Positions 1-64,000 of a stretch of 64,000 nt of DNA are shown one piece after another. Below the pieces are notes generated by a model that ran no database searches, had not been told where the DNA came from, and saw only the letters and a program-made list of their open reading frames with translations. The stretch's first letter is position 1. Each line of letters opens with the position of its first letter. The stretch is from Phreatobacter sp. (GTDB taxonomy: Bacteria > Pseudomonadota > Alphaproteobacteria > Rhizobiales > Phreatobacteraceae), in assembly GCF_022843985.1 (NCBI RefSeq), contig NZ_JALHMP010000006.1, positions 1 through 64,000 of the forward strand, read 5' to 3'. A program made the translations under genes and the position numbers.

Positions 1-1
1 C

Positions 2-94
2 TTCGCGCCGCCGCGCCCGCCGGCCCCGGCCATCGCCGCCATGCCCGGCGGCGCCCCGGTGCGTGCCGCCCTCGGCTTCGGCTCGCTCTACTGA
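2..94 (+). CDS. C-terminal end of an unidentified proline/alanine-rich protein (partial; perhaps RlpA-like)
   Basis: Only the last 30 codons are in the window. They read as a Pro/Ala/Gly-rich tail ending in ALGFGSLY and a TGA stop. No domain can be recognised from so little. In many Hyphomicrobiales a septal-ring lytic transglycosylase of the RlpA family lies directly upstream of the D-alanyl-D-alanine carboxypeptidase that follows here, so RlpA is a guess from gene order only. The 53-bp gap to the next gene shows no terminator, so the two may be co-transcribed. Confidence 0.5.
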   Translation, partial: FAPPRPPAPAIAAMPGGAPVRAALGFGSLY

Positions 95-147
95 TCCGCC
101 TTGATTTCAGCCGCGTCCCGCCCCATCCATGGGGCGGGAGGACGACC

Positions 148-1341
148 GTGACCAAGCCGCGACTCGGGTTGATGCAATGCGCCGTCGCCGGCCTTTTGGC
201 GCTGGCTGTCGGTCTGGCAGGGCCGGCGCTCGCCCAGGACAATTTCCAGACCACGGTCCGCAACGCCATCCTCGTCGATGTCGGGACGCAATCGGTGCTG
301 TTCGAGAAGGCCGCCGACGAACTCCAGGCCCCCGCCAGCCTGGCCAAGCTGATGACGCTGGCGGTGATCTTCGAGGAGATGCGCCAGGGACGGCTGCTTC
401 CCGACCAGGAGATCGTCATCAGCGAGGATGCCTGGCGGCGGGGAGGGGCTCCGTCGCGGACCTCCTCCATGTATGCGGCCGTCAATTCCCGCGTGAAGGT
501 GCAGGACCTGCTGCGCGGCGCCATCATCCAGTCGGGCAACGACGCGACGATCGCCCTCGGCGAGGCCGTATCGGGCACCGAGGCGAATTTCATTCCGGTG
601 ATGAACAGCCGGGCGCGGACCATCGGCCTCACCCAGTCGGTGTTCCGCAACACCACCGGCCTGCCGCACCCGGAGCAGCGCACCACGGCCCGCGAGATGG
701 CGCGCCTCGCCGACCACATCATCCGCACCTATCCCGAACATTACCCGCTCTACAGCGAGAGGGAATTCACCTGGGGCGGCATCCGCCAGCAGAACCGCAA
801 TCCGCTGCTCGGGACCTATAACGGCGCCGACGGACTGAAGACCGGCTATATCGATGAGGCCGGATTCAACCTTGCGGGATCGGCGGTGCAGAACGGCCAG
901 CGGCTGATCGTCGTGGTGTTGGGCGCCCGTTCGCTGCAGGAGCGCTCCAACGAGGCGCGCAAGCTGCTCGACTGGGGCTTCCGCTCCTTCGAGCTGCGCG
1001 ACCTGTTCCAGGAACAGGAAACGATCGGCGAGGTCGCCGTCTTCGGCGGAGCGCAGGGCAGCGTTCCCGTCACCGCCGGCAATCTGGTGCGGCTGCTGCT
1101 GCCGCGCGGCCAGTCGGACCGCGTGACGGCCCAGATCGTCTATCGCGGCCCGGTCCGGGCACCGGTCAAGCAGGGCACGGAGGTCGGCCAGCTCCGGGTG
1201 ATGCGTGGCGCGCAGCTCGCCCTTCAGGTGCCGGTCTTCGCCGCCGCCGATGTCGAGACAGGAACCCTGAGCCAGCGCGCCATGCAGGGCGCCTGGGAAC
1301 TCGCCACCGGCTGGATCCGGTCCGGGGCGGCTCGGCCTTGA
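148..1341 (+). CDS. D-alanyl-D-alanine carboxypeptidase (penicillin-binding protein 5/6 type, S11 family)
   Basis: A 397-residue periplasmic serine peptidase that removes the terminal D-Ala from peptidoglycan stem pentapeptides. The three penicillin-binding motifs are visible in order: SLAK with nucleophile Ser64 and Lys67, SGN at 129-131 and KTG at 231-233. Residues 1-30 form a signal peptide (hydrophobic core, then an ALAQ cleavage region). A beta-rich C-terminal domain of the PBP5_C type follows from about residue 285. The start is GTG, preceded by a GGGAGG ribosome site about 6 bases upstream; no better ATG exists before the signal peptide. Its stop overlaps the start of tmk, which suggests translational coupling. 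Family names such as dacC or dacF are used for such proteins; the exact paralogue cannot be decided here. Confidence 0.93.
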   Translation: MTKPRLGLMQCAVAGLLALAVGLAGPALAQDNFQTTVRNAILVDVGTQSVLFEKAADELQAPASLAKLMTLAVIFEEMRQGRLLPDQEIVISEDAWRRGGAPSRTSSMYAAVNSRVKVQDLLRGAIIQSGNDATIALGEAVSGTEANFIPVMNSRARTIGLTQSVFRNTTGLPHPEQRTTAREMARLADHIIRTYPEHYPLYSEREFTWGGIRQQNRNPLLGTYNGADGLKTGYIDEAGFNLAGSAVQNGQRLIVVVLGARSLQERSNEARKLLDWGFRSFELRDLFQEQETIGEVAVFGGAQGSVPVTAGNLVRLLLPRGQSDRVTAQIVYRGPVRAPVKQGTEVGQLRVMRGAQLALQVPVFAAADVETGTLSQRAMQGAWELATGWIRSGAARP

Positions 1342-2003
1342 GTGCTCCCGCCAAGGCCCGCGGACGCTTCATCACGCTGGAGGGCGGGGAGGGGGCCGGA
1401 AAATCGACGCAGGCGCGCCGCCTTGCCGCCTTCCTCGAACAGCGCGGCTACGATGTCGTCATGACCCGCGAGCCCGGCGGATCGCCCGGCGCCGAGATCC
1501 TCCGCCATGTCCTGCTCTCCGGCGGCGCCGCGCCTTTCGGGCCGGAGGCCGAGACCATGCTCTTCGCCGCCGCCCGCCGCGACCATCTCGCCGTCACCAT
1601 CCTGCCGGCATTGGCGCGCGGCGCCTGGGTGATCTGCGACCGTTTCGCCGATTCCACCCGCGTCTATCAGGGCCATGCCGGCAAGGTGCCGCTCGATTTT
1701 ATCATGGCGGTCGAGCGCGTCACCGTCGGCGAGAACCGGCCGGACCTGACGCTGATCCTCGACCTGCCGGCCAAGGTGGGGCTCGCCCGCGTCGCCAGCC
1801 GCGGCGAGGCGACGGACCGTTTCGAGAAGGAGGGCCTTGCCTTCCACAACAAACTGCGCGCCGGTTTCAAGGCCATTGCCCGCGCTGAACCCGAGCGCTG
1901 CAGGCTGATCGATGCCAGCGGCGACGCCGACATTGTCGCCGACGCCATCCGCAACGCGGTAACGGAGCATTTCGGCCTCGGGGCCCGGCTGGTGGCCCCA
2001 TGA
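1338..2003 (+). CDS. tmk: Thymidylate kinase
   Basis: Phosphorylates dTMP to dTDP with ATP, an essential step of dTTP synthesis in the cytoplasm. The 221-residue protein has a P-loop GGEGAGKST at 16-24, the DRF motif that binds the nucleotide base and phosphate, and a LID region rich in Arg (RVASRGEATDRF). The start is TTG, placed inside the overlapping stop of the carboxypeptidase gene (TTGA); no upstream ATG or GTG is compatible with the conserved N-terminus, so the rare TTG with coupled translation is the best choice. The gene ends in an ATGA overlap with holB. tmk and holB adjacency is widespread in bacteria. Confidence 0.96.
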   Translation: MSAPAKARGRFITLEGGEGAGKSTQARRLAAFLEQRGYDVVMTREPGGSPGAEILRHVLLSGGAAPFGPEAETMLFAAARRDHLAVTILPALARGAWVICDRFADSTRVYQGHAGKVPLDFIMAVERVTVGENRPDLTLILDLPAKVGLARVASRGEATDRFEKEGLAFHNKLRAGFKAIARAEPERCRLIDASGDADIVADAIRNAVTEHFGLGARLVAP

Positions 2004-3049
2004 TCTCGGAGACTGCCGCCGACCGCCTCGACGGCGCCCCGCATCCGCGCGAACGGCAGGTCCTGGTCGGCCATGGCGCGGCCGAGCGCCAGCTGCTCGA
2101 CGCCTATCGCGGCCCGCGCATGCACCATGCCTGGCTCATCGGCGGTCCCGAGGGCATCGGCAAGGCGACGCTCGCCTATCGCTTCGCCCGCTTCGTCCTC
2201 GCCCATCCCGTCGCGGCGGCCGTCCCGGTCGCGACGGCGGACCTGTCCGTGCCTGACGCCCAACCGGCGGCCCGGCGCATCGTCGCCGGCTCCCATCCCG
2301 ACCTGCTGGCGCTGCGGCGCATCGCCGAGGCCGGCAAGGAGAAGATCCCCCAGGACATTTCCGTCGGCGCGATGCGCGAGATCGTCCGCTTCTTCGGCTC
2401 GACGGCGGGCGAGGGCGGCTGGCGCATCTGTATCGTCGATGCCGCCGACGACCTCAACCGCTCCAGCGCCAACGCCCTGCTGAAACTTCTGGAAGAGCCG
2501 CCGCCGCGCTCGCTCTTCCTGATCGTCGCCCATATGCCCGGCCGGCTCCTGCCGACCATCCGCTCGCGCTGCCGCGCCCTGCCGCTCCTGCCTCTGACGG
2601 CGGACGAGATCGCCGCCGGCCTCCAGACCTTCGACGACATCCGCCTGCCGGCCGAGGAGGCGGGCCGCATCGCGGCCCTGGCCGACGGCAGCCTGCGCCG
2701 GGCGCTGGAGATCGCCGCGGGTGGACAGGAGAGCTTTGCCGGCGAGGTCGAAAGGCTGCTGGCGAGCCTGCCGGCCCCCGATCCGCTGGCCATCCACGGC
2801 CTTGGCGACAAGCTCGCACGGCGCGACGACGGTCTGTTCGAGCTGTTCCTGCGCATGGTCTTCGCCCATCTGCACCGGCAGGTCCTGGCGGAGGCGGGCG
2901 AGGGGGCCCGCCGCCTTGCACCCCATGCCGAGGTATGGGAGAAGGTCGAGGCTACCGCGGCGCAGGTGCGCACGTTCAATCTCGAACGCAAGCCCTTCGT
3001 TTTCCAGGTTTTCGGCTGGCTCGCCGAGGCCGGCCGGCGGCGCGCCTGA
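2000..3049 (+). CDS. holB: DNA polymerase III subunit delta' (clamp loader)
   Basis: Delta' is the stator subunit of the clamp-loader complex that places the beta clamp on DNA. The 349-residue protein has a degenerate AAA+ P-loop at 49-57 (GPEGIGKAT), the sensor-1 stretch [14 protein letters not shown], and the characteristic TIRSRC arginine-finger segment, all typical of alphaproteobacterial HolB. The C-terminal helical collar domain fills roughly residues 230-349. ATGA overlap with tmk indicates coupled translation, and metG starts 23 bases downstream. Nothing unusual was seen. Confidence 0.93.
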
Positions 3050-3072
3050 CCCCGAACCGTCCGAAACGCCTC

Positions 3073-4617
3073 ATGTCGAAGCCCCGCTTCTACGTCACGA
3101 CCGCCATTTCCTATCCCAACGGCGCGCCCCATATCGGCCACGCCTATGAGGTGATCGCCACCGATGCGATCGCCCGTTTCATGCGGGCGGACGGGCGCGA
3201 GGTCCAGTTCCTGACCGGCACCGACGAGCACGGGCTGAAGATGGTCCAGACGGCGGAGCGCGAGGGCCTCGCCGTGCGCGCGCTGGCCGACCGCAACGCC
3301 GACCGGTTCCGCGCCATGGCGGGGGCGCTCGCCATTTCCAACGACGACTTCATCCGCACCACCGAGCCGCGCCATTATCGTGCCAGCCAGGCCATCTGGG
3401 AGCGGATGGTGGCGGCCGGCGACATCTATCGCGGCGGCTACGAGGGCTGGTATTCGGTCCGCGACGAGGCCTTCTATGGCGAGGACGAGACCTCGGTCGG
3501 CCCGGACGGCGTGCGCGTCGGCGGGCAGGGGACCCCGGTGGAATGGACCAAGGAGGAGACCTTTTTCTTCCGCCTGTCCAAGTACCAGGATCGTCTCCTC
3601 GCCCATTACGAGGCCCATCCGGACTTCGTCGGACCCGACACGCGGTTCAACGAGGTCATCAGCTTCGTCAAGGGCGGCCTCACCGACCTGTCGGTGTCGC
3701 GCACCACCTTCGACTGGGGCGTCCCGGTGCCCGGCGCCGACGGCCACGTCATGTATGTCTGGGTCGACGCCCTGACCAATTACATCACCGGCGCCGGCTT
3801 TCCCGACGAGACCGACCCGAAATGGGCCTTCTGGCCGGCCGATCTCCACGTCATCGGCAAGGACATCGTCCGTTTCCACGCGGTCTACTGGCCGGCCTTC
3901 CTCATGTCGGCCGGCATCGCCCTGCCGAAGCGCGTCTATGGCCACGGCTTTCTGTTCAACCGCGGCGAGAAGATGTCGAAGTCGCTCGGCAATGTCGTCG
4001 ATCCCTTCGCCATGGCGGAAGCCTATGGCGTCGACGCCATGCGCTATTTCTTGCTGCGCGAGGTCGCCTTCGGCAATGACGGCTCCTATTCGCACGAGGC
4101 GATCGTGGCGCGGACCAATGCCGATCTCGCCAACGACATCGGCAACCTCGCCCAGCGCTCGCTGTCGATGATCGCCAAGAACTGCGACGGCGTGCTGCCG
4201 ACGCCCGGCGCCTTCAGCGCCGAGGACGAGGCGATCCTCGCCGCGGCCGAAGGCATGCTCGCCCTGTCCCGCGAGGCGGTGGGCAGCCAGCAGCTGCACC
4301 GCTGGCTCGAGGCGGTCTGGGCCGTCGTCGGCGATGCCAACCGCTATTTCGCGGCGCAGGCGCCCTGGGCGCTGCGGAAGACCGATCCGGCGCGGATGGA
4401 GACGGTTCTCTACGTCACGGCCGAAGTCATCCGCCAGGCGGCGATCCTGGCCGCGCCCGCCATTCCGCTCGGCGCGCCCAAGCTGCTCGACCTGCTCGCG
4501 GTCCCGGAGGACGCGCGCGACTTCGCCGCGCTCGCCACCCGGCTGAAGCCCGGGACGGTCCTGCCGCCGCCGGCCGGGGTCTTCCCGCGCTATGTCGAGC
4601 CGGAGACGGCGGCCTGA
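3073..4617 (+). CDS. metG: Methionyl-tRNA synthetase (short form without C-terminal tRNA-binding domain)
   Basis: Charges tRNA-Met with methionine in the cytoplasm. The 514-residue class I synthetase has the HIGH signature at 20-23 and KMSKS at 300-304, with an anticodon-binding helical domain after that. The reading frame is open further upstream, into the end of holB, but the conserved N-terminus ([18 protein letters not shown]) starts at the ATG chosen here. The protein is of the compact type common in alphaproteobacteria: no EMAPII-like C-terminal domain is present, and no zinc-knuckle cysteine pairs are seen in the connective peptide. It ends in a TGATG overlap with tatD. Confidence 0.96.
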
Positions 4618-5411
4618 TGTGGGTCGACAGCCATTGTCATCTCGACTTCCCCGAGCTTGCCGCCGATCGTGGCGGCCTGATCGGCCGTGCCGTCGCGGCG
4701 GGCCTTCAGTCCATGGTGACGATCTCCACCCGTGTGCGCCGCTTCGATGCCATCCGCGCCATCGCCGAGGCCCATGAGGGCATCTGGTGCTCGGTCGGCA
4801 CCCATCCGCACAATGCCCACGAGGAGCTCGACGTCACGGCAGAGGCGCTGGTGGCGCTGGCGGACCATCCCAAGGTCATCGCCATCGGCGAGGCCGGCCT
4901 CGACTGGTTTTATGACAAGTCGCCGCGGGACGCCCAGGAACAGGGGTTCCGTACCCATATCGCCGCGGCGCGCGCCTCTGGCCTGCCGCTGGTCATCCAT
5001 GCCCGCGAGGCCGACGAGGCGGTCGCCGCGATCCTCACGGAGGAAATGGGGAAGGGGGCCTTCACAGCCGTCCTGCACTGTTTCACCGGCTCCCGCGACC
5101 TCGCCATCACCGGCATTGCCCTCGGCCTTTACGTGTCGTTTTCAGGCATCGCGACCTACAAGAGCGCCGCCAATCTGCGGGAACTGGCGGCCGAACTGCC
5201 GGCGGACCGCATCCTGGTGGAGACCGACGCGCCCTATCTCGCGCCGGGCAAGTTCCGCGGCAAGACCAACGAGCCGTCCTATGTCGTCGAGACCGGCCGG
5301 GTGATCGCCGAGGCACGTGCCGTCACGCCCGAGGCGATGGCGCGGCAGACCACCGAGAATTTCTACCGCCTCTTCGCCAAGGCCGATCCCGGCCGGCGCC
5401 TCGCGGCCTGA
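4617..5411 (+). CDS. tatD: TatD-family metal-dependent hydrolase (putative DNase)
   Basis: A 264-residue TIM-barrel metallohydrolase. Metal-binding residues can be read in the usual order: HCH at residues 6-8, the EAGLDW glutamate, the HAREAD and HCFTG histidines, and the ETDAPYLAP aspartate near the C-terminus. TatD-type enzymes are 3'-5' exonucleases in some species and D-aminoacyl-tRNA deacylase-like in others; which activity applies here cannot be judged from sequence. Its ATG shares one base with the metG stop. metG-tatD-metallohydrolase is a conserved order in Hyphomicrobiales. Confidence 0.93.
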   Translation: MWVDSHCHLDFPELAADRGGLIGRAVAAGLQSMVTISTRVRRFDAIRAIAEAHEGIWCSVGTHPHNAHEELDVTAEALVALADHPKVIAIGEAGLDWFYDKSPRDAQEQGFRTHIAAARASGLPLVIHAREADEAVAAILTEEMGKGAFTAVLHCFTGSRDLAITGIALGLYVSFSGIATYKSAANLRELAAELPADRILVETDAPYLAPGKFRGKTNEPSYVVETGRVIAEARAVTPEAMARQTTENFYRLFAKADPGRRLAA

Positions 5412-5418
5412 GCCGACC

Positions 5419-6219
5419 ATGGCGCTGACCCTGACCATCCTCGGCTGCGGCTCCTCCGGCGGCGTGCCGCGGGTGGCCCAGGGCTGGGGCGCCTGCGACC
5501 CGTCCGAACCGCGCAACCGGCGGCGGCGCTGTGCCTTGCTCATCGAGCAGAGCGGACCGGAGGGCGTCACCACCGTCCTGATCGATACCGGACCGGACCT
5601 GCGTGACCAACTCCTTGCAGCCGGGGTCACGCGGCTCGACGCGGTGCTCTACACCCACGACCATGCCGACCATACCCACGGCATCGACGACCTCCGGCCG
5701 CTCGTTCTCGCCATGCGGCGGCGCATCGTCGCCCATGCCGACGCCACGACCGCCGGATCGCTGCGCGAGCGGTTCGGCTATTGCTTCGCCTCGCCGCCGG
5801 GCAGCGACTATCCGCCCATCGTCGATCTGAGCCTGTTCGAACCGCATGTGCCGATCATGGTGCCCGGGCCTGGCGGCGCCTTGACCTTCCAGCCATTCCC
5901 CGTGGAGCACGGCGCCGGCTATCGCGCCTTCGGGTTTCGTGTCAAAAACTACGTCTATTGCCCTGATATCAATCGGCTTCCCGACGAGAGTGCCGGCTAT
6001 TTCGACAGCGCGGAAACCGTCATCCTGGACGCGCTGCGCTACACGCGCCATCCGACCCATTTCTCCGTCGACGAGGCCCTGGCGGTCATCGCGCGCCACA
6101 GGCCCGACCGCGCCGTGCTGACCAATCTCCATTCGGACATCGACTATGCGACCCTGGCAGCGCGGCTGCCGGCGGGCATCGTGCCGGCTTATGACGGGAT
6201 GGCCATCCGGACAGGCTGA
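5419..6219 (+). CDS. MBL-fold metallohydrolase, PhnP-like
   Basis: A 266-residue metallo-beta-lactamase-fold phosphodiesterase-like enzyme. It begins with the LGCGSSGGVPR motif of the PhnP/ElaC branch and carries the metal-binding motif THDHADH (His80, His82, Asp84, His85), followed by a later VEHG histidine and an aspartate in the CPDI region. PhnP itself cleaves cyclic ribose phosphates in phosphonate use, but no phn genes are near, and this copy is part of the housekeeping tatD block. The substrate is therefore unknown. The reading frame is open upstream, but the ATG chosen lies 7 bases after the tatD stop and fits the conserved N-terminus. It is the last gene before the dif-like site. Confidence 0.88.
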   Translation: MALTLTILGCGSSGGVPRVAQGWGACDPSEPRNRRRRCALLIEQSGPEGVTTVLIDTGPDLRDQLLAAGVTRLDAVLYTHDHADHTHGIDDLRPLVLAMRRRIVAHADATTAGSLRERFGYCFASPPGSDYPPIVDLSLFEPHVPIMVPGPGGALTFQPFPVEHGAGYRAFGFRVKNYVYCPDINRLPDESAGYFDSAETVILDALRYTRHPTHFSVDEALAVIARHRPDRAVLTNLHSDIDYATLAARLPAGIVPAYDGMAIRTG

Positions 6220-6300
6220 TCGTCCGGACGGGCTGATCCGCCGGGCCGCAGGGTTCCCACGGGTATGGGGCCGTTCTGGTGCTTCATTGGGTTCATGACG

Positions 6301-6328
6301 ACATTCCATAATATGTCTTATGCGAATC
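6301..6328. other. Candidate dif site (XerC/XerD chromosome dimer resolution)
   Basis: A 28-bp site in the gene-free gap 6220-6430. The left arm is ACATTCCATAA (6301-6311), the centre is TATGTC (6312-6317) and the right arm is TTATGCGAATC (6318-6328). The inner CATAA-N6-TTATG palindrome is the core of known dif sites (11-6-11 organisation). Read on the minus strand, the first arm GATTCGCATAA matches 9 of 11 positions of the E. coli XerC arm and the second arm TTATGGAATGT matches 7 of 11 of the XerD arm. The site is strikingly AT-rich for this genome. Genes switch strand around it, and in Agrobacterium and Sinorhizobium the ntr region lies near the terminus (from memory). It could alternatively serve as the mazG promoter. 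Confidence 0.75.
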
Positions 6329-6430
6329 ATGGTTGGCTCATGCTGACGCCCGCCTCGCCCCTGGCCGAGACCTGTGGATGACCCTCCTGCGCGCTTGCCA
6401 TCACTGGCCCGTCCCCGCTCAGACTGCCCC

Positions 6431-7291
6431 ATGACATCCATGCCGCAGACGCCGACCCCCTCCGACGACATTGCCGATCTCGTGGCCATCATGGCCTGGC
6501 TGCGGGCGCCGGGCCGCGGTTGTCCCTGGGACCTGGCACAGACCTTCGCGACCATCGCGCCCTATACGATCGAGGAAGCCTATGAGGTGGCTGATGCGAT
6601 CCAGCGCGGCGACTTCGCCGATCTCAGGGATGAACTGGGCGACCTGCTGCTGCAGGTCGTTTTTCACGCCCGCATGGCCGAGGAACAAGGGCTCTTCGCC
6701 TTTCCCGACGTTGTCCGCGCCATCACCGGGAAGCTCATCCGCCGGCATCCCCATGTCTTCGGCGGCGACCGCGACGTCAGCCCGGCGGCGGTGAAGGGCC
6801 TTTGGGACAGCATCAAGGCCGAGGAGAAGCGCGCCAGGGCTGCCGAACGGCAGCGGCTGGGCCTGCCGGCCGAAACGGCGGCCGGCGTGCTGGCGGGAGT
6901 TCCGACCGCCCTTCCCGCCCTGACCCGCGCCCTGAAGCTTCAGGCCAAGGCCGGCTCGGTCGGCTTCGACTGGAATAATGTCGATGCCGTGCTCGCCAAG
7001 ATCGTCGAAGAGGCCGGCGAGATCGTCGCGGCGCGGCGCGACGGTGCCGGGCCGGCGGCCATTGCCGACGAGGTCGGTGACCTGCTGTTCGCTGTCGTCA
7101 ATCTCGCCCGCCACCTCGATGTCGATCCGGAGGCGGCCCTGCGCGGTACCAATGCCAAGTTCGAGCGGCGTTTCGCCGCCATCGAGGCGGCGCTGGCGGC
7201 CGAAGGCCGCAAGCCGGCCGAGGCCTCGCTCGCCGAGATGGACGCGCTCTGGGACGAGGCCAAGCGGCGCGAGAAGGCCGGCGGGGCCTGA
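6431..7291 (+). CDS. mazG: Nucleoside triphosphate pyrophosphohydrolase MazG
   Basis: Hydrolyses (d)NTPs to NMP and pyrophosphate; in E. coli it clears aberrant nucleotides and lowers ppGpp. The 286-residue protein holds two MazG domains: the first has [12 protein letters not shown] and the metal-binding DELGDLL motif within roughly residues 30-105, and the second has IVEEAGEIV and DEVGDLLF in about 185-255. The start is uncertain: neither the ATG chosen (6431) nor the in-frame ATG at 6374 has a convincing ribosome site; the later one leaves a normal N-terminus ([21 protein letters not shown]). It is the only plus-strand gene between the dif-like site and ispDF, and it converges on hflX with 8 bases between stops. 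Confidence 0.92.
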
Positions 7292-7299
7292 AGCGGGCC

Positions 7300-8667
7300 T
7301 CAGGCGCTGCGCGCCAGCCGCCGCTCCAGCTGGTCGCGCTTGGCCGGGGCGATGCGCAGCGTCACCTGCGTATCGCCGCTGTCGAGGGACCGGCGCTCCT
7401 CGACCTCGGCATTCTCGTGGATCCAGTGCAGCGTGCCGCCATCGGCCGCATCGACCGTGACGGTGAGGCGTTCATGGGCGGCCCGCAGCTTGTCCTCGAC
7501 GGCCGCGAGAAGATCGGGCAGCCCCTCGCCCGTCACGGCGGAGACGAAATAGGGCCGATGCGCCTCGTCGTGGCGGGCGGCGCGGTTCAGCGCCGACTCG
7601 CGGGCCGGTTCGTCGAGCAGATCGACCTTGTTCCAGACCTCGACGAGGGTGCGGCTGGCCGGGTCGATGCCGAGATCGGCGAGGATCGCCGCGACATCGG
7701 CGGCCTGGGCCTCGGTATCGCCATGGCTGACGTCGCGCACATGCAGGATGACATCAGCCTCGATCACCTCTTCCAGTGTCGCCCGGAAGGCGGCGACGAG
7801 CATGGTGGGCAGGTCGGAGATGAACCCGACCGTGTCCGACAGGATGGCCTTGGTGCCGTGTGGCAGGCGCATCTGGCGCAGCGTCGGGTCGAGGGTGGCG
7901 AAGAGCAGGTCCTGCGCCAGAACCCCGCCGGTGGTCAGCGCATTGAAAAGCGTCGACTTGCCGGCATTGGTGTAGCCGACCAGCGCGATGATCGGATAGG
8001 GCACGCGCCTTCGGCTCTCGCGGTGCAGGCGGCGGGTGCGCGTCACCTGTTCGAGCTCGCGCTCGATCCGCATGATGCGCTCCTGGATCATGCGGCGGTC
8101 GGCCTCGATCTGCGTCTCGCCGGGGCCGCCAAGGAAGCCGAAGCCGCCACGCTGGCGTTCGAGATGGGTCCAGGAGCGGACCAGCCTGCTCTTCTGGTAG
8201 CTGAGATGGGCGAGCTCGACCTGCAACGCGCCCTCTTTCGTGCGGGCGCGGCGGCCGAAGATCTCGAGGATCAGCCCGGTGCGGTCGACGACCTTGGCCT
8301 TCCACGCCTTTTCGAGGTTGCGCTGCTGCACCGGCGACAGGGCGGCATCGACGAAGACGAGGCCGGCATCGTGGGCCGTCACCAGGCCGCCGATCTCCTC
8401 CACCTTGCCCTTGCCGATCAGGGTGGCCGGCCGTGGCGTGTTCAGCCCGACCGTGACGGTGTCCATGACCTCGAGATCGATGGCGGCGGCGAGGCCGACG
8501 GCCTCGTCGCGGCGCGCCGCGACGGTGCGGGCGGGAATGTCGACCCCCTCGCCTCGCCGTGGCCCGGTCAGCACCGGCACGACGACCACGACGCGTGTCG
8601 ACTCGCCACGCGGCTCGTCGCCGTCATGCGGGGTGGTGCTGATGATATCGGGGCGGCGTATGTCCAA
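7300..8667 (-). CDS. hflX: Ribosome-associated GTPase HflX
   Basis: A translational GTPase that splits stalled 70S ribosomes. The 455-residue protein has an N-terminal HflX domain with the glycine-rich [13 protein letters not shown] linker at 180-192, then a GTPase domain with G1 GYTNAGKST (231-239), G3 DTVG (278-281) and G4 NKVD (346-349). The predicted start is TTG, preceded by a GAGG ribosome site; an acidic, poorly conserved N-terminus follows, so the exact start is not secure. It lies 20 bases after hfq, an arrangement (hfq-hflX) conserved across proteobacteria and usually co-transcribed. Confidence 0.94.
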
Positions 8668-8687
8668 CAGGGCCTCGTCGGGTGAGC

Positions 8688-8939
8688 TCAGCCCTTGTCG
8701 CCGTCTCCGTCCTGCGGATCGAACAGCTGGACCGGCGCACCGGGCATGATTGTCGATATGGCGTGCTTATAGACCAATTGCGAGTGGCCGTCCCGGCGCA
8801 GCAGGACGCAGAAATTGTCGAACCAGGTCACCACGCCCTGCAGCTTGACGCCGTTGACCAGAAAAATCGTCAGGGGAATCTTGTGCTTGCGCACATGGTT
8901 GAGGAATGTGTCCTGGAGGTTCTGAGCTCGTTCCGCCAT
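8688..8939 (-). CDS. hfq: RNA chaperone Hfq
   Basis: An 83-residue Sm-fold RNA-binding protein that forms hexamers and pairs small RNAs with mRNAs. The Sm1 region ([16 protein letters not shown], then [10 protein letters not shown]) and the Sm2 motif YKHAIST are intact. The C-terminal tail is short and acidic ([10 protein letters not shown]), as usual in alphaproteobacteria. The frame is open 10 codons further upstream, but the ATG chosen matches the conserved [10 protein letters not shown] start and has a GGAAAA-type ribosome site. In rhizobia Hfq acts on nif, ntr and transport mRNAs, and its position beside the ntr genes is conserved. Confidence 0.97.
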
Positions 8940-9101
8940 GGTGTTTTTCCGTTGTTGCCGCGGACTCACACGTGCCGCGAAGGTTTATGGACCGGCCGGG
9001 CCGGTCGGGCTTGTTCTTGACATCCCCATTTAAGGCCGATCGTCCCGCAGCGCACAAGCGAAAGTCTCGTCACAGCCGCGTGTGGACGGCCCCCTCGCCG
9101 C

Positions 9102-9959
9102 TCAGGCGATCTCCGCCACCTCGTGGAATTTCGCCCGCAGCTCCGTGGCGATCGATCCGGGCGCGCCATTGCCGACCGGCCGGCCGTCGATCTCGACGAT
9201 CGGCATGACGATCGTCGTCGCCGAGGACAGGAAGGCCTCGCGGGCGTTCTGGGCCTCTTCGATGGTGAACTTGCGCTCCTCGATCCTCAACCCCTCGCGC
9301 TCGCACAGGTCGAAGATCGTCGTGCGCGTGATGCCCTTGAGAATGCCGGTATCGGCGAAACGCGTCACCAGGGCGCCGTCCTTGGTGATAATCCAGGCAT
9401 TGGTCGAGGACCCCTCGGTGACGAACCCGTCCGCATCCACCAGCCAGGCCTCGAAGGCGCCCGCCTCGCGCGCCGTCTGCTTGGCGATGCAGTTGGGCAG
9501 CAGGCCGACGGACTTGATGTCGACGCGTTCCCAGCGGTTGTCGGCGACCGAGATGACCTTGACGCCCTTGACGGCGTTCGCCTCGCCCTTGGCAGGATCG
9601 ATGTTCTTGGCGGTGACGACCAGGGCCGGCGGCGTGCCGGGCTTGGGGAAGGCATGGTCGCGGCGGGCAACGCCGCGGGTCACCTGCAGATAGACGAGGC
9701 CGTCACGGACGCGGTTGCGGCGTACCGTTTCCCTGAGGACCATGCCGAGCGGCCGGCGGTCCATGGGCATGGCGATGCGCAATTCGCCGAGCGAGCGCTC
9801 GAGGCGGTCCATGTGGCGCGTCTCGTCGACCAGCCGCCCGCCCTTTACCTCGCAGACCTCATAGACCCCGTCGGCGAATTGGTAGCCGCGATCCTCGATA
9901 TGAACGGCGGCCTCGCCATGGGGCACGTAGCTTCCGTTGACATAGGCGACGCGGGACAT
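9102..9959 (-). CDS. dat: D-amino acid aminotransferase (PLP fold type IV)
   Basis: A 285-residue aminotransferase of the branched-chain/D-amino acid/ADC-lyase fold, predicted to exchange amino groups between D-amino acids and 2-oxo acids. The PLP-binding lysine is Lys149 in the DIKSVGLLPN segment, and the EGSSTNAW motif holding the glutamate that contacts the PLP ring nitrogen is present. This is the usual sequence type annotated as D-alanine transaminase. It follows ntrX after 172 bases without a visible terminator and precedes hfq by 162 bases. Substrate range cannot be read from sequence; branched-chain or 4-amino-4-deoxychorismate activity is less likely. Confidence 0.9.
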   Translation of the reverse strand: MSRVAYVNGSYVPHGEAAVHIEDRGYQFADGVYEVCEVKGGRLVDETRHMDRLERSLGELRIAMPMDRRPLGMVLRETVRRNRVRDGLVYLQVTRGVARRDHAFPKPGTPPALVVTAKNIDPAKGEANAVKGVKVISVADNRWERVDIKSVGLLPNCIAKQTAREAGAFEAWLVDADGFVTEGSSTNAWIITKDGALVTRFADTGILKGITRTTIFDLCEREGLRIEERKFTIEEAQNAREAFLSSATTIVMPIVEIDGRPVGNGAPGSIATELRAKFHEVAEIA

Positions 9960-10131
9960 ACGGCGGCTCCTCGAAGGGCATGGGACGACGACGTGGGATC
10001 AATGACGCTCGACCGGCTTTGCGCAGCGGCGGTCCTTGCCGCAGTGCAACGCCAATCTGCCATGGTTCGCGCAACGGGCGAAACCTGCCGCAGGCGATGG
10101 CGGCGCAAGGCCGCCCTGCCGAAATCGCGGA

Positions 10132-11499
10132 TCACTCCACCGACAGTGCCTTGAGCTTGCGGTGCAGGGCCGAGCGCTCCATGCCGATGAATTCGGCCGT
10201 GCGCGAGATGTTGCCGCCGAACCGGTTGATCTGGGCAGCAAGATATTCGCGCTCGAAGGCCTCGCGGGCCTCACGCAGCGGCAGGGCCATGAGATGCTCG
10301 CCCCCCTGCCCCGTCGGCATGGACGGCGCCGCGGCGCCGACATCCGGCGGCAGCATGGAGACGGAGACCACCGCATCCGGGTCGCCACCGGCCAGGATCA
10401 GCACCCGCTCGATATTGTTGCGCAGCTGGCGCAGATTGCCTGGCCAGTCGTGGGACTGCAGCACCGCCATGGCATCGTCGCCGATCCTGCGACGCGGCAG
10501 GCCCGACACGGTGGCGAGCTGTTCGACGAAATGCTCGACGAGCTCGGGGATATCCTCACGCCTTTCGGCGAGCGAGGGCACGCGGACCGGGACCACGGCA
10601 AGACGGTGGAAGAGGTCCTCGCGGAAACGCCCCTCGGCGATGTCGGCCTGGATGTCGCGGGCAGTCGCCGAGACGATCCGGACGTCGACCTGCACCTTGG
10701 CGGTGCCGCCGACCCGCTGGAAGCTCTGCTCGACCAGAACCCGCAGGATGCGGTTCTGCGTCTCGCGCGGCATTTCCGCGATCTCCTCGATGAAGAGCGT
10801 GCCGCCATGCGCCTCTTCCAGCGCGCCGACCTTGCGGCCCTGGGCGCCGTCGGTCTCGGCGCCGAACAGTTCGATCTCCATGCGATCGGGCGTGATGGCG
10901 GCGGCATTGATCACCACGAAGGGGCCGCTGGCGCGGGCCGACGTCGCATGGATCGTTCTCGCCGTCAGCTCCTTGCCGGCGCCCGACGCGCCGAAGATCA
11001 TGATGCGGCTGTTGGTCGGCGCCACGCGCTCGATCGTCTGGCGAAGCTGGTTCATCGCCGAGGAACGGCCGATCAGCCCGGCTGTCTGCCCCGAGATCTG
11101 GCGCAGTTCCTTGATTTCGCGGCGCAACCGCGAGGTTTCGATCGCCCGTTCGGCGATCAGCACCAGGCGATCGGCCTTGAAGGGCTTCTCGATATAGTCA
11201 TAGGCGCCGCGCTTGATGGCGGATACGGCGGTCTCGATATTGCCGTGGCCCGAAATCATGACGACCGGGACCTCGGGATGGCGCTCCTTGACAACATCGA
11301 GGAGCTGCAGCCCGTCGAGCCGGCTGCCCTGCATCCAGATATCGAGGAAAACCAGGTTGGGGCGCCGCGCCTCGATGGCCGCCAGCGCCTCGTCGGCATT
11401 GCGGGCCGTGCGGGTGCGATAGCCCTCGTCGTCGAGAATGCCGGCGACGATGTCCCGGATATCCGCCTCGTCGTCGACAACGAGAATGTCCCCTGCCAT
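10132..11499 (-). CDS. ntrX: Nitrogen assimilation response regulator NtrX
   Basis: A 455-residue response regulator: receiver domain 1-120 with phosphoacceptor Asp53, AAA+ domain about 140-380 with Walker A GASGAGKE at 170-177, and a Fis-type helix-turn-helix at the C-terminus (GGNISRTAEFIGMERSALH). Two features depart from classical sigma-54 activators. The GAFTGA loop is absent: the equivalent segment at 213-224 reads GAETDGAQGRKV. The Walker B stretch reads LFIEEI rather than LFLDEI. Similar loss in alphaproteobacterial NtrX is known, and such proteins are thought to act partly without sigma-54. The gene starts 20 bases after ntrY, its partner kinase, and the pair controls nitrogen, redox and envelope responses in rhizobia and Brucella. 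Confidence 0.95.
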   Translation of the reverse strand: MAGDILVVDDEADIRDIVAGILDDEGYRTRTARNADEALAAIEARRPNLVFLDIWMQGSRLDGLQLLDVVKERHPEVPVVMISGHGNIETAVSAIKRGAYDYIEKPFKADRLVLIAERAIETSRLRREIKELRQISGQTAGLIGRSSAMNQLRQTIERVAPTNSRIMIFGASGAGKELTARTIHATSARASGPFVVINAAAITPDRMEIELFGAETDGAQGRKVGALEEAHGGTLFIEEIAEMPRETQNRILRVLVEQSFQRVGGTAKVQVDVRIVSATARDIQADIAEGRFREDLFHRLAVVPVRVPSLAERREDIPELVEHFVEQLATVSGLPRRRIGDDAMAVLQSHDWPGNLRQLRNNIERVLILAGGDPDAVVSVSMLPPDVGAAAPSMPTGQGGEHLMALPLREAREAFEREYLAAQINRFGGNISRTAEFIGMERSALHRKLKALSVE

Positions 11500-11519
11500 G
11501 CGTCCTTATCCGTTCTTCG

Positions 11520-13763
11520 TCATTCTGCCGCGGCGGTGGTCTGCATCGCCAGCCGCTGGTCCCTGAAACTGAGCCGGATGAGGGCCCCGCGCTGGTCTCC
11601 GCCGGCCCCTGCGGGCGCGTCATAGAGGCCGAGCCCCCCGCCGTGCTCCTCAAGGATCTTGCCGACGATCGCCAGACCGAGGCCCGTGCCCTTTTCCCGT
11701 GTCGTAACGTAAGGCTCAAGCAGCCTATGACGGTTTTCTTTGGGCAGGCCGATGCCGTTGTCGATGATATCCACCGCATAGAAGGGCTGGCTGGCGGTGA
11801 GCCTGACCATGATCCTGCCCTTGCCGCGAACCTCTTCCGGCACGGCGGCAATGGCCTCCGTGGCGTTCTTGATGATGTTGGTCAGCGCCTGGCTGATCAG
11901 GCGGCGGTCAAAGGAGGCCGGCATCGCCCCTTCCGGAATCTCGTCGACGATCTCGATCTCCGGATAGCCGATGCGCATCATGAAGACCGCCTGACGGACG
12001 GTATCGGCGACGTCCTCCATCTCGAAAACCGGCTTCGGCATGCGGGCGAAGGAGGAGAACTCGTCCACCATGCGCCCGATATCGCCGACCTGGCGGATGA
12101 TCGTGTCGGTGCACTGGTCGAAAACCTCGCGGTCCTCGGTGATGACTCGGCCGTAGCGCCGCTTCAGCCGCTCGGCCGAGAGCTGGATAGGGGTGAGCGG
12201 ATTCTTGATCTCGTGGGCGATGCGGCGGGCAATGTCGGCCCAGGCCGAGGTGCGCTGCGCCACCACGAGATCGGTCACGTCATCGATCGTCACCACCGCG
12301 CCATGGGCCCCGTCCTCGTCGGCTTCCAGCGCCACGCGGACCACCAGCGTGCGCTCCCGCCCGCCCCGCACCAGCATGACCTGGCCCTGGACGATAGGCG
12401 CGCCGCGCGCCGCGCCGGCGATCAGTTCGGCGAATTCCGGGATGGTCTCCGACAGCATGGTGCCGGACAGCGCCGCTTCGCTGACACCGAGGATCTCGAC
12501 CGCGAAACGGTTGAGCAAAGTCACCCGGCCGGCTTCGTCGAGGCCGATCACGCCGGCCGTGACGCCGGCCAGTACCGCCTCGGTGAAGCGCCGGCGGCTG
12601 TCGATCTGGTCGCGGGCGGCGATGAGGTCGGCGCGCTGGTCGCGCAGTTCCCCGGTCATCTTGTTGAACGTGTCGCCGAGATTGGCGAGATCGCCCTCCG
12701 ACTTGCGGATATGGACCTGGACGTCGAGATCGCCGGCGGCGACCTGGTCGGCGGCGCCGATCAGCCGACGGATCGGCTGCACCAGCCGGTTGGCGAAGCT
12801 GAGCCCCAGATAGACCGCCGACAGCGTCACCAGGAAGGCGATGAGCGCGAACATCAGCGCGAAGGCGATCTGCAGACCGAGCCGCCTTGACTGCAGCGCC
12901 TGGTACTCGAACAGGCCGGACTGGGTCGCCCGGAGGTGCTGGGCGATCTGCGGGCTGATCTGCCGCACGACATACAGGATCTCGTTGCCGCCGCGCTGCA
13001 TCTTGAGGATGGCTTCGATGAAGTCGCGGTCCTCGCGCGAGGAGACATTGGCGATGATGTCGTCGGTCTTGCTGACCTCGTCGAGGATCGAGGCGGGAAC
13101 GGTGAAATCCCCCTGCATCGGCACGTCGGCACGATCGACCACCGAACCGTCGCTCTTCAGGATCCGCACGACCGTCAGGCCGCGCACCATGGCCTGGGCG
13201 GTCAGGAACCGTTCGAAATTCACCTCCGTCGTGGTGAGCGAGCGCACGCGCTCGATGTCCTGCACCAGCGCCGCCGCCTCGGCGCGGACCACCGAGACCT
13301 GTTCGTTGAGATAGGCATTGGCGAGATTGGCCGAGGCCTCCACCGACTGGCGCACGCTGCCGGAAAAGATGCTCTCGAGTCCCCTGTCGAGGGTGATCGA
13401 GGCGGCGATGGCGATGACCGCGACCGGCACCGAGGCGACGATCGCGAAGAGCCTCACGACACGCTCGTGCAGCCGGGAGGCCGCCTGCCCGGCCCGGCGC
13501 GCCCGCCGCAGCACCATGATTTCCCGGACGATGAGGAAGATCAGCGCGCAGACCAGCAGCCCATCGATGATGAGGACGGTGAGGACGACCTCGTGGGTCG
13601 CCGAAATCGGCAGCAGGCCGGTGACGAGCAGGAAGGTGATCAGGCCGAAAAACAGCGCCACGCCGACCATGATCGGCCCGGCCCGTCGCGCGCGCAGGCG
13701 CGGCATTAAGGCAGAGCCGTCGGCCGGGGCAAGAGGCGTCGCGGGCTGCGCGGTATCGGTCAT
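11520..13763 (-). CDS. ntrY: Membrane sensor histidine kinase NtrY
   Basis: A 747-residue membrane kinase. Hydrophobic segments lie near 30-52, 57-80, 104-122 and 298-320; between the last two is an extracytoplasmic sensor region. A HAMP linker (321-372) and a PAS domain (about 392-500) precede the HisKA domain with phospho-accepting His517 ([15 protein letters not shown]) and the ATPase domain with N-box TNIIKNATEA and G-boxes DNGIGLP and GTGLGLAI. It phosphorylates NtrX; some alphaproteobacterial NtrY proteins also act on NtrC. The gap of 152 bases to ntrC upstream has no recognisable terminator and may hold an ntrYX promoter. Confidence 0.95.
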   Translation of the reverse strand: MTDTAQPATPLAPADGSALMPRLRARRAGPIMVGVALFFGLITFLLVTGLLPISATHEVVLTVLIIDGLLVCALIFLIVREIMVLRRARRAGQAASRLHERVVRLFAIVASVPVAVIAIAASITLDRGLESIFSGSVRQSVEASANLANAYLNEQVSVVRAEAAALVQDIERVRSLTTTEVNFERFLTAQAMVRGLTVVRILKSDGSVVDRADVPMQGDFTVPASILDEVSKTDDIIANVSSREDRDFIEAILKMQRGGNEILYVVRQISPQIAQHLRATQSGLFEYQALQSRRLGLQIAFALMFALIAFLVTLSAVYLGLSFANRLVQPIRRLIGAADQVAAGDLDVQVHIRKSEGDLANLGDTFNKMTGELRDQRADLIAARDQIDSRRRFTEAVLAGVTAGVIGLDEAGRVTLLNRFAVEILGVSEAALSGTMLSETIPEFAELIAGAARGAPIVQGQVMLVRGGRERTLVVRVALEADEDGAHGAVVTIDDVTDLVVAQRTSAWADIARRIAHEIKNPLTPIQLSAERLKRRYGRVITEDREVFDQCTDTIIRQVGDIGRMVDEFSSFARMPKPVFEMEDVADTVRQAVFMMRIGYPEIEIVDEIPEGAMPASFDRRLISQALTNIIKNATEAIAAVPEEVRGKGRIMVRLTASQPFYAVDIIDNGIGLPKENRHRLLEPYVTTREKGTGLGLAIVGKILEEHGGGLGLYDAPAGAGGDQRGALIRLSFRDQRLAMQTTAAAE

Positions 13764-13915
13764 CCGGCGATCATCTCCGGAGAGTTCGGCGGAAAGCCGG
13801 CGCGGCGAACCGTCGACCCCTCTTCGGGACTCAAGGGTGACCCTCTTACAACAACTGTGACCGAAACGTCACGCCCTCGCGAGGATCCCAACGCGATCGT
13901 GAGGCCGCGTGGCAA

Positions 13916-15355
<1,440 letters not shown>

Positions 15356-15365
15356 ATGAACCTCT

Positions 15366-16490
15366 TCAGAGCGCTTTGCGGCCGTTGGCGTCGGAATGGG
15401 AGACGCGGGCCATGGGCAGGAGGATGCGGAAAACTGTCTTGCGCGGCTGGCTGTCGCATTCGACGATGCCGCCGTGATCGCCGACGATCTTGGCGACCAG
15501 GGCGAGGCCGAGGCCGGTGCCCGAACTCTTGGTGGTCACGAACGGATCGAAGAGATGCGGCATCAGGTCGTCCGGCACGCCCGGACCGTTATCACGCACA
15601 CAGACCTCCAGCGGCAGCGCGACACGGCTCGATAGGCCGGGCATGGTAAGCCGGACGCCGGGACGGAAGGCTGTCGTCAGCAGGATCTCGCCGTCACCCG
15701 CCTGCTCGCCGATGGCCTCGGCGGCGTTCTTGACGAGGTTGAGGAACACCTGGATCAGCTGGTCGCGGTTGCCGAAGACCGGCGGCAGCGACGGGTCATA
15801 TTCCTCAACGAAGCGGATGTGGCGGGCAAAGCCCGACTGCGACAGCTTCTTCACATGTTCCAGCACGACGTGGATGTTGACCGGCTGGCGCTCGACCGGG
15901 CGCTCGTCGGAGAACACCTCCATGCGGTCGACCAGCTTCACGATCCGGTCGGCCTCGTCACAGATCAGCCGGGTCAGCGTCCGGTCCTGATCGTCCACCG
16001 AGGCTTCAAGGAGCTGCGCCGCGCCACGGATGCCGGACAGCGGATTCTTGATCTCGTGGGCCAGCATCGCCGCCAGCGCCGTGACCGAGCGGGCTGCGCC
16101 GCGATGGGTCAGCTGACGGTCCATCTTGTCGGCAATGGTGCGCTCCTGCAGCATCACGACGACGTCGCCCGGGCGCTCGGCGAGCGGGGCGACATAGATG
16201 TCGACGATCCGCTCGTGGCCGTTGCGCGGCGTGCCAAGGTCGACCTTGTATTCATTCACCGGCGCATGCCGGTCGCGGACCTGGTCGACCAGGGCAAGGA
16301 GCGGGCTGCCGAAAGGCACGAGTTCCTTCAGCGCGTGGCGCTTCAGCACCGAGATCGACGCCTGGAAGAAGCCTTCCGCCGCTGCGTTGCCGTCGAGGAC
16401 CATGCCCGTCGCCGAAACGCTGATGACAGGGTGCGGCAGGGCGTTGAGAATCGAATCATGCACGGAGAGAACCTGCGCCGAGCCCTTCAT
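15366..16490 (-). CDS. ntrB: Nitrogen regulation sensor kinase/phosphatase NtrB
   Basis: A soluble 374-residue kinase that phosphorylates or dephosphorylates NtrC under control of PII protein. An N-terminal PAS domain (about 10-120) is followed by the H-box with His145 ([15 protein letters not shown]) and an ATPase domain with N-box LVKNAAEA and G-boxes DNGPGVP and GTGLGLAL. The start chosen is the ATG in an ATGA overlap with the dusB stop; the open frame further upstream is only the antisense-like continuation inside dusB. The order dusB-ntrB-ntrC is the classical nifR3-ntrBC operon of alphaproteobacteria. Confidence 0.96.
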
Positions 16491-17527
16491 GCCGCCCGCC
16501 TCCACCGGAACCGGTCGTAGCTCTCGGCCATCGCCGCGATCACCCGGCCCGGATCCTCCGATGTGAGGACGCTGCCACGGGCCTCGGCGAGGGTCGCGGA
16601 ATCGGCGCCGCAGGTGGCGGCGGCCGCATCCAGAGCCCATCCCAAATGCTTGCGCGCATGGCGGATGCCGACGGCGCGCCCGTAATGGGTGAGCTGGGCC
16701 TCGTAGAGTTCGATGGCGCAGGACAATTGCGTCGCAAGGTCCGGATCGGCTGGAACCGGCGCGCCGGCGAGATGGGCGGCGATCTGCGCCGGCAGCCAGG
16801 GCCGCCCCTGGGCAGCGCGGCCGATCATCACCGCATCCGCCCCGGACTGGGCGAGACAGAGGCGCGCGTCCTCCGGCGTCGTGATGTCGCCATTGGCGAC
16901 CAGCGGCAACGGTACCGCCCCGCGAACGGCGCCGATGGCATGCCAGTCGGCCCGGCCCTTGTAGAATTGCTGGCGCGTGCGGCCATGGACCGTGACGAGC
17001 GCAACGCCCGCCTGCGCGGCGCGGCGCGCCAGTTGCGCAGCGTTGAGCGAGGCGTGGTCCCAGCCGAGCCGCATCTTCAGCGTCACCGGTGCATCGACGG
17101 CGGCGACCGTCGCGGCGATCAGCCGCTCGGCATGGTCGAGATCGCGCATCAGCGCCGATCCGGCATAGCCGCCGGTCACGCGCTTGGCCGGGCAGCCCAT
17201 ATTGATGTCGATGATGTCGGCGCCCGCTGCGACCGCGATCCTCGCGCCCTCGCCCATCCAGTACGGGTCGCAGCCGGCGATCTGCACCACATGCGGCGAC
17301 AGGCCCTCGCCTTCCGCGCGCAGCCGTGCCTCTTCCTCGCCAGCGGCGAGCCCGTCGCCCGGAACCATTTCCGACACGGTCCAGCCCACACCGAACCGCG
17401 CCACCATGCGCCTGAAAGGCGCGTCCGTGATTCCGGACATGGGGGCGAGGGCGACGGGGGATGCCATCTCGAACGGCCCGATCGACAGCACACGCCGTAA
17501 CGGCGCTTCGGTCGATGGGTTTCTCAT
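16487..17527 (-). CDS. dusB: tRNA-dihydrouridine synthase (NifR3/DusB family)
   Basis: A 346-residue FMN-dependent enzyme that reduces uridine to dihydrouridine in the tRNA D-loop. The TIM barrel shows the entry motif [13 protein letters not shown], the catalytic Cys112 in [19 protein letters not shown], the phosphate-binding ANGDI and MIGRAAQG, and a C-terminal helical domain with RKHLGWAL. The start is ATG at 17527, with AGG about seven bases before it; an in-frame TTG ten codons upstream lacks support. It heads the dusB-ntrB-ntrC operon, the gene historically called nifR3, and is divergent from ispDF. Confidence 0.95.
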
Positions 17528-17555
17528 TAAACTGCCTATTTCGTAAGCGTGATGC

Positions 17556-17582
17556 AATGATGCCTACACTTTAGACATCATT
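17556..17582. promoter_or_regulatory. Inverted repeat in the dusB/ispDF divergent promoter region
   Basis: Between the divergent starts of dusB and ispDF lies AATGATG (17556-17562), a 13-base AT-rich spacer, then CATCATT (17576-17582), a perfect 7-bp inverted repeat. The whole tract 17525-17585 is much more AT-rich than its surroundings, as expected of a promoter/operator. Neither a clear sigma-70 box pair nor a known operator consensus was recognised, so the role is unproven. Confidence 0.35.
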
Positions 17583-17669
17583 TTCCGCGCTGCACAAGAG
17601 GCGTGCCGCACGACAAGACAGGTCGTGGTGAACGCGCTAGGGAAGACGCTGAAAACCTGGACGCCGCGC

Positions 17670-18860
17670 ATGCGCTCGCAACCCTCCGTCGCAGCTCTCA
17701 TCGTCGCCGCCGGTCGCGGCACCCGCGCCGGCGGCAACGTGCCGAAGCAATATCGCAGCATCGCCGGCCGCCCCCTGCTCGATCGCACGGTGGAGGCTTT
17801 CCGGCTGCATGACCGAGTGGCTCGCGTCCTCGTCGTGATCGGCGAGGACGACCACAGCTTCTACGCGGCGGCGATGACCCCGTCGGACAAGCTTCTGGCC
17901 CCGGTTGTCGGTGGCGCCGTGCGGCAGGCATCGGTCCTGGCCGGGCTGGAAGCGCTCGCTGACACAGCCCCCGACATCGTGCTCGTCCATGATGCGGCGC
18001 GACCCTTCCTGTCAGCCGGCCTGATCGCTACGGCAATCGAATCGGTCTCGCGCGGGGCCTTGTCCGCGGTGCCGGGCCTCGCCGTGGTCGACACGATCAA
18101 GGTGGTCGATGGTGACGGTCGTGTGACGGGCACGCCTGATCGCGCCACCCTGCGCGCGATCCAGACCCCGCAGGCCTTCGCCTATGCGGCCCTGCGCGAG
18201 GCCCATCGCCGGGCGGCGATCGCCGGCATCGCCGCCCTGACCGACGACGCCGCGGTGATGGAATGGGCCGGCCATGCGGTCGCGGTCTTTCCCGGCGAGC
18301 CGGGCAATGTGAAACTGACACATCCCGAGGATTTCGATGCGGCGGAACGGCGGATGCAGGCGGCGATGAACGACGTCAGGGTCGGCCAGGGCTATGACGT
18401 CCACGCCTTTGCCGAAGGCGACCATGTCTGGCTCGGCGGCGTGCGCATCGCCCATGACCGCGGGGTCATCGCCCATTCCGACGGCGACGTGGTGCTCCAT
18501 GCCGCGACCGACGCGATCCTCGGGGCGCTGGCAGACGGTGATATCGGCACCCATTTCCCGCCGAGCGACGTCCAGTGGAAGGGGGCCTCGTCCGACCACT
18601 TCCTCGCCCATGCGGCGCGGCTCCTGGCCGATCGCGGTGGCCGCCTCGCCATGCTGGACGTGACGGTGGTCTGCGAGGCGCCGAAGATCGGCCCGCACCG
18701 CGAGGCGATCCGCGCCCGCATGGCCGCGATCCTCGGCGTTGGCCTGGACCGCATCGCCATCAAGGCGACGACCAGCGAGAAGATGGGCTTCACCGGCCGG
18801 CGCGAGGGCCTCGCCGCCCTCGCACTCGCCACCATCCGCCTGCCGGGAGACGGTGCATGA
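17670..18860 (+). CDS. ispDF: Bifunctional MEP pathway enzyme IspD-IspF
   Basis: A 396-residue fusion of two steps of isoprenoid precursor synthesis. Residues 1 to about 230 are the IspD cytidylyltransferase (nucleotide-binding [17 protein letters not shown] and the HDAARPF motif), which makes CDP-methylerythritol. Residues about 235-396 are IspF, the 2,4-cyclodiphosphate synthase (metal site [21 protein letters not shown] and the [10 protein letters not shown] signature). Fusions of this kind are typical of alphaproteobacteria, where IspE is separate. The frame is open from a GTG at 17625, but the ATG here starts at the conserved domain. dxr of the same pathway is encoded near 58 kb. It overlaps cinA by ATGA. 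Confidence 0.95.
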
Positions 18861-19384
18861 GCCCGACCGAGATCGACGCCCTCGCCACCGCGGTCCTCGC
18901 CGCCTGCCGGGCGCGCGGATTGATGACGGTGACGGCCGAGAGTTGCACCGGCGGCCTCGTCAGCGCGGCGCTCACCGCCATTGCCGGCTCCTCCGACGTG
19001 GTCGATCGGGGCTTCGTCACCTACACCAACGAAGCCAAGCAGGAGATGCTCGGCGTACCGGCGTCGACGCTCGCGACCCATGGCGCCGTCTCCCCCCAGA
19101 CGGCCGCCGCCATGGCCGCCGGGGCTCTTGCACGGTCGCGCGCCCAGATCGCCGTCTCCGTCACCGGCATTGCCGGCCCCGGCGGCGCGACGCCGGGCAA
19201 GCCCGTCGGCCTCGTCCATTTCGCCGCGCAACGCGGCGACCAAGTGGTCCTTCGCGAGGAGCGCTTCGGCCCCATCGGCCGGGAGGCGGTGCGCGCGGCG
19301 AGCGTACGCGTCGCGCTTGGAATGCTGCTCGACCTTGCCGCGGCGGACGGTCAGGCTGCCGGAGACGCGCCAGGCCGTCCGTAA
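18857..19384 (+). CDS. CinA-family nicotinamide-nucleotide amidohydrolase
   Basis: A 175-residue stand-alone CinA C-terminal domain (PncC type), predicted to deamidate nicotinamide mononucleotide to nicotinate mononucleotide in pyridine nucleotide recycling. The catalytic-region motifs TAESCTGGL and [16 protein letters not shown] and the VTGIAGPGG loop are all present. The N-terminal molybdopterin-like COG1058 domain of full CinA is missing, as in E. coli YgaD/PncC. It is coupled to ispDF by ATGA. Its 3' end overlaps the 3' end of the opposing ratA gene by 34 bp. Confidence 0.9.
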
Positions 19385-19824
19385 ACCGCATCGGCCCGCG
19401 CCTCGAAGGCCTCGGCGAAGCGCCGGAAGGCCGCGTCGAAGACGGCACCCATGACGAGGGCGAGCGCCCGCGAGCGGAACTCGTAGTCGATGGAGAAGGA
19501 GACGCGCGCTCCCTCCCCGTCGGCGGTGAACCGCCAGTGGTTTTCCAGCCGCGAGAACGGGCCGTCGATATATTCGGCGACAATGTGAAGCCGCGGGCGG
19601 TCGAGGGTGACGCGGCTGGTAAAGGTCTCGCGCAGCGGCCCATAGGACACCGTCATGTCGGCGACGAGGATCGCGATGCCGTCGTCGCCCGCGTTGACCC
19701 GCCGACGCACCTTGAGGGCCTCGCAGAGCGGCACGAAAAGCGGATACTGGTCCACATCGGCGACGAGGTCGAACATCTGTCCGGGTCGGTGGCCGACCCG
19801 CCGCTCGGTCTTGAAGACGGGCAT
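19351..19824 (-). CDS. RatA/Coq10-family START-domain protein
   Basis: A 157-residue protein of the polyketide cyclase/START superfamily, beginning with the family's conserved FKTERRVGHRP...MFDLVADVDQYPLFVPLC pattern. Bacterial members are annotated as the RatA toxin, which blocks ribosome subunit joining in E. coli, but mitochondrial and alphaproteobacterial relatives (Coq10) bind ubiquinone and support respiration. Its position 19 bases after lipA is conserved in alphaproteobacteria and fits a respiratory or lipid role better than a toxin; no antitoxin gene is adjacent. The ATG chosen begins the domain; the frame stays open upstream into the end of lipA. Confidence 0.88.
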   Translation of the reverse strand: MPVFKTERRVGHRPGQMFDLVADVDQYPLFVPLCEALKVRRRVNAGDDGIAILVADMTVSYGPLRETFTSRVTLDRPRLHIVAEYIDGPFSRLENHWRFTADGEGARVSFSIDYEFRSRALALVMGAVFDAAFRRFAEAFEARADAVYGRPGASPAA

Positions 19825-19843
19825 GAAGAGGCCTCGCCCGAAC

Positions 19844-20803
19844 TCAATGGCCGAGGCGCGCGAGACGGGCGGCACGGAGCTTGGCGAAGTCGTCGCCCGC
19901 ATGGTGCGAGGAGCGCGTCAACGGGCTCGATGCCACGAGAAGGAATCCCTTCGCCATGGCGATGGTCTCGAAGCCCTTGAACTCGTCCGGCGTGACGAAG
20001 CGGACGACCTCGTGGTGCTTGCGGGTCGGCTGCAGGTACTGGCCGATGGTCATGAAATCGACCTCGGCGGAGCGCAGGTCGTCCATCAGCTGCAGCACCT
20101 CGTTCCGCTCCTCGCCGAGCCCGACCATGATGCCGGACTTGGTGAAGATGGTGGGGTCGAGCTCCTTCACCCGCTGCAGCAGCCGGATGGAGTGGAAGTA
20201 GCGGGCGCCGGGGCGGACCTTCAGATATTTCGACGGCACTGTCTCCAGATTGTGGTTGAAGACGTCGGGCCGCGCCGCCACCACGACCTCCAGGGCGCCG
20301 TCCTTGCGCAGGAAATCAGGCGTGAGAATCTCGATCGTCGTCTGCGGCGAGCGGCGGCGGATCGCGTGGATGACGTCGGCAAAATGCTGCGCACCGCCAT
20401 CGGCAAGGTCGTCACGGTCGACCGAGGTGATGACGACATGTTCAAGTCCGAGCTTCTCGACGGCGATCGCCGTGTGCTCGGGCTCGTTGGGGTCGAGGGG
20501 CGCCGGCATTCCGGTCTTGACGTTGCAGAACGAACAGGCGCGCGTGCAGGTGTCGCCCATGATCATGAAGGTGGCGTGCTTCTTCTCCCAGCACTCGCCG
20601 ATATTCGGGCAACCCGCCTCCTCGCAGACGGTGACGAGGCCGTTTTCCTTGACGATCCTGTGGGTCTCCGCCCATTTCGGCGAGCCCGGCGCCTTGACGC
20701 GGATCCAATCCGGCTTGCGGGCGATCGGCTTGTCCGGCCGATGCGCCTTTTCCGGATGCCGGGGGCGGTTGTCGCTCTTCAGGGTATCGATGAGTGTAGC
20801 CAT
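19844..20803 (-). CDS. lipA: Lipoyl synthase
   Basis: A radical-SAM enzyme that inserts two sulfur atoms into protein-bound octanoyl chains to form lipoyl cofactors of pyruvate and 2-oxoglutarate dehydrogenases. The 319-residue protein has both cluster motifs: auxiliary cluster cysteines C60, C65, C71 ([12 protein letters not shown]) and radical-SAM cysteines C86, C90, C93 (CTRACSFC). The conserved C-terminal SSPLTRSS motif supplies the RSS serine ligand. The frame is open 16 codons further upstream, but the MATLIDTL start is typical. It is followed after 19 bases by ratA. Confidence 0.97.
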
Positions 20804-20869
20804 GCTCCTCATTAGGCAAGCCACGGACCGAATGGCAAGAGGATGCGGCAACCGGGCCGGCGCAAGACC

Positions 20870-21520
20870 TCAGGTCGCGGCGGGCAGCAGCCAGATTCCC
20901 CAGCGGTCCTCAACTTTGCGCCCGCCCGCGGCGACCACGAGCTCGCCGATCGATTCCTTCTGGCCCTTGCCGAAATGCTGAACGATGATGGCCTTGTTGG
21001 CTTGCCGCCGCAGCGCCTGCATGAAGGCAAGTTTGGCTTCACGGAACAGCCAGGTTTGGCGCCACGTGAGGTTCGCGAGCGGGCCGATGTAATAGAGACA
21101 CTCGCAGACAAGCAGCACGTCCGGCTTCGGGATCGGCAGATCCGATGCTGGATTCTTGTAGAGGTCGTTGAGGTCAAAGGTGGTGTAGGTGCCGGGCAGG
21201 TGAGCCCTCGCGCGGTCCACGGCGACCCCCGAGAGGTCGCAGCCGGAGACGGTCTGAACGCCGAGCTCGCGCGCCACCCAACCGAGCACATAGCCTTCGT
21301 AGACGCTCACGTCGCCAAGGCTCTCGCAGGTGCCGACCTCGCTGCGAATGACGTTGGCGATCGCCGCCATCCGCTCATCGCCGTTAATCCGCATGCGGTA
21401 ATAGTCCGGATAGGCGGAAAACAGACTATCGAGAACTACCGCTGACGGCTTCGCCAGCGCCGTCGACACGGCATAGCTCGCGCGCGTCAGCGCGACGTTC
21501 CACAAAGACGCATTCGTCAT
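20870..21520 (-). CDS. NodS-like SAM-dependent methyltransferase
   Basis: A 216-residue protein with the outline of a class I methyltransferase of the NodS type. The motif-I region (ESLGDVSVYEGYVLGWVARELG) is degenerate compared with the usual glycine-rich VLDxGxGxG loop; the acidic post-I residue is present in SGCDLS, and the segment DVLLVCECLYYIGPL matches the motif-IV/V pattern of NodS-like enzymes. Substrate unknown; no nod genes are near. ATG at 21520 is preferred over an adjacent upstream TTG. The gene stands alone between lipA and the purine operon, its base composition looks less GC-rich than its neighbours, and it has AT-rich upstream sequence, which together hint at acquisition by transfer. 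Confidence 0.7.
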   Translation of the reverse strand: MTNASLWNVALTRASYAVSTALAKPSAVVLDSLFSAYPDYYRMRINGDERMAAIANVIRSEVGTCESLGDVSVYEGYVLGWVARELGVQTVSGCDLSGVAVDRARAHLPGTYTTFDLNDLYKNPASDLPIPKPDVLLVCECLYYIGPLANLTWRQTWLFREAKLAFMQALRRQANKAIIVQHFGKGQKESIGELVVAAGGRKVEDRWGIWLLPAAT

Positions 21521-21613
21521 CAAAAAAGCCCAACCCCTAGCATGCCGCAGCGGCAGCGCTACTGCGACGGGGTGTTGCGTTCAACGCGCCCGAATGCCGC
21601 ATCCGGTGGCCGG

Positions 21614-22885
21614 TCAGACGTTTCGTGCCGGGCTGAAATCCTCGATGAAGCGGATCAGTGTCGCCACCGCCGCGCCCATATCGGCACTATCGGCGAATTC
21701 CAGCGGATTGTGGCTGATACCACCCTTGCAACGCACGAACATCATGGCGAAGTCGGTGAGACCGGCCATGGCCTGGCCGTCATGGCCCGCCCCCGAGACA
21801 AGGCGCGGCGCGGCGAGTCCGAGGCTCTCCATGCTGCGGGCAAGCCCGTCCTGCAGCCAGGGCGCGCAAGCAGCCGTCGGGCAATCGTGGTAGGTTTCGA
21901 AGACCACGGAGCACCCGCGGGCCGCCGCCAGCGCCTGCGCCCGGGCCGTGAAGGACTGCAGCGCGGCGTGACGCGGCGCATCGGCGGCAGCCCTCAGATC
22001 GAGGACGAACTCCACGCGGTCCGGAATGACGTTGATGGCGCCTGGCTTGACGCTGATCTGGCCGACGGTTGCCACCATGGCCGATTCCGGGTGGGCCTTC
22101 GCGATCTGTTCGGCGGCGAGCATCATCTCGGCGGCAGCGAGCAGCGCGTCCTGTCGCAGGGGCATCGGCACGGTGCCGGCATGACCGGCCATACCCGATA
22201 GGGTGACCCGGGTGCGGAACTGGCCGGCAATGGAGGTTACGACACCGAGTGGCTTGTCGCCATGTTCGAGGACCGGTCCCTGTTCGATGTGGATCTCGAC
22301 ATAGGCGAGCGCCTCGTCGCGGCTCATGGCGGCAGCAGGGATTCCGGCGGGGTCGAGCCCGTAGTCGCGCAGCGCCGCCGCGAGCGTCACGCCGTCCCTG
22401 TCCTTGCCGTCCAGCCAGGCGGGATCGAAAGTGCCCGCCAGGGCAGCCGACGACGACAGCACCGTGGGAAAGCGCACGCCCTCCTCGTCGCCGAAGGCCA
22501 GCACGTCGAGGGCAAAGGGAAAGCGGCGGCCGGCATCGCGGAAATGTTCCACGGCGAGGATGCCGCAGACGACGCCCAGCATGCCGTCATATTTGCCGGC
22601 ATTGATCACCGTATCGATATGCGAGCCGATCAGCAGGCGCGGCACCGCATTGGCGCCGGCAGCCTCATCCGCCATTGGATAATGGCCGCGGATCGTGCCG
22701 AGGGCGTCCTCGGCGGTCGTCATGCCGGCTTCCGCCATCCACTGCGCCACCAGATGGGCGGCGCGCTTGTGCTCCGGCGTCAGGTAGCGCCGCGTCAGGC
22801 GATCCGGCTCTTCCGAGATCGCCGCCAGTTCGTCCAGCATGGCCTCGGCGCGCCGACCGAGACGGTCGATGTCGAGCCCGCTCAT
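21614..22885 (-). CDS. Allantoate amidohydrolase (M20 family)
   Basis: A 423-residue metal-dependent amidase predicted to cleave allantoate to ureidoglycine (and then ureidoglycolate), ammonia and CO2. Metal ligands are visible: His89 in GSHIDTV, Asp100 in GKYDG, the Glu134-Glu135 pair in GDEEG, the VEIHIEQGP histidine, and the C-terminal SHNPLE histidine. The same fold covers N-carbamoyl-L-amino acid hydrolases (HyuC) and beta-ureidopropionase; the purine context makes allantoate the likely substrate. It is the last gene of the operon and overlaps puuD by ATGA. No strong terminator was seen downstream. Confidence 0.87.
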   Translation of the reverse strand: MSGLDIDRLGRRAEAMLDELAAISEEPDRLTRRYLTPEHKRAAHLVAQWMAEAGMTTAEDALGTIRGHYPMADEAAGANAVPRLLIGSHIDTVINAGKYDGMLGVVCGILAVEHFRDAGRRFPFALDVLAFGDEEGVRFPTVLSSSAALAGTFDPAWLDGKDRDGVTLAAALRDYGLDPAGIPAAAMSRDEALAYVEIHIEQGPVLEHGDKPLGVVTSIAGQFRTRVTLSGMAGHAGTVPMPLRQDALLAAAEMMLAAEQIAKAHPESAMVATVGQISVKPGAINVIPDRVEFVLDLRAAADAPRHAALQSFTARAQALAAARGCSVVFETYHDCPTAACAPWLQDGLARSMESLGLAAPRLVSGAGHDGQAMAGLTDFAMMFVRCKGGISHNPLEFADSADMGAAVATLIRFIEDFSPARNV

Positions 22886-24072
22886 TTCAGCCCGGCCAGA
22901 TAGGCGCCGAGCGCGGCGCGGTCATGATCGCTCATGGTGGTCTGGTTCCCGAGTGGCATGGCCCTGGACTGGACGGATTGCTGGATGACGGCGGTCGCAT
23001 GGCGCCTGAGATCGGCAGCCGTCTCCAGAATGACGTTCTTCGGCGCTTCCGCAAAGCCCTCCTGGGTCGGTCGACGGGCATGGCAGGAGGCGCAATGGGT
23101 CGCGGTGATCTGCAGCGCCTGGACCTCGCTGACCTGTCCGGCAGCGGCGAGATCAAGCTTCGGCCGCTGCGACGTCACGAATATGGCGAGCAGCAGCGCG
23201 ATGGCAGCGACCGGCACGGCCCATCCATAGCTCTGCCAGGGATCATGCGCCTCGTGGCGGTTCAGCGTGTGCTGCACCAGTGCGCCGGTGATGAGGATGA
23301 AGGCGACGACCAGCCAGGAATGCGGATGGGCATAGAGCATGGGATAATGGTTCGAGACCATCATCAGGAGGACCGGCAGGGTCAGGTAATTGTTGTGGGT
23401 GGATCGGGTCTTGCCGATCTTGCCATATTTCGGGTCGGGCTTGCGGCCGGCAATCAGGTCGGCAACCACGATCCGCTGATTGGGGATGATCACCAGGAAG
23501 ACGTTCGCCGCCATGATCGTCCCGACGAAGACGCCGACATGGATGAAGGCGCCGCGGCCGGAGAACACCTGGGAGAAGGCCCATGCCGCCCCCACCACCA
23601 TCGCGAAGACGACCAGCGCCAGCACCGTCGGATGGTTCGCCAGCGGCGATTTGCACAGCGTATCGTAGAGCAGCCAGCCGACGACGATGGACGCGAGCGA
23701 CAAGCCGATCGCCTGGGCCGGCGTGATGTCGGCGACCGCGGGATCGATGAGGAAGCCGCGGGCATTCAGGTAATATTGCGCCACCAGCAGGATGAACCCG
23801 GAAACCCAGGTGAGGTAGGCGGCCCAGCGGTGCCACAGCAGGTCCGGCGGCAGGTTGTCGGGCGCGACCAGATATTTCTGCACATGGTAGAAGCCGCCGC
23901 CATGGACCTCCCAGGCGACGCCGTCGGCCCCCTTCGTGCCCGGCGCCTTGGCCTTCAGGCTGAAGTCCAGCGACATGAAATAGAAACTGGTGCCGATCCA
24001 CGTGATCCCGGCGGTGATGTGAAACCAGCGGGACAGGAGATTGAACCAGTCCGTGGCGAGGGCGATGTCCAT
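22882..24072 (-). CDS. puuD: Membrane urate hydroxylase PuuD with C-terminal cytochrome c
   Basis: A 396-residue integral membrane protein that oxidises urate to 5-hydroxyisourate and passes electrons to the respiratory chain, replacing soluble uricase. About eight hydrophobic segments span residues 10-300. The C-terminal domain carries a heme c site CASCH at 327-331 with a later AMPLGN methionine as probable axial ligand. Sequences such as HITAGITWIGTSFYFMSLD are diagnostic of the PuuD family. The frame is open upstream toward xdhC, but the ATG here begins the first membrane segment. It sits between xdhC and allantoate amidohydrolase in the operon, matching its place in the pathway. Confidence 0.93.
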   Translation of the reverse strand: MDIALATDWFNLLSRWFHITAGITWIGTSFYFMSLDFSLKAKAPGTKGADGVAWEVHGGGFYHVQKYLVAPDNLPPDLLWHRWAAYLTWVSGFILLVAQYYLNARGFLIDPAVADITPAQAIGLSLASIVVGWLLYDTLCKSPLANHPTVLALVVFAMVVGAAWAFSQVFSGRGAFIHVGVFVGTIMAANVFLVIIPNQRIVVADLIAGRKPDPKYGKIGKTRSTHNNYLTLPVLLMMVSNHYPMLYAHPHSWLVVAFILITGALVQHTLNRHEAHDPWQSYGWAVPVAAIALLLAIFVTSQRPKLDLAAAGQVSEVQALQITATHCASCHARRPTQEGFAEAPKNVILETAADLRRHATAVIQQSVQSRAMPLGNQTTMSDHDRAALGAYLAGLK

Positions 24073-24092
24073 GTTGCGTCCGGCCGGCCTCT

Positions 24093-25058
24093 TCAGGCGC
24101 TCTGTCGCCGGTGAGCCGGCTTTGCGTTGATGGTACGGGACTGCGCCAAGATCAAGCACTCCGCGGCGACGGAGGCGGCGATGACCGCCGGTTCCTTGCC
24201 GGCCAGACCGGCAAGGCCGATGGGACAGCGCAGCCGGGCCGCAGCCGCCTCGCCGAGCCCGACAGCCGCGAGCTGCCGGAGGAAGCGCGCCCGCTTGGAG
24301 GCCGAACCGATCAGGCCAACATGGGCGAAGCGGCCGGACGCCAGGGCTGCCGCCACGATGGCGAGGTCGAGGGCGTGGCTGTGGGTCATGACAAGGACCT
24401 GTGCGCCCTCCGGGACCGCGTCAAGCGCGGTCTCAGGGGGGCCGGACTGCAGGGTGACGTTGGCCGGGATCGCCGCTGCGAAGGCAGCGGGACGGCCGTC
24501 GTGCCAGACGACCCGGAAGGGTAGCGGCGCCAGCGCCAGCACGACAGCCTTGCCGACATGGCCGGCACCGAACAGCGCGACGGTCGGAAGGTTCGCGCCG
24601 AAAGTCTCGACAAAGGCAGTGCCTGTTTCGGCCGCGGAGACCTCATGATCGGCGAGGACGACGCGCCGGAGGTGCCTGTCGTGCACCGTAGTCCTTGTGC
24701 GGAAGGGCCCTGCCCGCTCGGCCGCCGCCAGGGCCGCGACCATCTCATGGTCGCCATGGGCGAAGCGCTCGATCGCCAGGGTCACGTGGCCGCCGCAGCA
24801 TTGCCCCAGCGCTGGTCCCAGCGGCTGGTCGAGAATCAGCGCGGCCGCCTCGCCGCGCTCCAGCAGGGCCTGCGCCTTGGCCAGCGCCTGCCATTCCAGC
24901 GTGCCGCCGCCGATCGTGCCGTGGAAGGCCCCGTCCGGCCGGACGATCATCCGCGCACCCGGCTCGCGCGGCACCGAGCCCCGCGCTGCCAGCACGCTGA
25001 CAAGGACGCAGGCCCCCTCTGTTGCGATGAGCGCTGCGATGCGGGGCCAGATGTCCAC
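24093..25058 (-). CDS. xdhC: Xanthine dehydrogenase accessory protein XdhC
   Basis: A 321-residue molybdenum-cofactor chaperone that binds sulfurated Moco and delivers it to XdhB. The N-terminal XdhC/CoxI domain includes the GTIGGGTLEWQAL motif and a conserved CC pair (GQCCGGHV); the C-terminal Rossmann domain has LFGAGHVGKAV and the GLIGSASKRARF motif. The start codon is GTG, 3 bases after the xdhB stop. Together with moaC and moeA at 41-43 kb, it belongs to the cell's molybdenum enzyme supply. Confidence 0.94.
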   Translation of the reverse strand: MDIWPRIAALIATEGACVLVSVLAARGSVPREPGARMIVRPDGAFHGTIGGGTLEWQALAKAQALLERGEAAALILDQPLGPALGQCCGGHVTLAIERFAHGDHEMVAALAAAERAGPFRTRTTVHDRHLRRVVLADHEVSAAETGTAFVETFGANLPTVALFGAGHVGKAVVLALAPLPFRVVWHDGRPAAFAAAIPANVTLQSGPPETALDAVPEGAQVLVMTHSHALDLAIVAAALASGRFAHVGLIGSASKRARFLRQLAAVGLGEAAAARLRCPIGLAGLAGKEPAVIAASVAAECLILAQSRTINAKPAHRRQSA

Positions 25059-25061
25059 GGG

Positions 25062-27374
25062 TCAGCCCTCCCCGGTCTGCTTGCTGCAGGCGAAGAGGAT
25101 CGCCTCGGGCGTGGCAGGCGCGTCGAGGGCCACGGCACGGCCGGGCGCCAGCGCATGAACGGCATCGGCGATGGCGCAGAACACCGAATTGGCCAGCATC
25201 AGCGGCGGCTCGCCGATGGCCTTGGAGCGGTAGATCGTGTCCTCCCGGTTGGGGTTGTCGAAGAAGGCGACGCGAAAATCCTCCGGCACGTCGCGGGCTG
25301 TTGGGATCTTGTAGGTCGAGGGCGCATGTGTCCGCAGCCGCCCCTTGGCGTCGAAGACCAGCTCTTCCATGGTGAGCCAGCCCATGCCCTGGACAAAGCC
25401 GCCCTCGATCTGGCCGATGTCGATGGCCGGGTTCAGCGAGCGGCCGGCATCGTGGAGGATGTCGACGCGGTCGACGGTGAATTCCCCGGTCAGGGTGTCG
25501 ATGGTCACCTCGGAGCAGGAGGCGCCATAGGCAAAATAGAAGAACGGCCGCCCGGTCGCCTTCGGACGGTCCCAGGTGATCTTCGGCGTCGCGTAAAAGC
25601 CGGCGGCCGACAGATGGGTCCGGGCGAGATAGGCCTTCTTCACCACCTCGGCGAAGGAAAGGCTCCGCTCCCCGGACCAGACGCGGTCGTCGCGGAAGGC
25701 GATGCTCGCCACCGGCACCTGCCAGTCGCGGGCGATGAACTCGGCAATGCGGCCCTTGATCTCCGCCGCGGCGGCCTTCGCTGCCATGCCGTTCATGTCG
25801 GTGCCCGAGGAGGCGGCTGTCGGCGAGGTGTTCGGCACCTTGCCGGTATGGGTGGCGGTGATGCGGACGCGGTCGAGGGCGACGCCGAACTCCTCGGCCA
25901 CCACCTGCGCCACCTTCACGAAGAGCCCCTGCCCCATCTCGGTGCCACCGTGATTGAGGTGGATGGAGCCGTCCTGGTAGACATGCACGAGGGCGCCGGC
26001 CTGGTTCAGGAAGGTGGTGGTGAAGGAGATGCCGAATTTAACCGGCGTCAGGGCGATACCCTTCTTGAGCACGCGAGAGCCGGCATTGAAGGCGGCAGTG
26101 GCGGCGCGCCTGGCGCGATAATCGCTCGTCGCCTCGAGCTGCCGCATGAGCGCCTCGGCGACATTGTCCTCCACCACCATGCCGTAGGGCGTGATGTTGC
26201 GCTCGTCGGTGCCGTAGAGATTGGCGTAGCGCACGTCGAGCGGGTCGCGCCCGGTCGCCCAGGCGATCCGGTCCATCAAGTGCTCGGCGAAGACCATGCC
26301 CTGCGGCCCGCCGAAACCTCGGAACGCCGTGTTGGAAACCGTGTGGGTCTTCAGCCGGCGCGAATGGATATGCACCTGCGGATAGAAATAGGCGTTGTCG
26401 GCGTGGAACATCGTCCGGTCGTTGATTGACGATGACAGGTCGTGGCTGTAGCCACAGCGCCCGGCGAAGCGGACCTCGACAGCCTCCACCCGGCCGCCGG
26501 GATCATGGGCCGCGCGATAGCTGACGAGGAAGTCGTGGCGCTTGCCCGTCATGATGAAGTCGTCGTCGCGGTCGAGGCGAATCTTCGCCGGCCGGCCGGT
26601 CACCCGCGCCGCCAGGGCAGCCATCGCCGCCCAGCCGCTCGCCTGGCTCTCCTTGCCGCCGAAACCGCCGCCCATGCGCCGGACCGCCACCTCGATCGCC
26701 GCATCGGTAATGCCGAGGACCCTGGCGACGACGTGCTGCACCTCACTGGGATGCTGGGTCGACGAATGGATGAGATAGGTGCCGTCCTCCTCGGGGATGA
26801 CGAGCGCCGCCTGGCCTTCCAGGTAGAAATGCTCCTGCCCGCCGATGCGCAGGGTCCCGGCGACCGGCGCCGGGCTCGCCGCGAGAACCGCCTCGGGATC
26901 GCCGCGGCGGAAGGCATAGGCCGGCATCAGGTCGGCATCGGCGGCGAGCGCATCGGCGACGTCAACGAGCGGGGGCTCCTCCGCCACCGCGATGACCGCG
27001 AGCCGCACCGCCCGCCGGGCCGTGTCGCGGCTCTCCGCCACCACGGCGAAGAGCGGCTGTCCGTGAAAGGCGATCGTGTCGACCGCGAAAAGTGGATCAT
27101 CGCCGGCCACCGGGCTGACATCGTTGACGGCGGGAATATCGGCGGCGGTGAGCACCGCGACAACGCCGGGCACGGCGCGCACGGCAGCGAGATCGAGTCG
27201 AACCAGACGGCCATGGGCCACCGGCGCCCCGCCCGGCACGACATGCAGGGTGCCCTCGGGCTCGCGGATGTCGTCGATATAGGGCGCGGACCCCGTCACG
27301 TGGCGATCGGCGGCGTCATGGCGGATCGGCTGGTGGATGTGACGCAGCCCCTCCCCCTCCCCGTCAGGCCGCAT
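25062..27374 (-). CDS. xdhB: Xanthine dehydrogenase, molybdopterin-binding large subunit
   Basis: A 770-residue catalytic subunit that hydroxylates hypoxanthine and xanthine to urate at the molybdenum centre. The N-terminal a/b hammerhead (VTGSAPYIDDI) leads into the Moco domain with RRMGGGFGGKESQ, the TAFRGFGGPQGM loop with the substrate-orienting arginine, the HGGTEMGQGLF cofactor contact and a C-terminal GEPPLM stretch that precedes the catalytic region. Length is normal for bacterial two-subunit XDH. The first 11 bases overlap the end of xdhA. Confidence 0.95.
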   Translation of the reverse strand: MRPDGEGEGLRHIHQPIRHDAADRHVTGSAPYIDDIREPEGTLHVVPGGAPVAHGRLVRLDLAAVRAVPGVVAVLTAADIPAVNDVSPVAGDDPLFAVDTIAFHGQPLFAVVAESRDTARRAVRLAVIAVAEEPPLVDVADALAADADLMPAYAFRRGDPEAVLAASPAPVAGTLRIGGQEHFYLEGQAALVIPEEDGTYLIHSSTQHPSEVQHVVARVLGITDAAIEVAVRRMGGGFGGKESQASGWAAMAALAARVTGRPAKIRLDRDDDFIMTGKRHDFLVSYRAAHDPGGRVEAVEVRFAGRCGYSHDLSSSINDRTMFHADNAYFYPQVHIHSRRLKTHTVSNTAFRGFGGPQGMVFAEHLMDRIAWATGRDPLDVRYANLYGTDERNITPYGMVVEDNVAEALMRQLEATSDYRARRAATAAFNAGSRVLKKGIALTPVKFGISFTTTFLNQAGALVHVYQDGSIHLNHGGTEMGQGLFVKVAQVVAEEFGVALDRVRITATHTGKVPNTSPTAASSGTDMNGMAAKAAAAEIKGRIAEFIARDWQVPVASIAFRDDRVWSGERSLSFAEVVKKAYLARTHLSAAGFYATPKITWDRPKATGRPFFYFAYGASCSEVTIDTLTGEFTVDRVDILHDAGRSLNPAIDIGQIEGGFVQGMGWLTMEELVFDAKGRLRTHAPSTYKIPTARDVPEDFRVAFFDNPNREDTIYRSKAIGEPPLMLANSVFCAIADAVHALAPGRAVALDAPATPEAILFACSKQTGEG

Positions 27375-28845
27375 GATGGGCCTCCCGGAGAGGGACGAGC
27401 CGGGTCGACGACCTTTCGCCCGCGGCGATTTCCATCAGCCCCTTGGTGATGAGATTGCCGGCAACGCGCAGCCGGTAGGCGGCGGAAGCACGGTGATCGT
27501 CGAGCGGCGCGAAATCGTCCCGCAGCCGCGCCACGGCTGCCGCGATCGCCCCGGTATCGTCGACGCAGACACCGGCGAGCGCCTGTTCCACGGCCGTCGC
27601 CCTCTTCGGGATGCCGGCCATGCCGCCGAAGGCGGTCCGCGCCGCCGCGATCCGGCGTCCGTCGAGCCGGACCTTCAGCGCCATCATGACAGCCGAAATG
27701 TCCTGGTCGTGGCGTTTGGCGATCTTGAAGACACGCAGGTGGTCACCCGCCTCGGGTCGCGGCACGGTCACATGGGTCAGGATCTCGCCCGGCGCCCGGT
27801 CCTGCCGGCCATAAGCGAGGAAGAAATGCTCGAGCGGCAGCAGCCGCACGGAACCGCCGCAGCGCAGCGTGACCGTGGCCCCGAGCGCGATAAGCAGCGG
27901 CGGCATGTCGCCGATCGGCGAGCCGTTCGCCACATTGCCGCCGATCGTCCCCGCCGCACGCACTTGCGCCGAGCCGAGCCGGTCGATGAGCAGGGCGATG
28001 TCGGGATCGAGCGCACCGAGGGCGGTCTCCGCCTCGGCATAGGTCACGGCGGCGCCGATCGTCAGCGCCGTCGCGGTCTGTTCGATAGCCCGCAAGGCGG
28101 CCACGCGGCCGGTATGGACGAGTTTCGGCAGGGTCCGGAGCTGCTTGGTGATCCAGAGACCCACATCGGTCGCCCCGCCGACGAGGGTCGCGTCGGGATG
28201 GCTCTCCATGAGGGCGGCGAGCGCGTCGAGCGAGGCCGGCGCCGCGAAGAACGCGTTTTCATCACCAACGCAGACGTCCGCCGTGTCGGCGAGGCCGGCC
28301 AGAATCGCAGCCGATGCCGTGCGACGGTCGTGATGACCATCGGCAGGCGGCGCGGCGCAGGCCGCCAGCGCCGCATCGACGATCGGCCGGTAGCCGGTAC
28401 AGCGGCAGAGATTGCCGGCGAGCCTTGACAGAACCGCCGCGCGGTCCCTCGCGCCGCCAGCGTCATGATAGAGCGTGAACAGGCTCATCACGAAGCCCGG
28501 AGTGCAGAAGCCGCATTGCGAACCGTGGTGGTCGACCAGCGCCTGCTGGACCGGGTGCAGCTGCCCGTCCGCCGCCAGATCCTCGACCGTCACCAGTTCG
28601 GCGCCATCGAGCTGGCCGAGCAGCAGGATGCAGGCATTGGCCGGCTCATAGACCAGGCGTCCGTCCTTGACGCGGCCGAGCGCCACGGTGCAGGCGCCGC
28701 AATCGCCCTCGCCGCAGCCTTCCTTGGTGCCGGTCAGCCGGCGGTCGAGGCGCAGCCAATCGAGCACGGTGGTCATCGGTGCGAAGCCGGCGGCCTCCAC
28801 CAGGGTCCCGCGATGCAGGAAGCGGATCGGGCGTGTCGTCGTCAT
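27364..28845 (-). CDS. xdhA: Xanthine dehydrogenase small subunit (2Fe-2S and FAD)
   Basis: A 493-residue electron-transfer subunit. The plant-type ferredoxin cluster uses C44, C49, C52 (CGEGDCGAC) and C72; the second 2Fe-2S cluster uses CGFC (C111, C114) and CRC (C147, C149). The FAD-binding domain covers about 190-360 (VGGATDVGLW and TIGGNVANGSPIGD motifs), and a flavoprotein C-terminal domain follows. It passes electrons from XdhB to NAD+. ATGA overlap with uraH and overlap with xdhB show tight coupling. Confidence 0.95.
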   Translation of the reverse strand: MTTTRPIRFLHRGTLVEAAGFAPMTTVLDWLRLDRRLTGTKEGCGEGDCGACTVALGRVKDGRLVYEPANACILLLGQLDGAELVTVEDLAADGQLHPVQQALVDHHGSQCGFCTPGFVMSLFTLYHDAGGARDRAAVLSRLAGNLCRCTGYRPIVDAALAACAAPPADGHHDRRTASAAILAGLADTADVCVGDENAFFAAPASLDALAALMESHPDATLVGGATDVGLWITKQLRTLPKLVHTGRVAALRAIEQTATALTIGAAVTYAEAETALGALDPDIALLIDRLGSAQVRAAGTIGGNVANGSPIGDMPPLLIALGATVTLRCGGSVRLLPLEHFFLAYGRQDRAPGEILTHVTVPRPEAGDHLRVFKIAKRHDQDISAVMMALKVRLDGRRIAAARTAFGGMAGIPKRATAVEQALAGVCVDDTGAIAAAVARLRDDFAPLDDHRASAAYRLRVAGNLITKGLMEIAAGERSSTRLVPLREAHHAA

Positions 28846-29198
28846 GAGCCGCGATAGGTCGTGTAGCCATAGGGGGAGAGCAGCAGCGGCACGTGGTAGT
28901 GCTGGTCGAGTGCCGTCACGTTGAAGCGCAGGGTTACCACGTCGAGGAACGGCGGATCGCTGACGGGGACACCGGTGGCCCGGTGATAGGCGGCAACGTC
29001 ATATTCCAGGCTGTAGGGGCCGCTGCGGATCGTCGCCGGGGTCAGCAGCGGCACCGGCGCACGCCCGTCCGCATTGGTCCGGCCTTCGGCCATCAATTGC
29101 CGCGTCTCCCCGTCGATCGCATAGAGCCGATAGGCGATGCCGGCGGCAGGCCGGCCTGCCGCCGTATCGAGAACGTGGGTAGAAAGATGCCCGGGCAT
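28842..29198 (-). CDS. uraH: 5-hydroxyisourate hydrolase (transthyretin-like)
   Basis: A 118-residue enzyme that opens 5-hydroxyisourate to OHCU, the step after PuuD. The family signatures are complete: HVLDTAAGRPA at the N-terminus with catalytic His8, and the C-terminal tetrapeptide YRGS that separates these hydrolases from true transthyretins. The ATG chosen has a GGAG ribosome site and starts right at the fold; the frame is open 13 codons further upstream. It is the first gene of the operon, so its promoter should lie in the 156-bp region shared with the divergent sulP gene. Confidence 0.94.
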   Translation of the reverse strand: MPGHLSTHVLDTAAGRPAAGIAYRLYAIDGETRQLMAEGRTNADGRAPVPLLTPATIRSGPYSLEYDVAAYHRATGVPVSDPPFLDVVTLRFNVTALDQHYHVPLLLSPYGYTTYRGS

Positions 29199-29268
29199 GC
29201 AGGGGGCTCCTCTGTCGCGGCCTTGTCCCTCCGACAATGCCGGCTTTGCGCCGCAAAAAGAATAGCTG

Positions 29269-29296
29269 TCCTGTCGCAGGATGCACGTATTAGTGC
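29269..29296. promoter_or_regulatory. Two palindromes in the uraH/sulP intergenic region
   Basis: Within the 156-bp divergent region lie two adjacent dyads: TCCTG-TCG-CAGGA at 29269-29281 (perfect 5-bp arms) and GCAC-GTATTA-GTGC at 29283-29296 (perfect 4-bp arms). They lie about 70-100 bases upstream of the uraH start and about 60-85 bases upstream of sulP, a plausible operator position for either gene. No known consensus was recognised. Confidence 0.35.
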
Positions 29297-29354
29297 GGAC
29301 GCAGCGTCGCGGGAGAGCCGCCTAGAGTCAGCGCACCCCCTGCCGAAATGTCTC

Positions 29355-31058
29355 ATGACGCCCACCGTCTCCCCGCCCGCGTCCTTCCGCGACCTTTTCA
29401 CCCCGAAGCTGGTGACGGTTCTGCGGGAAGGTTATGGATGGAAGGACCTGCGCACCGATGCGGTGGCGGGCCTGACCGTCGCCATCGTCGCCCTGCCGCT
29501 CTCCATGGCGATCGCCATCGCCTCCGGCGCGACACCCGACAAGGGCCTGATCACGGCCATCGTCGGCGGCTTTCTGATCTCGGCTCTGGGCGGCTCGCGG
29601 TTCCAGATCGGCGGCCCGGCGGGTGCCTTCATCCCGTTGGTCGCTTCGACGATCGCCCTTCACGGCTATGACGGGCTGGTGATCGCCACCTTCATGGCGG
29701 GGATTATGCTGGTCGCCGTCGGGTTCCTGCGGCTGGGGACCTATATCAAGTACATCCCCTATCCGGTGACGGTCGGCTTCACCTCGGGCATCGCCGTCAT
29801 CATCTTCGTGAGCCAGATCCGCGACCTCCTCGGACTGACACTCGCCGGGCCAGAACCGGCGGAGATGCTGCACAAGCTCCCGACGCTCTGGCAGGCGCTG
29901 CCGACCGTCAATCCCATCGCAGTGGTCGTCGCGGTGGCGGCCATCGCCGGCATTCTGGCACTCAAGAGCTGGCGCCCCGCCATCCCCGGCATGCTGGTGG
30001 CCGTGGTGCTCGGCGGCGCCGCGACGGCACTCTTCGCACTGCCCGTCGAGACGATCGGATCGCGCTTCGGTGCCCTTCCGACCGGGATCGGTTTCAATGG
30101 CCTGCCGGGCCTCTCCCTTGCCCGGGTGCGCGAGTTGCTGGTCCCGGCCATCGCCTTCGCCATGCTCGGAGGCATCGAGTCGCTCCTGTCAGCGGTCGTG
30201 GCGGACGGCATGACCGGGCGCCGCCATCGTTCCAATTGCGAACTGGTGGCACAGGGCATCGCCAACATCGCCTCCGCCCTGTTCGGCGGCCTGCCGGTGA
30301 CCGGGACGATCGCCCGCACCGCCACCAATGTGCGGGCCGGGGCGCGCGGGCCGGTGGCCGGCATGTTCCATGCGGTCTTCCTGCTGGTCTTTCTCGGCCT
30401 CGCCGGCGGCCTGATGAGCTACGTGCCCCTCGCCGCGCTTGCCGGCGTCCTCGCCATCGTCGCCTGGAACATGGCGGAGAAACGCGAATTCGCCGTGCTG
30501 GTGCGCGCCTCGCCGGGCGACGCGGTCGTGCTTCTCGCCGCCTTCCTGTTGACCGTCTTCGTCGACCTGACGGCGGGAATCGGGGTCGGCATCGTCCTCG
30601 GTTCCCTGCTCTTCATGCACCGCATGGCCGAGGCCATGGCCGTGGACAGCAAGGTACGCCTGCTCGACGAGGACATGGCCGACGACGCCGCGCCCCGCAC
30701 CCCCTATGCGACCGTGCGCGGCACCGACCGCCGCATCGTCACCTATCACCTGAACGGTGCGTTCTTTTTCGGCGCGGCGGCAACCGTCGCCTCGGTCTTC
30801 GATCGTATCGGCGATCCGCCGGCGATCTTCATCCTCGACATGACCGATGTGCCCTTCCTCGACACCACCGGCGCCAACACGCTGGAGAGCTTCGTCCACA
30901 AGCTCGAGCGTGCCGGCACGCGGGTGGTGATCGCCGGGCCGCGCCCGGCGGCGCAGGCGACCCTCGCCCATTTCGGCATCGCCGAGCCGCGCGTGACCAT
31001 CGCCCGGACGCTGGAGGCGGCGATGGCGGCCGCCGATGCGCGGTTGGCCTTCACCTGA
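29355..31058 (+). CDS. SulP-family inorganic anion transporter with STAS domain
   Basis: A 567-residue inner-membrane transporter. The N-terminal sulfate_transp core has about 11-12 membrane segments, beginning with the diagnostic DAVAGLTVAIVALPLSMA motif and including the QIGGPAGAFIP loop and a family-typical GGIESLLSA motif. A cytoplasmic STAS domain occupies about 440-555 (ILDMTDVPFLDTTGANTLE). Substrates of SulP proteins include sulfate, bicarbonate, nitrate and dicarboxylates, so the anion is not known here. The frame is open far upstream but the ATG chosen begins the normal N-terminus. It is divergent from the purine operon and its last 8 bases overlap the end of pcs. Confidence 0.91.
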   Translation: MTPTVSPPASFRDLFTPKLVTVLREGYGWKDLRTDAVAGLTVAIVALPLSMAIAIASGATPDKGLITAIVGGFLISALGGSRFQIGGPAGAFIPLVASTIALHGYDGLVIATFMAGIMLVAVGFLRLGTYIKYIPYPVTVGFTSGIAVIIFVSQIRDLLGLTLAGPEPAEMLHKLPTLWQALPTVNPIAVVVAVAAIAGILALKSWRPAIPGMLVAVVLGGAATALFALPVETIGSRFGALPTGIGFNGLPGLSLARVRELLVPAIAFAMLGGIESLLSAVVADGMTGRRHRSNCELVAQGIANIASALFGGLPVTGTIARTATNVRAGARGPVAGMFHAVFLLVFLGLAGGLMSYVPLAALAGVLAIVAWNMAEKREFAVLVRASPGDAVVLLAAFLLTVFVDLTAGIGVGIVLGSLLFMHRMAEAMAVDSKVRLLDEDMADDAAPRTPYATVRGTDRRIVTYHLNGAFFFGAAATVASVFDRIGDPPAIFILDMTDVPFLDTTGANTLESFVHKLERAGTRVVIAGPRPAAQATLAHFGIAEPRVTIARTLEAAMAAADARLAFT

Positions 31059-31755
31059 GAGGGGCGCGCAGGGCGAGGCCGATCAGGCCGAGATAGGCCG
31101 TCGTCACCGCAAGGACGACCGTCACCCCGGGCGGCGGCGCGAGACCCGCGGCGACGGACAGGCCTGCCGCCAGCATCCACAGCGCGAGAACCACGAGGGT
31201 CATCGGCCGGAAGCGGACCACGCGGAACGGATGGACGAAGCCGAAGGGCGCGAAGGTCGCCGCGACCAGCACCGCGATGATTCCGGCATTGGCCAGCGGC
31301 GGCAGACCGAAGACCATGAGGAGGAAAATGGCGACGTTCCAGATCGCGGGAAAGCCGCGGAAGCCGCCCTCGGGGGTCTTCATCGCGGTATCGGCGAAAT
31401 AGAAGGCCGCGGAGACGAGGATCGCCGCCGCAAGTGGCCAGACCAGCCCCGCCGGTACGAGCCCGGCGACGACCAGCACTTGGGCCGGCACCACCACATA
31501 GGTCAAATAGTCGACCACGAGATCGAGGATCTCGCCGGAATAGCGCGGCAGGCGCGCCGCAACGCCGACCCGCCGGGCAATGGTGCCGTCGATGCCGTCA
31601 ACGACGAGAGCGAGGCCGAGCCACAGGAAGACTGCGTCGAACCGCCGGTCCGACGCCGCCTGCAGGGCGAGGAGGCCGAGCACGGCCCCGGATGCGGTGA
31701 ACGCATGGACGGCGAAGGCCGCACCCGCTCCCTTCGCCCAGTTTCTCCCGGCCAT
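31051..31755 (-). CDS. pcs: Phosphatidylcholine synthase
   Basis: A 234-residue integral membrane enzyme that condenses CDP-diacylglycerol with choline to form phosphatidylcholine and CMP. The CDP-alcohol phosphotransferase motif is present with Asp53, Asp56, Arg61, Gly74, Asp78 and Asp82 (DGIDGTIARR, then SGEILDLVVD). The 12-residue gap between the arginine and glycine is that of Pcs rather than of Pgs or Pss. About eight hydrophobic segments. The ATG at 31755 is preferred because an AAGGA-type site lies at good distance; another ATG two codons earlier is too close to it. CdsA, encoded near 59 kb, makes its lipid substrate. Confidence 0.9.
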   Translation of the reverse strand: MAGRNWAKGAGAAFAVHAFTASGAVLGLLALQAASDRRFDAVFLWLGLALVVDGIDGTIARRVGVAARLPRYSGEILDLVVDYLTYVVVPAQVLVVAGLVPAGLVWPLAAAILVSAAFYFADTAMKTPEGGFRGFPAIWNVAIFLLMVFGLPPLANAGIIAVLVAATFAPFGFVHPFRVVRFRPMTLVVLALWMLAAGLSVAAGLAPPPGVTVVLAVTTAYLGLIGLALRAPLR

Positions 31756-31862
31756 CCTCATCCTTTCGTGATCGGTCGCCCCTGCCGCAGCGTCTTGGAC
31801 TTGGGCCGGGCACCACCAGATGGTAGACGACTGGATCGGTACAGCATCGGGCGGCAAGACGC

Positions 31863-33086
31863 ATGAGCGCGAGTGCGAAGCATACTCCAATCGACGTCGT
31901 TGTGGTCGGAGCAGGCCCTGCCGGGCTTTTTGCTGCCCTCGCCCTCGATGAGGCGGGGTTCCGCGTCGCCGTCGTCGGTGCCCTGCCGGGCGCGACGAGT
32001 GACCGGCGAACCTCGGCCCTTCTCGACGGATCGGTCCTCGCTCTCAAGCGGCTCGGCATTTGGGAACAGCTTGCGCCCCATGCCGCACCGCTGCGCGTCA
32101 TGCGGCTGGTCGACGCCACGGGAAGCCTTCTGCGCGCGCCGCTTTTCGAAGGACGCTCCACCGAGATCGGCCTCGACGCCTTCGGCTACAACATCGCCAA
32201 TGACGATATCGGCCGGGTGCTGCTCGCCGGCGCCCGCTCTCGTGGCATCACACTGATCGACGGCCTGGTGACCGGCATCGACCTCACCCTTGGCGCCACC
32301 CTCACCCTCGCCTCCGGCGAGACCCTGGCGGCCGCCGTCGTCGCCGGGGCCGACGGGCGCCGGTCGGCGGTCCGCGCCGCTGCCGGCATCGACGTCGTGA
32401 CCACCCGCTATCCGCAGACCGCCGTGACGGCGACGTTCCGCCACAGCCGCCCCCATGGCGACGTCTCGACCGAGTTCCACACGCCGACCGGCCCGTTCAC
32501 CCTCGTCCCGCTACCGGGCGACCGGTCGAGCCTGGTCTGCGTGGTGACGCCCCGCGAGGCCGATACGCTCCTTGCCCTCGACGATGCTGCCTTCGCCCGC
32601 ATGATCGAGAAGCGGTCGCAGGCGATCCTCGGCAAGGTCACGGTGGAACCCGGCCGCGGCCGCTACGAACTCGCGTCGGTCACGCCGCGCCGCTTCGCCG
32701 TGCCCCATGCCCCCCTCGTCGGCGAGGCCGCCCATGTCGTGCCGCCCATTGGCGCGCAGGGCCTGAACCTCGGCCTGCGCGATGGGGCCGCCCTAGCCGA
32801 CTGCCTGGCGGAGGCGCGCGCCGCCGGCGAGCCGCTCGGCGGACCGCATGCCATGGACGCCTATGACCGCGCCCGGCGCGCCGATATCGTCAGCCGCACC
32901 TTTGCCATCGACCTGCTCAACCGCTCGCTGCTCTCCCCCTTCATGCCGGTCCATCTGGCCCGCGGCGCCGGACTCTGGTTCCTCGACCAGATCGGCCCTC
33001 TCCGGCGGGCCTTCATGCGTGAGGGGCTGCAACCGTCCGGCGCGTCGCCGCGTCTCATGCGGCCCGAGGCCCGCGACGCCGCTTGA
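31863..33086 (+). CDS. UbiH/UbiF-family FAD-dependent monooxygenase
   Basis: A 407-residue flavoprotein hydroxylase. It has the N-terminal dinucleotide motif VVVGAGPAGLFAAL and the C-terminal FAD motif GEAAHVVPPIGAQGLNLGLRDG; the first acidic residue of the usual GD is Glu, as in many alphaproteobacterial members. The family includes the ubiquinone ring hydroxylases UbiH, UbiF and UbiL; which ring position this one would act on cannot be told. It is divergent from pcs with 107 bases between and converges on the AEC transporter with only 4 bases between stops. Confidence 0.86.
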   Translation: MSASAKHTPIDVVVVGAGPAGLFAALALDEAGFRVAVVGALPGATSDRRTSALLDGSVLALKRLGIWEQLAPHAAPLRVMRLVDATGSLLRAPLFEGRSTEIGLDAFGYNIANDDIGRVLLAGARSRGITLIDGLVTGIDLTLGATLTLASGETLAAAVVAGADGRRSAVRAAAGIDVVTTRYPQTAVTATFRHSRPHGDVSTEFHTPTGPFTLVPLPGDRSSLVCVVTPREADTLLALDDAAFARMIEKRSQAILGKVTVEPGRGRYELASVTPRRFAVPHAPLVGEAAHVVPPIGAQGLNLGLRDGAALADCLAEARAAGEPLGGPHAMDAYDRARRADIVSRTFAIDLLNRSLLSPFMPVHLARGAGLWFLDQIGPLRRAFMREGLQPSGASPRLMRPEARDAA

Positions 33087-33090
33087 TATT

Positions 33091-34086
33091 TCAAGGCGCG
33101 AAAAGGTTGATCGGCAAAAGACCGTTCTTCACGAGATAGAGTACGGTGGTCAGCGTCCCGACAGAGATCACCGTACCCAGCAGGACGGCGTTCGACGCCT
33201 CCTCGACGAAAGTGTCGTATTGCCGGGCGATGATGAAGACGTTGAGGGCCGGCGGCAGACAGGCCATCAGCGCCGCGGCATAGACCCATGACGGCTCGAA
33301 GGTGCCGATCAGCGACAGGATCAGGATCACCAGCGCCGGGTGGATCAGCAGCTTGAGGGCGAGGATCGGCGAGATGGCGGCGGCGACCCGCGCCAGCGCC
33401 GCAAAGCTTTCCATCCGCAGGGCGACCGTGACACCGAGGGTGAACAGCGCCACCGGCGCCGCCGCGTTCTGCAGGAACGCCAGCAGCCGATCGAGCATTT
33501 CCGGCGGCTGGAATTGCAGGAAGGCCGAGATCACGCCGGCCACCGTCGCCAGAATGAAGGGATGGGTGGCGATCTTGACGACGACCTCACCGATCACTGA
33601 CAGGATCGACCGGCGCGCCGTGCCGTCGAGCGCCATCAGCAGCGGCACGAGCGAGAACAGCAGGATGTTGTCGAAACAGAAGATCAGCGCGACGGGAGCA
33701 GCCGCCTCCGCGCCGATCGTCGAGAAGGCGAGGCCCGGGCCCATATAGCCGATATTGCCATAGGCCGCCGCCACACCCGCCACCGTGGCATGGCCGGTAT
33801 GGCCACCCGAGCGCCAGGCCATATAGGCGAAGCCAAGGACGAAGACCGCGAAGGTCGCAAAGGTCGTGCCGAGGACGAAGGGCACGTTGTTGAGCTTCTC
33901 GAGCGGTGTCTGGGCCAGGATGCGGAAGAACAGTGCCGGCAGCGCGATATAGATGAGGAAGAAGTTCATCCAGGCCAAACCGGCCTCGGCGATCGGCGTG
34001 CCTCTCCAGGCCTTGAAGCGCGCGGTGAAGAAGCCGAGCGCGATCAGGCCGAAGAACGGCATGGCGAGGTTGAGGACCTGGAGCAT
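33091..34086 (-). CDS. AEC-family (auxin efflux carrier) transporter
   Basis: A 331-residue membrane protein with about ten hydrophobic segments in two halves, separated by a short cytoplasmic loop after residue 150. The N-terminal half contains AYGNIGYMGPGLAF and the C-terminal half a PALNVFIIARQYD segment, both typical of AEC permeases. Bacterial members move organic acids such as malate or malonate. The CoA-ester lyase two genes upstream could supply an organic acid context, but that is speculation. Confidence 0.85.
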   Translation of the reverse strand: MLQVLNLAMPFFGLIALGFFTARFKAWRGTPIAEAGLAWMNFFLIYIALPALFFRILAQTPLEKLNNVPFVLGTTFATFAVFVLGFAYMAWRSGGHTGHATVAGVAAAYGNIGYMGPGLAFSTIGAEAAAPVALIFCFDNILLFSLVPLLMALDGTARRSILSVIGEVVVKIATHPFILATVAGVISAFLQFQPPEMLDRLLAFLQNAAAPVALFTLGVTVALRMESFAALARVAAAISPILALKLLIHPALVILILSLIGTFEPSWVYAAALMACLPPALNVFIIARQYDTFVEEASNAVLLGTVISVGTLTTVLYLVKNGLLPINLFAP

Positions 34087-34165
34087 GGATGGATCGCTGC
34101 GCGGCCGAAGGTTAGCGACCGCTACTGGGCGGGACCGCCGAGGTCAACGGCACCGCCGCCCGAAA

Positions 34166-34558
34166 TCAATGCAACCCTGCCCGCTTGACCCGGTATTCGC
34201 CATCGGGATCGCGTTCGAACACCTCGTCGACCTGCGGATGGCGGATCGGATCGCCGCTCGTGTCGATCAGCAGGTTCTGCTCGGACACATAAGCGATGTA
34301 CTCGGTGACGTCGTTCTCGGCGAAGAGATGATAGAAGGGCTGGTCCTTCGAGGGGCGCATCTCTGCCGGAATGGCCTCGTACCATTCGTCCGTGTTGGCG
34401 AAGGTCGGATCGACGTCGAACACCACGCCGCGGAACGGATGGATCCGATGCTTCACGATCTGGCCGATCTTGAATTTTGCTTGCCGTGGCTTGTCAATCA
34501 CGCCGGTCTCGGTCCCTTGAGACGAAAGTGGTTTCTGGGCGCGCGACAAAAGCGGCAT
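34166..34558 (-). CDS. hspQ: Heat shock protein HspQ (YccV-like hemimethylated-DNA-binding domain)
   Basis: A 130-residue protein whose residues from about 27 onward match HspQ: AKFKIGQIVKHRIHPFRGVV, the ANTDEWYEAIP core and FYHLFAEN. E. coli HspQ is a specificity-enhancing factor for Lon protease and was first described as binding hemimethylated oriC DNA. The 26-residue head before the domain is unusual in length and low in conservation, so translation may start later, but no clear alternative ATG is seen. It lies 52 bases after the CoA-ester lyase gene. Confidence 0.88.
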   Translation of the reverse strand: MPLLSRAQKPLSSQGTETGVIDKPRQAKFKIGQIVKHRIHPFRGVVFDVDPTFANTDEWYEAIPAEMRPSKDQPFYHLFAENDVTEYIAYVSEQNLLIDTSGDPIRHPQVDEVFERDPDGEYRVKRAGLH

Positions 34559-34610
34559 GTCGCCGTTCTGTCAACGCGGCTTGGAGACCGTCTACGGATG
34601 CCCCCCGAAC

Positions 34611-35651
34611 TCAGATCGCATAGCGCGCCGCGAAATCGGGGTCCTTCGCGGCGACGATCCGCGCGAGATCAACGATCACCTTGGCCTGTTTCCAGGTCGC
34701 GTCGTCCTGCATCTTGCCGTCGATCATGACCGCGCCGGAGCCGTCCGGCATGGCGGCGAGGATACGCGCCGCGAAGGCGACCTCGCCGGGATCCGGCGAG
34801 AAGACGCGCTTGGCGATGTCGATCTGCGAGGGATGCAGGCTCCAGGCGCCGGCACAGCCCATCAGGAAGGCGTTGCGGAACTGGGTCTCGCAGGCGACAG
34901 GGTCGGAAAAGTCGCCGAACGGGCCATAGAAGGCCTTGAGTCCGTTGGCGGCGCAGGCATCGACCATCTTGGCGATGGTATAGTGCCACAGATCCTGCTG
35001 ATAGATCGCACGCGGCCCTTCCCCGCCGGGATCGGCGACCACCTTGTAGTCGGGATGGCCACCGCCGACCCGCGTCGTCTTCATGGCGCGCGAGGCCGCG
35101 AGGTCGGCAGGTCCGAGACTCATGCCATGCATGCGCGGCGAGGCCGCCGCGATGTCGTCGACATTCTTGACGCCTTCCGCGGTTTCCAGAATGGCGTGGA
35201 TGAGGATCGGCTTCCTGACCTGATGGCGCGCCTCGAGCTGGGCGAGCAACTGGTCGAGATAGTGGACGTCCCAGGCGCCTTCCACCTTCGGCAGCATGAT
35301 CACGTCGAGCTTGTTGCCGACGGCAGCGACGATCTGCATGAGGTCGTCGAGGATCCACGGGGAATTGAGGGCATTCACCCTTGTCCAGACGCCCGTCGTG
35401 CCGAAATCCGTGGCCCGCACCATCTCGATGAAGCCGGCCCGGGCCGCCTCCTTGGCGTCGAGCGGGATGGCGTCCTCGAGATTGCCGAGGACGATGTCGA
35501 CGCTCTTCGCCAGATCCGGGACCTTGGCGCGCACCTTCTCCATGTGCGGCGGCACGAAATGGATCATCCGTTCCAGCCGAACCGGCAGGTCGCGATAGGG
35601 CTCTGGCGCACCGATCGCCAGCGGCTTGTAGACGTTGCGCGGCAGCTTCAT
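34611..35651 (-). CDS. HpcH/HpaI-family CoA-ester lyase (malyl-CoA/methylmalyl-CoA lyase-like)
   Basis: A 346-residue TIM-barrel lyase of the citrate-lyase beta/malyl-CoA lyase group, which cleaves or forms a C-C bond between glyoxylate and an acyl-CoA. Visible marks are the metal-binding NLEDAIP (Glu, Asp), [11 protein letters not shown], the [18 protein letters not shown] motif with a metal-ligand glutamate, [17 protein letters not shown] and the C-terminal WSLHPSQID. The sequence is a paralogue distinct from the Mcl1 of Rhodobacter or MclA of Methylorubrum as I recall them, so the acyl-CoA substrate is open. The ATG chosen (MKLPRN) begins the conserved region. Confidence 0.85.
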
Positions 35652-35730
35652 GTCCCACTCCTCGTTGCGACCAGCGCTACAGGACGAGGTTGCACCGCAC
35701 AATTCCGTGGAACGGCGGATGTGGGGCAAC

Positions 35731-35760
35731 GAAAAAGGGCGCGGAACACGTCCGCGCCCT
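35731..35760 (-). terminator. Rho-independent terminator of the IalB-like gene
   Basis: A perfect 10-bp stem (AGGGCGCGGA, 35736-35745, with TCCGCGCCCT, 35751-35760) closes a 5-base loop. Read on the minus strand it is followed directly by a run of five T residues. It starts 22 bases past the stop codon of the minus-strand IalB-like gene, so it ends that transcript before the CoA-ester lyase gene. Confidence 0.9.
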
Positions 35761-35782
35761 CGTCGATCGACCGGGTGATGGT

Positions 35783-36592
35783 TCAGCGCTGGGGCGGTGC
35801 CAGAGGCTGCATGCCGGCTGGCGCGCCCGGGATCGGCGCGGCGCCGGGAACGGCACCCTGCTGGCGCTGCTGCTGCTCCTGCAGGCGGCGCTGGGCCTCC
35901 TCGCCACGGCGCTGCAACTCGGCCTGAAGGCGGCGCTGGCTCTCCTCATAGGCCCTCGGATCGACGGGCTCGCCGTCATAGGAGGCCTGGAAACCCTGCA
36001 GCGACATGCCGAGCGAGATGGCCCGGTTGTTCATGTTGACGACCTGGATATTGAGGTTGGTCGAACGCTTCATGCGGGTCAGGAATTCCGGCTGCAGTTC
36101 CATCTGAGCAAAACAGGCATTCGGAAGGCAAACCTCGTAGCGCATGGCCTGCGGCTGCGGCTGTCCCGGCCCTTCCAGCACGACGCGGATGCCCGGCTGC
36201 AGCGACATGCCCACCGGCACCGCGATAATCAGCCTCGGCTTCTCACCCTCGAGGTCGCGGATCTGGACCGAGGCGAGCATCTGGCCGTTCTCGGCGCGGG
36301 TTTCCTGCACAACCATGCAGAGTCTTTTGGTTGTCGGCGGCGTCCGCTCGTCAGTGGGCACCTGGTCGCAGAGTTTCACCCACGGGGTCTGGATGGCGCC
36401 GAGATTTTCCTGGGCACCGGCAGCCGGTGCAGCCGGCTGGGCCGGAGCGGGCTGCGCGGGGGCCGCCTGGGCGGGACGCGGCGCCGGACGCTGGGGGGCC
36501 GGGGCCGGCGCCTGGGCGAAGGCGAAGGCGGGCACCAGCGCGAGTGCGAGGCCGGCACCGACACGAGCCGCAGCTTTGGCGGAGATCGACAT
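35783..36592 (-). CDS. Invasion-associated locus B (IalB) family secreted protein
   Basis: A 269-residue exported protein. A signal peptide ([14 protein letters not shown]..., cleavage near AFAFAQ) is followed by a Pro/Ala-rich linker to about residue 60, the IalB domain (about 65-200) with two cysteine pairs (KLCDQVP...KRLCMV and [10 protein letters not shown]), and a Gln/Arg-rich coiled segment ([20 protein letters not shown]) ending in a Pro-rich tail. IalB was named in Bartonella for erythrocyte entry, but the family is widespread in free-living rhizobia and probably acts in the envelope. The ATG has an AAAGGA ribosome site. It has its own terminator and is divergent from the peptide-binding protein gene. 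Confidence 0.86.
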
Positions 36593-36805
36593 GAAAGGTC
36601 CTTTCGATCGTGTCCGTAGCGCAAGCCGGAGCCTGGCGGGCCGGACCTTAATGGGTCGTAGTCGGTCGCGCTGTGTCGCTGCCGAACGTGGCGACATGGT
36701 GGCGCGGTCCCTCGGCGCGCTCAATAGCGGCTCGCCGTCCCGTTGAAAAGCCGGAATCACGGGGCTTCATGCTAGGGACAGAAGCGGCCAACCGAACGGA
36801 CTCCC

Positions 36806-38647
36806 ATGCTGCCCCGCTTACTCCTTCCCGTCTTCGCCCTCGCCGTGCTGGCGACGGGGCTGGCTCCGCCCTCCGCGGCGGCGGCAGAGTTTCCGCGTGC
36901 GCCGGTCCAGGCCGCCATCGCCATGCATGGCGAGCCGGCCGCCCGCCCGGATGCCGCCCACCGCCGCTATGTGAACCCCGATGCCCCCAAGGGCGGGCGC
37001 ATCGTCCTCGGCGTCCAGGGGACTTTCGATACGCTCAACCCCTTCGTCGTGCGTGGCCTGCCGGTTCCCGGCGCCCGGCAATACCTGCACGAGACCCTGC
37101 TGGCGCGCTCCTATGACGAGCCTTTCACCCTCTATCCGCAGATCGCGGCTGGGCTGGAAGTGCCCGACGACCGTTCCTGGATCATCTTCCATGTCGATCC
37201 GCGGGCCCGTTTCTCCGACGGCCGCCCGGTCACCGCCGCCGATATACGCTTCTCCTTCGAATTGCTCCGCGAGCGCGGCCGCCCCAACCACCGCAGCTAT
37301 TATCGCAAGGTCCGCCAGGTCGACCTGATTGATGTGCAGACGATCCGCTTCGACCTCGCAGGGGCCAACGACCGCGAGCTGCCGCTGATACTCGGCCTCA
37401 TGCCGGTCCTTCCGCAGCACGCCACCGATCCCGCAACCTTCGAGGATACGACGCTGCAGCCACTCGTCGGTTCCGGCCCCTATACGGTCGGTGAGGTCCG
37501 CGCGGGCGAGAGCCTGTCCCTCAGGCGCAATCCCAACTGGTGGGGACGCGACCTGACGATCAACCGCGGCCTGTTCAATTTCGACGAGATCCGCTTCGAG
37601 TTCTATCGCGACGGCAACACACTTTTCGAGGCCTTCAAGAAAGGGCTCGTCGACAGCCGCGTGGAAACCGATCCCGGCCGCTGGACCTCGGGCTACGATT
37701 TCCCGGCGATGCGCGAGGGCCGGATCCTGCGCGAGACGCTGCGCCCCGGCACGCCGAAGGGTATTCGCGGCCTGACCATGAACACACGGCGCCCGGTCTT
37801 CCAGGACGTGAGGGTGCGCGAGGCCATGGGGCTCCTGTTCGACTTCGAATGGGCCAACCACGCCCTCTATGCCGGCGGCTTCGAGCGCAGCCAGTCGCTG
37901 TTCGAAGGATCCGAACTCTCTGCCCGCGGCCGGCCCGCCGATGCCGCGGAACGCCGCCTGCTCGCTCAATCCGGCGCCCGCGTGCGTGACGACATTCTCG
38001 ATGGCACCTACCAGGTGCCGGTTTCCGACGGCTCTGGCAGTGACCGCACCCGCCTGCGCCAGGCGATCGCCCTGTTCGCAGCGGCCGGCTGGCACCTTGA
38101 GGGCGGCGCCATGCGCCTCGCGGCGACGGGCCAGCCATTCACCTTCGAATTTCTCGTCGCCACCCGCGACCAGGAGCGCCTCGCCCTGACCTACCAGCGC
38201 TTCCTGCAGCGGGCCGGCATCCGCATGGCGGTCCGCAATGTCGATGCCGTGCAATATGACCGTCGGCTTCGCGAATATGATTTCGACATGGTCGACTACC
38301 GCTGGTGGAACACCTCCCTCTCGCCGGGCAACGAGCAGGCCTTCTACTGGGGGGTTGCCGCCGGCCGTTCGCCGGGTAGCCGCAATCTGCCCGGCATTGC
38401 CGATCCCGCCGTCGACAGGCTGGTGGCCGCGATCGTCGAGGCCCGCCGGCGTGAGGACCTCGTCATGGCCGCACGGGCTCTCGACCGGGTTGTGACGTCA
38501 GGCTTCTACTGGGTGCCGCTGTTCCACCAGCCGGCGCAGTGGATTGCCCGATGGAATCACATTGCCATGCCTGCCGAATCATCCGTTTTCGGCTATCTCG
38601 TTGAGACGTGGTGGCGTCGTGACGCCGGTGGGGCTGACAGGCAGTGA
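36806..38647 (+). CDS. Extracellular solute-binding protein, family 5 (YejA-like)
   Basis: A 613-residue periplasmic binding protein of an oligopeptide-type ABC importer. A signal peptide ends near AAAAEF (residues 26-28). The SBP_bac_5 fold shows PKGGRIVLGVQGTFDTLNPF, the WIIFHVDPRARFSDGRPVTAADI segment and the C-terminal ALDRVVTSGFYWVPLFHQP. The long form and these motifs match YejA, which in E. coli binds microcin C and other formyl-peptides. No permease or ATPase genes adjoin it, so it is either an orphan or served by a transporter elsewhere. Its stop overlaps the start of the next gene (GTGA). Confidence 0.88.
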   Translation: MLPRLLLPVFALAVLATGLAPPSAAAAEFPRAPVQAAIAMHGEPAARPDAAHRRYVNPDAPKGGRIVLGVQGTFDTLNPFVVRGLPVPGARQYLHETLLARSYDEPFTLYPQIAAGLEVPDDRSWIIFHVDPRARFSDGRPVTAADIRFSFELLRERGRPNHRSYYRKVRQVDLIDVQTIRFDLAGANDRELPLILGLMPVLPQHATDPATFEDTTLQPLVGSGPYTVGEVRAGESLSLRRNPNWWGRDLTINRGLFNFDEIRFEFYRDGNTLFEAFKKGLVDSRVETDPGRWTSGYDFPAMREGRILRETLRPGTPKGIRGLTMNTRRPVFQDVRVREAMGLLFDFEWANHALYAGGFERSQSLFEGSELSARGRPADAAERRLLAQSGARVRDDILDGTYQVPVSDGSGSDRTRLRQAIALFAAAGWHLEGGAMRLAATGQPFTFEFLVATRDQERLALTYQRFLQRAGIRMAVRNVDAVQYDRRLREYDFDMVDYRWWNTSLSPGNEQAFYWGVAAGRSPGSRNLPGIADPAVDRLVAAIVEARRREDLVMAARALDRVVTSGFYWVPLFHQPAQWIARWNHIAMPAESSVFGYLVETWWRRDAGGADRQ

Positions 38648-40299
38648 TTCTGGGGCGCGGCAAGAAGGGTTCGTCGTCGGGCGTGGCGGGTCGCGTATCG
38701 CTCGACGGATTGCTGCGCCGCGCCGCCGAGATCCGCCCCGACGCCCGCGCCCTGGCCGATGCGCCGAACCGGCCTCATCTCATCGGCGGTGATCCACGCC
38801 AGCTCTCCTGGGCCGAACTCGACGGCCTCGTTGACGCCCTCGCCGGGCGGTTGCGGGACATGGGCCTCCCCACCGACGCCGTCGTCGCGACGCAGTTCGC
38901 CCTGTCGAGCGACGCGATCATCGCCCTTCTCGCCCTGTCGCGCGCCGGCCTCATCGCCGCGCCCGTGCCGCTCGGCTGGGGTCGGCGCGAGACCACGGCC
39001 CATCTTCAGCGCACCGGCGCCCGCGCCATCCTGACCGCCGGCCGCATCGGCCCGATGGACTGCGCCGACATGATGCGTTTCGCCGCTGCCGAGACCTTCT
39101 CCGTCCGCTTCGTCCTGTCGCTCGGCGGACCACCCCTCGACGGCGTCATCCCGCTCGACGACGTGCTGACACTACCGGTCGCTGCCGATCGGATCGAGAT
39201 CGCGCGTCCGGACAATCCCGCCGACCATATCGCGGTGGTCACCACTGACGCGGTGGCGGAAGGCCATATTGCTGTCGCCCGCAGCCATAATGAACTGATC
39301 GCCGGGGGCCTAGCCGCCTTCATGGCCGGCGTACCGGACGAACATTCGGTCTTCGCCGCGACCCTGGCGCCGGATTGTTTCGCCGGAATCGCCCTGCAGA
39401 TCATCCCCTGGCTCATGGCCGGCGGCACCCTCGTCGCCCATCCGCCCCTGGCGCTGCGCATCGTCATCGACCGTCTGGCCCCTGACGGCACCACCCACGC
39501 GGTGCTGCCTGCCGCCGCCGCCGCGGCCGTGGTGAATGCCCGCCTGGCCCAGCGGCCGGCGCTGCGCCACCTCGCTCTCTTTTCCCGGCGCCCCGTCGAG
39601 AGCCAGGCCTTCGCGGAGGCCATTGCCGAAGGTCTCGCCGTCGACATCTTCCTCGGCATCGGCGAAACCGCGGTCGCACGCGCGCTCAAGGGCCAGCCGG
39701 GCGCCCTGATGCTGGGACCAGACAGCCATACGTCGGGCGGCGGGCAGTCGCCGATCCTGGTCGAATCGCGCGTCGGGCCAGAGGGTCACCTGTCGCTGCG
39801 CGGCGCCATGGTGCCACGCGCCGCCTTCCCGCCCGGGGCCGAGAACGGCCAGCCGCCCTTCTGGTCTGTCGACGCGGACGGGTTCCGCGACACCGGACTG
39901 CCGGCCGCCGCCGACAAGGCCCGCAAGAGCGTCGCCATCGGCTCGCGCGAGCCGGGTGTGGTCTCCATCGGCGGCCGTCGCTTCGCCGAGAGCGCGCTGC
40001 GCGCCGCCTATGTCGAGGCCGGCGGCGAGATCGCCCCGGTCATCCGGCCCGATCCCCTGCTCGGTGACCGGGTATCGGGCGTCGTCGGTGACGGTCGGGC
40101 GATCGCAGGACTGGCAAGCCGCCTTCTCGAGACGGGTGTGACGCCCCTCGCCATTCCCGGCGGGACCCGGCAGGCCGTGCAGATGCCCTTCGAGGACACG
40201 CGGCCGCGCGAACCGGAACCGCTGCTCGACCCGCTCGGCGATGCCCATTCCGCCCTTGCACAACTCCTGAGCGTGGCGCGGGCGGCCGCGGGGTATTAA
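38644..40299 (+). CDS. Adenylate-forming (acyl-CoA synthetase-like) protein with degenerate active site
   Basis: A 551-residue protein with the overall length and layout of ANL-superfamily enzymes. The LSWAELDGLVDALAGRLRDMG start and the SRAGLIAAPVPLGWGRRE region are typical. The catalytic motifs are eroded: the P-loop (usually TSGTTGxPK) reads TTDAVAEGHIAVARS, the late TGD has become TGL, and the A10 lysine (PKTxSGK type) is missing in IPGGTRQAVQ. The A5-like GIGETA is kept. It is therefore probably inactive in adenylation, or uses altered chemistry. Start GTG overlaps the stop of the YejA-like gene, implying coupled translation. Function unknown. Confidence 0.75.
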   Translation: MILGRGKKGSSSGVAGRVSLDGLLRRAAEIRPDARALADAPNRPHLIGGDPRQLSWAELDGLVDALAGRLRDMGLPTDAVVATQFALSSDAIIALLALSRAGLIAAPVPLGWGRRETTAHLQRTGARAILTAGRIGPMDCADMMRFAAAETFSVRFVLSLGGPPLDGVIPLDDVLTLPVAADRIEIARPDNPADHIAVVTTDAVAEGHIAVARSHNELIAGGLAAFMAGVPDEHSVFAATLAPDCFAGIALQIIPWLMAGGTLVAHPPLALRIVIDRLAPDGTTHAVLPAAAAAAVVNARLAQRPALRHLALFSRRPVESQAFAEAIAEGLAVDIFLGIGETAVARALKGQPGALMLGPDSHTSGGGQSPILVESRVGPEGHLSLRGAMVPRAAFPPGAENGQPPFWSVDADGFRDTGLPAAADKARKSVAIGSREPGVVSIGGRRFAESALRAAYVEAGGEIAPVIRPDPLLGDRVSGVVGDGRAIAGLASRLLETGVTPLAIPGGTRQAVQMPFEDTRPREPEPLLDPLGDAHSALAQLLSVARAAAGY

Positions 40300-40327
40300 A
40301 TCTGGGCTTTCTGTCAGGGAGCCTGCC

Positions 40328-41017
40328 ATGGCCGATACCCCATCCTCGACCCCGCCCGTGCTGACGATCGACGTCGTCTCCGACGTCGTCTGCCCCTGGT
40401 GTTTCGTCGGCAAGCGCCGGCTGGAAAAGGCGCTGGCCCTGACACCCGACATCGCAACGGAGATCCACTGGCGGCCCTTCCAGCTCGCGCCGGACCTGCC
40501 GCCCGAGGGCAAGCCGCGGCGCCAGTACATGCTCGACAAGTTCGGCGATCCCGAACGGATCCGGCAGATCCACGAAAGGCTGACCGGGATCGGCGCCGAA
40601 GAGGGAATCGCCTTCGATTTTGACCGCATCGCCATCGCCCCCAACACGCTGAACGCCCACCGCCTGATCCTGTGGGCCCGATCGCCAGAAACGCAGAACC
40701 GCGTCGTCGAAGCGCTGTTCTCCGCCTTCTTCATTGAGGGGCGCAACCTGGCCGACAACGCCGAACTCGTCGCCATCGGGGCATCCTGTGGCCTCGATCC
40801 TGAACTCCTGGCGGAGCTGTTTGCGACGGACGCCGATATCGACCGGACCCGCCGCGAATATGTCTCGGCGCAGAAGATCGGCGTGAGCGGTGTTCCCTTC
40901 TTCATCGTCGCCGGTCGCTATGGCATCGCCGGCGCCGAGGCGCCGGAGACGATCGCCGGTGCCATCCGCAAGGCAGCGGCGGAAGTGACGGCAAAGGCGG
41001 GCCATGTGGCTTCGTGA
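40328..41017 (+). CDS. DsbA-family thioredoxin-fold oxidoreductase (FrnE-like)
   Basis: A 229-residue cytoplasmic protein (no signal peptide) with the thioredoxin-fold active site CPWC at 22-25, a helical insertion, and the cis-proline motif VSGVPFF near residue 195. This matches the FrnE/YwbO subgroup, described as disulfide isomerase in Deinococcus and as 2-hydroxychromene-2-carboxylate isomerase relatives. Natural partner unknown. It stands 28 bases after the ANL-like gene and 41 before moaC on the same strand. Confidence 0.9.
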   Translation: MADTPSSTPPVLTIDVVSDVVCPWCFVGKRRLEKALALTPDIATEIHWRPFQLAPDLPPEGKPRRQYMLDKFGDPERIRQIHERLTGIGAEEGIAFDFDRIAIAPNTLNAHRLILWARSPETQNRVVEALFSAFFIEGRNLADNAELVAIGASCGLDPELLAELFATDADIDRTRREYVSAQKIGVSGVPFFIVAGRYGIAGAEAPETIAGAIRKAAAEVTAKAGHVAS

Positions 41018-41058
41018 CAGCCGTTGCGGAGCGTGAGTGGAGGCGCTAGGTCCGGTCC

Positions 41059-41544
41059 ATGGCACAGTCGAAGACCCTTACCCATCTCGATGCGAGCGGC
41101 ACGGCCAACATGGTCGACGTCTCCGCCAAACCGGCCACGGAGCGCACGGCGGTCGCCGTGGGAACGGTGGTGATGAAGGCGGAGACCCTCGCCCTGGTGC
41201 GCGCGGGCGACGCCAAGAAGGGCGACGTCCTCGGCACGGCGCGCCTCGCGGGCATCATGGCGGCCAAGCGCACCCACGAACTCATTCCCCTCTGCCATCC
41301 GCTGCTGCTGACCAAGGTCGCCGTGGACGTCACGCCCGACGACGCGCTGCCGGGCGTCAGGGTAAGCGCCACGGTCAAGGTGTCTGGCCAGACGGGTGTT
41401 GAGATGGAGGCCCTCACGGCGGTCTCGGTCGCCTGCCTGACGGTCTACGACATGGTCAAGGCCGTCGACCGGGGCATGCGGATCGAAGCCGTGCATCTCG
41501 TCGAGAAGACCGGCGGCGCCTCCGGCACCTACAGGGCGGAGTAA
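41059..41544 (+). CDS. moaC: Cyclic pyranopterin monophosphate synthase MoaC
   Basis: A 161-residue enzyme that converts the MoaA product to cyclic pyranopterin monophosphate in molybdenum cofactor synthesis. Conserved elements are [14 protein letters not shown], the [20 protein letters not shown] segment, the LIPLCHPL active-site loop, [23 protein letters not shown] and a C-terminal KTGGASG. It is 3 bases ahead of moeA. The product is needed by the xanthine dehydrogenase of this window. Confidence 0.96.
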
Positions 41545-41547
41545 GCC

Positions 41548-42750
41548 ATGGCGGGCCTGCTTCCCGTCGCCGAAGCGCTTGCCCGCGTGCTGGCGGGAGC
41601 TGCCCCCCTGCCGGAAGAATGGATCCCCGTCGGCACCTGCGACGGCCGTGTGCTCACCCGTGACCTGGTCTCCGGTCGCAGCCAGCCGCCGGACGACATG
41701 TCGTCGATGGATGGTTATGCGGTGCGCAGCGCCGACCTGCCGGGAGTGCTAAGCGTCATCGGCGAATCGGCGGCGGGCCGCAGTTTCGCCGGCGCTGTCA
41801 CCGCCGGCACGGCGGTACGGATCTTTACCGGCGCACCGGTGCCAGCCGGAGCCGACGCGATCGTCATGCAGGAGGAAGCCCGGCGCGACGGCGACGAGGT
41901 CGCGGTAACGACCGGTGTTAGCGCCGGACAGTTCATCCGCCGCCGCGGGCTCGACTTCACCGAGGGTCTGACGGGTCTGGCGTCCGGCACGCTGATGAAC
42001 CCGCGCCGCTTGGCGCTCGCCGCCGCCATGAATCATGCCACCGTTCCGGTACACCGCAGGCCGCGGGTCGCCATCCTTTCGACCGGCGACGAACTGGTGG
42101 AACCTGGGACGGCGCCGGGACCGGACCAGATCGTCTCCTCGAACGCCCTGGCGCTGGCCGCCATCGTCCGGCGGGCCGGCGGCGAACCCACCATGCTCGG
42201 CATAGCGCCGGACCGCCTCGCTGAGACCCTCTCGCGCGTGCGCGGCGCCCGCGAAACGGGCCACGACGTCCTCGTGACCTCCGGCGGTGCTTCGGTCGGC
42301 GAATATGACCTGATGCGCGAGGTGATCGCCGCCGAGGGCGCCGCACCCGGCTTCTGGAAGATCGCGATGCGCCCGGGCAAACCCCTGATGATGGCCGATC
42401 TCGGCCCGATGCGCCTGCTCGGCCTGCCGGGCAATCCCGTCGCCTCGTTCGTCTGCGCGACCCTCTTCCTGCGGCCGCTGCTGTTTCGCCTCAGCGGGCG
42501 CAGCGACGCGGACGACCCGACCGAAGAAGCTGTGCTCGGTACGGACGTCGGTCCCAACGACCTCAGGGCCGACCATCTGCGCGCGACCCTCGCGACGCGC
42601 GACGGCCAACTCGTCGCAACGCCCTTTGCTGTCCAGGACTCGTCGATGATCCGGGTGCTCGCCGAGGCCGACGCCCTCATTCTCCGGCCGCCCCATGCCC
42701 CGGCCGCGGCAGCGGGAAGCCCCTGCCGGATTCTCCGTCTCGACCCCTAG
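41548..42750 (+). CDS. moeA: Molybdopterin molybdenumtransferase MoeA
   Basis: A 400-residue enzyme that inserts molybdate into adenylated molybdopterin. Domain features include the entry SQPPDDMSSMDGYAVR, the TGAPVPAGADAIVMQE motif, the MPT-binding STGDELVEPG and SGGASVGEYD motifs, PGKPLMMADLG and LGLPGNPVASFV. The domain order and length are standard. Translation is linked to moaC. A short 5-bp hairpin right after the stop (42752-42766) lacks a T-run, so readthrough toward lexA is possible, though lexA has its own LexA boxes. Confidence 0.95.
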   Translation: MAGLLPVAEALARVLAGAAPLPEEWIPVGTCDGRVLTRDLVSGRSQPPDDMSSMDGYAVRSADLPGVLSVIGESAAGRSFAGAVTAGTAVRIFTGAPVPAGADAIVMQEEARRDGDEVAVTTGVSAGQFIRRRGLDFTEGLTGLASGTLMNPRRLALAAAMNHATVPVHRRPRVAILSTGDELVEPGTAPGPDQIVSSNALALAAIVRRAGGEPTMLGIAPDRLAETLSRVRGARETGHDVLVTSGGASVGEYDLMREVIAAEGAAPGFWKIAMRPGKPLMMADLGPMRLLGLPGNPVASFVCATLFLRPLLFRLSGRSDADDPTEEAVLGTDVGPNDLRADHLRATLATRDGQLVATPFAVQDSSMIRVLAEADALILRPPHAPAAAAGSPCRILRLDP

Positions 42751-42781
42751 ACCGGTTCTTTACCGGATATCAACGGTTGCG

Positions 42782-42796
42782 GAACACATAAAGAAC
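42782..42796 (-). promoter_or_regulatory. LexA (SOS) box, distal, GAAC-N7-GAAC
   Basis: GAAC (42782-42785), seven bases, GAAC (42793-42796). This is the reverse complement of the alphaproteobacterial SOS box GTTC-N7-GTTC. It lies 65 bases before the lexA ATG and 11 bases before a second box on the other strand. It should bind LexA and contribute to autorepression. Confidence 0.8.
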
Positions 42797-42807
42797 AGAT
42801 AGTGATT

Positions 42808-42822
42808 GTTCATGGTCTGTTC
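42808..42822 (+). promoter_or_regulatory. LexA (SOS) box, proximal, GTTC-N7-GTTC
   Basis: GTTC (42808-42811), seven bases, GTTC (42819-42822), an exact match to the direct-repeat LexA box of alphaproteobacteria. It ends 38 bases before the lexA start codon, overlapping the likely promoter, as expected for self-repression that is lifted when RecA triggers LexA cleavage. Confidence 0.88.
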
Positions 42823-42860
42823 GGGTGAGTCGGACCGATGAAATCCAGGAACGGAAACCG

Positions 42861-43553
42861 ATGCTGACGCGCAAGCAACATGAACTTCTCCGCTTCATCC
42901 AGGAGCGCCTGAAGGAAAGCGGCGTGCCCCCGTCCTTCGACGAGATGAAGGAAGCGCTCGACCTCAAGTCGAAATCCGGCATCCACAGGCTGATCACCGC
43001 TCTAGAAGAACGCGGGTTCATTCGCCGGCTACCGAATAGAGCGCGGGCCCTGGAGGTGATTCGCCAGCCAGAGCAATCGGCCGGCCCCGCCCGCGGCAAG
43101 TTTTCGCCGAGCGTCATCGAGGGCTCGCTCGGCCGCGCCCGTCCGACTGTATCCGACGAAGACGTGGCCATGCCGGTTTCCGTGCCGCTGATGGGCCGCA
43201 TCGCTGCAGGCGTGCCGCGCGAAGCCATCGAACAGCGCATGTCAACAGTCTCGGTCCCGCCGGAAATGCTGACGCGCGGCGAGCACTATGCGCTTGAAGT
43301 CAAGGGCGATTCCATGATTGAGGCGGGCATCCTTGAAGGTGACCTCGCACTGATCCGCAAGGGCGACAGCGCCGAGACCGGCGATATTGTCGTCGCGCTG
43401 ATCGATGATGAGGAAGCGACGCTCAAGCGCCTGCGCAAGCGCGGCACCTCCATCGCCCTCGAGGCCGCGAACCCGGCCTATGAGACGCGTGTCCTGGGGC
43501 CTGACCGGGTGCAGATCCAGGGCAAGCTGGTCGGCCTCATCAGGCGCTACTGA
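42861..43553 (+). CDS. lexA: SOS response transcriptional repressor LexA
   Basis: A 230-residue repressor. The N-terminal winged helix (1-70) contains the [23 protein letters not shown] pattern of alphaproteobacterial LexA. The C-terminal S24 peptidase domain has the self-cleavage site Ala116-Gly117 (IAAGVP), nucleophile Ser151 in [10 protein letters not shown] and general base Lys189 in ATLKR. The ATG chosen begins [10 protein letters not shown]; an upstream in-frame ATG would add 12 unconserved residues. Two SOS boxes precede it. It converges with comEC, 6 bases between stops. Confidence 0.97.
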
Positions 43554-43559
43554 GGCGCG

Positions 43560-45905
43560 TTATTGAGCCGGCTCTGGATCGATCTCCTCCAGGTCAGGGC
43601 CGAGCCCGCTTTCTGCAGGCAGGTCTGCAGATGGCGCCGCGGCGCTGCGGCTGGGAAACCTGAGAACCGGCGGCGCAACGCCGGGCGGCCGCGGCCGGAA
43701 CCAGGGCCGTTCCGCACTCATCGGCCGGGCGGCCTCGACCCGCAACCCCCCGGCCTCCGCATGGATCCGCAGCGCCCCTGTCCAGGCGATGGCGCGCAGG
43801 TCGACGACGATGGCGGCGCAACCTGGCGGTGGATCATTCCGCGTCACGACGATCCGCGCCTCGTGGCAGTCGTCGGGCAGCGCATCGGGATGGCGCGGTA
43901 CGGCGATCCGCCCGCCGCCCGCCAGCGGCATCGCGCAACCCAGAGAATCGCAGCGGACGCCCTCCTGCAGCGTCTCGTCGGTGGCACTGCGGCGGTCCGC
44001 TTCCCCGCTCAGCCAGCGCTGGACGGCGAAACGATTGCCGCGCGCCGAGACGACCCGCAGCGTTCCGTCCGGAGCACGGGCGGCGACTGTCGCCCCCTCC
44101 CCGTCGACCAGGAGCAGCGGTCGCTGTCCGTCCGGTGCCATGAGCAGGCCCAGCGCGACGGCCGGCAAGCCGAGCCAGCGCAGCGGTGTCGAGAACAACC
44201 CGAGAATGATGAAACCGGCCGACAAGGTCAGCAGCCCGGTCGGATGGAGCGACGGCACGATGACCCGCCCCCCGGGCCAGGACGCCACCCATTCTCCCGA
44301 CCGCACGAAGAGATCGATGCCGAGACCCGCCAGGGCCCAGACAGGCTTGTCCCAGCCGAAGGGCCAGAGCAGCAGGGCGAGGATCTGCAGCGGCATCACG
44401 AAGAATTCGATGATCGGTGCGCCCAGGAGATTTCCGGCGACGCCATAGAGATGCACCGCATTGACATGGAACGCCGCATAGGGCGTCGTCGCCAGGGATG
44501 CGACGAAGGAACTGGTCGCGAGCCCGATCACCCCGTTGGTGACGATGAGGAGCGAGCGACCCCATCCCGCCGGATCGCCGGAATGCCGCTCGGCCCAGGG
44601 ACGCAGGGTGACATAGCCGGCGATCAGCGCCAGGGTGGCGGCGAAGGACATCTGGAAGCTCGGCCCCAGCAGGCTTTCAGGAGCAATCAACAGGACGGCG
44701 ATCGCGGCCAACGCCAGCGTCCGGAGCGTCAGTGCACCGCGGTCGAGGGCGACGCCGACCAGCACCACGGCGATCATGATCCACGAGCGCTGGGTCGCCA
44801 CCTCCGCGCCGGAGATAACGAGATAGACGGTGGAGACGAGGAGCGCGACGAGCGCAGCCCAGGCCTTGACGTGGCGGGTCAACGCAAGGGACGGCACCAG
44901 CGCCAATCCGCCGCGCACCACGGCGAAGATCAGTGCAGCAACCAAAGCCATGTGGAAGCCCGAGATCGAGAGGATGTGATAGGTGCCGGCGGCGCGCATC
45001 GCCTCGTTGATGCCTTCGGGGATGCCGTCGCGCTTGCCGCTGACCAGAGCGTCGGCGATGGCGCCAGCCGGCCCCGGGATCGCCGCACGGATCCGCGTGC
45101 TGATGGCGGTCCGCACGCTGTCAAGGCGAGCCCTCAGTTGCACCGGCCAGGGCGGATCCCCGGTGGCTGATGTGGCGCCGATCGTGACCGCACCGATGAT
45201 GAAGCCGCTGGCGCCGAGCCCCATGAAATAGGCGTCGCGGCCGAAATCGTAGTGACCTGGTGCGGCGGGATCGGCGGGCGGGCGCAGCCTTGCGGCCAGT
45301 GTGACCGCCTGGCCGACGGCGACCGAAGTACGCGTCCGGCTGGTGACGCGGATGCGCTGGGGAATCTGCGGTGGCGCTGGCGCCATCGTGATCACATGGA
45401 GCGTCAGGCGGTCACCGGCCTCGCGTTTCTCCACGGCCTCGACCCAGGCCTCGATCTTCACCGTGCCGGTTTCGCCGGCGAGGACCGGGTGCTTGATCCA
45501 TTGGGTCTTCAGCGTCGCTGCCGCAAAACCCCCTGCCATGGCGGCCAGTGCCGACACGACCAGGAACGCTGCGTAGCGCTCGCGCAGGCGAAAGGCGGCG
45601 AGACACAGCAGGGCGAGCAGCATCAGAGGGGCCGCCAGAGCCGGTTCCGCGGGCGCGGCGAAATACAGAAGAATGCCCGCACCCATCGCCACGGGCAGCA
45701 TCAGGAAGGCACGGCCGCGTTCGAGTTCCAGCGCGCCCCAGCGCCTCAGGCGACCTGTCCAGACATCGAGGGTGGGGCCGGGCCACGCACCTGCCACCGG
45801 CCAGGCGCGGCCGGCCACCGCGGCAGCGATGGTCTTTGCCCGCGTTCTCACCGTCTCGCCCCCATGGGGCCGCTCCCCAAGCCGTCTACAACATGCTACA
45901 GCCAC
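43560..45905 (-). CDS. ComEC/Rec2-family membrane protein, without beta-lactamase domain
   Basis: A 781-residue membrane protein. An N-terminal DUF4131-like region (about 60-230) leads into the Competence domain with many membrane segments (about 270-580) containing the signature HILSISGFHMALVA. In naturally competent bacteria ComEC is the inner-membrane channel for single-stranded DNA. The C-terminal 180 residues do not show the HxHxDH motif of the usual metallo-beta-lactamase domain; they look like a degenerate remnant plus an acidic, Pro-rich tail. GTG at 45905 follows a GGAAAGG site; a later GTG (45848) is also possible. Position between lexA and gltX is conserved in Hyphomicrobiales. Confidence 0.87.
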   Translation of the reverse strand: MAVACCRRLGERPHGGETVRTRAKTIAAAVAGRAWPVAGAWPGPTLDVWTGRLRRWGALELERGRAFLMLPVAMGAGILLYFAAPAEPALAAPLMLLALLCLAAFRLRERYAAFLVVSALAAMAGGFAAATLKTQWIKHPVLAGETGTVKIEAWVEAVEKREAGDRLTLHVITMAPAPPQIPQRIRVTSRTRTSVAVGQAVTLAARLRPPADPAAPGHYDFGRDAYFMGLGASGFIIGAVTIGATSATGDPPWPVQLRARLDSVRTAISTRIRAAIPGPAGAIADALVSGKRDGIPEGINEAMRAAGTYHILSISGFHMALVAALIFAVVRGGLALVPSLALTRHVKAWAALVALLVSTVYLVISGAEVATQRSWIMIAVVLVGVALDRGALTLRTLALAAIAVLLIAPESLLGPSFQMSFAATLALIAGYVTLRPWAERHSGDPAGWGRSLLIVTNGVIGLATSSFVASLATTPYAAFHVNAVHLYGVAGNLLGAPIIEFFVMPLQILALLLWPFGWDKPVWALAGLGIDLFVRSGEWVASWPGGRVIVPSLHPTGLLTLSAGFIILGLFSTPLRWLGLPAVALGLLMAPDGQRPLLLVDGEGATVAARAPDGTLRVVSARGNRFAVQRWLSGEADRRSATDETLQEGVRCDSLGCAMPLAGGGRIAVPRHPDALPDDCHEARIVVTRNDPPPGCAAIVVDLRAIAWTGALRIHAEAGGLRVEAARPMSAERPWFRPRPPGVAPPVLRFPSRSAAAPSADLPAESGLGPDLEEIDPEPAQ

Positions 45906-45964
45906 GCCCTTTCCGGCCGAGAGCCTAGCGCGGCCCGGTTTGCCCTGTCGTCTTGGGAAGAATC

Positions 45965-47383
45965 ATGACCGTCGTCACCCGCTTTGCCCCCTCCCCGACG
46001 GGCTTCCTGCATATCGGCGGTGCCCGCACCGCCCTGTTCAACTGGCTCTATGCGAGGAAGACCGGCGGCAAGATGCTACTGCGCATCGAGGATACCGACC
46101 GCCAGCGGTCGACGACCGAGGCGATCGACGCGATCCTCGACGGCCTCTCCTGGCTCGGCCTCGCCTGGGACGACGACACCATCTACCAGTTCGCCCGTGC
46201 CGCGCGTCACGCCGAGGTCGCCCACCAATTGCTGGCGGCCGGGCGCGCTTATCATTGCTATGCAACACCCGAAGAACTGGACGAGATGCGGGCTCTCGCC
46301 ATGAAGGAGGGCCGTCCGCCGCGCTATGACGGCCGCTGGCGGGACCGCGACCCGGCAGACGCACCGGCCGGAATCAAGCCCGTGGTCCGCCTCAAGGGCC
46401 GGCAGGACGGCGAGACAGTGGTCGACGACCTGGTCCAGGGCCGTGTCGTCATTCCGAACAAGGATCTCGACGACCTCGTGCTGCTGCGATCGGACGGCAC
46501 GCCAACCTACATGCATGCGGTCGTCGTCGATGATCATGACATGGGGATTACCCATATCGTCCGCGGCGTCGACCACCTGACCAATGCCGCCCGCCAGACG
46601 CAGATCTACGAGGCGCTCGGCTGGCCGGTACCGGCCATGGCCCATATCCCGCTGATCCACGGTTCCGACGGCGCCAAGCTCTCCAAACGCCACGGCGCCC
46701 TCGGCGTCGAGCAGTACCGCGCCCTCGGCTACCTGCCCGAGGCGCTGCGCAACTATCTCGTGCGGCTGGGGTGGAGCCAGGGCGACAAGGAGTTCTTCTC
46801 AACCGAGGAGATGATCGAAGCCTTCGACCTCTCCGCCATCGGCCGCTCGCCGGCCCGCTTCGACCTCACCAAGCTCGAGGCGGTCAACGGCCATTATATC
46901 CGCCATGCCGACGATGCCAGGCTGCTCGCCGCCATCGACGACATTCTGCCCCATGTCGAGGGTGGTACCGAGATCGCCGCAGCCCTGACCGATGGCCGGC
47001 GCGCCCAGATCCTCAAGGCCATGCCGGGCATCAAGGAACGCGCCAAGACCGTGCTGGAACTGATCGACGGCGCCGGCTTCATCCTGGCGAACCGCCCCCT
47101 CGCCGTCGACGCCAAGGCGGCCGCCCTGCTGTCGCCGGAGGCGCGCCGCCACCTGTCGTCGCTGCATGGCCGTCTCGCGGCGCTCGGCGAATGGACTGCC
47201 GCCGCGGCCGATGCCGCGGTCCGTGCCGAGGCCGAGGCGCAGGGCATCAAGCTCGGTGCCATCGCTCAGCCGCTGCGGGCAGCGCTGACCGGACGCACCA
47301 CCTCTCCGGGTATTTTCGATGTCCTCGAGGTGCTCGGCCGCGACGAAAGCCTCGCCCGCATCGCCGATCAGATGCAGGCCTGA
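45965..47383 (+). CDS. gltX: Glutamyl-tRNA synthetase
   Basis: Charges tRNA-Glu with glutamate, supplying both translation and C5-pathway tetrapyrrole synthesis. The 472-residue class I synthetase has the HIGH-type motif HIGG at 16-19, the RIEDTD signature, and KLSKR for KMSKS; the C-terminal anticodon-binding domain is of normal length. Alphaproteobacteria often carry two GltX paralogues, one of which also loads tRNA-Gln; which type this is cannot be settled here. GGAAGA lies before the ATG. It is divergent from comEC. Confidence 0.95.
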
Positions 47384-47407
47384 CACGCCATCCAGGGCTG
47401 CAAATCC

Positions 47408-47434
47408 CCCGTCCTGCCGATGTCGCAGGGCGGG
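47408..47434 (+). other. Stem-loop between gltX and gltA
   Basis: CCCGTCCTGC (47408-47417) can pair with GCAGGGCGGG (47425-47434) over ten positions with one G-U pair, closing a 7-base loop. It begins 25 bases after the gltX stop. No T-run follows, so it is not a canonical intrinsic terminator; it could protect the gltX mRNA end or assist Rho-dependent termination. The 175-bp gap must also hold the gltA promoter, which was not recognised. Confidence 0.4.
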
Positions 47435-47558
47435 CCCTACGCAGCCGCACGCGCTTGCTGCTGGGTCAAAAAGCGTCTATCCGGTTTCTGGGGCGCGACG
47501 GGTGGAACCCACCATGGCCGGGCACGCATTTTCGGATAGGAAATTCAAGGGGTTGCTG

Positions 47559-48857
47559 ATGTCCGCAAGCGCAAAGACCGCGACGCTCACTCTTGGCGAC
47601 AAGACCATTCCGCTGTCGATTTCCAACGGAACCGTGGGCCCGTCGACCGTCGATATCGGCAAGCTCTACGCACAGACGGGGATGTTCACCTACGACCCGG
47701 GCTTCACCTCGACCGCAAGCTGCGAAAGCAAGATCACCTATATCGACGGTGACGAGGGCGTCCTGCTCTATCGCGGCTACCCGATCGAGCAGCTCGCCGA
47801 GCACGGCGACTTCCTTGAGACCTGCTATCTGCTGCTTTACGGGGACCTGCCGACCGCCGCCCAGAAGGCCGATTTCGACTATCGCGTCACGCACCACACC
47901 ATGGTGCACGACCAGATGAGCCGCTTCTTCACCGGCTTCCGCCGCGACGCCCATCCGATGGCCGTCATGGTCGCAGCCGTCGGCGCCCTGTCGGCCTTCT
48001 ACCACGACTCGATCGACATCGCCGATCCGCACCAGCGGATGATCTCGTCGATCCGCCTTGTGGCCAAGCTGCCGACGCTTGCCGCCATGGCCTACAAGTA
48101 CTCCATCGGCCAGCCCTTCGTTTACCCGCAGAACTCGCTCGACTACGCCTCGAACTTCCTGCGCATGTGCTTCTCCGTGCCGGCCGAGGAGTACAAGGCC
48201 AATCCGGTCCTCGCCCGCGCCATGGACAGGATCTTCATCCTTCACGCCGATCACGAGCAGAACGCCTCGACCTCGACGGTCCGTCTGGCGGGCTCGTCGG
48301 GTGCCAATCCGTTCGCCTGCATCGCGGCCGGCATCGCCTGCCTCTGGGGACCGGCCCATGGCGGCGCCAACGAGGCGGCGCTGAAGATGCTCGGCGAGAT
48401 CGGCTCGGTCGAGAACATCCCGAAATATGTCGCCAAGGCCAAGGACAAGAACGACCCGTTCCGCCTGATGGGCTTCGGTCATCGCGTCTACAAGAACTAC
48501 GATCCGCGCGCCAAGATCATGCAGAAGACCTGTCACGAGGTCCTCGGCGAACTCGGCATCAAGGACGACCCGCTGCTCGACGTCGCCGTCGAACTGGAGC
48601 GCATTGCCCTGTCCGACGACTATTTCGTCGAGAAGAAACTCTATCCTAACATCGACTTCTATTCGGGCATCACGCTCAAGGCGATGGGCTTCCCGACCGA
48701 CATGTTCACCGTGCTCTTCGCCCTCGCGCGCACCGTCGGCTGGATCGCCCAGTGGAAGGAAATGATCGAGGACCCGCATCAGAAGATCGGTCGTCCGCGC
48801 CAGCTCTACACGGGCGAGTCGCGCCGCGACTACACGCCGATCTCCCGGCGCAAGTGA
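47559..48857 (+). CDS. gltA: Citrate synthase (type II)
   Basis: Condenses acetyl-CoA with oxaloacetate to open the TCA cycle. The 432-residue protein is the large, gram-negative hexameric type. Catalytic residues are visible in GPAHGGANE (His), [14 protein letters not shown] (His and Arg) and GFPTDMF (Asp). The N-terminal domain typical of type II enzymes ([20 protein letters not shown]) is complete. The ATG has an AAGGGG ribosome site; the frame is open far upstream but without conserved sequence. A strong terminator follows 51 bases after the stop. Confidence 0.97.
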
Positions 48858-48903
48858 TCGCCAGCCACGGGTGATCCCTGGCAGTCGCGCCGGTCAGTCG
48901 GGT

Positions 48904-50118
48904 TCAGCGGGGCGCTTCGGCGCCCCGTTCCTTTTCGGGCGGTGCGGTATCGCGCAAGCAGGCAAGGACGATCCGGGCGGCCTTCACGCTGGGTGCTTCG
49001 CCGGCAAAGTCCATGATCCCATCGATCCGCGCGAAGGCGGCGATCTGCCGGTCCCGCGCCGGCCCGTCGACGAGGATTGCCGACAGGGCCGCAGCCACAG
49101 CCTCGACCGTGGCGTTCTCCTGCAGGAATTCAGGGACCACCTTGTCACCGACGACCAGGTTCGCCAGCACGGCGGTATCGACCGTCACCAGCCGGCGGAC
49201 GATCTGCGCCTCGAGCCAGCCGGCCCGGTAGGCCACCACCTGGGGCACACCGGCGACGGCAAGCTCCAGGGTCACCGTCCCCGAACAGGCGAGCGCCGCA
49301 TGGGCCGACCTGAAGGCGGCGAATTTGGCCGCCTCGCCGTCGATGATCCGTGGCTTGACTGGCCAGGTCGCGATCTCGCGCAGGATCAGATCGCGATGCT
49401 GCGCCACCGCCGGCAGCAGCCAGTCGACCGGGCCGTGTTCGGCCTCGACCCGCGCCAGCACCCCGGCATAGAGCGCCGACAGGCGGGTGATCTCGTTGCG
49501 CCGGCTCCCGGGCAGGACCAGGACCTGCGGGGGCGCCTCGGTCCGCCGCCGGGCCTCTCCAGGACCGGGGCGGATCTCGGCGACCCGCTCGCTGATCGGA
49601 TGGCCGACATAGGTGGTGGGCGGCCCGCCGAGACGGCGGTGGACCTCGGGCTCAAAGGGCAGCAACGCCAGAAGGTGGTCGATATAGGGGCGCATCTCCG
49701 CCGCCCGTCCGGGGCGCCAGGCCCAGACTGTCGGCGAGACATAGAAGACGATCGGCATGGCGGGGCGGAACTTGCGCACCTGCCGCGCCACCCGCCGGTT
49801 GAACCCCGGGGCGTCGATCAGAACCAGCACGTCCGGCGGATCTGCGAGGATAGCAGCGACCGTCTCGCGGATGCGCCTGAGCACACGCGGAATGTGGATG
49901 ATGATGGAGGTGATACCGAACAGGGCGATCTCCACCATGGGGAACTGCGAGGACAGCCCGCGGGCTGTCATGCGGGGCCCGGCAACGCCACGGAAAGCGA
50001 CGGGTCCGCCATGCTCGCTGACGAGTGCGTCCATGAGGTGCGCCCCGAGTTGGTCCCCGGATTCCTCGCCCGCAATGATGAAGATGTCGAGCGGTTCCCG
50101 GGCAGTACGCGCGCTCAT
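48904..50118 (-). CDS. lpxB: Lipid-A-disaccharide synthase
   Basis: A 404-residue GT-B glycosyltransferase (family GT19) that joins UDP-2,3-diacylglucosamine with lipid X to form the lipid A disaccharide at the inner membrane. Motifs include IIAGEESGDQLGAHLM, the YVSPTVWAWRPGRA segment, LPGSRRNEI and the C-terminal CSGTVTLELAVAGVPQVVAYR sugar-nucleotide site. The ATG overlaps the lpxI stop (ATGA); the longer open frame upstream lies inside lpxI and is not coding. Its last codons coincide with the gltA terminator. Confidence 0.95.
   Translation of the reverse strand: MSARTAREPLDIFIIAGEESGDQLGAHLMDALVSEHGGPVAFRGVAGPRMTARGLSSQFPMVEIALFGITSIIIHIPRVLRRIRETVAAILADPPDVLVLIDAPGFNRRVARQVRKFRPAMPIVFYVSPTVWAWRPGRAAEMRPYIDHLLALLPFEPEVHRRLGGPPTTYVGHPISERVAEIRPGPGEARRRTEAPPQVLVLPGSRRNEITRLSALYAGVLARVEAEHGPVDWLLPAVAQHRDLILREIATWPVKPRIIDGEAAKFAAFRSAHAALACSGTVTLELAVAGVPQVVAYRAGWLEAQIVRRLVTVDTAVLANLVVGDKVVPEFLQENATVEAVAAALSAILVDGPARDRQIAAFARIDGIMDFAGEAPSVKAARIVLACLRDTAPPEKERGAEAPR
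48908..48934 (+). terminator. Rho-independent terminator of gltA, inside the 3' end of lpxB
   Basis: CGGGGCGC (48908-48915) pairs perfectly with GCGCCCCG (48920-48927) around a TTCG tetraloop, followed by the T-rich TTCCTTTT. This is a very stable intrinsic terminator for gltA on the plus strand. It lies within the last codons of the convergent lpxB gene, where the minus strand encodes part of its C-terminal EKERGAEAPR. Confidence 0.85.
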
Positions 50119-50969
50119 GATGGCCCGCCATCCGCCGGAACGCCGACGACGAAGAGACCGTGGCGGTCGGCAAGGGCAATCACCTGCTGCAGGTCGACGA
50201 CGAGGGTCGAGCCGGCGACAACGGCGATGCCCTTGAGGCCTGCGACCGCGGCCTTCTCGACGGTCGCCGGCCCAATGGCCGGCATGTCGACGCGGCGGTC
50301 CTGGTGCGGCTTCGGCGCCTTGACGAGGATGCCGCTGCCCATCGGCCATTTCAACCGCCCGGCCGCCCGCATGGCGGTGCAGCGATCGAGCATCCCGTCC
50401 GTCCCCTCGGCCCCCTCGACAGCCACGATGCGCCGGCCGCCGATGACCATGCCCTGGCCGACATCGTAGGGCCCGAGCGCGGCGATCGCGTCCCGGGCGA
50501 GCGCAATATCCTCGCGGTCGGCCTCGCAGGGGCCAAGTGATCCCAGGGGTCCTTCGGGAATAAGCAGTTCCGGCGCTACGTCCTGCGCCCCGAGCAGACG
50601 GAACCCTTCGCGTTCGAAAATCCCGGCAATACCGCGGAGCAGGTGATCATCGCCGCCGCGATAGAGCCGCACCAGATCCGGCAGCACGCGCAGGCCACCG
50701 AGGTCGGGCATGGTGGTCCACAGATGGGGCCGAACCAGGGACCCGATCAGCACGAGATCGCGGCAGCCGGCCTTGCGTGCCTGCGCCACCATGGCGCCGA
50801 ACTGGCCGATGCCGATCCAGGCGTGCGGATAGGACTGCAGCTCGGGACCGGCGATGCCCTTCAGCAACAGCGCAAAGACGGGCCGCCCCTGCTCCGTCGC
50901 CGCCCGCGCGAGCGCCAGAGGGAAACTCCCCGCCCCCGCGATGATGCCGAGCGGGCCCGTCTCAGTCAT
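50115..50969 (-). CDS. lpxI: UDP-2,3-diacylglucosamine pyrophosphatase LpxI
   Basis: Hydrolyses UDP-2,3-diacylglucosamine to lipid X and UMP, the reaction done by LpxH in E. coli. The 284-residue protein shows LpxI features: LGIIAGAGSFPLALARAA, the ADREDIALARDAI region, DVGQGMVIGGRRIVAVEGAEGTD and a C-terminal GIAVVAGSTLVVD. Alphaproteobacteria use LpxI, first described in Caulobacter, in place of LpxH. Gene overlaps at both ends (8 bp with lpxA, ATGA with lpxB) show strict coupling. Confidence 0.95.
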   Translation of the reverse strand: MTETGPLGIIAGAGSFPLALARAATEQGRPVFALLLKGIAGPELQSYPHAWIGIGQFGAMVAQARKAGCRDLVLIGSLVRPHLWTTMPDLGGLRVLPDLVRLYRGGDDHLLRGIAGIFEREGFRLLGAQDVAPELLIPEGPLGSLGPCEADREDIALARDAIAALGPYDVGQGMVIGGRRIVAVEGAEGTDGMLDRCTAMRAAGRLKWPMGSGILVKAPKPHQDRRVDMPAIGPATVEKAAVAGLKGIAVVAGSTLVVDLQQVIALADRHGLFVVGVPADGGPS

Positions 50970-51813
50970 CGGTGGCGGTCGTGCCCGTCCCGGCGACCCG
51001 CGTCTTCTTCGGTGCCGCCATCATCACCGGCCGCTTCTCGCCGGCCTCGATAAAGGCGATCAGACGGCCGGCGGCAGGATGCTCACGATAGGCCGCCGTG
51101 GCGTCCGCCAGCCGCTCCGCGAAGGTGCCGACGCCGTAGAACAGCGTCTCGTAGCAGGCGCGCACCACCCGGAGGTCGTCACGGGTCAGTCCGCGGCGCT
51201 TCATGCCGACGACATTGAGACCGATCAGCTCGCCGGACACGCCGTTGGCACCGAAGGCCATGCCATAGGGAATGACGTCGTCCTTGACGCCAGTCAGACC
51301 GCCAATCATGGCGAAATCGCCGATGCGGGTGAACTGGTGAACGGCGCAGAGGCCACCAAGAAAGACATAGTCGCCGACCTTCACATGGCCGCCGAGGGTG
51401 GCCGCATTGGCGAAGATCACGTTGTCGCCTACCCGGCAGTCATGGGCGACATGGGCATAGGCCATGAGGAAGCAGCGGTCGCCGATGATCGTCGCGCCGC
51501 TCTTCGGCGTGCCGCGATTGACCGTGACGCTTTCCCTGACGACGCAGTCCTCCCCGAGGCTGACCGTCGTCGGCTCGCCCTTGTAGGAGAGGTCCTGCGG
51601 GGCCGTGCCGATCGACGCGAAGGAATAGACCTCGCTGCGCGCCCCGATCGTCGTGTGGCCGTCGAGATTGACATGGGCATGCAGGGTGACGCCGTCGCCC
51701 AGAACGACATCCGGGCCCACCGTGCAGAAGGGCCCGATCCTGACCCCCTGCCCCAGCACGGCCGCCGGCGCCACATAGGCCAGGGGATGGATCTCGGTCG
51801 CGCGCGCGCTCAT
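50962..51813 (-). CDS. lpxA: UDP-N-acetylglucosamine O-acyltransferase
   Basis: The first committed step of lipid A synthesis: transfers a 3-hydroxyacyl chain from ACP to UDP-GlcNAc. The 283-residue protein has an N-terminal left-handed beta helix of hexapeptide repeats (VAPAAVLGQGVRIGPFCTVG and following) with catalytic histidine in AYAHVAHDCRVG, and a C-terminal helical domain from about residue 195. The tail (KKTRVAGTGTTATDD) is longer than in E. coli. It starts 3 bases after fabZ. Confidence 0.96.
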   Translation of the reverse strand: MSARATEIHPLAYVAPAAVLGQGVRIGPFCTVGPDVVLGDGVTLHAHVNLDGHTTIGARSEVYSFASIGTAPQDLSYKGEPTTVSLGEDCVVRESVTVNRGTPKSGATIIGDRCFLMAYAHVAHDCRVGDNVIFANAATLGGHVKVGDYVFLGGLCAVHQFTRIGDFAMIGGLTGVKDDVIPYGMAFGANGVSGELIGLNVVGMKRRGLTRDDLRVVRACYETLFYGVGTFAERLADATAAYREHPAAGRLIAFIEAGEKRPVMMAAPKKTRVAGTGTTATDD

Positions 51814-51816
51814 CGG

Positions 51817-52272
51817 TCAGGCGTCCGCCAGCATGGCCGAGAGTTCGGCCTCCGCGACCAGCTTGCCATCGACAAGGGCCTCGCCACGGTAGAACCAGAT
51901 GTTACGCTTCTTGGCGATCTTCGTCATGTGATACTCGATCCGGTCTCCGGGGATGACCGGCTTGCGGAACTTGGCCTTGTCGATGGTCATGAAGAACACG
52001 AGCTTGCCGGTGCCACCGACCGAGGTCAGGGCCATGACGCCACCGGTCTGGGCCATGCCCTCGATCATCAGCACGCCCGGCATGATCGGATTGCCCGGAA
52101 AATGGCCCATGAACTGCGGCTCGTTAGCCGTGACGTTCTTGATCCCGATGCCGAATTCATCGGCCCGGATGTCGACGATCTTGTCGATGAGCAGAAACGG
52201 ATAGCGGTGCGGCAACACGCTCAGGATCTTCTGGATGCCGGCCGTATCGATGCTGGTCGTCGTCTCGTTCAT
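51817..52272 (-). CDS. fabZ: 3-hydroxyacyl-ACP dehydratase FabZ
   Basis: A 151-residue hot-dog-fold enzyme that dehydrates 3-hydroxyacyl-ACP in fatty acid elongation and competes with LpxA and LpxD for the same substrate. The catalytic histidine and glutamate lie in [20 protein letters not shown]. The N-terminal [13 protein letters not shown] segment is standard. It is placed between lpxD and lpxA with gaps of 2 and 3 bases, the conserved order. Confidence 0.96.
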
Positions 52273-52274
52273 CG

Positions 52275-53333
52275 TCAGGAAGCCCCCTCGTCCTTGTCCG
52301 CCGGCTTGGCCCGCGCCAGCCGCTCCACGGCGGCGATCTCGCGGAACCAGTCACGCACCGGCTTGGCCGGTCGACCACCCCAACGCGCGCCGTCGGGCAC
52401 ATCATCCTTGACGATCGACGTCGCGGCAATCTGCGCGCCATGACCGACCGTGACATGGTTGTTGACGCCGACCTGGCCACCAAGCATGACGAAATCGCCC
52501 AGCCGCGCCGAACCGGAAATGCCGACCTGGCTGACGATGACGCAGTGACGGCCGATCTCGACGTTGTGGGCGATCTGCACAAGATTGTCGATCTTCGTGC
52601 CCTCGCCGATCACCGTGTCGAGGACATGGCCCCGATCGACGGTCGTATTGGCGCCGATCTCGACATCGTCCTGGATGATCACCCGGCCGATCTGCGGCAC
52701 CTTGGCATGTTTCATCCGGCCGAGCTCGAAACCGAATCCGTCCTGACCGATGCGCACACCGGCATGGAGGATCACGCGGTTACCGACGAGCGCGTGAACC
52801 AGCGACACATGCGGGCCGATGGCACAATCGCGTCCGATGCGGACACCCGGGCCGACGACGCAGCCCGCGGCGAGGATGGTTCCCGAACCAACTTCGGCCT
52901 GCGGCCCGATGACGACACCGGGGTCGACGACGACACCCGGTTCAAGCCGCGCCGAGGGGTGAATCATTGCACCAGGGGATGTCCCGGTGGCCCCGAACAG
53001 CGACTGCGGGCGCAGCGCCTGCGGAAAGAGCCTGCGTGACACCGAGACGAAGGCTGCGTGGGGATGGGACACGACGATGGCCGCAACCCCCTCGGGAACG
53101 AGGTGGCTCTGGCGTGCCGCCACAAGACAGGCTGCGGCACGCGTCGCCGCGAGCTGTTCGGCATATTTCGGATTGTCGAGGAAGGACAGGCTGTCCGGCG
53201 ACGCATTGGACAGCGCCGCGACCCGGCGGATGACACGCTCGCCGTCGCCGCCGGTCCAATCGACCTTCAGAAAAGCCGCGACCGAGGCGACGGTCATCGC
53301 CTCGGCCGGAACAAGGAACTGGGGATCGCTCAT
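52275..53333 (-). CDS. lpxD: UDP-3-O-acylglucosamine N-acyltransferase
   Basis: Adds the N-linked 3-hydroxyacyl chain in lipid A synthesis. The 352-residue protein has an N-terminal uridine-binding domain (1-100), a left-handed beta helix of hexapeptide repeats (about 110-310) with catalytic histidine in [13 protein letters not shown], and a C-terminal helix. Two ATG codons lie two codons apart; the downstream one (53333) has GGCGGG at better spacing. It follows bamA by about 50 bases; no skp gene lies between them, unlike in E. coli. Confidence 0.95.
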
Positions 53334-53381
53334 GATCATCCCGCCAGGGACCGCGGCGCCCCTGGAGCGGGACGCCTGCGG

Positions 53382-55943
53382 TCAGAAGCGCGTGCCGCCC
53401 GAGAAGCGGAAGGCCTGCGTCTGGTCACCCTGCGCCTTGGAAAGGACGAAGGAATAGTCGAAGCGGATCGGGCCGAAGGGCGAGTTCCACAACAGGCCGA
53501 CACCGACGGAGGAGCGAATCTTGTGGGCATCGGACCCGTTCAGTGTCACGGGCAGGTTCGCGCCACCTGTATTGAACGAGGTGATGCCGCTGTAGCCCCA
53601 GACCGAGCCGGCATCGGCATAGAGAGCGCCGCGCATGCCGAAGTCACGCGGCAGGAAGGTTATCGGGAAGGTAACCTCGGCCGAAGCGCCCCAATACATG
53701 GTGCCACCGATCGCGTCGGCCTCCCGGTTGATGCCCTGAAGCCCAGCCACCCGCCGGATTTCGAAGTCTCGCGGACCGATGCCAGCCGTCTGGAAGCCGC
53801 GCACGAGCTCCGGACCCATGAAGAACTGATCGACCGAGTCGAGCCGGCCGCCCAGACCGGCGATGTGACCGCCCTGGACGCGGAGCATGCCGACCCAGTC
53901 ATTGGTCAGGTCGTGATAGTAGCGCGCGTCACCGGTCGTGCGGATGAACCGGGCATTGCCGCCGACACCGGCCACGTCCTGGCGCAGCTCGGCGAACAGA
54001 CCCTGGGTGGGATTGGTCGCGCGATCGAGGTTCGAATAGATCAGCGAATAGCCGACCATGGAGATGAAGCGGTTCTTCTTGTTGATCGCGCGCAGAGCCG
54101 CCGAGACCTCGCCATCCCGCAGACAGCTATACGGAGTTCCCGTATTCACCGCGGTCGGCAGCCCGTTCGCATCCGTGAATTGCGGCGTTCCGGCACCAAG
54201 ACCGGCTGTACGAGGATCCGACGCCTCGAAGAACTGGCCATCGGAATAGCGGCTGAGCTGGCCGCCATAACCGGTGAAGCAGTTCAGCTGATCGTCGCGC
54301 ATCGAGATCCGCTGCGACACGGCGCTGTAGCGCAGCTGCATGGCGAACTGCTCGGTGATCGGAATGCCCAGACGGAGCGTGCCGCCATAGGAGGTCGATT
54401 CGAACGGCTGGAAGCTGGCGCGGCTGGTGTGCCGGTAGAACAGGTCGAAGCCACCCGACAGACGATATTCCATCAGGAAGGGTTCGGTGAACGAGAAGTT
54501 GATACCGCGCGAGCGCTGGCCATACATGCCACCGAGGCGGACAAACTGGCCGCGGCCGAGGAAGTTGCGCTCCTCGACCGAGGCCTCGGCGATGAAGCCG
54601 TCCGCCGTCGAAAAGCCGCCGGCGATCGAGAATGCGCCCGTCGGCTGGTCCTGGACCTCGACATTGACGATGACACGGTCAGCAGCCGAACCCGGCTCGG
54701 TGGTGATCTTGACCTCCTTGAAGAACCCGAGGTTCCTCAGGCGGCGCTCGGCGCGGTCGACGAGAACGCGGTTATAGGCGTCACCCTCGGCCATATCGAA
54801 TTCGCGGCGAATGACGCGGTCTTGGGTGCGGGTATTGCCGCGCACGTTGATGCGCTCGACATAGACACGCGGGCCTTCCTCGACGACGTAGACGAGATTG
54901 ACGGTCAGCGTCGACGGGTCGCGCTCGCCGCGCGGACGCACGGAGGCGAAGGCATAGCCGCGACGGGCAACCTCGAGGGTCACGTCCTCCAGCGACTTGT
55001 CGACCAGCTCGACATTGTAGACCGCGCCAGGCGCCGTCTTCACGGCGCTGCGCAGGGTCGCGCCATCGACGTCGCGGATGTTGGACTGCACGTCGACCGT
55101 GCCGATCCGGTACTGCGGGCCTTCCTCGATCTCGATATAGATGGTGAAGGCATTCGCCGCCTGGTCGAAGTCGGCGCGGGCCGAGAGGACGCGCATGTCG
55201 ACATAACCGGCACGCAGGTAGAGCCGGCGGATCGCTTCCTGGTCGGCATTGAGCCGATCGGCATCATAGACGTCGTTCGATTTCAGCCAGGACAGGATGC
55301 CGCTTTCCGCCGTCGACATCACGTCGAGAAGGCGCTGGCGGCCAAAGGCGTTGTTGCCGACGAAATTGATGGCGCGGACGCCGGCCTTCTTGCCCTCAGT
55401 GATCTCGAAGATCAGGTCGATACGGCCATTGGGCTGCTCGATGGTCTTCGGAACGATCTCGACCTCATAGCGGCCGGTGCGGCGGTAGACGTCATAGAGA
55501 CGCTGGGTATCGGACTGGACCGTGGCGCGGGAAAAGGTGCCGCGAGCCCGCGACTCGATCTCACCCTGCAGCTGCTCGGTCTTCAGGCGGCGATTGCCCT
55601 CGAAGACGACGCGGTTGATCACTTCGTTCTCGGCGACCTGGACAACGAGGCGGCCACCCTGGCGGCTCACGCGCACGTCACGGAACAGGCCGGTCGCATA
55701 CATGGCCTTGATGGCCTCGTCGACGCGGGCGGCGGTGAGAGGCTCACCCGGGCCGGTGCGGAAATAGGACCGCACCGTGTCGGCCTCGATGCGCCGATTG
55801 CCCTGGACGACGATCGCCCCGGCGGACTGCGCATAAACCTCTGTCGAGAGCACCATGCCCGCGGTCGTGGCCATCACCACGCCCACTGCGGTCATCGTCC
55901 CTGCGATCACGACCGTTCGGACCGTCCGAGCGAAAGAAGTCAT
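53382..55943 (-). CDS. bamA: Outer membrane protein assembly factor BamA
   Basis: The essential core of the BAM complex, which folds beta-barrel proteins into the outer membrane. The 853-residue precursor has a signal peptide ending near TEVYAQS (about residue 40), five POTRA repeats (about 42-440; the first begins IVVQGNRRIEADTVRSYF) and a 16-strand barrel ending in the outer-membrane signature FRFSGGTRF with C-terminal Phe. The barrel contains an unusually long loop with a cysteine pair (NCFTGYGG and YSCLRDGE). It lies between rseP and lpxD, the standard order. Confidence 0.96.
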   Translation of the reverse strand: MTSFARTVRTVVIAGTMTAVGVVMATTAGMVLSTEVYAQSAGAIVVQGNRRIEADTVRSYFRTGPGEPLTAARVDEAIKAMYATGLFRDVRVSRQGGRLVVQVAENEVINRVVFEGNRRLKTEQLQGEIESRARGTFSRATVQSDTQRLYDVYRRTGRYEVEIVPKTIEQPNGRIDLIFEITEGKKAGVRAINFVGNNAFGRQRLLDVMSTAESGILSWLKSNDVYDADRLNADQEAIRRLYLRAGYVDMRVLSARADFDQAANAFTIYIEIEEGPQYRIGTVDVQSNIRDVDGATLRSAVKTAPGAVYNVELVDKSLEDVTLEVARRGYAFASVRPRGERDPSTLTVNLVYVVEEGPRVYVERINVRGNTRTQDRVIRREFDMAEGDAYNRVLVDRAERRLRNLGFFKEVKITTEPGSAADRVIVNVEVQDQPTGAFSIAGGFSTADGFIAEASVEERNFLGRGQFVRLGGMYGQRSRGINFSFTEPFLMEYRLSGGFDLFYRHTSRASFQPFESTSYGGTLRLGIPITEQFAMQLRYSAVSQRISMRDDQLNCFTGYGGQLSRYSDGQFFEASDPRTAGLGAGTPQFTDANGLPTAVNTGTPYSCLRDGEVSAALRAINKKNRFISMVGYSLIYSNLDRATNPTQGLFAELRQDVAGVGGNARFIRTTGDARYYHDLTNDWVGMLRVQGGHIAGLGGRLDSVDQFFMGPELVRGFQTAGIGPRDFEIRRVAGLQGINREADAIGGTMYWGASAEVTFPITFLPRDFGMRGALYADAGSVWGYSGITSFNTGGANLPVTLNGSDAHKIRSSVGVGLLWNSPFGPIRFDYSFVLSKAQGDQTQAFRFSGGTRF

Positions 55944-56109
55944 GAAGCACGCGCCTGTCTGTTCGTTATGTCGGTTTCACGCGAACGCGAACCACCCGTG
56001 GATTCCGCCCGGGCGAAACGCTTGTAACCGGTTTGTCCCGGAGTGCAAACCGCACCGCCGAGCCTCCGCGGGTTTTTCGAAATCCGTTGCTGGATCGCCA
56101 CGCCTGCCA

Positions 56110-57252
56110 TCAGCCGACGAGCCCCCGGATGTCGTTCCAGGTGGCGAAGATCATCAGCATCAGCACCAGCGCCAAACCGAAGCGAAACGCCATTTCCTGG
56201 GCTCCTTCGCTCATCGGACGGCCGCGCACGGCCTCGATCGCGTAGAAGACCAGATGGCCGCCATCGAGCATCGGAATGGGGAAGAGGTTGAGCAGGCCGA
56301 TGGACACCGAGATGAGCGCGGCGAGGCTCAGGAGCGCGACGAATCCGATCTGCGCAGCCTCGCCCGAGACCTGGGCGATTCTGATGGGGCCGCCGAGCTG
56401 GTCGGCGCTCTGGGTGCCCATGATGACACCGCCGAGATAGGCGAAGGTCCGGTCGACCACGAACCAGGTCTCCTTCATGCCCATCCAGGTGGCCGTGAGG
56501 GGATCGTAGCGGCGGATCTGCGTGTCCCCCGCCTGGTTCGAGCGCGAGATGCCGAGGCGGCCAATGCGATGGGTGCCGCCGAAACGGTCCTTGAACTCGT
56601 AGACAGTCGGAACGGCGGTCAGGTCCATCTCGCGGCCGTCGCGCTCGACCTTGATGGTCAGGGTCTCGCCGGCACTGGCACCGACGATCCGCTGCATGTC
56701 GGAGAAGCTCTCGATCGCCCGCCCGCCGATGGCGACGACAAGATCGCCCGGCTGGAACCCGGCCTTGGCCGCGGCGCTGTCCGCCACGATGGTCTCGACG
56801 CGCGGCTGGGTGATGGGCTTGCCGAAAACGGTAAAGACGACGGCGAAAATGACGATGGCGAGGATGAAATTGGCAATCGGGCCGGCTGCGACGATCGCCG
56901 CGCGCTGGCCGATGCTCTTGTGGAAGAAGCTTTCCGAGCGTTGTTCCTCGGACATGACCGAAGCGCTCTCGAAATCTGGCTTCGAGGCGGCATCGGCATC
57001 GCCATAGAACTTGACGTAGCCGCCGAGCGGGATGATGCAGAATTTCCAGCGCGTGCCGTGCCGGTCGTTGAACCCGACGAGTTCCCGGCCGAAACCGACC
57101 GAAAAAACCTCCACACGCACGCCGTTGCGGCGCGCGACCCAGAAATGCCCGAGCTCGTGGAAGAACACCACGACGGTCAGCACGAACAGGAACGGAATGA
57201 TGGTCCAGATCAGGGTCTGGCCCCATCCGCCGAGAGCGGAAACCACGTTCAT
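56110..57252 (-). CDS. rseP: RIP metalloprotease RseP (site-2 protease)
   Basis: A 380-residue intramembrane zinc protease that performs the second cut of anti-sigma factors and clears signal peptides. The zinc site HELGH is at 32-36, and the third ligand aspartate is in PIPMLDGGHL near residue 330. There are four hydrophobic segments and a single PDZ domain (about 125-200, with FQPGDLVVAIGGRAIESF), where E. coli RseP has two. Single-PDZ forms are usual in alphaproteobacteria. It lies between dxr and bamA, separated from bamA by 166 bases. Confidence 0.95.
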   Translation of the reverse strand: MNVVSALGGWGQTLIWTIIPFLFVLTVVVFFHELGHFWVARRNGVRVEVFSVGFGRELVGFNDRHGTRWKFCIIPLGGYVKFYGDADAASKPDFESASVMSEEQRSESFFHKSIGQRAAIVAAGPIANFILAIVIFAVVFTVFGKPITQPRVETIVADSAAAKAGFQPGDLVVAIGGRAIESFSDMQRIVGASAGETLTIKVERDGREMDLTAVPTVYEFKDRFGGTHRIGRLGISRSNQAGDTQIRRYDPLTATWMGMKETWFVVDRTFAYLGGVIMGTQSADQLGGPIRIAQVSGEAAQIGFVALLSLAALISVSIGLLNLFPIPMLDGGHLVFYAIEAVRGRPMSEGAQEMAFRFGLALVLMLMIFATWNDIRGLVG

Positions 57253-57307
57253 TGCATTGTCCCATGGATATGGGCCCTGGAAATCCCGGACTCATACCCT
57301 CCCGAAT

Positions 57308-58477
57308 TCAAGATGCCGCAGCCGGTGCGTTAAGCATAGTGGCCCGCGCCCGCTGTCGTGCGGCATGGTCAATCAACCATAAATCGTCCAATGTGGCCGG
57401 AGCGGGGCCGACCCCTTCCGCCGCCAGCACGCTCTCGACGATTCCAGCGATGGCGGTAAAGCCGATCTGCCGGGCGAGGAAAGCTTCGACAGCCACTTCA
57501 TTGGCAGCATTCAGCACCGTCGGCGCCCTGCCCCCGGCCGCCATGGCCTCGATGGCGAGGCGCAACGCAGGAAAGCGCACCAGATCGGGCTCCTCGAAGG
57601 TGAGCGTGGCGATCGCCGCGAAATCGAGCCGCCGGGACGGCCCATCGATTCTTTCGGGAAAGCCAAGGCAGTGGGCAATGGGCACCCGCATGTCCGCCGC
57701 GCCGAGTTGGGCGACGATGGAACCGTCGCGATAGCCGACCATACCGTGGACCACCTGTTGCGGGTGGATCAGCGCCCGGAGGCGATCGGGTGGTAATGAG
57801 AAAAGGTGATGGGCCTCAATGAGTTCGAGACCCTTGTTCATCAGGCCGGCGGAATCGACCGTGACCTTCGCCCCCATGGAATAGTTCGGGTGCTTGAGGG
57901 CGTCCTCCGGTCGCGCCGCTGCGATCGCGGCCGCGTCCCAGGTCCGGAAAGGCCCGCCCGACGCGGTAATCCAGACCGTCTCGACATCGTCCATGCGCGA
58001 CCCGGCGAGCGCCTGGAAGACAGCATTGTGCTCGGAATCGACGGGGAGTACCTGCACCCGTCGCGCGCGGGCCGCTGCCATGACCATAGCGCCCGCCGCG
58101 ACGAGGCTCTCCTTGTTGGCGAGCGCGACCGTCGTGCCCTGTCCGATGGCCGCGAGAACCGGCTCGACGCCGGCCGCGCCCGAGATCGCGGCGACAACCA
58201 TGTCCGCAGGCCGTGCCGCGGCGGCGGCGACCGCTGCCGGGCCGGCGCCAGTCTCGATGCCGGTTCCCGCCAGGGCCTCGCGCAGGGCCGGATAGGCGCC
58301 CTCGTCGGCGACTGCGGCAAATCGCGCGCCGAGGTCGCGGGCGATCCGGGCGAGGCCCGCCGCATCGCCGTTCGCCGTCACCGCCTCGATCGGGAATCGG
58401 TCGCGATGGCGCGCGACGATGTCGAGAGCACTGGTCCCGACCGAACCCGTGGCGCCCAGAATCGTCAGCCTGCGCAT
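57308..58477 (-). CDS. dxr: 1-deoxy-D-xylulose-5-phosphate reductoisomerase
   Basis: Second enzyme of the MEP pathway; rearranges and reduces DXP with NADPH. The 389-residue protein has the NADPH loop LGATGSVG, LANKESLVAAG, the metal-binding DSEHNAVFQ, ITASGGPF, the flexible PNYSMGAKVTVDSAGLMNKGLE loop and NAANEVAVEAFL. ATG at 58477 begins MRRLTILG; another ATG four codons upstream (58489) overlaps the cdsA stop and is also possible. Together with ispDF at 17.7 kb, three MEP steps are encoded in this window. Confidence 0.96.
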   Translation of the reverse strand: MRRLTILGATGSVGTSALDIVARHRDRFPIEAVTANGDAAGLARIARDLGARFAAVADEGAYPALREALAGTGIETGAGPAAVAAAAARPADMVVAAISGAAGVEPVLAAIGQGTTVALANKESLVAAGAMVMAAARARRVQVLPVDSEHNAVFQALAGSRMDDVETVWITASGGPFRTWDAAAIAAARPEDALKHPNYSMGAKVTVDSAGLMNKGLELIEAHHLFSLPPDRLRALIHPQQVVHGMVGYRDGSIVAQLGAADMRVPIAHCLGFPERIDGPSRRLDFAAIATLTFEEPDLVRFPALRLAIEAMAAGGRAPTVLNAANEVAVEAFLARQIGFTAIAGIVESVLAAEGVGPAPATLDDLWLIDHAARQRARATMLNAPAAAS

Positions 58478-58482
58478 GCCGC

Positions 58483-59331
58483 TCACCATACCAGCACGCC
58501 GGCCGCCGGGTTGCCGACGCCGCCGCGCATCAAGCCGACGGCGGCGGCGGCGACGGCGGCAACGAGAAAGCCGTCGAGACGGTCCATGACACCGCCATGG
58601 CCAGGGATGATCGACCCGGCATCCTTGGCGGCGAAACGGCGCTTGACGGAGGATTCGAAGAGGTCGCCGCCCTGGCTGAGAGCCGCGATCACCCAGGTCG
58701 TCAGCGCCAGCCCGACGCTGAGCTGCAGGCCGGCAATCTTGACCACGATGAGAGCGATCACCGTGCCGATCAGCGTGCCGCCGATGAAACCCGACCACGT
58801 CTTCTTCGGCGACAGCTGCGGCCACAGCTTCGGGCCGCCGATCGACCGGCCGGCGAAATAGGCGGCCACGTCGGTGCCCCAGACCACGGCAAAGAGCCAG
58901 AGAATGGCGACGAAGCCGAGATTGTTGTCGTCCCGCAGGATCGTCGGGCCGAGAACCACCGCGGCCGCGTAGAGAAGGCCGGCGATCGCCCAGCGCGAGC
59001 GTCCTTGCGGGCTCAGCGCCAGGGCAACGCCCGCCCCGGCGCCGAGGGCGACCATGGCAAAGCCAGGATTGAGGAAATACCGCTCGAGGCCGAGAGCGAC
59101 GGTCAGGGCGGCGAGTTCGCCGACATAGAGCGCCATCGGCGCACCCGGCAGGACCAGGCGATTCCACTCGCGCAGAACCAGCGCGGCGCCGAAGAGCCAG
59201 AGGAGTGCGAAGGGCCAGTCGCCGAGCCAGGCTGTGAAGATCGCCACCGGGATGAGGACCAGGGCGGACAGGATCCGCTTCTTAAGGTCGGGATCGGAAA
59301 AGGCCCCGGCGGGGCGCTGATCGGGGTGCAT
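58483..59331 (-). CDS. cdsA: Phosphatidate cytidylyltransferase
   Basis: Makes CDP-diacylglycerol, the branch point to phosphatidylglycerol, phosphatidylserine and, through Pcs, phosphatidylcholine. The 282-residue membrane protein has about eight hydrophobic segments and the family signature near the C-terminus (SSVKRRFAAKDAGSIIPGHGG then MDRLDG) with its paired aspartates. The ATG lies 1 base after the uppS stop; the frame is open further upstream inside uppS. dxr follows closely. Confidence 0.95.
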   Translation of the reverse strand: MHPDQRPAGAFSDPDLKKRILSALVLIPVAIFTAWLGDWPFALLWLFGAALVLREWNRLVLPGAPMALYVGELAALTVALGLERYFLNPGFAMVALGAGAGVALALSPQGRSRWAIAGLLYAAAVVLGPTILRDDNNLGFVAILWLFAVVWGTDVAAYFAGRSIGGPKLWPQLSPKKTWSGFIGGTLIGTVIALIVVKIAGLQLSVGLALTTWVIAALSQGGDLFESSVKRRFAAKDAGSIIPGHGGVMDRLDGFLVAAVAAAAVGLMRGGVGNPAAGVLVW

Positions 59332-59332
59332 G

Positions 59333-60106
59333 TCAGGCGCCGACAGCGCCGAGGCCGCCATAGCGACGCTCGCGGCGGCCATATTCGACGAGCGCCTCCA
59401 TCAGCGCCTCACGGCCGTAGTCAGGCCAGAGAATGGTCTGGAAGACGAGCTCGGCATAGGCCGACTGCCACATCAGGAAGTTCGACAGGCGCATCTCGCC
59501 GGATGTGCGGATGACGAGGTCGGGATCGGGGACACCGGCCGTATTGAGGCGCGCCGCAATCGCCTCCGGCGTGATGCTCGCCGCACTGCGATCCCCACGC
59601 GCCACCTCCTCCGCCAGGGCCCGGGCTGCGGCAGCGATCTCCTGGCGGGACCCGTAGTTGAAGGCAACGATGAGCGTTTGCCGCGTGTTGCCGCGGGTCA
59701 GCGCCTCGGCCTCGGTCAACAGCAGCCGGATGTCGGGCTCAAGGTTGTCACGATCACCGGCGATGAGGACCCGCACGCCAGCCTCGTGCAGTTCGGCCAG
59801 ATCGTTGCGGATGAAGCGTTTGAGCAGCCCCATCAGAGCCGAAACCTCGGCGGGCGGCCGCGACCAGTTCTCGGAGGAAAACGAATAGACCGTTACGATC
59901 TCGATGCCGATCTCGCGGGCGGCGCGCAGGGTCCGCCGGAGCGCATCGACACCGCGCCGGTGGCCTTCGATGCGCGGCAGGCCGCGCTGCTTCGCCCAGC
60001 GGCCATTCCCGTCCATGATGATGGCGACATGGCGCGGCAGAGACGTCGGCGCTGCGGTCGCAACGCCGTGTTCTGCGGCCAGGCCTTGTCGGTCCACCAT
60101 GGTCAT
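59333..60106 (-). CDS. uppS: Undecaprenyl diphosphate synthase (cis-prenyltransferase)
   Basis: Extends farnesyl diphosphate to the C55 lipid carrier for peptidoglycan and O-antigen. The 257-residue protein shows the cis-prenyltransferase motifs: [21 protein letters not shown] with catalytic Asp32, the [11 protein letters not shown] segment and the C-terminal [25 protein letters not shown]. Start is ATG at 60106, with a second ATG two codons later. It stands 14 bases after frr. Confidence 0.95.
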
Positions 60107-60120
60107 GTCCGTGCCCGCGC

Positions 60121-60687
60121 TCAGACCGTCATGATCTCTTTTTCCTTCTGCGCAAGCAGTTGGTCGATCTCGGCGATATGCTTGTCGGTTTCCTTCTGGA
60201 CCTGATCGGCGGCGCGGACGTTCTCATCCTCGCTCATCGAGTGGTCCTTCTCCTTCGCTTTCAGGATGTCCATGCCGTCTCGGCGGATGTGACGCACGGC
60301 GACACGCGCGCCCTCGGCATATTTGTGCGCGACCTTGACCATGTCCTTGCGGCGATCCTGCGTCAGTTCCGGGATGCGCAGGCGGATGACCTGGCCCTCG
60401 GTCTGCGGATTGAGACCCAGGCTCGATTCGCGGATGGCCTTCTCCACCGGACCCACCATCGCGCGGTCCCAGACCTGAACCGACAGGAGGCGCGGCTCGG
60501 GCACGCTCACCGTGGCGACCTGGTTGACATGCATCGACTGGCCGTAGGCTTCGACCTGAATCGGGTCGAGGAGGTTGGGCGACGCGCGACCGGTGCGGAG
60601 CGTTCCCAGCTCGTGCTTGAAGGAAGCGATCGAGCTCTGCATGCGACGGGTGATGTCGCCAAGATCGAAGGTCGGGGACGCGGCCAT
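60121..60687 (-). CDS. frr: Ribosome recycling factor
   Basis: Splits the post-termination ribosome together with EF-G. The 188-residue protein is of standard length, with a three-helix bundle and the [20 protein letters not shown] hinge, the [12 protein letters not shown] domain II stretch and the KKAEEAR-like [13 protein letters not shown] segment. The ATG chosen has an AAGAGG ribosome site; the upstream extension is not conserved. pyrH lies 56 bases upstream. Confidence 0.97.
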
Positions 60688-60743
60688 GGGGTACGCCTCT
60701 TGGAGATTGCGCGGAGACATCCGCGGGAAGGTCGGTTTCGCGG

Positions 60744-61460
60744 TCAGACAGTGACCACGGTGCAACGGCCCTCGCCTGCGAGAACCGACGCGACGGCGCC
60801 GGGGGCATCGAGGGAGAACACGATTATCGGAAGTCGGTTCTCGCGGGCAAGCGCGAAGGCAGCGGTGTCCATCACCTTGAGGTCGCGGGCAATCGCCTCA
60901 TCGGCGCTCAGCTGGTCGAACCGTACTGCCGTCGGGTCACGCTTCGGGTCAGCGGAATAGACGCCGTCGACATTGGTGCCCTTCAGCACGACGTCGCAGC
61001 CGAGCTCGACCGCCCGCATGGTCGCGGTGGTATCCGTCGTCAGAAGCGGCACGCCGATGCCTCCGCCGAGCACGACGATCTTGCCGGCGGTGAGATGGGC
61101 AAGCGCATGACGGACCGTGTAGACATCCAGCGCCTCAGGCACGGGCTCCGCCGACAGCGCGACCGCGGGATGGCCAAGAGCAGTGATCTGACCGGCCAGC
61201 GCGATCGCGTTCATCACGGTCGCCAGACGGCCGATCGCATCGGCATCGACGCGGCTCAGCCCGATCCCGGCGATCTGCCGGCCGCGGAAGATATTGCCGC
61301 CGCCGACCACTACCGCGATGTCGGTGCCAGCCTTGGCCGCGGCGATGAGGTCCTCGGCGATGATCCGGACCGTCTTGGCGTCGAAGCCGAAGTCCTGATC
61401 GCCCGCCAGGGCCTCGCCGGATACTTTCACCAGCGCGCGCCTGTAGCGTGGCCCGGCCAT
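60744..61460 (-). CDS. pyrH: Uridylate kinase
   Basis: Phosphorylates UMP to UDP; hexameric, GTP-activated and UTP-inhibited in most bacteria. The 238-residue amino acid kinase fold shows [27 protein letters not shown], the [19 protein letters not shown] loop, [17 protein letters not shown] and [18 protein letters not shown]. The ATG has GGGGGAA upstream; the long open frame before it is not conserved. It is the first gene after the 401-bp gap and probably starts a transcript with frr, uppS and cdsA. Confidence 0.97.
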
Positions 61461-61861
61461 ATCGTTCCCCCGATTCGCGGTCGTCACATGATGCTTGCGA
61501 AGGTCGGGTTTAGCGCAATGCCCGATCGGCGCAACCGTGCAGGTGAGGCAGTCGCGACGAACGAGCCTCACCGCACGTCGATACGCTGTGCGGCGTGCCG
61601 ACACACGATGTCAGTTGATCCGGCCATTTCCTTCGGTTGTAAGGCCGCGACGTAGCGTGCCCTGTCACCCGGGCCCTGCGGATCCCCGGGATCACGTCGG
61701 TCGGCAGCGTCGCCTTCGGCGTCCCGATGTTCTTGATCGGACCCGGCATGTGTTTCGCCAAGGACACGACGTCGACGAGGCGCTCGCCGTCGGCCGTGGG
61801 CTCAACCCATGAAAAAAGGGGCGGTCGCCCGCCCCTCTTTCCGCCGTCACGTCGGATCTGC
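61461..61861. other. 401-bp intergenic region between tsf and pyrH
   Basis: The longest gene-free stretch in the window. Its left end (61811-61836) holds the tsf terminator and its right end should hold the pyrH promoter, although no clear boxes were recognised. In the minus strand a frame from about 61808 to 61510 contains a stretch that looks protein-like (GERLVDVVSLAKHMPGPIKN, then IGTPKATLPTDVIPGIRRAR) followed by sequence that does not. No family was recognised and no good ribosome site precedes its first ATG (61767), so it may be a gene remnant or chance. Confidence 0.5.
61811..61836 (-). terminator. Rho-independent terminator of the rpsB-tsf transcript
   Basis: AGGGGCGG (61817-61824) pairs perfectly with CCGCCCCT (61829-61836) around a 4-base loop. 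On the minus strand the stem is followed by six T residues. It begins 26 bases past the tsf stop codon, so it ends rpsB-tsf transcription and separates it from pyrH. Confidence 0.92.
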
Positions 61862-62785
61862 TCAGGCCTTGATACCGGCCTGGGCCGCGACTTCCGCAGC
61901 GAAATCGTTCTCGGCCTTCTCGATTCCTTCGCCGAGGGCGAAACGGGTAAAGGCGGTCAGCTTGATAGGCGCGCCGACCTTGCTCTCCATCTCCTTCAGG
62001 GCCTGGGCCACCGTCTTGCCGCCGTCATGGATATAGAGCTGCTCCAGCAGGCAGACTTCCTTGGCATAGGTCTTGATCCCCGACTCGACGATCTTGGCGA
62101 TGACGTTCTCGGGCTTGCCGGCATTCTTCTCGGCGAGGATTGCCTTCTCGCGGGCGACGACGGCCGGATCGAGGCCCTCGGCGTCCAGGGCCAGCGGGTT
62201 GGCGGCGGCGACATGCATCGCGACCATCCGACCCAGGGCGGCGAGTTCGTCCTTGTTGCCGGTCGATTCGAGCGCCACCAGCACGCCGATCTTGCCCAGG
62301 CCCGGCTCGACCGCGTTATGAATGTAGCTGCCGACGACACCGTCGGAGACCGACAGGACCGAGGCGCGGCGCAGCGTCATGTTCTCGCCGATCGTGGCGA
62401 CCGCCGAGGCGATGGCGTCGGCAACCGTGCCACCGGCGGCGACCGGCGCCGCCAGGATGGCATCCACGTCGTTGCCGGTCTTCAGTGCGACTTCCGCGAT
62501 CGCCTTCACGAGGCCCTGGAACTGGTCGTTGCGGGCGACGAAATCGGTCTCCGAGTTGACCTCGACCACGGCGGCCTTCGGACCGGCGGTGACAACGCCG
62601 ACGAGACCTTCCGCGGCGACGCGGCCGGCCTTCTTGGCGGCCTTTGACAGACCCTTCTTGCGCAGCAGGTCGACGGCGGCCTCGATGTCGCCGGCGGTCT
62701 CGTTCAGCGCGGACTTGCAGTCCATCATGCCTGCGCCGGTCATTTCGCGCAGTTCCTTGACCATCTGGGCGGTGATGTTCGCCAT
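61862..62785 (-). CDS. tsf: Elongation factor Ts
   Basis: The nucleotide exchange factor that regenerates EF-Tu-GTP. The 307-residue protein has the N-terminal UBA-like domain ([20 protein letters not shown]), the TDFVARND motif that displaces nucleotide from EF-Tu, and two subdomains to the C-terminus. Length is normal for alphaproteobacteria. The ATG has a GAGGAC ribosome site. It is downstream of rpsB by 135 bases, and an intrinsic terminator follows. Confidence 0.98.
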
Positions 62786-62823
62786 GGGTCCGTCCTCGAA
62801 TTCAGTCTTGTTGGGAAGGGAAA

Positions 62824-62851
62824 CGGCCGGCCCGCAGGAGCGAGCCGGCCG
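62824..62851 (-). other. Stem-loop in the rpsB-tsf spacer
   Basis: CGGCCGGC (62824-62831) pairs perfectly with GCCGGCCG (62844-62851) around a 12-base loop. On the minus strand it is followed by GTTTCCC, not a real T-run, so termination would be weak. A leaky terminator or processing site between rpsB and tsf would allow differing amounts of S2 and EF-Ts, but this is inference. Confidence 0.45.
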
Positions 62852-62920
62852 GAACTCAGAACCGATCTCCGATCGACACGTGTTTCGTGTCGGCCGGATG
62901 ACGCCGGCTGGCGGCTTGGA

Positions 62921-63919
62921 TCAGGCGGCCTCGGCCTCGACCAGCGACTTCGCCTGGTCGATCCAGCCCTGGACGCGGCCCGGGAGGCCGACGCTGTCGC
63001 CGATTTCAGCGGCATCGACCGGGGTGAAGCCGGCGACCTGCCAGAAATGGAAGATGCCCAGATCGTTGAGCTGCTTCTCGATCTCCGGCGACACGCCGGT
63101 GAGCTTGATGAGCTCGTCGGCCGGGCCGCGCGGACCGGCGAGACGCTCGACACCGGCGGGGGCTGCGGCCTCCGGCAGATCCTCGACCATCGGCTTCTCG
63201 GAGGCACCGAGATCGATGCCCGACGATCCCTGGGCGCGGCCGATGCCGTCGATGGCGGCACGAGCGATCAGGTCGCAATAGAGCGAGATGGCGCGACCGG
63301 CGTCGTCATTGCCCGGGATCGGATAGGTGATGCCGTCCGGATCGCAGTTGGTGTCGACGATGGCGACCACCGGAATGCCGAGACGCTTGGCCTCGAGAAT
63401 GGCGATCGCTTCCTTGTTGGTGTCGATCACGAACATCAGGTCGGGCACGCCGCCCATGTCCTTGATGCCGCCGAGGGCGCGCTCGAGCTTGTCCTTCTCG
63501 CGGGCGAGGGTCAGCGCTTCCTTCTTGGTGTAGCCGGCGCCGCCGGAGCCGAGCGCCTCGTCGAGCTTGCGCAGGCGGGAGATCGAACCCGACACGGTCT
63601 TCCAGTTGGTGAGCGTTCCGCCCAGCCAGCGGGAGTTCACATAATACTGGGCGCACTGCTTGGCACCGGCGGCGATGCCGTCCTGCGCCTGGCGCTTGGT
63701 GCCGACGAACAGCACGCGGCCACCCTTGGCAACGGTGTCGGAAACGGCGACGAGCGCGCGATGCAGCATCGGCACGGTCTGGGCGAGGTCGAGAATGTGG
63801 ATATTGTTGCGGACGCCGAAGATGTACTGATTCATCTTCGGGTTCCAGCGATGGGCCTGATGGCCAAAGTGACAGCCAGCTTCCAAAAGCTGACGCATGC
63901 TGAAATCGGGCAGCGCCAT
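62921..63919 (-). CDS. rpsB: 30S ribosomal protein S2 with C-terminal extension
   Basis: The 332-residue protein contains a complete S2 domain in about residues 1-230 ([42 protein letters not shown] and [19 protein letters not shown]). About 90 further residues follow: an acidic Pro/Ala linker, then [20 protein letters not shown] and [11 protein letters not shown], which resembles the helix-hairpin-helix-like module seen at the ends of some other alphaproteobacterial proteins. Long S2 tails are known in Hyphomicrobiales; their role is not. A GGAGAAG ribosome site precedes the ATG. It is followed by tsf. Confidence 0.97.
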
Positions 63920-64000
63920 GGTCTTCTCCGGTTGTGCCTCCGCGGACTATGGCCGACCCCGAACGGGATCCGTCACCACCGGAGCGGCAAAGGACAAAAG
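63920..64000 (-). promoter_or_regulatory. Upstream region of rpsB (incomplete)
   Basis: The last 81 bases hold the 5' leader of rpsB. The ribosome site GGAGAAG lies just before the start codon. No promoter boxes or leader structure could be assigned with confidence, and the region is cut by the window edge. Confidence 0.4.

Follow-up and report, generated by a model that had tools for sequence, protein, structure and literature searches.

The 28-mer at 6301-6328 of the window (the whole 64,000-nucleotide stretch of Phreatobacter sp. DNA analysed here) is almost certainly the chromosomal dif site, an assignment that rests on its sequence, copy number and position and on the polarity of the KOPS octamers around it. 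The original prediction had already read it as the XerC/XerD dimer resolution site, and its single copy, terminus position and conservation all support that reading. As a kind, the dif found here is ordinary; it is the kept gene neighbourhood that may be unfamiliar to specialists. The coordinates and the layout proposed for the site, a 28-bp element organised 11-6-11 around a CATAA-N6-TTATG core, proved exact when read in the window, with arms at 6301-6311 and 6318-6328 and a centre at 6312-6317. The core, CATAATATGTCTTATG, occupies 6307-6322, of which CATAA is 6307-6311 and TTATG is 6318-6322. On the minus strand the 28-mer reads GATTCGCATAA GACATA TTATGGAATGT, which is the usual order of XerC arm, centre and XerD arm, and its G+C content, counted by eye, is 9/28. 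The core pattern has one match in the window as against none in 100 shuffles, and a tRNA search of the window found none. The site and its neighbours are as follows.

5419-6219, plus strand: PhnP-like MBL-fold hydrolase gene, the XerD-side neighbour (NCBIfam NF038231 at 214 bits, below the cut-off; weak match to TIGR03307 PhnP; synteny)
6301-6311, minus strand: predicted XerD-binding arm of dif, ACATTCCATAA on the plus and TTATGGAATGT on the minus strand; the XerD arm of the Bradyrhizobium japonicum dif starts with TTATGGAAT (PMC2731167)
6312-6317, minus strand: central hexamer, the expected place of strand exchange, GACATA on the minus strand; the same in 11 of 12 family genomes and GGTATA in one
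6318-6328, minus strand: predicted XerC-binding arm of dif, GATTCGCATAA on the minus strand; the XerC arm of B. japonicum has the same sequence (PMC2731167), and that of E. coli agrees at 9/11 bases
6443-7291, plus strand: mazG (nucleoside triphosphate pyrophosphohydrolase), the XerC-side neighbour (NF007113 at 340.8 bits, cut-off 208; synteny)

The predicted dif of B. japonicum USDA 110, GATTCGCATAAGGTATATTATGGAATAT (Carnoy and Roten 2009, PMC2731167 Table 1), shares 25/28 bases with the Phreatobacter site and, as here, is intergenic and near the terminus. The XerC arms of the two are identical and the XerD arms are the same except for one outer base (ending AT there and GT here), whereas the centre differs by two bases, GGTATA there and GACATA here. 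The same table gives TAATCGCATAAGATATATTATGGAACTT as the predicted dif of Agrobacterium; its sites were predicted from sequence and skew, not by experiment (PMC2731167). The dif of E. coli has in common with the present site the 11-6-11 organisation, the CATAA-N6-TTATG core and the FtsK octamers that face it, but its XerD arm is TTATGTTAAAT, compared with TTATGGAATGT here. The XerC arms of these two, GGTGCGCATAA and GATTCGCATAA respectively, are equal at 9/11 bases, the figure originally given for the minus-strand arm and obtained again on recounting. The TTATGGAA sequence is frequent in Alphaproteobacteria.

The original prediction called for a single copy per chromosome and for conservation between related genomes, and both were found. 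Across the whole 4.33-Mb genome the arms ATTCGCATAA...TTATGGAAT match perfectly only at 6301-6328; two further places fall within the three mismatches allowed, each with exactly three, and the bare core CATAA-N6-TTATG occurs three times. One perfect site is likewise present in each of 14 genomes scanned for the arms, and CGCATAA-N6-TTATGGAA is found exactly once per genome in all 12 same-family genomes (centre GACATA in 11, GGTATA in one). In a genome collection, the 25-mer ATTCCATAATATGTCTTATGCGAAT recurs exactly in 62 other records, once per contig and nearly all of them from Hyphomicrobiales, a number far beyond chance. Because these loci were picked by exact match, invariance within the 25-mer is there by construction, and what is informative is the number of exact matches, the single place and the diverged flanks. 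The flanks are mostly unrelated across the 62 loci, and outside the 28-mer conservation drops to the background level after two or three bases. Just outside the XerC arm (window 6329-6334 and the homologous positions at 61 loci) the adjacent base is A in 54% and the base six positions out is T in 74%, so that 6329-6334 is weakly conserved yet lies outside the 28-base definition of dif. Six loci (L020, L032, L046, L051, L065 and L069), otherwise unrelated in their flanks, share the sequence ACATCGCC a few bases ahead of the site.

The KOPS octamer of E. coli is GGGNAGGG. Such sequences direct FtsK to dif (PMC3025954), and in the window they point toward 6301-6328 from both sides.

440-5056, plus strand: four GGGNAGGG octamers facing dif (440, 1386, 3523 and 5049), all on the plus strand
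6909-57533, minus strand: fourteen GGGNAGGG octamers facing dif, all on the minus strand; one more lies on the plus strand at 62813

The plus-to-minus counts are therefore 4:0 to the left of the site and 1:14 to the right, and the following 60 kb of the same contig hold one forward and 18 reverse octamers. The same switch is seen further afield: forty sampled 20-kb stretches of a 3.45-Mb contig of Pseudolabrys sp. Root1462 (G001) gave 54:4 to the left of its site and 2:45 to the right, the octamers pooled across the 62 loci gave 77:9 on one side and 3:95 on the other, and around 92 class-level sites 411 octamers point toward the site and 29 away from it. Two complete same-genus genomes locate the switch more closely with the KOPS-like 10-mer CGGGCAGGGC. 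In G399, where the site is at 1,553,355, this sequence changes strand, among the matches listed, between 1,550,612 (last plus) and 1,555,230 (first minus); in G398, with the site at 3,729,001, the matches listed change strand between 3,695,337 (last plus) and 3,731,824 (first minus). These brackets, of 4.6 kb and 36.5 kb respectively for the matches listed, both contain the site. Hand counts of the matches listed were 33:5 before and 0:12 after the site in G399, and 51:6 from hemE to the site and 0:21 after it in G398.

The hemE gene flanks the origin in Caulobacter and its relatives and is an origin marker in Alphaproteobacteria. It lies 2.22 Mb from the site in one complete same-genus genome of 4.5 Mb (about 49%) and 2.52 Mb from it in another of 5.0 Mb (about 50%), while in a third, the 7.4-Mb G408, the distance is 3.93 Mb one way and 3.47 Mb the other (47%). 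In such complete genomes dnaA and hemE are about 0.7 to 0.8 Mb apart, and we infer the place of the origin from hemE together with the opposite KOPS switch near hemE in G398. The site is opposite this presumed origin, as seen in the complete same-genus genomes, its own genome being in 53 contigs. Position opposite hemE in complete relatives and the KOPS flip at the site thus bear out the terminus location originally proposed; the GC-skew extremum looked for at about 6.3 kb did not appear, the skew of the window being noisy and without an extremum there. In G001 the sampled GC skew is mostly positive to the left of the site and negative to the right, and its sampled cumulative maximum falls in the stretch that begins at 1.70 Mb, some 0.2 Mb short of the site.

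The genes of a dif system, that is, xerC-like, xerD-like and ftsK with a gamma domain, are all present in the genome. The best XerC match (C3:210756-211649) scores 298 bits to the XerC model and 217 to the XerD model, and the best XerD match (C5:53485-54372), which adjoins an accA-like gene, scores 320 bits to the XerD model and 262 to the XerC model, so that each model has a different best gene. Both candidates are below the curated NCBIfam cut-offs (335 for XerC and 330 for XerD), as are those of most of 14 control genomes, and the FtsK gamma domain at C13:115666 is above its cut-off. Two more XerC/XerD-like recombinase genes lie on opposite strands at C34:1181-6637, one with an internal stop in its XerC alignment. 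Binding of XerC and XerD, activation of XerD and recombination at the site would be expected from what occurs in other bacteria. Crossing-over between sister chromosomes would produce a chromosome dimer, and the GGGNAGGG octamers facing the site from both sides would steer FtsK at the closing septum. XerC would bind at 6318-6328 and XerD at 6301-6311; FtsK would join two copies of dif and activate XerD, and the recombinases would swap strands at the 6-base centre to split the dimer.

The gap that holds the site runs from the PhnP-like gene to mazG, whose start codon candidates span 6374 (GTG) to 6443 (ATG), and the window has no further gene between the two. Wherever both neighbours are in view among the 62 records, the site has a PhnP-like gene on one side and mazG on the other, and its orientation is always the same. 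Such a palindrome might be a mazG operator or promoter element, or an end signal of metG-tatD-phnP, conserved through gene regulation, as its place in the gap before mazG and its travelling with these genes would suggest. We consider this very improbable and reject it because the spacing is not constant (mazG lies between a few bases and 6.6 kb away, phnP between about 40 bases and several kb) and because of the KOPS polarity; regulation of mazG would explain neither the strand switch of the octamers nor a place opposite the origin, and an Rfam search of the window gave no match.

Less probable still is that a mobile element using host XerC/XerD left it behind for attachment or resolution, in which case it would not be the host's own dif. 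Phage contigs do bear the same arms, and this genome does have a Tni-type transposon with a dif-like pair, but the site is a single, syntenic copy that no family genome examined lacks, and 11 of the 12 share its centre; the phnP-mazG gap here contains no other gene, and the host dif would need another place in a genome with no second perfect site. The phage sites, among them those of L076, L078 and L082, have the same arms as dif but differ from it in having other central hexamers, in the lack of phnP and mazG in the DNA examined and in not being a single terminus site. Ten viral contigs (L076-L085) carry ATTCNCATAA-N6-TTATGGAAT, with the XerC arm ATTCGCATAA in nine, and have centres unlike that of the host (e.g., CCGTCA, CCTTCA, CATACA); some of these sites adjoin clear phage genes, for example those for a terminase or a replication protein. 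They look like phages exploiting host Xer enzymes for dimer resolution or integration, and a literature search on phage-plasmid dif-like sites returned no matching paper. The transposon pair, in tandem and in opposite orientation at C29:30679-30747 of the Phreatobacter genome (L002:1495-1563), reads TATGCGCATAA-CGTATG-TTATGGACCCT on the minus and AGTTCGCATAA-TGGCCG-TTATGTTAAGG on the plus strand. On one side it has TniA/TniB/TniQ-type transposition genes and on the other a Fic-domain gene, beyond which come T5orf172, DUF2130 and AAA_13 genes; it is possibly the Xer-dependent resolution site of a Tn5053/Tn7-like transposon. Its cores, at C29:30685 and 30726, were rejected as competing dif sites because they adjoin the TniABQ-type genes and have other arms.

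The neighbourhood of the dif site extends well beyond the family. Among 385 alphaproteobacterial genomes drawn evenly, CGCATAA-N6-TTATGGAA occurs in 90, nearly always once, and the reversed pattern gave a single match; the class-level draw is limited to genomes whose XerD arm is of the GGAA type. Eighty class-level sites (L198-L277) were taken regardless of their neighbours, with up to 10 kb on each side, and by a hand count that ignores kinship 61 of them have at least one of metG, tatD, phnP, mazG and hflX nearby. All but five of the 61 (56/61) are oriented as here, with mazG/hflX beyond the XerC arm or phnP-tatD-metG beyond the XerD arm, and a given cluster would be expected by chance in such a stretch in an estimated 1% or so of genomes (20 kb of 2-4 Mb). 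Of the 19 sites lacking these neighbours, several have odd centres (e.g., TCCTCT, TTAACA, TGTGAT) and occur as a second copy within their genome; these may be plasmid or element sites. One genome, G202, has three copies of the motif: L276 (C1:537671) is beside phnP and has the centre GACATA, and the other two, L277 (C11:307600) and L198 (C15:89326), lack such neighbours and are centred on TGTGAT and GGAGAA, as if secondary replicons had their own dif.

A literature search found no paper combining 'dif site', mazG and terminus, which is weak evidence that the synteny is unreported; dif-related sequences have been said to occupy different genetic environments (PMC2731167). A tentative reading, to which we give somewhat less than even weight, is that the alphaproteobacterial dif is locked in an ancestral metG-tatD-phnP-[dif]-mazG-hflX order, mostly in fixed orientation, that the terminus has shifted little with respect to these genes over the diversification of the class, and that selection on terminus position, beyond descent, may hold them together. 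For Phreatobacter itself, the position of dif pins the terminus in a draft assembly of 53 contigs. More widely, the kept neighbourhood would be an old chromosomal landmark, against the statement of differing environments, and it offers a practical guide to locating dif in Alphaproteobacteria, namely to search between the PhnP-like gene and mazG.
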